Shown: piece after piece, positions 1 to 26,477 of the stretch | Layout: each line of letters starts with the position of its first letter | How positions within the stretch are numbered: the stretch's first letter is position 1 | Source: Bacillota bacterium | Lineage (GTDB): Bacteria; Bacillota; Bacilli; Bacillales; Cytobacillaceae | Reading direction: 5' to 3' | Assembly (NCBI GenBank): GCA_030705745.1 | Contig: JAUZPT010000005.1 | Span: forward strand, 1 to 26,477 | Length of the DNA: 26,477 nt | Position numbers and translations under genes: made by a program | The notes under the pieces: generated by a model | Seen by the model: the letters and a program-made list of their open reading frames with translations, nothing else | Told to the model about the DNA's origin: nothing | The model's database searches: none

Positions 1-486
1 CTTGTCGTATTGCCTGATGATTTGGATAAATACGGTATCGATCCTGGTTCTTTTTCTATTGCACGAGCGATTCGTATGAGCTGCAGCATTCCCTATTTTT
101 TTGAACCTGTGAAATTAAGAACAATGGATGGAGTAAGTGTGGTAGTCGACGGCGGAGTGTTAAGCAATTTTCCAATGTGGCTTTTTGATAAGGAAAATAG
201 TAGAAAAACCCGGCCTGTTGTAGGAATCAAACTTAGTCCTAGTGAGGAGGATCACCAAAAGCATAAAATAGGGAATGCAGTTCAAATGTTTGGTGCCCTC
301 TTTGAAACGATGAAGGATGCCCATGATTCTCGATATATTTCGAGAAAACATGCGAAAAATATTATTTTCATTCCATCTACAGGTGCCATTTCCATCGAGT
401 TCGAATTGACAGATGAAAAAAAGAATTCCCTTTTTTCACTAGGGAAGGAGTCCGCAAACCAATTTTTCAAAACATGGGGATATTAA
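1..486 (+). CDS. yqhO: Patatin-like phospholipase (YqhO-like), 3' part
   Basis: The frame is open from the first base of the window to TAA at 484-486, so the gene enters from the left and the N-terminal nucleophile (GxSxG) region is missing. The visible 161 residues include the patatin signature around VVVDGGVLSNFP (about 136-177), whose Asp in the DGG motif is the second half of the Ser-Asp catalytic dyad. Patatin-family proteins are lipid acyl hydrolases; the natural substrate of the Bacillus members is not known. In B. subtilis yqhO lies beside yqhP, as here. It is convergent with yqhP and the two share a terminator hairpin. The family call is firm; the enzyme activity is inferred from the family. 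Confidence 0.85.
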   Translation, partial: LVVLPDDLDKYGIDPGSFSIARAIRMSCSIPYFFEPVKLRTMDGVSVVVDGGVLSNFPMWLFDKENSRKTRPVVGIKLSPSEEDHQKHKIGNAVQMFGALFETMKDAHDSRYISRKHAKNIIFIPSTGAISIEFELTDEKKNSLFSLGKESANQFFKTWGY

Positions 487-501
487 AATTAGCGTTTGTG
501 C

Positions 502-541
502 AAAAAAATCGGACATCTTAAAAAGATGCCCGATTTTTCTT
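502..541. terminator. Bidirectional terminator between yqhO and yqhP
   Basis: A near-perfect inverted repeat (about 503-518 pairing with 524-539; arms AAAAATCGGACATCTT and AAGATGCCCGATTTTT) is flanked by an A-run on the left and a T-run on the right, so it can end transcription on both strands. The TAA stop of the minus-strand gene yqhP (520..518) lies in the stem/loop, so the 3' end of yqhP is part of the hairpin. Confidence 0.85.
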
Positions 542-892
542 TTTTCCTTTTTTTCCATCGATGACAGTCAGGTGAGACTGGGTTTTCTTTTTTGATTTCT
601 TTTTCCCTGGAGAAAATAACGGTGAGGCGCTCCTGGATGAGGCATCACTGCTTTTTTGGATCGCTCTTTTCTTCGATTTCCGTGCTGCTTTAAGAAAAGC
701 CTTTTGCTCACTATTGCCAGGGCTTGCGTTGGAAATACGGCGAAATATAAAAAATATGGCCAATCCGATCATTGCAAGTACAGCTATTCTTTGAATAAAA
801 CCGGCAGGATTCGATTTGAAAATACTCGCCGCACCAATTCCGGCGAATATTAAAAGAATACCCACAACAGTGATAGGAATCCGATTTTTCAA
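518..892 (-). CDS. yqhP: SA1362/YqhP family small membrane protein
   Basis: A 124-residue protein with two hydrophobic segments near the N-terminus (about residues 5-45) followed by a very basic, Lys/Ser-rich cytoplasmic tail (KKKSKKKTQSHLTVIDGKKGKKKNR). This fits the SA1362/YqhP family of unknown function, and the position beside yqhQ supports the call. Start choice: a GTG at 901..899 exists, but the ribosome site AGGGAGGTG abuts it with no spacing. The TTG at 892..890 sits 8 bases after GGAGG and is preferred, giving a protein that begins MKNRIPITVV. Function unknown. Confidence 0.72.
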   Translation of the reverse strand: MKNRIPITVVGILLIFAGIGAASIFKSNPAGFIQRIAVLAMIGLAIFFIFRRISNASPGNSEQKAFLKAARKSKKRAIQKSSDASSRSASPLFSPGKKKSKKKTQSHLTVIDGKKGKKKNRASF

Positions 893-958
893 GAATGCCA
901 CCTCCCTAAGAGCATCTTAAGCATTTTTACTCTCTTTTAAACACAAGGATGAACACAA

Positions 959-1903
959 TTAAACGATTTCTTCATCCTTGTTTTGATCCTCTGTTTCGTT
1001 TTCCATTCTGTAAAGTTCATTGAAGGATAGAATGGCCACTTCGACCTGGTCATCGCTCGGCTCTTTTGTTGTTAAAAGCTGAAGCCATAAACCAGGTAGT
1101 CCTAAATATTTTAAAACTGGAACTTCACGAACTTTGTTAGTCAGTTGAAGCACTTCGAACGAAATGCCAAGTACCACAGGTATAAGGGCAAGACGATCGA
1201 CGACTCTAAGCCATAAAGGGGTGGTAGGAACCCACATATAAACAAAAACACCCACGATGACAGTGAATAAAATAAAACTGCTTCCACATCGATAATGAAG
1301 TCGGGACTGCGACTGAACATTCTCAACAGTAAGCTCTTTACCGTTCTCGAAGGCATTAATGACTTTATGTTCTGCTCCGTGATATTGAAATACTCTTCTT
1401 ACAAGCGGAGTCAACGAGACGAAATAAATATAACAAAGAAGCAGTAAAAGCTTGAATAAGCCTTCAATCAACACTTGTTCGATATCTGTGGAAAAAATGG
1501 GTTTTGTCAAAACAGCGAGAAAAACCGGTAATAACGTAAAAATGAATTTGCCAAATAAGAAAGAAATGACGCCAATGGCAGCAACGCCTAAATACATGGC
1601 TAGCTTCGAGGTCTCTTTTTCTTTTATTGTATGATCCTGTTGTGGATCAAGATCAAATCGTTCGGTCGAAAAAGTTAAATGTCTGGAACCATTTGCACTC
1701 GCTTCCAAAATTGCGACGATTCCACGAAGGAACGGTATTTTTTTTAGAAAGGAAAAAGCTTGATTCGTTTTTCGAGGCAAATGAAAATAATCGATGGATC
1801 GATCTTTGCGCCTTACAGCTGTTACCGAATGATGTTTCCCGCCAAACATAACTCCTTCAACAACTGCCTGGCCGCCGTAAACGGGTTTTTGATTATTGGA
1901 CAT
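959..1903 (-). CDS. yqhQ: DUF1385 membrane protein YqhQ
   Basis: A 314-residue integral membrane protein of the DUF1385/YqhQ family. The N-terminus carries the conserved GGQAVVEGVMFGG block (residues about 11-23), followed by four or so hydrophobic segments. Between them are the conserved YHGAEHKVINAFE and SRLHYRCGSSFILF blocks, whose His, Glu and Cys residues suggest a metal site (inference). The C-terminus is acidic (ENETEDQNKDEEIV). An in-frame GTG lies four codons upstream at 1915, but the ATG at 1903..1901 sits about 9 bases after a GGCTGGTG-like ribosome site and begins MSNNQKPVYGG, so I use it. Divergent from yqhR. Biochemical role not established. Confidence 0.88.
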   Translation of the reverse strand: MSNNQKPVYGGQAVVEGVMFGGKHHSVTAVRRKDRSIDYFHLPRKTNQAFSFLKKIPFLRGIVAILEASANGSRHLTFSTERFDLDPQQDHTIKEKETSKLAMYLGVAAIGVISFLFGKFIFTLLPVFLAVLTKPIFSTDIEQVLIEGLFKLLLLLCYIYFVSLTPLVRRVFQYHGAEHKVINAFENGKELTVENVQSQSRLHYRCGSSFILFTVIVGVFVYMWVPTTPLWLRVVDRLALIPVVLGISFEVLQLTNKVREVPVLKYLGLPGLWLQLLTTKEPSDDQVEVAILSFNELYRMENETEDQNKDEEIV

Positions 1904-1958
1904 GTATGCTAACACCAGCCTATTTCATAGTTGTACACCGAGTCTGAAAATAAAAACT

Positions 1959-2015
1959 TTATGTACTTTATTTTATTCTACTAAAAAAAAGAAAAAACCT
2001 CTATACAGTACATAA
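1959..2015. repeat. Spaced 9-bp inverted repeat upstream of yqhQ
   Basis: TTATGTACT at 1959-1967 is the exact reverse complement of AGTACATAA at 2007-2015, with 39 AT-rich bases between. It lies in the 268-base divergent space between yqhQ and yqhR, on the yqhQ leader side. It could be a regulator site or a leader hairpin; in so AT-rich a stretch chance is also possible. Confidence 0.35.
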
Positions 2016-2062
2016 TATCTTCTTTTTTTTCAATTCAAGCTCAAGAAATTATTTTACGTCCA

Positions 2063-2093
2063 TGCAAATGAAAACTGTATGGGGGGCATAATA
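2063..2093 (+). promoter_or_regulatory. Candidate forespore (sigma-F/sigma-G) promoter for yqhR
   Basis: TGCAAA (2063-2068) followed after 18 bases by CATAATA (2087-2093) resembles a sigma-G promoter. The same stretch, read as GGGCATAAT (2084-2092), also fits the sigma-F -10 pattern GGnnAnAnT. It lies about 80 bases upstream of the yqhR start. Pattern match by eye only. Confidence 0.4.
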
Positions 2094-2171
2094 AAGAGAA
2101 CTTCAAGACATGTGAAGAAAATGAAGGAGCATTTCACGATTTTTAGTAGAAATTGAAGGGAGAAGAATAGG

Positions 2172-2690
2172 ATGTCAGATATCTTAAATGAAAAATTGCA
2201 AGGACATGGGGAGAAACCGATGTCATTTATTGTTTATGTAATGATAACCGGTTTTTTCGCAGGTGTTTTCTGGAGTGCAATGGGATTATTTTCATATGCA
2301 TTTCATTTTACAGACATACGTCCAAACGTAATATTGGAGCCTTGGGCACTAGGGTCCTGGAAAAAAGAATGGATTGGCACGATATTATCGATTCTTTTAA
2401 TTGGTATTTTTTCGGTGTTGGCTGCTTTTCTCTATTATGCAGCATTAAAAAAGCTTAAGAACAAATGGATCGGGGTTATTTATGGCATTGCCTTGTTTTT
2501 GCTTGTCTTTATTGTTTTAAATCCTATATTTCCAGGCATTAAACCTTTAATGCAACTAGAAAAAAACACAATCATTACTACTGTATGTTTATTTATCGTT
2601 TATGGCGAATTCGTCGGTTATTCAATCTCTTACGAATACGAAAACAGACATGGCGGACAGAAATATGCAAGTGATTTGCATCAGGAATAG
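2172..2690 (+). CDS. yqhR: YqhR family membrane protein
   Basis: A 172-residue protein with four predicted membrane segments (about residues 18-45, 70-92, 100-120 and 130-152). It has a short hydrophilic N-terminus (MSDILNEKLQGHGEKP) and a charged tail. The order yqhQ-yqhR-aroQ is that of B. subtilis, and the sequence fits the YqhR family; its function is unknown. ATG at 2172 is preceded by a GAAGGGAGAAG ribosome site. A sporulation-type promoter candidate lies upstream, so forespore expression is possible but unproved. The stop is TAG and no terminator hairpin is obvious before aroQ. Confidence 0.8.
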   Translation: MSDILNEKLQGHGEKPMSFIVYVMITGFFAGVFWSAMGLFSYAFHFTDIRPNVILEPWALGSWKKEWIGTILSILLIGIFSVLAAFLYYAALKKLKNKWIGVIYGIALFLLVFIVLNPIFPGIKPLMQLEKNTIITTVCLFIVYGEFVGYSISYEYENRHGGQKYASDLHQE

Positions 2691-2708
2691 TCGAATAGAG
2701 AGATCTTA

Positions 2709-2717
2709 TGATAAAAT
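2709..2717 (+). promoter_or_regulatory. Possible extended -10 promoter for aroQ-yqhT-efp
   Basis: TGATAAAAT at 2709-2717 fits an extended -10 element (TG-n-TAAAAT) about 65 bases before the aroQ start. No good -35 hexamer is visible 17-18 bases upstream, so support is weak. Confidence 0.3.
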
Positions 2718-2780
2718 GGTTTCATTGAATAATTTTTTAGAAAAAATAGAATTTGAAACAGCAATCACGGGAGAGTTGTA

Positions 2781-3212
2781 ATGGAAAAAATCATGTTGCT
2801 TAATGGCCCCAATTTGAACTTGCTTGGAAAACGTGAACCTGGAATTTATGGATCAACTACTCTTTCTGATATTGAGACGAAAATAAAGAAATTAGGGGAA
2901 GACCATTGCATAATAATTTCTTGTTTTCAGTCGAATTCCGAAGGGGCATTGATCGACAAAATTCATGAAGCGGCTGAAGAAGGGTACACCGGAATTATTT
3001 TCAATCCGGGAGCCTATTCGCATTATAGCTATGCGATTCGAGATGCCATTGCAGGAATTACGGTACCCGTTATCGAAGTACATATATCGAATATCCATGC
3101 CCGTGAGGCCTTTCGCCATGTTTCGGTAACCGCTCCTGTGACAAAGGGGCAAATTTCTGGCTTGGGGATCAAGGGTTATGAATTAGCATTTAAAGCGCTG
3201 ATTGATCAGTAA
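2781..3212 (+). CDS. aroQ: Type II 3-dehydroquinate dehydratase
   Basis: Catalyses reversible dehydration of 3-dehydroquinate to 3-dehydroshikimate, the third step of the shikimate pathway, in the cytoplasm as a dodecamer. The 143 residues are full length. The N-terminal block LLNGPNLNLLGKREPGIYG holds the catalytic Arg18 and Tyr23. FQSNSEG (49-55), FNPGAYSHYSYAIRDA with Asn75 and His81, and EVHISN with catalytic His101 follow in the standard order. ATG at 2781 has a GGGAGAG ribosome site. It is the first gene of a likely aroQ-yqhT-efp operon, 17 bases from yqhT. Confidence 0.96.
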   Translation: MEKIMLLNGPNLNLLGKREPGIYGSTTLSDIETKIKKLGEDHCIIISCFQSNSEGALIDKIHEAAEEGYTGIIFNPGAYSHYSYAIRDAIAGITVPVIEVHISNIHAREAFRHVSVTAPVTKGQISGLGIKGYELAFKALIDQ

Positions 3213-3229
3213 GGGGAGAGAGGAATATC

Positions 3230-4288
3230 ATGAAAATCGAAAAATTAAGAACTGAGTTTTCAAAGCTTGGAATTGACGGAATGCTGATTACGAGTTCATT
3301 TAACCGACGATATATGGCGGATTTTACTGGTTCGGCAGGAACTGTGTTGATCAGTGGTAACCAGGCTCAATTTATAACTGATTTTCGATACTTGGAACAG
3401 GCGGCAAAACAGTGTGCAGGCTACGAAATTGTTCAGCACACTGGCACAATGCAAGAGGAAGTGGCAAAACAGGTTCAAAAGCTGGGCATTCAAAAGCTGG
3501 GCTTCGAACAGGATCATATGTCCTATGCCGCTTTCAAATCTTATGAAAAGGCAATCGGAGCAGAACTTGTGCCTGTATCAGGGGCAATTGAAAAGTTACG
3601 CTTGATTAAGACTGAAGCAGAGATTAAGATATTAAAGGTAGCTGCGGATATAGCCGATGCTGCGTTTAAACACATCCTCGATTTTATCCGTCCGGGAAAA
3701 ACGGAACTTGAGGTATCGAATGAATTAGAATTCTTTATGAGAAATGCCGGTGCCACTTCATCTTCTTTTGATATCATCGTTGCTTCCGGTTATCGATCAG
3801 CCTATCCTCATGGCGTTGCCAGTGAGAAGGTCATTGAAAAAGGGGACTTTGTTACGCTGGATTATGGCGCATACTATAATGGTTTTGTATCGGATATTAC
3901 CAGAACCGTTGCAGTAGGCGAACCTAATGCGAAGCTAGTAGAAATATACAATATTGTTCTCGAAGCTCAGCTTCGTGGCATGGCTGGGATTAAGCCTGGC
4001 ATGACAGGCAAGGAAGCTGATGCGTTGACGCGGGACTTGATCACTGAAAAAGGATATGGACAATATTTTGGCCATTCAACCGGTCATGGCATTGGCCTTG
4101 AAGTTCATGAAGGCCCTGCGCTTTCAGTGAAATCCGATATCATACTTGAGCCTGGAATGGTGGTAACAGTGGAACCAGGTATATACATTCCAGAACTTGG
4201 CGGGGTTTGAATAGAAGATGACACGCTAGTTACACTGGATCATAATGAAACACTTACTCATTCAACAAAAGAACTTATTATTCTGTAA
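3230..4288 (+). pseudogene. yqhT: Xaa-Pro peptidase (YqhT/PepP, M24B) with premature in-frame TGA
   Basis: This is an M24B metallopeptidase of the prolidase/aminopeptidase P type. An N-terminal creatinase-like domain (about 1-125) precedes the pita-bread catalytic domain. Metal ligands visible are Asp211 (LDYG), Asp222 (SDITRT), His286 (GHGIG) and Glu315 (VEPG). TGA at 4208-4210 then ends the frame at 326 residues. Beyond it the same frame reads IEDDTLV...THSTKELIIL to TAA at 4286-4288, exactly the expected family C-terminus. TGA therefore stands where the family has Arg (GGVRIED), one C-to-T change from CGA. Truncation removes Glu329, the last metal ligand, so the short product should be inactive unless TGA is read through. 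A real mutation, a sequence error and readthrough cannot be told apart here. Confidence 0.85.
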
Positions 4289-4312
4289 TGAATATTTAGG
4301 AGGATTTTTAGC

Positions 4313-4870
4313 ATGATTTCTGTAAACGACTTTCGTACAGGATTAACAATTGAAGTTGACGGCAGCATTTGGCGCGTCATAGATTTCCAACACGTAAAGC
4401 CTGGTAAAGGAGCTGCATTTGTTCGTTCCAAGCTTCGCAACCTGCGTACGGGTGCGATTCAGGAAAAGACGTTCCGTGCGGGAGAAAAAGTAGCAAAAGC
4501 CCAAATCGACAATCGCAGAATGCAATACTTATATGCAAACGATGATCAGTATGTTTTCATGGATAATGAATCATACGAACAAATCGAGCTTCCAGCAAAT
4601 ACAATTGAGTACGAATTGAAATTCTTGAAAGAAAATATGGAAGTTTCCATCATGTTGTATCAAGGAGAATCACTAGGTGTAGAACTACCAAATACGGTTG
4701 AACTAGAAGTAGTTGAAACTGAACCGGGTATTAAAGGCGATACTGCTTCAGGCGGAACAAAGCCAGCGATCCTAGAAACAGGTCTTAGTGTACAGGTTCC
4801 TTTCTTCATTAACCAGGGGGACCGCCTGATCATCAATACAACAGATAGTTCTTACGTTTCACGTGCATAA
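4313..4870 (+). CDS. efp: Translation elongation factor P
   Basis: Elongation factor P enters the ribosomal E site and relieves stalling at polyproline stretches. The 185 residues are the full family length: an N-terminal KOW-like domain followed by two OB domains. The loop [10 protein letters not shown] places Lys32 at the tip. In B. subtilis this Lys carries a 5-aminopentanol modification, and the Pro-Gly-Lys-Gly context is kept here. ATG at 4313 follows an AGGAGGA site. The closing [11 protein letters not shown] segment matches the usual C-terminus. It follows yqhT by 24 bases and is closed by a strong terminator, which also marks the left edge of the inserted cytochrome cluster. Confidence 0.97.
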
Positions 4871-4880
4871 TTATTGATAG

Positions 4881-4923
4881 AAAAAACCTCCGTTGTGCCA
4901 CAAAGCGCAACGGAGGTTTTTTT
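4881..4923 (+). terminator. Rho-independent terminator after efp
   Basis: AAAAAACCTCCGTTG (4881-4895) pairs perfectly with CAACGGAGGTTTTTT (4909-4923) around a 13-base loop. The T-run gives a classic intrinsic terminator; the A-run opposite makes it potentially bidirectional. Confidence 0.93.
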
Positions 4924-5031
4924 ATTGCTTAATCTTCACGAAATAGTAAGATTTATTCGCAAGTTATCGATCTTTTATTTGCTAAACTAAATGAGAAAAA
5001 TAATAAATGCAGATTGGAAGGAGTGACCGCA

Positions 5032-5478
5032 ATGAAACGATTTTCTTCTGTCCTGCTGGCGGGCCTTCTCGTGGCCGGTATTGCATCTGGATGCAGTTCA
5101 AATAAAGAAGCATTGAAGCTGGACAAAAAACATCAGCCATTGCCCGATTATGTCATAAATACATCAGATAAAATCCAGGAAACGTATATTATGGCATCGA
5201 AATATCCGGAAGTCTTGGCATCTGTTGCTTGCTATTGTGGTTGTGGGGTATCAGATGGGCATAAAAGCAATCTCGATTGCTACGTGAAAAAAATGGGACC
5301 TGGCAATTCAGTTGAAGAATGGGATCCAATGGGTATATCCTGAGACACCTGTATCAATATCGCCCGGGAGGCGGTAAGTTTGAAACAGGATGGAAAAAGT
5401 TTAAAGGAAATTCATAACATTATAAAAGAAAAGTACAAAGTTTTAGGTGATCCAACTCCAACTCCGGAACCGAAGTAA
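5032..5478 (+). CDS. PCYCGC-motif lipoprotein, candidate selenoprotein (TGA at codon 104)
   Basis: A lipoprotein of the PCYCGC family (function unknown). ATG at 5032 follows GGAAGGAGTG. The signal peptide ends in a lipobox with Cys21. The mature part has A-C-Y-C-G-C (Cys67, 69, 71), GHKSNLDC (Cys83) and W97. TGA at 5341-5343 (codon 104) then interrupts the frame, which continues as DTCINIAREAV...KEIHNIIKEKY...DPTPTPEPK to TAA at 5476-5478. As I recall homologues, this tail is conserved and codon 104 is the first Cys of CxxC, so the product would carry U104-x-x-C107. A strong SECIS-like hairpin follows the TGA. Other readings are a Cys-to-stop mutation, or separate translation of the tail from TTG at 5380. 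It precedes a cytochrome c gene by 11 bases. A thiol/selenol redox or metal-handling role outside the membrane is inference. Confidence 0.75.
5341..5389 (+). promoter_or_regulatory. Candidate bacterial SECIS element downstream of TGA
   Basis: After TGA (5341-5343) and a 4-base gap, CCTGT (5348-5352) pairs with ACAGG (5385-5389). After an A-A mismatch, TCAA (5354-5357) pairs with TTGA (5380-5383). After a 3-base bulge (5377-5379), TATCGCC (5358-5364) pairs with GGCGGTA (5370-5376, one G-U pair), closing on loop CGGGA (5365-5369). The apical loop begins 21 bases after the TGA and has G at its second position. That is within the published bacterial SECIS model (16-37 bases, G in the first two loop positions). 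An SD-like GGGAGG with a TTG at 5380 is buried in the same hairpin. Confidence 0.7.
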
Positions 5479-5489
5479 GGAGGCTTTGT

Positions 5490-6152
5490 GTGAAAAAAAT
5501 TCTGATTGGCAGCTATATACTCATTACGGTAGGAATCATTTTTGTAATTAGCCAAAACAGTTTTAGTAGCACTAAGGATGTCAAGTCCATCCAAGCAGGC
5601 GAAAAGCTGTACAAACAACAATGTGCAGCTTGCCATGGTGAAACAGGTAAAGGTGAGGGGGAAAAAGCTGGAACTTCCTTAAACAACAAGCAATTTCTTA
5701 GCACCTTTTCCGATAAAGATCTATATAACAGTGTGAAATTTGGTAGAGAAGGAACTCCGATGCAGGGATATAAAGATAAATTATCGGAGAAACAGCTTAA
5801 ACAACTAATTGCTTACATGCGAAACTGGCAGGAGGAACAAATCCAGTTTATAGCTCCCATTAAAATAGAAGGCGATCCGGAAAATGGGAAAAGGCTTTAT
5901 GGTTTGTATTGTCTCAGCTGTCATGGTGATGCAGGGACAGGGAAAGTAAAGATGGGCACAGCACTTGCAAATCCCCAATATTTACAATATACAACAGATA
6001 AACAAATTTGGATTGGAACCGCTTACGGACGAGAACAAACACGAATGAATCCGTCCTTGAAAGGCTTGGAGGGAGTTCGACAGTTAAAAGAAAAAGAGAT
6101 TTCAGATGTCGTATCGTATATTCGCAGCTTGCAGAACAAAAGACATGAATAA
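5490..6152 (+). CDS. Membrane-anchored dihaem cytochrome c
   Basis: A 220-residue extracytoplasmic electron-transfer protein. Residues 4-21 form an uncleaved hydrophobic anchor. Two class I cytochrome c domains follow, each with one haem site: C45-A-A-C48-H49 with likely axial Met91 (GTPMQGY), and C141-L-S-C144-H145 with likely axial Met186 (TRMNP). The second domain is otherwise similar to the first, suggesting an internal duplication. GTG at 5490 is the start, 6 bases after AAGGAGG. It lies 11 bases after the PCYCGC lipoprotein gene, so the two are probably co-transcribed, and a terminator follows. It is the obvious local substrate for the Ccm proteins encoded downstream. Its redox partners cannot be read from the sequence. 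Confidence 0.9.
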   Translation: MKKILIGSYILITVGIIFVISQNSFSSTKDVKSIQAGEKLYKQQCAACHGETGKGEGEKAGTSLNNKQFLSTFSDKDLYNSVKFGREGTPMQGYKDKLSEKQLKQLIAYMRNWQEEQIQFIAPIKIEGDPENGKRLYGLYCLSCHGDAGTGKVKMGTALANPQYLQYTTDKQIWIGTAYGREQTRMNPSLKGLEGVRQLKEKEISDVVSYIRSLQNKRHE

Positions 6153-6187
6153 AAAAGAAAACCTTTCATCAGGGTTTTCTTTTTTTG
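6151..6187 (+). terminator. Rho-independent terminator after the cytochrome c gene
   Basis: AAAAAAGAAAACC (6151-6163) pairs with GGTTTTCTTTTTT (6173-6185) around a 9-base loop, followed by T residues. It overlaps the stop codon of the dihaem cytochrome gene and separates that pair of genes from the ccm operon. Confidence 0.85.
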
Positions 6188-6576
6188 TTATGTAGACTCG
6201 TTATGTGAATTTGCTATTTTAAAGTGTTCTTTGTCTTCCGGAAAAAGGAAATAAGTGCTAAATGTTAACAAAATATTCATTTTCCCGCAATCGGCTGAAA
6301 AAGATAAGGCTTATAGTATTCATTAGAGGCAGTTTAAAGTGGAATACCAAAAAGCTTAAAATAGGTAACTTATACTTTTAAAAGATGACAGCCAAGGAAA
6401 TGTGAACATTCTGTGTTTATTGTTTGACGAAAACTCTACGAATTTTCGTCTTTAACAAAATGTTCAAGAGTGACTCCACTTTTAAGGTTGATTACCGATT
6501 ATATTTATTTCAAAGAGGACTATGTTGGAAATTAATGCTTAAACCTGATGAGTTTTCCATGCCAAGGAGGATCAAT
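6188..6576. other. 389-base non-coding region before the ccm operon
   Basis: No gene is supported here. The frame of the downstream gene stays open back to a TTG at 6424, but those codons lack a ribosome site and read as random sequence. The region must hold the ccm operon promoter. TATACT (6371-6376) and TATAGT (6312-6317) are possible -10 hexamers without good -35 partners. The inverted repeat at 6426-6450 is described separately. Confidence 0.6.
6426..6450. repeat. 8-bp perfect inverted repeat upstream of the ccm operon
   Basis: GACGAAAA (6426-6433) and TTTTCGTC (6443-6450) are exact reverse complements separated by 9 bases, about 130 bases before the first ccm-operon gene. TTGACG (6424-6429), a possible -35 hexamer, overlaps its left arm, so it could be an operator or a leader hairpin. 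No matching -10 is clear. Confidence 0.4.
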
Positions 6577-7632
6577 ATGCTAAAGAAATTATTTGCATTA
6601 TTCGTAGTTGTTGCCTTTTTAGCGAATTTCGAGGTCAAACCGGCCAGTGCGGATGAAAAATTCCGACCAGAACAATTTCCCTACAAAGCAATGCAAATTC
6701 AAGTGATGCCGGAATTTGATTACCCGCCAAAATGGCCAAAGGATAAACCATCCTTATTGGTCGGCCAATATGGGACGATGGTGAATAAGAGCGGAAAGGA
6801 TTTTTCAGGGAAAATTGAAATTCAAGTGCCGGCAAAAGAGAAAAATTATCAACTCTCTCTTGTAGCGGAGTTTCCATCAGAAAATAAACCTGAAGTACCG
6901 AGACCGTATGCTTTGGATACAAAAAACGGAACCGTCAGCTGGACGCCTCAAAAACCGATTAAAAACAACGAAACGTATAGATTTGTAATTGAATATTATT
7001 CAAATTCAATCAATGTAAAAGACAGAAAAAGCTTTTCTTACAGCTTTACAAACCAGGCGAATATTGATTTGCTCGATGTAATCTATTATGCCCCCCTAAA
7101 CGCAAAAGAAATACAACTGCAGCCAAAGCCACTAAGCACTTCAAAAAGCGAATATGGCGAAGACATTTATTATTATCAGTACAAAAATTTGAAAAAGGGC
7201 AATAAAGTTACTTACAACTTTTCTTATAAAAAGGACGGGAATGAATCGACATTAACGGCAATTGACAAAAAGCAGCCGCCAAAAGATGCAAATCACACTG
7301 GTGTTAATGGAGATGGAACAGCGACTGATCAAGTGTTGAAAAATGGCAGTGGAACTCCGGATGTCAGCCGCCCAATTATCGGGACGTCAGGAGCGCTAAT
7401 CATTGGCCTGTCAATCATCATCGCAGGAGCATTCGTGTTTTTCGGGTTAAAAGGAAACAAAAAGGCGCCTCCCAAAACTCAAGTTACACAAAAAAAATCG
7501 CCAAAAAAACAGACAGCAAGGAGAGATCACAAACTATCGAATGTGGAAGAAAAAAAGGAACTTCGTAAAAAACTTTTAAACGGAAAAATTGATCAGGAAA
7601 CATATGAAGAGGAAATGAAAAAATTGATTTAA
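6577..7632 (+). CDS. Exported membrane-anchored protein of the ccm operon (unknown function)
   Basis: A 351-residue protein I do not recognise by name. It has a signal peptide (1-25, ending PASA), then about 250 residues of beta-rich, Lys/Tyr/Pro-rich extracytoplasmic sequence without Cys. One membrane segment follows (about 268-290, GTSGALIIGLSIIIAGAFVFFG), then a basic linker and a short cytoplasmic helical end (EEKKELRKKLLNGKIDQETYEEEMKKLI). That end resembles the short helical pair found after the membrane segments of CcmI. Topology is shared with the gene at 10999. ATG at 6577 is chosen because AAGGAGG lies 6 bases upstream; the upstream in-frame TTG at 6424 has no such site. It is the first gene of the ccm operon. 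Role in haem delivery or apocytochrome handling is a guess. Confidence 0.75.
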   Translation: MLKKLFALFVVVAFLANFEVKPASADEKFRPEQFPYKAMQIQVMPEFDYPPKWPKDKPSLLVGQYGTMVNKSGKDFSGKIEIQVPAKEKNYQLSLVAEFPSENKPEVPRPYALDTKNGTVSWTPQKPIKNNETYRFVIEYYSNSINVKDRKSFSYSFTNQANIDLLDVIYYAPLNAKEIQLQPKPLSTSKSEYGEDIYYYQYKNLKKGNKVTYNFSYKKDGNESTLTAIDKKQPPKDANHTGVNGDGTATDQVLKNGSGTPDVSRPIIGTSGALIIGLSIIIAGAFVFFGLKGNKKAPPKTQVTQKKSPKKQTARRDHKLSNVEEKKELRKKLLNGKIDQETYEEEMKKLI

Positions 7633-7647
7633 AGAGGGTGGATGAGA

Positions 7648-8100
7648 ATGAAAAAGAATACAACTGTGATGCTAGGCGGTTTTATTATCATGGGGGCCAT
7701 TGTTTTCTTGTTAATGGCTGCTACCCCTGGATCAAGTGGAGTTGAATTGACATTAAAGCAGTTGATTGCCACACAAAATCAACACAAAAACGATTATGTA
7801 ACGGTAGAGGGTTTATTGATTGAGAAATCGATCAAGTGGGACGCAAATAAAATTCAACTGAAATTTGATGTGAAAGACAGTGATCACAACCTGCTTCACG
7901 TAACCTATAACGGAACAAAGCCAGATAACTTCTCAGAAGGAGTTATTACAATCTTGCAGGGATCTCCCATCGGAAATAATTCATTTAATGCTGAGACAGT
8001 CAAGACAAGATGCCCTTCAAAATATGAAGGCAAGGATATGAAAAACTATGATCCAAAAAAACATGAAAAATTTCTGAACAAACCACTAAAACAAAAATAG
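7648..8100 (+). CDS. ccmE: CcmE haem chaperone, CxxxY variant
   Basis: CcmE accepts haem from the CcmABCD complex, holds it covalently outside the membrane and passes it to CcmF. This 150-residue protein has one N-terminal membrane anchor (about 6-25) and an OB-fold beta barrel (about 33-118). It then has a flexible Lys-rich tail. In place of the proteobacterial HxxxY motif it has C122-P-S-K-Y126. The CxxxY form is known from archaea, Desulfovibrio-type bacteria and some Gram-positives, where Cys is the haem-binding residue. Two ATGs occur (7642, 7648); the ribosome site GAGGGTGG abuts the first, so 7648 is preferred. ccmF follows after 26 bases. Confidence 0.85.
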   Translation: MKKNTTVMLGGFIIMGAIVFLLMAATPGSSGVELTLKQLIATQNQHKNDYVTVEGLLIEKSIKWDANKIQLKFDVKDSDHNLLHVTYNGTKPDNFSEGVITILQGSPIGNNSFNAETVKTRCPSKYEGKDMKNYDPKKHEKFLNKPLKQK

Positions 8101-8126
8101 AGCCTAAAAGATAAGAAGGTGACGAC

Positions 8127-10109
8127 ATGTATTTATTTTCAAATGCAACAATCTATATAGGCTTAGCGATCGCCATTTACTCGCTTTTGGTGATGACGCT
8201 GGGAATCATCAAGAAAAACCAGAAGCTTATCAACAGTGGTAAAGGTGGGGTCATTGCGCTTTTCATCTGTGCGGGAATGGCAATGCTTTCCTTATTCTAT
8301 TTACTCGCTACTTCCCAATTTAAATTTGAATATGTTACAGATTACACAAGCAGTGAGCTTCCGATCATTTACAAATTGACTGCCCTCTGGGCTGGAAATG
8401 CGGGTTCTCTACTATTATGGACATTTTTCTTGACACTTTATACAGTTATGATCACTTTCTCTAGAAAAATGAAGGGGAATCCAATGGTTCCTTATATCAA
8501 CTCGATTTTACTCGTAAATGCAGTCTTTTTCTTCTTTATCCTTGGATTCGTAGCAAAACCATTTGCCATCCTTGATACTGTTCCAACAGAAGGCAAGGGA
8601 TTAAATCCAATGCTTCAAAATCCAGGCATGATCATTCATCCTGTCACATTATATCTTGGATATGTAGGCTTATCAGTCCCGTTCGCTTTTGCGATGGCTG
8701 CACTCATTATGAAAAATATGGATGATTTTTGGATCAAGATGACAAGGCGCTGGACGATTATTGCCTGGTTGTTCCTGAGCCTTGGAAATATCTTTGGCGG
8801 TCAATGGGCATATGTCGAGCTGGGCTGGGGTGGTTACTGGGCATGGGATCCAGTTGAGAACGCTTCGTTTATGCCTTGGTTGACCGCTACCGCTTTCTTG
8901 CATTCGGTTATGATTCAGGAACGCAAAAATATGTTGAAGGTTTGGAATATTAGCTTAATCATCATTTCCTATGCGCTAACACTTTTCGGAACTTTCCTAG
9001 TTCGAAGCGGAGTCCTAACTTCAGTTCATGCGTTTGCCAATTCCAATTTGGGGCTATATTTTCTCATTTTCATGGCATTTGCTGTAATTGGAGCTCTTTA
9101 TATTTTGATGAGTCGATATAACTTAATTAAACGTAGCGCCGGGGAGTTTAACTCGATTGTTTCAAAAGAAAGCAGCTTCCTAATTAACAACCTGCTTTTG
9201 GTCGGTGCTGCTTTTGCAATTTTCTGGGGAACCATTTTCCCACTTGTTTCTGAAGCGGTTCGTGGGACGAAAGTCACTGTTGGAACTCCGTTTTTTAACA
9301 AGGTGGAAGCACCGATTTTATTATCGATGATGTTTATTATGGCCGTTTGCCCGCTTCTTGCATGGCAAAGATCAACCGTAAAAAATTTGAAGAAAAACTT
9401 CTTGCTTCCAGCGGTTCTCGCTGTTGTAGCAATGATACTAATGGTTGTATTAGGGATTCAAAAAGCATGGGCGGTCATTGGGTACGGCGTAATCGCACTG
9501 TTATTTGTTACACATTATTTGGAATTTTACAGGGGGATAAAGGCTAGAAGAAAAATGACAGGTGAAATGCCGCTTGTTGCTTTATACCGCTTGATGACAA
9601 AAAACAGGCGTCGTTATGGCGGGTATCTAGTCCATCTTGGAATCGCATTCATAACCATGGGGATTATAGGATCACAAAACTATGACTTGCAAACGATGAA
9701 GACAATCCCGCTTGGAAAATCGATTGAAATAAAAGATTACAGAATCAATTACGACAAGCTAGATCAGCGAAAAGAAGGAATAAATGACATTATCTATGCA
9801 AAGGTAACAGTTTTCAAGGATGGAAAAAGCCTAGGTACATTTGAGCCTCAAAAGGTTTTTTATGGACATTGGGATGAGCCTTCATCAGAGGTAGCGATCA
9901 TTTCTTCACTCAAGGAAGATTTGTACATCGTGTTAAGTGCCTGGGAGGATGATGGCCGTGCAACCTTCGTTGTAAAAGTAAATCCTATGATGGACTGGTT
10001 ATGGATCGGGTCCTTTATGATTGTCCTCGGTGCACTGTTTGCAGTTTGGAATGGAAAATATCAAAACCTGACTCCACGATATACCGGAGTTCGTAAAGAG
10101 GTGTCTTGA
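8127..10109 (+). CDS. ccmF: Cytochrome c haem lyase subunit CcmF
   Basis: CcmF takes haem from CcmE and attaches it to CxxCH motifs of apocytochrome c outside the membrane. The 660-residue length and roughly 14-15 hydrophobic segments are typical. The WWD domain is clear (about 232-265: GWGGYWAWDPVENASFMPWL). It is preceded by a haem-ligand candidate His171 (MIIHPVTLYLGY) and followed by FGTFLVRSGVLTSVHAF. A late YLVHLGIAFITMGIIGSQ block matches the transmembrane-haem region. The C-terminal extracytoplasmic domain (about 520-625) and final membrane segment are present. ATG at 8127 follows AAGAAGGTGACG. The gene ends with TGA 2 bases before the ccmH ATG, indicating translational coupling. Confidence 0.96.
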   Translation: MYLFSNATIYIGLAIAIYSLLVMTLGIIKKNQKLINSGKGGVIALFICAGMAMLSLFYLLATSQFKFEYVTDYTSSELPIIYKLTALWAGNAGSLLLWTFFLTLYTVMITFSRKMKGNPMVPYINSILLVNAVFFFFILGFVAKPFAILDTVPTEGKGLNPMLQNPGMIIHPVTLYLGYVGLSVPFAFAMAALIMKNMDDFWIKMTRRWTIIAWLFLSLGNIFGGQWAYVELGWGGYWAWDPVENASFMPWLTATAFLHSVMIQERKNMLKVWNISLIIISYALTLFGTFLVRSGVLTSVHAFANSNLGLYFLIFMAFAVIGALYILMSRYNLIKRSAGEFNSIVSKESSFLINNLLLVGAAFAIFWGTIFPLVSEAVRGTKVTVGTPFFNKVEAPILLSMMFIMAVCPLLAWQRSTVKNLKKNFLLPAVLAVVAMILMVVLGIQKAWAVIGYGVIALLFVTHYLEFYRGIKARRKMTGEMPLVALYRLMTKNRRRYGGYLVHLGIAFITMGIIGSQNYDLQTMKTIPLGKSIEIKDYRINYDKLDQRKEGINDIIYAKVTVFKDGKSLGTFEPQKVFYGHWDEPSSEVAIISSLKEDLYIVLSAWEDDGRATFVVKVNPMMDWLWIGSFMIVLGALFAVWNGKYQNLTPRYTGVRKEVS

Positions 10110-10111
10110 CC

Positions 10112-10615
10112 ATGAACCGTAAGCTCTTCCTCACCCTCTTTGCAGCAATGTTTGTTTTGCAAGCATCATTCATTCATGTTGAAGCAAGGCAAATTGATTA
10201 TAAATCAGAGGAATTTAGAGAAGTTGCTTCCCAGTTTGCCTGTACATGCGGATGCGGTCAAGATCATTTTGAATGCGATCCCAACACATGCAGTTTAACA
10301 AAATCATTTAAAAAGGATCTTGTTGGGATGATGAATAAAGGAATGAACAAAGATCAAATTCGCGATTATTACGTAAAAATTTACGGTGAGGAAATTCTCA
10401 CTTCACCCGAAAAAAGCGGTTTCAGCCTTACAGCATGGGTTCTTCCATTTGTTGTTTTAGGTGGTGCAGGCGCAGGGGTGTTATTTATCATTCGAAAATG
10501 GGCCAAGAAAAAGGATGATGATGAACCTACCCTTGACATCAAAAGCGAAAAGGATGAAGTAGAAGGTGAAATTCTTTCTTCCATCATCGATGAGGAACGA
10601 AAAAAGTATCTTTAG
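10112..10615 (+). CDS. ccmH: CcmH-like thiol protein with CxCGCG motif
   Basis: CcmH proteins keep apocytochrome CxxC cysteines reduced at the outer face of the membrane and work with CcmF. The 167-residue product has a signal peptide (1-25) and a short Cys-rich helical domain: C44-T-C46-G-C48-G with Cys55 and Cys60. A membrane helix (about 107-130) and an acidic cytoplasmic tail follow. The usual proteobacterial LRCxxCQ is replaced by ACTCGCG, a form I associate with CcmH of non-proteobacteria. The same A-C-x-C-G-C-G string occurs in the PCYCGC lipoprotein at 5032. ATG 10112, 8 bases after AAGAGGTG, is preferred to the TTG at 10106. Confidence 0.85.
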   Translation: MNRKLFLTLFAAMFVLQASFIHVEARQIDYKSEEFREVASQFACTCGCGQDHFECDPNTCSLTKSFKKDLVGMMNKGMNKDQIRDYYVKIYGEEILTSPEKSGFSLTAWVLPFVVLGGAGAGVLFIIRKWAKKKDDDEPTLDIKSEKDEVEGEILSSIIDEERKKYL

Positions 10616-10627
10616 GATGTGAAAAAA

Positions 10628-11002
10628 ATGGAAGATATTTCGATAATATCAATTACGTTTACAGTTCTACTTGCTCTTGGCTGTCTATATCTTATTTTGA
10701 CTCCTTTATTCAAATGGGAAGCATATTGGCAATTAGGTGATAACGAATCGGATTCATCGGTTACGAAGGAATCACTCCTGACTACACTCAATGAAATCGA
10801 GTTTGAATACAAAATGGATAAAATATCCGAAAAAGATTATAAAGTGCTAAAAAGACAGTATGAAAGCTATATAGCTGGAATTATGAAAGACGAAGAGCAA
10901 GTAGAAGATAAGGAAGTTGACAAGGATCTGATGGCTGAAGTAGAGAAGGAAATCGAAGCAACGATGCTAAGCTACAAGAAGAAAAAGGGGGAAGAGAAGT
11001 GA
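10628..11002 (+). CDS. Short CcmI-like membrane protein
   Basis: A 124-residue protein with one N-terminal membrane helix (about 8-26). It continues with a cytoplasmic segment SLLTTLNEIEFEYKMDKISEKDYKVLKRQYE, the pattern seen after the membrane segments of CcmI (helix, short G/D-x-I-S turn, ExxY helix). A highly charged coiled-coil tail follows. It lacks the TPR domain of full CcmI. In CcmI this region helps deliver apocytochrome to CcmF/CcmH; the same role here is inferred from position between ccmH and the rest of the operon. A GTG at 10619 is also in frame, but AGGATG abuts it. ATG at 10628 has proper spacing. Confidence 0.7.
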   Translation: MEDISIISITFTVLLALGCLYLILTPLFKWEAYWQLGDNESDSSVTKESLLTTLNEIEFEYKMDKISEKDYKVLKRQYESYIAGIMKDEEQVEDKEVDKDLMAEVEKEIEATMLSYKKKKGEEK

Positions 11003-11991
11003 TTAGAAAAATCACCATCTTCTTCCTTGGACTCCTATTGCTCGTACCGGCACATTCACTAGCAGCATCAAATGCAAATATATCAATCGATATGCATTAT
11101 CTTGTTGTCAGTCCTGCTGAAGACGGTTCGACCAATATGATGAACATGGTGAATTACACCAATACTTCTGCACAGGAGTACAAGGGAGATGGCACAGGAG
11201 AAGCCGTTTTAAAGGTTACGCTGCCAAAGGGAGCATCAAATCTAAATTTTTTAGACAACAAAATAGCAATTAAACAAAGTCCAACAGGTTTTATAACAAC
11301 CGATCCATTTCCGGCTAACCAAACAATGGTCCTTCCCTACAGTTATCGAGTGCCAAAGGGAAAAGATATCAACTTGAAATTTGATTATCCTGTCCAATTA
11401 TTGCAAGTTCTCGTGCCAGAGGGAATGGGGAGCGTAGAATTCAAAGGTGTCCAATTTACGAATCAGGGACAATTCAAATTTGAGGACCAAAAATATGTGG
11501 GATACAGTGTGGAAGGGATAAATGCCGACCAATCATTCACAATGCGTTATAACAAAAGTATTCAACCATCTGCTGATAGCTTAAAGCCGGCAAAGAAAAG
11601 TGATAGCAGCAAATCTGCCGTCGTATCAAGGACAGCACCTCCTTTTCATAATCCGGGCCATCTTCGCATGTGGGCTGAATCCCCACTGCATCAATTCAAT
11701 CCGCACATTGTCTTAATTTTGTTGCTTGCTATCATAATTGCCGGAATATACTCCTATGCGTATTTTAGAAGGAAAGACCGACTAGAAGCAGAAAGGCTCG
11801 GCGCGGATAAAGAGGAACAAGCATTCAAAAATTTAATGGCAAAACAAAAAGCGATACTCGATAAAATACTTGAGCTAGAAGAAATCCATGAAAACGGGGA
11901 AATGCAAGAAGATGAATATGCAGCAAAACTTCAAGCATATAAACAGCATTTGATCCAGGTGAAATTAAATCTTCGCAAATTTGTAGAGTAA
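10999..11991 (+). CDS. Second exported membrane-anchored protein of the ccm operon
   Basis: A 330-residue protein of unknown function. It has a signal peptide (1-23, ending SLA) and an extracytoplasmic beta-sandwich-like region of about 180 residues without Cys (VLKVTLPKGASNLNF ... DINLKFDYPVQ). A linker (about 195-232), one membrane helix (about 236-256) and a long cytoplasmic coiled-coil follow (AILDKILELEEIHENGEMQEDEYAAKLQ). The last part repeats the CcmI-like helix-turn-ExxY pattern. Topology matches the gene at 6577, so the two may be distant paralogues or partners. GTG at 10999 overlaps the preceding stop by 4 bases (GTGA), indicating tight translational coupling within the ccm operon. 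Confidence 0.75.
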   Translation: MIRKITIFFLGLLLLVPAHSLAASNANISIDMHYLVVSPAEDGSTNMMNMVNYTNTSAQEYKGDGTGEAVLKVTLPKGASNLNFLDNKIAIKQSPTGFITTDPFPANQTMVLPYSYRVPKGKDINLKFDYPVQLLQVLVPEGMGSVEFKGVQFTNQGQFKFEDQKYVGYSVEGINADQSFTMRYNKSIQPSADSLKPAKKSDSSKSAVVSRTAPPFHNPGHLRMWAESPLHQFNPHIVLILLLAIIIAGIYSYAYFRRKDRLEAERLGADKEEQAFKNLMAKQKAILDKILELEEIHENGEMQEDEYAAKLQAYKQHLIQVKLNLRKFVE

Positions 11992-12015
11992 CAGCTGGAA
12001 TGGGAGAGGCTGCAG

Positions 12016-12720
12016 ATGATTGAAATTAAAAAGTTAACGAAGCAGGCAGACAATAAATTGATTCTTCGCGGAATCGACCTCTCAATAAAAAAAGGGGAAA
12101 CAGTGGCCATTCTTGGCCCTAACGGGGCGGGAAAGAGTACCTTGTTAAAGGTGCTGGCTACTTTAATTAAACCTTCTTCCGGGCATGTAACGATCAATGG
12201 ATACGATTTAAGGAAAAATCAAATGAAAATAAAAAAAATGATGGGATATTTACCCCATTCAAGTTTGCTCTATGATCACTATTCTCCCCTTGAAAACCTT
12301 GTTTTTTTCGGCAATGTTTATGGCATTAAAAACGTGGAGCAAAAATCTATTGATTTAGTCAGAGAAGTGGGATTATCTTTCTTTTTACATGAACCGGTCA
12401 AAAATTTTTCACGAGGAATGATTCAAAGAATTGCGATTGCCCGTGCGATTATACACGAACCCCCTCTTCTATTGCTTGATGAACCGCATACGGGTTTGGA
12501 TCAAGGAGCGATCAATATCTTGAACAATGTCATTCTTTCGATGAAAGAAAAAGGCACCACCACCTTAATGGTTACTCACGATTTTAAACAAGCAACAGAA
12601 CTATGTGATCGAATTATCATCATTAAAAATGGCAAAATTGTCGATGATTTTCGACTAGAGGAAAAAAAGCTTAACTTGGTTTCCGAAAAATATCAGCTTC
12701 AAGTAGAGGGGGTTTCATAA
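12016..12720 (+). CDS. ccmA: ABC transporter ATPase CcmA
   Basis: CcmA is the cytoplasmic ATPase of CcmABCD, which releases haem-loaded CcmE from CcmC. The 234 residues contain Walker A GPNGAGKST (34-42), a Q-loop-like region around 76-85, an ABC signature in the form FSRGM, Walker B LLLLDEP with Asp155, and the switch His (VTHDFKQA). The FSRGM signature is usual in CcmA. Fused domains are absent and the length is normal. The direct neighbours ccmB and ccmC identify it among the many ABC ATPases. ccmB starts one base after its stop. ATG at 12016 follows GGGAGAGG. Confidence 0.92.
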   Translation: MIEIKKLTKQADNKLILRGIDLSIKKGETVAILGPNGAGKSTLLKVLATLIKPSSGHVTINGYDLRKNQMKIKKMMGYLPHSSLLYDHYSPLENLVFFGNVYGIKNVEQKSIDLVREVGLSFFLHEPVKNFSRGMIQRIAIARAIIHEPPLLLLDEPHTGLDQGAINILNNVILSMKEKGTTTLMVTHDFKQATELCDRIIIIKNGKIVDDFRLEEKKLNLVSEKYQLQVEGVS

Positions 12721-12721
12721 A

Positions 12722-13396
12722 ATGCTAAGAGCAGCCCTTTTACTCGCAAAAAAAGATTTATTATCGGAACTAAAAACAAAGCAGGTCCTAGCAACGATGA
12801 TCATTTTTGCTGGTCTTGTTATCCTGGTATTCAGCTTCGCCTTTGACCCGGCAAACAACACAACCCGTGCAGTGATTCCAGGAGTCATTTGGGTAATTAT
12901 TGTCTTTGCAGGAATACTTGGACTAAACAGGTCGTTTATATCCGAGCAGAGAAATGACACGATGCATGGGCTACTCATTGCCCCGATGGAAGCGTCGAGC
13001 ATTTTTCTAGGTAAATTCCTGGCGAATTTTTCAATGATTATGATTGTTGAGTTAGTTTCCTTGCCGTTTTTATTCCTATTGTTCGATTTTCATATACTTG
13101 GCTATTTTCCTTATTTTCTTCTCGTCCTGGTAATAGGAAGTTTCGGATTTATCAGTATTGGCACTTTTTTGGCGGCACTCTCCGCCAATTCAAAAAGCAG
13201 CGAAATGCTTTTGCCACTTTTGCTCTTTCCAGTCACTAGCCCGATATTGATCGGTGCTGTCCAAGCAACCCGAATCATTTTGACGAATATTGAGAAGCTA
13301 TCGAGCGCCATGGCATGGATCCAATTGATAGCAGCATACGATGTCATCTTTTTTGTTCTATGTTTTATCCTAATTGATTATGTTCTGGAGGTATAG
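12722..13396 (+). CDS. ccmB: Haem exporter-type permease CcmB
   Basis: CcmB is the membrane subunit that pairs with CcmA in the CcmABCD complex. The 224 residues and six hydrophobic segments match the family. The early FISEQRNDTMHGLLIAPMEASSIFLGKF block is the conserved CcmB loop (ER..GTLEGLLLSP in other members). ATG at 12722 overlaps nothing but is only one base from the ccmA stop, with the GAGGGGG ribosome site inside the ccmA end. ccmC follows after 3 bases. The substrate of CcmAB itself is debated in the field. Confidence 0.9.
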   Translation: MLRAALLLAKKDLLSELKTKQVLATMIIFAGLVILVFSFAFDPANNTTRAVIPGVIWVIIVFAGILGLNRSFISEQRNDTMHGLLIAPMEASSIFLGKFLANFSMIMIVELVSLPFLFLLFDFHILGYFPYFLLVLVIGSFGFISIGTFLAALSANSKSSEMLLPLLLFPVTSPILIGAVQATRIILTNIEKLSSAMAWIQLIAAYDVIFFVLCFILIDYVLEV

Positions 13397-13399
13397 GAG

Positions 13400-14161
13400 A
13401 TGAACACAAATACCGCGCGGAAACAAGCTTCCCTGCTAAAAACAGAGCCTGTTGCCGAAAAAGGTACATTATTTCCCAAAATATTATTAGGTGCAACGGC
13501 TGTAACGGTTTTAGCATCCATTTATATGATATTTATCTTTTCTGAAGTAGAAAAAACGATGGGTGTAGTTCAAAAAATATTTTATTTCCATGTTTCCTCA
13601 GCATGGTGTGCATTTCTCGCCTTTTTTGTAACATTCGTATGCAGCATTTTATATTTGGCGAAACGAAAGAGGATTTTTGATACGTATGCCTATGTATCTG
13701 CTGAAATAGGTGTTGTTTTCACCAGTATCGTGTTAACGACTGGCCCGATTTGGGCAAAGTCATCATGGAACACTTGGTGGGCATGGGAACCACGCCTCAC
13801 GACTACATTGATCCTTTGGTTTATTTATATGGCTTATATCATGATCCGCCAAATGGACGGAGTTTGGGATAAAAAGGCGCGCTTGGCAGCCGTCTTTGGA
13901 ATTCTTGGATTTATTGATGTTCCAATTGTCTTTTTTGCCATACGGTGGTGGCAATCCAAGTTCCATCCAATCGTTTTTGGCAACGGGCCATCGCAAAAAG
14001 GTGGCGGTATCACACATACCATGCTTTTGGCGCTGTTAGTTTCCATTGCTGCATTAACCCTCCTTTACAGCTATCTACTTCAAAAAGGGGTAAATTTAGA
14101 AAATATGAGAATCAAAGTAAGCCAATATAAAGAAAAATTACGTGAAGACATGGAGAAATAG
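13400..14161 (+). CDS. ccmC: Haem-handling membrane protein CcmC
   Basis: CcmC presents haem on the outer face of the membrane and loads it onto CcmE. The 253 residues have six membrane segments and the WWD-type block SSWNTWWAWEPRLTTTLILWF (about 118-138), the CcmC version of the tryptophan-rich haem site. Flanking His candidates are in KIFYFHVSSAW and GGGITHTMLLALL, at the usual places before and after the block. An N-terminal cytoplasmic extension of about 28 residues precedes the first helix. ATG at 13400 follows GGAGGTATAGGAG. ccmD starts 13 bases after its TAG stop. Confidence 0.93.
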   Translation: MNTNTARKQASLLKTEPVAEKGTLFPKILLGATAVTVLASIYMIFIFSEVEKTMGVVQKIFYFHVSSAWCAFLAFFVTFVCSILYLAKRKRIFDTYAYVSAEIGVVFTSIVLTTGPIWAKSSWNTWWAWEPRLTTTLILWFIYMAYIMIRQMDGVWDKKARLAAVFGILGFIDVPIVFFAIRWWQSKFHPIVFGNGPSQKGGGITHTMLLALLVSIAALTLLYSYLLQKGVNLENMRIKVSQYKEKLREDMEK

Positions 14162-14173
14162 GAGGAGAAAAAC

Positions 14174-14299
14174 ATGGGTTTTTTATACGGTGCATATTCA
14201 GTTGTATGGGTAATCATATTTGCGTATTTAGTGATTTTAGGAAAACGGCAATCGAAATTAAAAAAGGAAATTGAGTTTCTGAAACAACTTGAAAGATAA
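14174..14299 (+). CDS. ccmD: CcmD, small membrane subunit (41 residues)
   Basis: A 41-residue protein: MGFLYGAYSVVWVIIFAYLV, then ILGKRQSKLKKEIEFLKQLER. One membrane helix (about 5-22) is followed by a basic, helical cytoplasmic end, the standard CcmD design (AAYxVVWxxxxxYLxxxxxRxxxLxxEL). CcmD is needed for release of holo-CcmE from CcmABC. ATG at 14174 has an AGGAGGAG ribosome site overlapping the ccmC stop. It sits directly after ccmC, its usual place. It is short enough to be missed by length-filtered gene finding. Confidence 0.87.
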   Translation: MGFLYGAYSVVWVIIFAYLVILGKRQSKLKKEIEFLKQLER

Positions 14300-14311
14300 G
14301 GATTAACAGCC

Positions 14312-14352
14312 AAAAAGCCTGCTTGATTCCTTTTGGTCAACCAGGCTTTTGT
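14312..14352 (+). terminator. Hairpin after ccmD (terminator or attenuator)
   Basis: AAAAGCCTGCTTGA (about 14313-14326) pairs with TCAACCAGGCTTTT (14337-14350), with one C-C mismatch and a 10-base loop. The T-run is only four long, so read-through into the thioredoxin-like gene 50 bases downstream is possible. Confidence 0.7.
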
Positions 14353-14400
14353 AAAACGATCCGGTAACACTTCATTGGCCGGAATTCAGGAGGAAAAAGT

Positions 14401-14907
14401 ATGAACAAGCGGATTACGAAACTACTCGTGCTGCTTCTTGTTATTGGTATGTTTAGTTTTTTCGCCTACAGTCTGTTAAACAAGGCTAAAACAACTGATG
14501 TGGGCGATAAGGCGTACAACTTTGAACTTGAGAATCTTCAGGGAAAGCAAACGAAGCTATCGGACTACAAAGGTAACATAATCGTTTTGAACTATTTTGC
14601 CACATGGTGTGCACCTTGTGTAGAAGAAGCTCCGGAATTGCAAGCGTTCGATAAGGATTATGGCGATAAGTATAAAATCCTTTTTATTGATAGAGGGGAA
14701 ACAAGGGATCACGTTAAAACATTTGTGGAGAAAAACAAATCCGTTTCAACTTATTTGTTTGACTACAATGCAAAGGTTTCCAAAATATACAATGTGACGG
14801 GTCAGCCCGAGACGTTTGTGATCGATAAAAAAGGAATCATTCGCAATCACTATAACGGTCCATTAACGGAAATGGAATTATACAATATGGTGAAAAAATA
14901 TGACTAA
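14401..14907 (+). CDS. CcmG/ResA-like membrane-anchored thioredoxin
   Basis: A thiol-disulfide reductase of the TlpA/ResA/CcmG type, which reduces apocytochrome CxxCH cysteines outside the cytoplasm. The 168 residues contain an N-terminal anchor (about 7-26), then a thioredoxin fold. The active site is WC70-A-P-C73 and the cis-Pro loop reads TGQPETFVID. The spacing and the short insert between them agree with ResA. ATG at 14401 follows CAGGAGGAAAAAGT. It lies just downstream of ccmD behind a moderate hairpin, so it probably serves the same maturation pathway. CcmG and ResA cannot be separated by eye, so no symbol is given. Confidence 0.88.
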   Translation: MNKRITKLLVLLLVIGMFSFFAYSLLNKAKTTDVGDKAYNFELENLQGKQTKLSDYKGNIIVLNYFATWCAPCVEEAPELQAFDKDYGDKYKILFIDRGETRDHVKTFVEKNKSVSTYLFDYNAKVSKIYNVTGQPETFVIDKKGIIRNHYNGPLTEMELYNMVKKYD

Positions 14908-14908
14908 C

Positions 14909-14958
14909 AAAAAGGATTAACCTTCTAAACAGAAGTGTTAATCCTTTTTGTTTTTTTA
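14909..14958. terminator. Bidirectional terminator between thioredoxin-like and SIMPL genes
   Basis: AAAAAGGATTAACCTTCT (about 14909-14926) pairs with AGAAGTGTTAATCCTTTTT (14931-14949), a long stem with one mismatch and a 4-base loop, with T-run to the right and A-run to the left. It separates two convergent genes. Confidence 0.88.
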
Positions 14959-14969
14959 TAGTCACCAAG

Positions 14970-15674
14970 TTATGTCATATAATACTGAAAACTGGCTGTA
15001 ATTTCTGCTTTAGCTATAAGTTGGCCAGGTTCAAATTGAGTAGTACTCACACCTTTTACAAAAGAAGCAGAAATGTTTATAGGCAATGATGAAGACTCTA
15101 AACCTTCAGTAATATAAAGAGGGACAGGATTTAATGTCGCTTTTATTTCTCCTGTAAGTGCTTGAGCCTTTTGGATGGCATCATGCATTGCCATTGTCAA
15201 AGCTTGACGGTAAAAAGCTTCTTTGTTGCGGCTTTTAAATATAATCGACGCAACGTAATTCGCCCCATTTTGTACAGCTGTATCTACAATTTTACCAATG
15301 TTTCTTAACTCTTCAATTGTCACTTTAAGTAAGTGTGTCACTTTATAACCACGAAAAACTTGTTTTCCCCCAATGTAATCGTACTCTGAATCAATCCGAT
15401 AATCAAAAGTCTGGATGTTATGTTGCGGAATTCCTAAAGACAGCAAAGAACTGATGACATTGGAAATAAGTTTAGAATTCAGTTGTTGAGCCTCAATCAA
15501 TTCTTTCTTTTCTGTCATAACACCAATCGTTACCTCTGCCATATCAGGAGTATACGCTTTTTCCCCTCGACCAATCACTTTCAATACCGCATCGTGGTGT
15601 CGAAGCGGTGGTACATGTGAATTTATGCCGCGATTTGAATTTTGGTTAGTGTACAATTCGATTTCCCCTTTCAT
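14970..15674 (-). CDS. SIMPL (DUF541) domain protein
   Basis: A 234-residue protein of the SIMPL/DUF541 family. The conserved start of the domain reads VIGRGEKAYTPDMAEVTIGVMTEKKELIEAQQLNS (about residues 32-67). The middle holds the typical LLSLGIPQHNIQTFDYRI...YKVTHLLKVTI stretch, and the end has AKAEITASFQY. No signal peptide is visible, unlike many family members, so it is probably cytoplasmic. Molecular function is unknown. ATG at 15674 has only a weak purine-rich ribosome site. It is the only minus-strand gene between efp and spoIIIAA and faces the ccm cluster. Confidence 0.82.
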   Translation of the reverse strand: MKGEIELYTNQNSNRGINSHVPPLRHHDAVLKVIGRGEKAYTPDMAEVTIGVMTEKKELIEAQQLNSKLISNVISSLLSLGIPQHNIQTFDYRIDSEYDYIGGKQVFRGYKVTHLLKVTIEELRNIGKIVDTAVQNGANYVASIIFKSRNKEAFYRQALTMAMHDAIQKAQALTGEIKATLNPVPLYITEGLESSSLPINISASFVKGVSTTQFEPGQLIAKAEITASFQYYMT

Positions 15675-15796
15675 TCTTTCTTCTACAATACGAAATTTTT
15701 TCTCTTAAAATTCCTTTTTATCGAAGTGTTAGAGTTCATATTCGTTTTAAAAATAGTAGGAACCCCGGAACTTTGAAAGATTGCCTGTTTTGAAAG

Positions 15797-15824
15797 TCAT
15801 ATTGTGCACAAGCAGGCATACATT
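15797..15824 (+). promoter_or_regulatory. Sigma-E promoter of the spoIIIA operon
   Basis: TCATATT (15797-15803) fits the sigma-E -35 consensus KMATATT, and CATACATT (15817-15824) fits the -10 consensus CATACAHT, spaced 13 bases apart. It is 36 bases before the spoIIIAA start. The B. subtilis spoIIIA operon is known to be sigma-E dependent in the mother cell. Confidence 0.85.
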
Positions 15825-15859
15825 TAAATTAATGAAACAAGCTTTCGGGAGGTCACGAT

Positions 15860-16783
15860 ATGGAATCCATAGTCAATTTCTTGCCAAAAAGAATTGCAGA
15901 AATTATAGATCGGATCCCTGCACTTCAAAAAAGAGAAATAGAAGAAATACGAATTCGCATCAATCGCCCAATTGAAATCACGATGAAGGGTTTGCCTCGC
16001 TTTTTATCGTATACAGTCCTGCCAGAAGATGCCCTTCAGGTTTTGAATAAAATTAGTCAGTTTTCCATCTATACGATGGAAGAAGAATTAAAACGAGGTT
16101 ATGTTACCGTTTCAGGGGGCCATCGAATTGGGCTGGCGGGGAAGGTAATTCTTGAAAATGGAAAAGTAAAAGCGATTCGTGATATCTCTTCTTTTAATAT
16201 TAGGATTGCAAAGGAAAAAATCGGAATAGCGGATGCAGTAATGCCGTTTATTCGAAACGAAGGATGGCTCCACACGATGATCATCGGTGCCCCACAAACG
16301 GGGAAAACAACGCTTTTGAGGGATATTGCAAGAATAATATCAACAGGTAATGCGAACATGGGTTTTCAGGCATCAAAGGTGGGAATTGTTGATGAACGTT
16401 CAGAAATTGCCGGCTGCATTAATGGTATACCCCAACTAACTTTTGGCCATCGAGTGGATATTCTTGACGCATGTCCAAAGGCAGAGGGCATGATGATGAT
16501 GATTCGTTCCATGAGCCCTGAGGTATTGGTCGTCGATGAGATAGGAAGAAAAGAAGATGCCGAAGCCATTATGGAGGCTGTACATGCGGGAATCAGCCTT
16601 GTGATGACCACACATGGAAACTCACTTGCAGAAATAAATAAACGTCCGTCACTTAAGGAGATCATTGATCGAGGAATCTTTCAGCGATTCATCATTTTGA
16701 GCCGTAAACGGGGGCCGGGAACAATTACTCATATTGTAAATGGCACCGGTCAGGAACTCACTTATAAAGAGAGAGTGACATAA
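15860..16783 (+). CDS. spoIIIAA: Stage III sporulation ATPase SpoIIIAA
   Basis: SpoIIIAA is the cytoplasmic secretion-type ATPase of the SpoIIIA-SpoIIQ channel that links mother cell and forespore. The 307 residues carry a P-loop GAPQTGKTT (143-151), a Walker B-like VLVVDEIG, and conserved TTHG in the C-terminal half. The N-terminal domain (about 1-125) has the MEEELKRGYVTVSGGHRIGLAG block typical of the family. ATG at 15860 follows GGGAGGTCACGAT. The stop touches the next start directly (TAAATG). It lies just behind the sigma-E promoter. In B. subtilis yqhV lies between efp and this gene; no yqhV is present here. Confidence 0.96.
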   Translation: MESIVNFLPKRIAEIIDRIPALQKREIEEIRIRINRPIEITMKGLPRFLSYTVLPEDALQVLNKISQFSIYTMEEELKRGYVTVSGGHRIGLAGKVILENGKVKAIRDISSFNIRIAKEKIGIADAVMPFIRNEGWLHTMIIGAPQTGKTTLLRDIARIISTGNANMGFQASKVGIVDERSEIAGCINGIPQLTFGHRVDILDACPKAEGMMMMIRSMSPEVLVVDEIGRKEDAEAIMEAVHAGISLVMTTHGNSLAEINKRPSLKEIIDRGIFQRFIILSRKRGPGTITHIVNGTGQELTYKERVT

Positions 16784-17299
16784 ATGATAAAGCTTATTGG
16801 AGCCATGTTTATTATTATTTCAACCACCTGGACTGGCTTTGAAGCATCAAGACATTTAAGCGAAAGGCCCAAACAGCTTCGGCAGCTCAAATCCGCCCTA
16901 CAATCGCTTGAGGCTGAAATTATGTATGGCCATACTCCTTTGCACGAAGCGGCTCGAAGGCTGGCTTCACAGCTTTCAAAGCCATTATCTTGGTTTTTTG
17001 AATCTTTTGCGAAAAAACTAACGGATACTGAAACGACTGTGAAGGACGCATGGGAATTAAGCTTAAAGGAAGTATGGAAATTAACTGCACTAAAACAGGC
17101 TGAGTTCGAAGTGATGAAGCAATTTGGGGAGACATTAGGCCGGCATGATCGCCATTCCCAACAAAAGCATATTATCCTCACTCTCACCCATCTTGAAAGG
17201 GAAGAGGCCGATGCAAGGGACAAACAGGACAAATACGAGAAAATGGTCAAAAGCCTAGGCTTCCTGACAGGATTATTGCTCATCATTTTATTGATTTAG
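16784..17299 (+). CDS. spoIIIAB: Stage III sporulation protein SpoIIIAB
   Basis: A 171-residue SpoIIIA channel component related to type II secretion GspF proteins. It has an N-terminal hydrophobic segment (1-19), a long helical cytoplasmic domain with the conserved RPKQLRQLKSALQSLEAEIMYGHTPL block (about 27-53), and a C-terminal hydrophobic segment (about 154-171). In the channel it is proposed to serve as the platform protein for the SpoIIIAA ATPase. Its ATG immediately follows the spoIIIAA stop; the ribosome site (AGAGAGAGTGA) lies inside spoIIIAA. spoIIIAC follows after 11 bases. Confidence 0.95.
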   Translation: MIKLIGAMFIIISTTWTGFEASRHLSERPKQLRQLKSALQSLEAEIMYGHTPLHEAARRLASQLSKPLSWFFESFAKKLTDTETTVKDAWELSLKEVWKLTALKQAEFEVMKQFGETLGRHDRHSQQKHIILTLTHLEREEADARDKQDKYEKMVKSLGFLTGLLLIILLI

Positions 17300-17310
17300 G
17301 AGGAAAAACG

Positions 17311-17514
17311 ATGGGATTAGATGTTGATATTATTTTCAAAATAGCAGGTGTGGGCATTGTCGTCGCCTTCTTGCATACCGTACTCGATCAGGTGGGCAAA
17401 AAGGAATACGCGCAATGGGTAACGCTGTTTGGTTTTATCTATATATTGTTTCAGGTGGCGTCCATTGTCGACGAACTCTTTCAAAAAATAAAATCGGTCT
17501 TCTTATTTCAATAG
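17311..17514 (+). CDS. spoIIIAC: Stage III sporulation protein SpoIIIAC
   Basis: A 67-residue, two-helix membrane protein (MGLDVDIIFKIAGVGIVVAFLHTVLDQVGKKEYAQWV...), the normal SpoIIIAC size. In the SpoIIIA channel it is thought to form part of the membrane export apparatus together with SpoIIIAD. ATG at 17311 follows AGGAGGAAAAACG. It lies 11 bases after spoIIIAB, and spoIIIAD follows with an unusual start. Confidence 0.95.
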   Translation: MGLDVDIIFKIAGVGIVVAFLHTVLDQVGKKEYAQWVTLFGFIYILFQVASIVDELFQKIKSVFLFQ

Positions 17515-17530
17515 AGGGGGGGCCTTTGCC

Positions 17531-17920
17531 ATTGAAATTTTAAAAATCGTAGGTATTGCCCTCGTCGGCACGTTCCTTGCACTAATAATCAAGGAGCATA
17601 AACCGAATTTTGCCTTCCTGCTCGTCGTTTTTGTAGGTTGCGTCATTTTCCTTTTTCTGGTTGATAAAATCTATGCCATTATTTATATGCTGGAAAAACT
17701 GGCTGTGAATGCAAAAGTGAATGTGGTATACGTGGAAACGATTTTAAAAATAATCGGAATTGCCTATATTGCCGAATTCGCTGCTCAAATTACGAAGGAT
17801 GCGGGCCAGGGAGCCATTTCATCGAAAATTGAACTTGCAGGTAAAATTCTCATTCTGGCGATGGCGATACCTATTTTAACAGTCATGATAGAAACGATTC
17901 TAAAGATGATTCCAAGCTGA
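17531..17920 (+). CDS. spoIIIAD: Stage III sporulation protein SpoIIIAD, apparent ATT start
   Basis: A SpoIIIA channel membrane protein related to SpoIIIAC, with about four helices and the highly conserved NVVYVETILKIIGIAYIAEFAAQITKDAGQGAISSKIELAGKILILAMA block. The homologous sequence clearly begins before the first ATG of the frame (17687): EILKIVGIALVGTFLALIIKEHKPNFAFLLVVFVGC is family sequence. Upstream, the frame contains no ATG, GTG or TTG back to the spoIIIAC stop region. ATT at 17531 lies 8 bases after a very strong GAGGGGGGG site (17514-17522) and gives 129 residues, close to the family length. Calling a gene from 17687 would lose about 40% of the protein. Stop is TGA. Confidence 0.88.
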   Translation: MEILKIVGIALVGTFLALIIKEHKPNFAFLLVVFVGCVIFLFLVDKIYAIIYMLEKLAVNAKVNVVYVETILKIIGIAYIAEFAAQITKDAGQGAISSKIELAGKILILAMAIPILTVMIETILKMIPS

Positions 17921-17975
17921 AAAGAACCCGCGCAAAACGGGTGCTTACGCTTTTCTAAAAACTTGAGGTGAAAAT

Positions 17976-19175
17976 ATGAAGCAGAGGATGCAGTTTATTT
18001 CCATTATCATTCTTCTAACCTATTTTTTATGCATACCAGATGTACAGGCCGCCGGAAATTCAATTCTAACAACAAGCCCAGCATCACCGCAACAGCTTGT
18101 AAACTCTCAAATGCAGTCGCTGGATTTTACCGAACTGAAAAAATACTGGGAAGAGATACTGAATAAATATGGCGGATTTCTTCCAGAAAGCCAAAAAGGA
18201 AGTTTATACGATTTTATAAAAGGTGATAAAAAATTTTCATTTAACCAATGGATCCAGGGTGTGATTAAATATGCCTTCCACGAATTTATTGCAAATGGAA
18301 AACTTCTCGGTACATTGATTATGCTGACCGTCTTCAGCATGCTTTTGCAATCGATGCAAAATGCCTTTGAGAAAAGTACAATCAGCAAGGTTGCCTATTC
18401 GATTGTTTACATGGTACTGGTCATCATTGCCCTGAACAGCTTTCATGTTGCCATTAACTATACGAATGAGGCCATCAGCTCAATGATTTCTTTCGTGCTT
18501 GCACTCGTGCCTCTTTTGCTTGCTCTGGTTGCATCATCAGGAGGCGTTGTTTCAGCAGCTTTTTTCCATCCAGTTATCCTATTTCTAATGAATACATGCG
18601 GTTTGTTTATCCAATACATCATTTTGCCTTTATTGTTTCTTTCAGCATTGCTGAGCATCGTCAGTACGATGTCGGAGCATTACAAAGTTAGCCAGCTCGC
18701 CCAACTTTTAAGGAACTGGAGCATCGGACTTTTGGGCTTGTTTTTAACCATCTTTTTAGGGGTTATTTCCGTTCAAGGAGCTTCAGCGGCAGTTACGGAC
18801 GGAGTCGCGATCAAAACGGCAAAATTTGTGACCGGGAATTTTATTCCTGTCATTGGAAGGATATTCACGGATGCAACGGATACGGTCATCAGCGCGTCGG
18901 TCCTTTTAAAAAACACAGTAGGAATAGCTGGTGTAGCTATTCTATTAATTATAGTGGCATTTCCGGCAATAAAAATATTGATGATTGCCTTTACGTATAA
19001 ATTCGCCGCGGCCATTTTGCAGCCACTCGGAGGCGGGCCAGTCATATCTTGTCTAGATATCATCAGCAAGAGTGTAATTTATGTCTTCGCTGCATTAGGT
19101 ATCGTTTCGTTGATGTTTTTTCTCAGCATAACGGTCATTGTTGCAGCAGGAAATCTGACCATGATGATGAGGTAG
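17976..19175 (+). CDS. spoIIIAE: Stage III sporulation protein SpoIIIAE
   Basis: A 399-residue polytopic membrane protein of the SpoIIIA-SpoIIQ channel. It has a cleavable signal peptide (1-25, ending VQA) and an extracytoplasmic stretch of about 70 residues (SQKGSLYDFIKGDKKFSFNQW). About seven membrane segments follow, with the conserved GVISVQGASAAVTDGVAIKTAKFVTGNFIPVIGR and LQPLGGGPVISCLD blocks. It is distantly permease-like and is one of the export-apparatus components. ATG at 17976 follows GAGGTGAAAAT. A 55-base gap with a weak hairpin (ACCCG/CGGGT near 17926-17942) separates it from spoIIIAD. Confidence 0.95.
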   Translation: MKQRMQFISIIILLTYFLCIPDVQAAGNSILTTSPASPQQLVNSQMQSLDFTELKKYWEEILNKYGGFLPESQKGSLYDFIKGDKKFSFNQWIQGVIKYAFHEFIANGKLLGTLIMLTVFSMLLQSMQNAFEKSTISKVAYSIVYMVLVIIALNSFHVAINYTNEAISSMISFVLALVPLLLALVASSGGVVSAAFFHPVILFLMNTCGLFIQYIILPLLFLSALLSIVSTMSEHYKVSQLAQLLRNWSIGLLGLFLTIFLGVISVQGASAAVTDGVAIKTAKFVTGNFIPVIGRIFTDATDTVISASVLLKNTVGIAGVAILLIIVAFPAIKILMIAFTYKFAAAILQPLGGGPVISCLDIISKSVIYVFAALGIVSLMFFLSITVIVAAGNLTMMMR

Positions 19176-19185
19176 GAGGGAAGAG

Positions 19186-19815
19186 ATGAATTATTTAATA
19201 GAATGGATAACGAATATTATCTTATTTATTCTTCTGGCAACTGTTATTGACATGCTCCTCCCAAATTCATCTATGCAAAAATATATAAAAATGGTTGTAG
19301 GCTTGATTTTAATTGCTATCATCCTTACTCCTGTATTGAAATTGATTTCATACAATTTTGAAGATGCAATTTCTTCTATGAACGTTCTCAATGATCCTGC
19401 TGAAAAAAATATGAAAAATTTAATAGAATCGAAGAAAAAAGAAATACAAGCCTCCCAACATGCATATATTTTAGAACAAATGGCTGTCCAGCTTAAAAAG
19501 GGCGCAGAGGAGGAGTTGATGAACCGGTTCGGAATGGAAATTGCCAATATTAACATTTTGACAGATGACAACCCAAATCATACTTTTCCAGATAATCTGC
19601 AAAAGGTTTCGGTTACTCTGAAACATCCAGACAACCAAATCCAAACGGTTGAAGCGGTAAAGCAAATTGAAATTAATGCAAGCGCTCCTCTAAAGTCCAA
19701 AAAAAATGCAGGCAAAGAAAGCAAAATTGCTTCCTTACTTGCAAAGGAGTGGAATGTTGCGGACAAAGTAATTGAAGTTTCAATTGAAGGGGGGGAAACC
19801 CAGAAGGATGAATAA
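19186..19815 (+). CDS. spoIIIAF: Stage III sporulation protein SpoIIIAF
   Basis: A 209-residue protein with two N-terminal membrane helices (about 7-25 and 34-52, including LPNSSMQKYIKMVVGLILIAIILTP). A domain in the intermembrane space of the developing spore follows (about 65-209), related to the ring-building-motif folds of type III secretion. ATG at 19186 follows GAGGGAAGAG. Its last codons overlap the spoIIIAG start by 8 bases. The linker (about 70-110) is Lys/Glu-rich and probably helical. Confidence 0.93.
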   Translation: MNYLIEWITNIILFILLATVIDMLLPNSSMQKYIKMVVGLILIAIILTPVLKLISYNFEDAISSMNVLNDPAEKNMKNLIESKKKEIQASQHAYILEQMAVQLKKGAEEELMNRFGMEIANINILTDDNPNHTFPDNLQKVSVTLKHPDNQIQTVEAVKQIEINASAPLKSKKNAGKESKIASLLAKEWNVADKVIEVSIEGGETQKDE

Positions 19816-20458
19816 CGAAAAAGGACCGTTGTCGTGGCTGAAAAAATTGCTTTCAAACGAAGGTCAACCTGAGAAAAAAGCTGGAAAATATCACTATATG
19901 CTTCTTGTCCTTTGTTTAGGGGCGACCTTCATGCTAGTAGGGAATATGCTACTTAAAAATCAGCCGTCCGCCTCCGTAGTACCGGCAATAAAAAGCGTCG
20001 ACACAAAAGCAGAAGATGTTCCTGCATTCGGAATGAAAAAGTCTTCCATAAATAACGAGATGGAAAATTACGAACAGGCTTATGAAGGACAAATGAAGGA
20101 TGCACTTGAAAGCATGCTTGGTGTTAATGACGTCAAAGTAGTCGTGAACATAGACTCTTCTGATATAAAGATTTTTGAAAAAAATAAAGTATTAAAGAAT
20201 CAGACAACGAACGAAACAGATCGCGATGGTGGGAAACGGCAAGTGGAAGATTCATCAGTAGATGAACAGCTGGTTATTATTCGAAATGGGGACAAAGAGG
20301 TGCCGATCGTCGTCCAAACGCAAAAGCCAAAGATTCGAGGTGTCCTGGTTGTTGCGAAGGGCGCGGAGGACATTCATGTGAAAAAATCAATTATTGAAGC
20401 AGTAACAAGAGCTTTGGACGTACCAAGCTTTCGAGTTTCGGTAATGCCCAAAAAATAA
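19808..20458 (+). CDS. spoIIIAG: Stage III sporulation protein SpoIIIAG
   Basis: SpoIIIAG forms the large ring of the mother cell-forespore channel in the intermembrane space. The 216 residues have a basic cytoplasmic start, one membrane helix (about 33-51) and a ring-building domain with its characteristic inserted region (about 75-215). ATG at 19808 lies inside the end of spoIIIAF (8-base overlap) with a run of seven G residues about 11 bases upstream. An in-frame TTG at 19772 is open but has no ribosome site. spoIIIAH follows after 14 bases. Confidence 0.94.
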   Translation: MNNEKGPLSWLKKLLSNEGQPEKKAGKYHYMLLVLCLGATFMLVGNMLLKNQPSASVVPAIKSVDTKAEDVPAFGMKKSSINNEMENYEQAYEGQMKDALESMLGVNDVKVVVNIDSSDIKIFEKNKVLKNQTTNETDRDGGKRQVEDSSVDEQLVIIRNGDKEVPIVVQTQKPKIRGVLVVAKGAEDIHVKKSIIEAVTRALDVPSFRVSVMPKK

Positions 20459-20472
20459 AGGGGGATAAATAA

Positions 20473-21036
20473 ATGTTGTTAAAAAAACAAACGGTATGGT
20501 TATTAACAATGTTATCATTAGTCGTTGTGTTATCGGTCTATTACATTACTTCACCTGAACAAAAAAACTCGAATTTCGCTAATGTTGACCAAAAAACGAA
20601 GAATGGGCTTGTTCAAAAGCAGCCTGTTGTTTCAAAACAAAAAACAAACGAGAAAACAATTGTAAAAACCCAATCCAGCGATGAAGTTTTTGAAACACTT
20701 CGCATGCAGCTTGATGACCAGCGAAACCAGCAAATAGAAGAATTGCAGCAAGAAGTAGCTACAACAGACCTTTCTCCAGACAAGCGCAGTGAAGCGTATG
20801 ACCAAATGAAAAAGTTGAGTGAAACTGCCCAAAAGGAAGAAATACTTGAAACACTAATAAAAGCAATGGGTTATGATGATGCCCTCGTGCGCGCTGACGG
20901 ACAGAAAGTTAACATTACCGTGAAATCGAACAAGAAGCCTACAACAGCTGCTGCTAATAATATTATTCGCGTAGTAAGAAACGAGATCGGTGATGATAAT
21001 TTTGTAGCAGTTGAATTTCAACCGACAAAACAATAA
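20473..21036 (+). CDS. spoIIIAH: Stage III sporulation protein SpoIIIAH
   Basis: SpoIIIAH is the mother-cell ring protein that binds forespore SpoIIQ through its YscJ/FliF-like domain, bridging the two membranes. The 187 residues have one N-terminal helix (about 7-26), a Lys/Gln/Thr-rich linker (about 30-75), and a helical region with LRMQLDDQRNQQIEELQQEV. The conserved C-terminal domain then runs ...TLIKAMGYDDALVRADGQKVNITVKS...ARNIIRV-like. ATG at 20473 follows AAGGGGGAT. It ends the spoIIIA operon and is followed by a terminator. Confidence 0.94.
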   Translation: MLLKKQTVWLLTMLSLVVVLSVYYITSPEQKNSNFANVDQKTKNGLVQKQPVVSKQKTNEKTIVKTQSSDEVFETLRMQLDDQRNQQIEELQQEVATTDLSPDKRSEAYDQMKKLSETAQKEEILETLIKAMGYDDALVRADGQKVNITVKSNKKPTTAAANNIIRVVRNEIGDDNFVAVEFQPTKQ

Positions 21037-21051
21037 CTAAACATTTGCAAA

Positions 21052-21088
21052 GAAAAGGAAAGCCATTGAGAGCTTTCCTTTATTTTAT
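21052..21088 (+). terminator. Rho-independent terminator of the spoIIIA operon
   Basis: AAAGGAAAGC (about 21054-21063) pairs with GCTTTCCTTT (21072-21081) around an 8-base loop and is followed by a T-rich stretch (TATTTTATTATA). Confidence 0.85.
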
Positions 21089-21137
21089 TATAGGCTTTCT
21101 TAATCTGTATTTTTGACAACGCGTTTGTTGGCTTATT

Positions 21138-21161
21138 CGTGTGAAACCTTCGTTTCACACG
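21138..21161. repeat. 10-bp perfect palindromic hairpin upstream of accB
   Basis: CGTGTGAAAC (21138-21147) and GTTTCACACG (21152-21161) form a perfect stem with a 4-base CTTC loop. No T-run follows, so it is not a normal terminator. It lies about 120 bases before the accB promoter candidate and could be an operator for a dimeric regulator or an RNA hairpin. Confidence 0.6.
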
Positions 21162-21259
21162 TTATTAAACAAAGCCTCATTACAAAGAAATTTCACATTT
21201 TTGTTTACAAGGTTTAAGATAGGGATAGAGAATTAATCCAAACGAAACTGAATACATGA

Positions 21260-21289
21260 TTGAATTTTTACAAGGTATTATATTATAGT
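21260..21289 (+). promoter_or_regulatory. Candidate sigma-A promoter for accBC
   Basis: TTGAAT (21260-21265) and TATAGT (21284-21289) are spaced 18 bases apart, about 45 bases before the accB ATG. The FapR-like box starts at the next base. An alternative -10 register (TTATAG, 21283-21288) is also possible. Confidence 0.55.
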
Positions 21290-21309
21290 ATTAGTATCTA
21301 GTCTTAAAT
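21290..21309. promoter_or_regulatory. FapR-like operator overlapping the accBC start region
   Basis: ATTAGTATCTAGTCTTAAAT (21290-21309) closely follows the FapR box of Bacillus lipid-synthesis genes (ATTAGTACCTRGTCTTAAT), including the paired TTAGTA and the GTCTTAA half. FapR is a repressor released by malonyl-CoA, the product of acetyl-CoA carboxylase. The box lies where RNA polymerase would start, as in known FapR promoters. Confidence 0.7.
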
Positions 21310-21335
21310 TAGATGAACAAGGAGTGCTTTCAATT

Positions 21336-21842
21336 ATGTTAAAAGTACAGGAAATTCGTGAATTAATAAAGCTGGTCGACCAATCCAGCATCGATGAATT
21401 TGAATTTGAGCAAGAAGGTTCAAAAATTAAAATGAAGAAAAATGTTGTTGAACATGTGACGGTTGCAAGTCCCGCAACTTTGCCATTAAAGGAGGCAATT
21501 CAACAGCCTGCTCGTCAAGAGTCGAGTGTTGCAGCGGTAGCGCAGGAAGTGAAGCAAGAAGAAGTAAAATCAGAGCCAATCAAGGAAACTTTAACAGAAA
21601 ACTTACATAAAATTACTTCACCGATGGTAGGAACTTTTTATTCCTCCTCATCCCCTGATACAGATGCATATGTTAAAACAGGTTCAAAGGTTTCTGACGA
21701 TTCAATCGTCTGCATTGTCGAAGCAATGAAATTATTTAATGAGATTGAAGCAGAAGTGAACGGAGAAATTGTGGAAATTCTCGTGAAAAATGGACAATTA
21801 GTGGAATATGGACAGCCATTGTTCTTGGTAAAGCCTGAATAA
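21336..21842 (+). CDS. accB: Acetyl-CoA carboxylase biotin carboxyl carrier protein
   Basis: AccB carries the biotin that shuttles CO2 between biotin carboxylase and carboxyltransferase, making malonyl-CoA for fatty acids. The 168 residues comprise an N-terminal helical region ([26 protein letters not shown]), a Gln/Glu/Ala-rich linker (about 45-85) and the C-terminal biotinyl domain. Its [12 protein letters not shown] motif places biotinyl-Lys at 132. ATG at 21336 follows AAGGAG; an in-frame GTG at 21324 overlaps that site and is not used. accC follows after 14 bases. A FapR-like box lies just upstream. Confidence 0.96.
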
Positions 21843-21856
21843 GGAGCGAATACTGG

Positions 21857-23209
21857 ATGATAAGGAAACTATTAATTGCAAATAGAGGAGAAATCGCGGT
21901 TAGGGTCATTCGTGCCTGCCGGGAAATGGGGATTGAATCGGTTGCTGTTTTTTCTGAAGCAGATCGGGAAGCATTGCATGTCCAATTGGCAGATGAAGCA
22001 TACTGCATTGGCCCCACTTCTTCCAAAGAAAGCTATTTAAACACGACAAATATCATAAGTGTGGCCAAATTAACGGGTTGCGATGCGATCCATCCTGGCT
22101 ACGGTTTTCTGGCGGAAAACGCTGATTTCGCAGAACTTTGCAGAGAATGCAATATTATTTTTGTTGGGCCGAGCCCCGAAGCGATTTCGAAAATGGGTAC
22201 AAAGGATGTAGCCCGCGAAACGATGAAGGAAGCTGGCGTACCAATTGTTCCTGGATCCAAAGGAATCATTAGGGATGTGGAAGAGGCGATAGAGCTTTCC
22301 AATACCATCGGCTATCCTGTTATTATCAAAGCTACAGCAGGAGGCGGTGGTAAGGGAATCCGGGTGGCGAGGAACGAGCAAGAATTAATCAAAGGCATTA
22401 ATATCACCCAACAGGAAGCCCTCACTGCATTCGGAAATGCCGGTGTATACATCGAAAAATACATTGAAGATTTTCGCCATGTTGAAATTCAAGTGATGGC
22501 GGATTCCTATGGAAATACAATCCATCTTGGCGAACGTGATTGTTCCATCCAACGGAGGCTTCAAAAGCTGCTGGAAGAAACCCCTTCTCCAGCACTAGAT
22601 GGAGAAATTCGTGAACAAATGGGAAATGCGGCCGTGAAAGCTGCAAAAGCAGTTGATTATTCTGGTGCTGGCACGGTAGAATTTATATATGACTACCGCA
22701 ATCGCCAATTTTACTTTATGGAAATGAATACTAGGATACAGGTGGAGCATCCAGTAACTGAAATGGTGACAGGTGTGGATTTGATCAAGGAGCAAATAAA
22801 GGTTGCTTCAGGAGAAAAACTGCAGTTGAAACAAAAGGATGTAACATTTAACGGATGGGCTATTGAATGCCGCATTAATGCGGAAAACCCAGATAAGAAT
22901 TTTATGCCTTCTCCTGGAAAAATCAATATGTATCTTCCTCCTGGAGGTCTTGGCGTTCGGATTGACTCTGCTGCCTATCCAGGGTATTCCATTCCTCCTT
23001 ACTACGATTCCATGATTGCAAAAGTCATCACATATGGAAGCAGTCGGGAAGAAGCAATATCGAGGATGAAACGGGCGCTTGGAGAATTTATTGTGGAGGG
23101 TATCCATACGACCATTCCTTTTCATCTTAAACTGCTGGAGCATGAGAAGTTTGTTGAAGGACAGTTTAATACTAAATTTCTGGAATTGTACGATGTGATG
23201 AAGTCTTAA
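21857..23209 (+). CDS. accC: Acetyl-CoA carboxylase biotin carboxylase subunit
   Basis: AccC carboxylates the biotin of AccB using ATP and bicarbonate. The 450 residues are full length with the three family parts: the N-terminal domain ([20 protein letters not shown]), the ATP-grasp domain with the glycine-rich loop [13 protein letters not shown], and the catalytic [15 protein letters not shown] segment. The C-terminal biotin carboxylase domain ([12 protein letters not shown]...[10 protein letters not shown]) completes it. ATG at 21857 follows AAGGAGCG. accB and accC form an operon that probably extends to yqhY, 22 bases downstream. Confidence 0.97.
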
Positions 23210-23231
23210 TAAATATCCGGAGGTGTTTTGG

Positions 23232-23639
23232 ATGATTGAAAATAGTATTTTGGAAATGAATCAAGGAAATAATGGTCACGGTAAAGTTGAAATTGCCCCG
23301 GAAGTGATTGAAGTAATCGCAGGCATTGCTGCATCTGAAGTGGAAGGCGTTTCGCAAATGCGTGGAAATTTCGCTACTGGTGTCGTCGAACGGTTAGGGA
23401 AAAAGAATCACGGAAAAGGTGTGAAAGTTGAATTATCTGAAAACGGCATTAAAGTGGATGTGTATTGCCTGATGAAATTTGGCATATCCATCCCTGTTGT
23501 AGCTCAGAAAATTCAAGACAACATCAGACAGGCATTATTGAATATGACTGCACTTGAGGCAGAAGAAGTCAACATCCATGTCGTAGGAATTCAGTTTGAA
23601 AACCAAAAGCATGAAGTGGAAATTGAAGAGGAAGTTTAA
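23232..23639 (+). CDS. yqhY: Asp23/Gls24 family protein YqhY
   Basis: A 135-residue cytoplasmic Asp23/Gls24 (DUF322) family protein: GKVEIAPEVIEVIAGIAASEVEGVSQM at the start, then GVKVELSENGIKVDVYCLMKFGISIPVVAQKIQDNIRQAL, and an acidic tail. In B. subtilis yqhY is co-located with accBC, and its loss selects for mutations in acetyl-CoA carboxylase genes, pointing to a role in holding that activity in check. The same linkage is kept here. ATG at 23232 lies 8 bases after GGAGG (CCGGAGGTG); the in-frame GTG at 23223 is part of that ribosome site and is rejected. Confidence 0.92.
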   Translation: MIENSILEMNQGNNGHGKVEIAPEVIEVIAGIAASEVEGVSQMRGNFATGVVERLGKKNHGKGVKVELSENGIKVDVYCLMKFGISIPVVAQKIQDNIRQALLNMTALEAEEVNIHVVGIQFENQKHEVEIEEEV

Positions 23640-23641
23640 TC

Positions 23642-23682
23642 GGAAAAACCGGAGGCATAATTATGTCCTCCGGTTTTTCTTC
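23642..23682. terminator. Strong terminator after yqhY
   Basis: GAAAAACCGGAGG (23643-23655) pairs perfectly with CCTCCGGTTTTTC (23667-23679). The loop contains the self-complementary CATAATTATG, so the stem can extend nearly to closure. A T-run follows. Confidence 0.93.
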
Positions 23683-23962
23683 GCCATTAATAGAAAAAAT
23701 TTTTCCTATCAGTGCGAAGAGTTTGCATATATGCTATTATCTTTTTATGTGTTTAAAATTTAAAGGGAATGTGTTCGTTCCAAATTGCTGTTAATGTTTA
23801 AATTGTTTTAATGCAGCCGGACTTTTTAATCCAGCTTCAGCGCCTTTTGTTATTCGACGCCCGGATTAGATAGAAATAATTTACAAATAGGAAATTCCCA
23901 CATTTCATTTGATGAAAAATGGACAAAATTCATTTGTCCTGCGAAAAGGAGTTAACGGTATA
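23683..23962. other. 280-base non-coding leader before nusB
   Basis: No gene is supported. TGCTATTAT (about 23732-23740) fits an extended -10 promoter for nusB-folD, without a clear -35. Around 23820-23870 short complementary blocks (TAATCC ... GGATTA and GCG ... CGC) allow a weak structured leader. The nusB frame stays open upstream to about 23909 but without a ribosome site. Confidence 0.5.
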
Positions 23963-24355
23963 ATGAAAAGAAGAACTGCAAGGGAAAAAGCATTACAATC
24001 GCTTTTTCAAATTGATGTAAGCAATAGTGAACCAACGTCGGCGATTGAGCATGTGCTTGATGGAGAAACAGGTGATGAGTACTTAACGAAGCTGGTCTTA
24101 GGAGTTGTTGAACACAAAGAGGAAATTGATCAATTGATCAAGGAAAATCTTGAAAACTGGTCCATTGACCGTCTTGCCACAGTTGACCGGAATTTATTGA
24201 GGATTGCTGTGTATGAACTGAAGCTCTGCCGAAATGAAGTGCCAGAGAATGTAGTGTTGGATGAAGCCATTGAGATTGCCAAGCTTTATGGAGACGACCA
24301 ATCAAGCAAGTTTATTAACGGTGTTCTTTCAAAAATAAAACAGCAGCTTGCTTAG
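23963..24355 (+). CDS. nusB: Transcription antitermination factor NusB
   Basis: NusB binds boxA RNA with NusE (ribosomal protein S10) and supports antitermination of rRNA transcription. The 130-residue all-helical protein has the conserved MKRRTAREKALQSLFQID start and WSIDRLATVDRNLLRIAVYEL core. The family end AIEIAKLYGDDQSSKFINGVLSKI is also present. ATG at 23963 is about 11 bases after AAAAGGAG; open codons upstream (from 23909) are not family sequence. folD follows after 49 bases. Confidence 0.96.
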   Translation: MKRRTAREKALQSLFQIDVSNSEPTSAIEHVLDGETGDEYLTKLVLGVVEHKEEIDQLIKENLENWSIDRLATVDRNLLRIAVYELKLCRNEVPENVVLDEAIEIAKLYGDDQSSKFINGVLSKIKQQLA

Positions 24356-24404
24356 TGTTCTTCTTGAAGTTGGTTTTCTCTGAAAAACAGAGGAGGAAGA
24401 TCGA

Positions 24405-25268
24405 ATGGAAGCAATTTTGATTAACGGGAAAGAGATTGCCCAGAAAACCAGAATGGACATCGCCGAAGAAGTGAAGAAATTGAAAGAAAATGGAAATGTA
24501 CCGGGTTTGGCTGTCATCCTTGTTGGGAATAACCATGCATCAAGAACATATGTCAACAATAAAGAGAAGGCTTGCAAGGATTTGGGCATGCTTTCATTGT
24601 TGATTGAGTTGCCCGAAAGTTTGCATGAAAACGACTTGCTTGCAAAAATAAAAGAATTGAATGAGGATCCAACGATCCATGGAATTCTTGTCCAGCTTCC
24701 ACTTCCAAAACAAATCAATGAAAAAAAAGTAATCGAATCTATTTCTCCAGAAAAAGATGTGGACGGATTCCACCCGATCAATATTGGGCGAATGATGACC
24801 GGACAGGAAACTTTCCTGCCATGTACACCTTTTGGCATAATGGTAATGCTAAAAGAAATGGAGATCGAAACAGAAGGTAAGCATGTCGTAATTGTCGGTC
24901 GAAGCAATATTGTCGGCAAGCCGTCAGGCCAATTATTTCTAAACGAAAACGCAACAGTGACTTATTGCCATTCAAGGACGAAAGATCTGAAATTCCATAC
25001 AAGACAGGCGGACATTCTTGTTTCCGCTGTCGGAATTGCCAATTTTATTACCGCTGATCATGTAAGTGATGGTGCTGTCGTAATTGATGTGGGAATGAAT
25101 CGCGATGAAAATGGCAAGTTGTGCGGGGATGTCGCGTTTGAAACAGTTAAGCAAAAGGCCGGCTATATTACCCCTGTGCCTGGTGGGGTTGGACCTATGA
25201 CGATCACGATGCTGATGTACAATACAATGAAATCCGCCAAGAATGCCAGCATGGCACAGCATGTATAA
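24405..25268 (+). CDS. folD: Bifunctional methylene-THF dehydrogenase/cyclohydrolase FolD
   Basis: FolD interconverts 5,10-methylene-, methenyl- and 10-formyl-tetrahydrofolate, using NADP(H). The 287 residues include the catalytic Lys53 in YVNNKEKAC and [22 protein letters not shown] and the Rossmann [11 protein letters not shown] loop come next, and the closing [18 protein letters not shown] completes the family pattern. ATG at 24405 follows GAGGAGGAAGATCG. The order nusB-folD-xseA is that of B. subtilis. A 208-base gap with a large hairpin separates it from xseA. Confidence 0.97.
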
Positions 25269-25331
25269 AAGCTGATAAGGCACCATAGACATGATCGATA
25301 TAATTAAAAAGCCAAATTAAGTTGGTGAAAT

Positions 25332-25421
25332 ATTGTCCTTATCTTTATTAAGTTTGTTCCTGTCAATGTTTGCGTGACGAAAGGAACGTGTAAACTTATA
25401 ATGGATAAGGACAGTTTTTTT
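25332..25421 (+). terminator. Long nested hairpin with T-run between folD and xseA
   Basis: TGTCCTTATC (25334-25343) pairs with GATAAGGACA (25404-25413), AAGTTT (25350-25355) with AAACTT (25392-25397), GTTCC (25356-25360) with GGAAC (25383-25387), and GTCA (25362-25365) with TGAC (25375-25378). All are nested in order, followed by seven T residues (25415-25421). It can act as the folD terminator, but is much longer and more elaborate than usual. Confidence 0.75.
25374..25402 (+). promoter_or_regulatory. Candidate sigma-A promoter for xseA inside the hairpin
   Basis: GTGACG (25374-25379) and a perfect TATAAT (25397-25402) are spaced 17 bases apart, about 75 bases upstream of the xseA ATG. The -10 lies in the right arm of the folD-xseA hairpin, so terminator and promoter overlap. 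Confidence 0.55.
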
Positions 25422-25476
25422 ATAAAGAAAAGTGTAAATTATGGTATTAAACAAATGTGCATTGAAGGAGTTCGAT

Positions 25477-26477
25477 ATGGCGGAAAATCAGTATTTAACG
25501 GTCAATGCTTTAACCAAATACATAAAGAGAAAATTTGACGCTGATCCCCATCTTCAGGATGTGTATGTTAAAGGCGAAATTTCAAACTTGAAAGCGCACA
25601 CGAGTGGGCACTTGTACTTTACATTGAAAGATGATAAAGCAAGAATCCTTGCCGTTATGTTTGCAGGTAATGCCCGTTCGATGAAATTCCGGCCCGAAAA
25701 CGGGATGAAAGTCATCGTCAAAGGCGATATAAGCGTATATGAGCCAAGCGGACAATATCAAATTTATATAAAAGAAATGCGTCCGGATGGAATTGGTGAA
25801 TTATTTTTGGCATACGAGCAGTTGAAAAACAAGCTTGAGGCCGAAGGGTTATTTTCTAATGCACATAAAAGGGCCCTTCCTTCTTTCCCAAAAACCGTTG
25901 GTGTCGTGACTTCCCCTACAGGAGCTGCTGTCCGTGACATCCTAACGACGATTAAAAGGCGCTATCCCATTGCAAAAGTCCTCATTTTCCCTGCACTTGT
26001 ACAAGGAGAAAATGCCGCGCCATCGATTGCTAAAGCGATTGAAGCAGCGAATAAGCGTGCGGAAATTGATGTGCTTATCGTAGGAAGGGGAGGAGGTTCT
26101 ATTGAGGAGTTATGGGCTTTTAATGAAGAAAGAGTGGCCAGGGCAATCTTTGAATCAGCCATTCCTATTATTTCTGCTGTAGGACATGAAACCGATTTTA
26201 CTATTGCCGATTTTGTCGCAGATATGCGCGCCCCAACTCCAACAGGAGCAGCAGAACTCGCAGTTCCCCATATCGAGGAGTTGCTGGAAAGAGTTCTTCA
26301 ACGGCAAACACGCTTGCTCAGGGCAATGAAGGAAAAATTTAGATTTGAAAAGGAAAGACTAGGCAGATTGGAAAAATCATATGCCTTTCGATACCCGATG
26401 CGCCTTTATGAACAAAAACTGGAGCAACTTGACAAATTGACAGAAAAGCTCGTTCGTGGTGCACAACTTGCCTCTTC
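25477..26477 (+). CDS. xseA: Exodeoxyribonuclease VII large subunit, 5' part
   Basis: XseA is the catalytic large subunit of exonuclease VII, which degrades single-stranded DNA from both ends. The visible 333 codons run open to the window end, so about a quarter of the gene is missing. The N-terminal OB-fold (about 1-100: [14 protein letters not shown]...[26 protein letters not shown]) and the catalytic region are present ([71 protein letters not shown]). A coiled-coil start follows, with many Arg, Lys and Glu. ATG at 25477 is 6 bases after GAAGGAG. xseB is expected just beyond the window. Confidence 0.96.

Follow-up and report, generated by a model that had tools for sequence, protein, structure and literature searches.

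We propose that the gene at positions 5032-5478 of the window (the whole stretch of 26,477 nucleotides that was analysed) encodes a selenocysteine-containing lipoprotein of the PF13798 family (CYCXC/OS_HP4), whose UGA at 5341 would be read with the help of a downstream hairpin and which would have a CcmH-like redox role on c-type cytochromes. Taken as a whole, we consider this reading likely. That 5032-5478 is a selenocysteine (Sec) gene of the PF13798 family is very probable on its own; that the protein acts like CcmH in maturing or reducing cytochrome c has, in our estimate, about even chances. The features referred to below are as follows, with their basis in brackets.

5018..5023, + strand: Shine-Dalgarno-like AAGGAG ahead of the start codon (read off the sequence)
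5032..5340, + strand: pre-TGA part of the predicted selenoprotein gene, residues 1-103 (sequence; PF13798 match)
5092..5094, + strand: Cys21 of the predicted lipobox ASGC (by eye)
5230..5244, + strand: CYCGC, residues 67-71 (sequence)
5341..5343, + strand: in-frame TGA, predicted Sec104 of U-D-T-C (sequence; TGA/Cys codons in aligned copies)
5344..5475, + strand: post-TGA part, residues 105-148, the conserved PF13798 end (sequence; purifying selection)
5358..5376, + strand: predicted bacterial SECIS hairpin, stem of 7 bp (5358-5364/5370-5376), apical loop CGGGA (5365-5369), spacing of 21 nt from the UGA (folding, covariation, published bSECIS rules)
5476..5478, + strand: TAA stop of the predicted selenoprotein gene (sequence)
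5479..5483, + strand: GGAGG, immediately 3' of the TAA, a Shine-Dalgarno-like site for the gene that follows (read off the sequence)
5490..6152, + strand: diheme cytochrome c, the next gene (PF00034/PF13442)
7642..8100, + strand: CcmE (PF03100)
8127..10109, + strand: CcmF (PF16327/PF01578)
10106..10615, + strand: CcmH with a CxCGC motif, probable distant relative of the selenoprotein (PF03918; hhalign)
12016..14161, + strand: CcmA, CcmB and CcmC (NCBIfam/Pfam profile matches)
14401..14907, + strand: ResA/TlpA-like thioredoxin-fold protein (PF00578)

The interrupted frame and codon 104 in relatives

The frame that opens at ATG 5032 runs through a single in-frame TGA (5341-5343) and then stays open for 44 codons up to the TAA at 5476-5478, just as the initial annotation had described it. 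An open run of this length would arise by chance with a probability of (61/64)^44 = 0.12 and is weak evidence on its own. With the TGA translated as U, the product has 148 residues and scores 106.9 bits against PF13798 (PCYCGC; Pfam gathering cut-off 25). The window protein itself reads ACYCGC, with Ala replacing the first Pro. Its Cys/Sec set consists of CYCGC at 67-71, Cys83 and U104-D-T-C107. General reassignment of TGA was rejected because TGA is also an ordinary stop in the window, where it ends CcmF and the ORF at 10619-11002.

PF13798 was sought in a near panel of 61 genomes (the window's own and 60 relatives) and in a class panel of 398 genomes, own included, and further lower-scoring matches were re-searched in 28 and 8 genomes; one sub-threshold match with four stops (G368) was dropped. 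For the aligned set, 118 PCYCGC copies were located by motif, which after removal of duplicates left 97 distinct copies, the window included. Outside it stand L012, L077 and L092, whose CxxC site the search pattern missed, L013, L102, L103 and L104, which the motif did not find, and the loci from the later re-search of 8 genomes. Codon 104 is TGA in 49 of the 97 copies (window included), TGC in 30 and TGT in 18; the 48 Cys copies are an uneven sample because they were drawn mostly from the highest-scoring Pfam matches. Beyond the TGA the frame is open for 44-49 codons in all 49 distinct TGA copies, the window among them. These codons support the earlier proposal that Sec opens the UxxC motif, with Cys in homologues and TGA in relatives. 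In a 53-row protein alignment (the window plus 52 of 119 database homologues, hand-chosen for full length), C67, C69, C71 and C83 are invariant and columns 104 and 107 are conserved at 90% or more; the Cys that had been expected of homologues in column 104 is present in at least 90% of the rows.

The codons 3' of the TGA are under purifying selection. Between the window and 12 clade relatives, mean pN/pS was 0.24/0.58 over 36 post-TGA codons, 0.26/0.77 beyond the hairpin and 0.21/0.72 over 30 pre-TGA codons. These values are rough, given how few codons each covers and that one pS is above 1. Because pN/pS is low on both sides of the TGA, the part after it is taken to be selected as protein. 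This bears on two simpler explanations. A nonsense mutation or a sequencing error, leaving a pseudogene or a misread base, would account for one TGA interrupting an otherwise intact gene, but the identical TGA occurs in 48 other distinct copies, the codons past it are selected and TGA copies co-occur with SelA (see below); we find this explanation hardly credible, and the pseudogene was rejected because the TGA is shared. The other is that the TGA is a genuine stop, the product is a 103-residue lipoprotein and the downstream part is conserved for some other reason. Roughly half of the retrieved database relatives would fit it: of the 119, 61 stop exactly at the residue that precedes the Sec site, 57 have the full length with Cys (by motif) and one is unclear. 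Against it stand the amino-acid-level selection on both sides of the TGA and the Cys homologues that read straight through, and we regard it as very improbable; the 61 short entries probably end at a TGA.

The hairpin and the selenium machinery

Bacterial SECIS elements, by the rules given in a 2026 review (PMC13188914), have a loop of 3-9 nt with a G within its first two positions, a stem of 4-16 bp, a spacing of 16-37 nt and an MFE of -7.5 or lower. The window hairpin agrees with these rules, with a 5-nt loop whose second position is G, 7 bp, a 21-nt spacing and an energy of -8.1 kcal/mol as an isolated stem (-8.9 with flanks). All 49 TGA copies follow the loop, stem and spacing rules and 12 of the 49 the energy rule of -7.5 (isolated stem). 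The best bSECIS-shaped hairpin lies 21-22 nt past the UGA in each of the 49, with apical loops CGTGA (30 copies), CGGGA (17) and TGGAT (2), while none of the 48 Cys copies has a hairpin of this loop and spacing as its best one.

The stem covaries. The 47 distinct rows of TGA copies have 92.9% of cells paired across six pairs; pairs 21-33 and 24-30, which fall on codon third positions, are paired in 47/47 rows with five and three pair types, while 18/47 rows have the outermost pair open. Both sides of a pair changed 31 times, where shuffles averaged 7.2 (0/500), and partner shuffles matched the covariation score in 0/500 and the paired percentage in 0/500; two coarser measures were less striking (22/500 and 73/500). 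Pairing falls to 24-53% when the stem position is slid, and RNAalifold recovered the same stem. Cys copies, by comparison, are 46.2% paired at these columns, the level of shuffles. When synonymous codons were swapped between sequences with the proteins kept, 0/100 sets were as stable as the real TGA copies; in the Cys set 2/100 reached the mean single-sequence energy, and there was no consensus structure.

On a tree of 97 rows, built by a quick method on 89 columns with few forks resolved, parsimony requires five or more switches between Sec and Cys, and well-supported branches force three of these. G026 has the Cys form in conserved gene order, with the hairpin lost at the site and another hairpin 29 nt on (-6.3 kcal/mol), and G021 has one Cys copy among Sec paralogues, again with the hairpin lost at the site. 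This provides natural Sec/Cys pairs in which the Sec codon and the conserved hairpin were lost together; in one of the pairs the gene order is unchanged.

The TGA form also follows the Sec machinery. TGA copies were present in 24/47 SelA-positive versus 0/14 SelA-lacking genomes of the near panel (p 0.0004), and in 20/86 versus 0/312 of the class panel; the two panels overlap and the co-occurrence p-values ignore kinship. Among SelA-lacking genomes, G098, G115, G117, G250, G286, G329 and one copy of G277 belong to the Sec-like subfamily with no stop within the match. G277 and G348, also SelA-lacking, were rejected as carriers of TGA copies, since by eye they have Cys at the site and TGA elsewhere: the second G277 copy is frameshifted and the G348 copy is decayed, both with Cys at the site. 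At the G348 locus (L168), the PCYCGC-like remnant stands in-frame behind a stretch carrying a CGHC motif of thioredoxin type, with stops between; judged by eye, this has the look of a fusion gene in decay.

The machinery of the window's own genome agrees in part with what the initial annotation would lead one to expect, and the refuting condition named there, absence of selA/selB/selC, partly applies. The genome has selB, a selD that itself contains an in-frame TGA (context KAG(TGA)GCK) and a selA (contig C17, locus L116, about 798-2192); this selA carries one in-frame TAG, and no tRNA-Sec scored above the cut-off in the draft genome, where the weak matches are Ser, Leu and other tRNAs. It is the sole genome without a tRNA-Sec above cut-off among the 47 SelA-positive ones of the near panel. 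These points would fit a strain whose Sec machinery is defective or missing and in which the gene now ends at the TGA, with Sec being used in the relatives. The assembly, however, is a draft of 566 contigs, 85.68% complete and with 4.9% contamination, so that the absence of tRNA-Sec is likely an assembly gap; moreover, selB and the TGA-containing selD are present, the window hairpin is intact, and congeners have an uninterrupted selA and, in three of them, tRNA-Sec. We therefore consider loss of the machinery in this strain unlikely.

Gene neighborhood and relationship to CcmH

The initial annotation described a lipoprotein gene with cytochrome c and Ccm neighbors. The predicted lipobox and the Pfam matches of the neighbors support this. 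The diheme cytochrome c adjoins the PCYCGC gene in 13 of the 19 clade-A loci examined, the window included, and 11 of these 13 also have CcmE/CcmF/CcmH. CcmF was found in 14/14 clade-A genomes and in 6/47 other near-panel genomes (Fisher 1.7e-9, which ignores kinship).

Positions 7642-14161 hold a gene cluster for cytochrome c maturation of the System I type, here in a member of the Bacilli. Its CcmE reads TRCPSKYE, which we take to be the Cys-type motif, and its CcmH has CTCGC in place of LRCxxC, the usual CcmH motif. The protein at 14401-14907 scores 108.3 bits against NF002854 (ResA), under the cut-off of 170. Conserved ORFs at 6424-7632, 10619-11002 and 10999-11991 travel with the Ccm genes; the first has no match above cut-off in Pfam or NCBIfam and the second no Pfam match, and all three are possible CcmI-like proteins or new components of the maturation system. 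In G016, locus L127, followed from the diheme cytochrome c to SIMPL/SpoIIIAA, has no match to window 6424-14907 (ORF 6424 to the ResA-like gene), and CcmF is on a different contig; because of this, the Ccm cluster appears to act like a movable block. In another genome (G022, locus L133), two Sec-form copies stand in tandem away from Ccm genes.

A different function must be weighed here. Sec would be real, but the protein could be an extracytoplasmic metallochaperone, rich in Cys/Sec, for copper or another soft metal, or a metal-site reductase, in oxidase feeding or copper protection. The UG-type Sec clade and the clade-A loci L109 and L132 have copper-linked neighbors, namely an HMA-domain P-type ATPase, a CsoR-type repressor, CopC, CopD, SCO1, cytochrome oxidase subunit II and a Cu-oxidase domain protein (identities from a scan of ten hand-picked neighbors), and six conserved Cys/Sec positions with an invariant GH in the 53-row alignment would suit metal binding. 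Of the 11 near-panel genomes whose Sec copies are all of the UG type, 10 also lack CcmF. For these reasons a copper or oxidase-assembly role is a serious alternative. We rate it below the cytochrome c role, to which we give about even chances, since the copper neighbors differ between loci and often lie on the opposite strand, whereas the cytochrome c and Ccm partners described above recur through clade A. The clients of the family may also differ between clades.

The CcmH-like role draws further on profile comparison. With hhalign, the PCYCGC family matched CcmH at 79% (P 1.6e-5), and a second run gave 84% (7.5e-6), the next best among 18 control clusters being 0.005. CcmH was the top row in three further comparisons, each of them weak and one a re-alignment of Foldseek's own list. 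In a PF03918 scan, the window protein had no match and 3/53 family members were matched, with a best E of 0.11. The AlphaFold model has a pLDDT of 87.4. From these comparisons, the selenoprotein would be a distant relative of CcmH, with Sec probably on a CcmH Cys position.

Proposed mechanism and comparison with known systems

Based on these findings, we suggest a plausible mechanism for the window protein. SelB and tRNA-Sec would insert Sec104 at UGA 5341, helped by the predicted hairpin at 5358-5376. The mature protein, presumably lipid-anchored, would present CYCGC, Cys83 and U104xxC107 outside the cell membrane on a small CcmH-related helical domain. Its low-pKa selenol could then attack and reduce disulfides of heme-binding CxxCH motifs, the first client likely being the diheme cytochrome c encoded next door; the resulting selenenylsulfide would be resolved by Cys107, and re-reduction could fall to a thioredoxin-fold protein, the ResA-like one or another. 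More tentatively, and at odds that we judge to be somewhat against it, this scheme may extend to a large group of Bacilli, in which cytochrome c maturation would use a lipid-anchored Sec relative of CcmH that shares ancestry with the neighboring CxCGC-type CcmH and whose selenol reduces apocytochrome or heme-site thiols. If true, no earlier selenoprotein would have been assigned to cytochrome c maturation, as far as our literature searches show, and the PCYCGC family, with no assigned function so far, would gain a testable job and pathway.

The gene had been put forward as a candidate new selenoprotein, a claim that does not stand at the level of the family. PCYCGC/PF13798 is already known as a predicted selenoprotein family: the 2026 review lists PF13798 as "CYCXC family protein (hypothetical protein OS_HP4)" with UxxC, citing Zhang and Gladyshev 2007 for OS_HP4 (PMC13188914), the UxxC of OS_HP4 also appears in a 2022 review (PMC9312934), and the NCBIfam model NF041379 (OS_HP4 equivalog) is named "CYCXC family (seleno)protein". 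What our analysis adds is a Bacilli Sec branch that falls under the cut-off of this seleno-aware model, the probable distant kinship with CcmH, and the association of the window's clade (clade A) with a diheme cytochrome c and System I Ccm genes. Against a curated cut-off of 90, the window scores 72.7 and ten of ten Bacilli relatives tested (nine TGA forms, one Cys form) score 57.7-79.6. Our literature searches found no paper on the Bacilli Sec branch, on Sec with CcmH, or joining Neobacillus with selenocysteine.

Compared with OS_HP4, the window protein shares the Pfam family, as tabulated in PMC13188914, the UxxC motif and the predicted Sec; it differs in falling below the NF041379 cut-off, the comparison being made through the model and the listings rather than with the original protein. 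With AOT13_14730 of Parageobacillus thermoglucosidasius, described in PMC13068155 as a PCYCGC lipoprotein with function unassigned, it has in common PF13798, the predicted lipoprotein nature and the conserved Cys set, but by the Cys count given there AOT13_14730 has Cys where the window has Sec. Cys-type PCYCGC lipoproteins in general differ from the window in their RNA as well, the hairpin being missing at the site in the 48 tested Cys copies. As in CcmH (PF03918), the domain is predicted to be helical. When the two are aligned, CYCGC falls on CcmH Cys46/48/50 and Sec104 on Cys62, while Cys83 falls on CcmH Cys57 in one of two alignments. Unlike CcmH, the window protein is a predicted lipoprotein, scores below the PF03918 cut-off, is without the canonical LRCxxC and has an extra segment separating CYCGC from UxxC.
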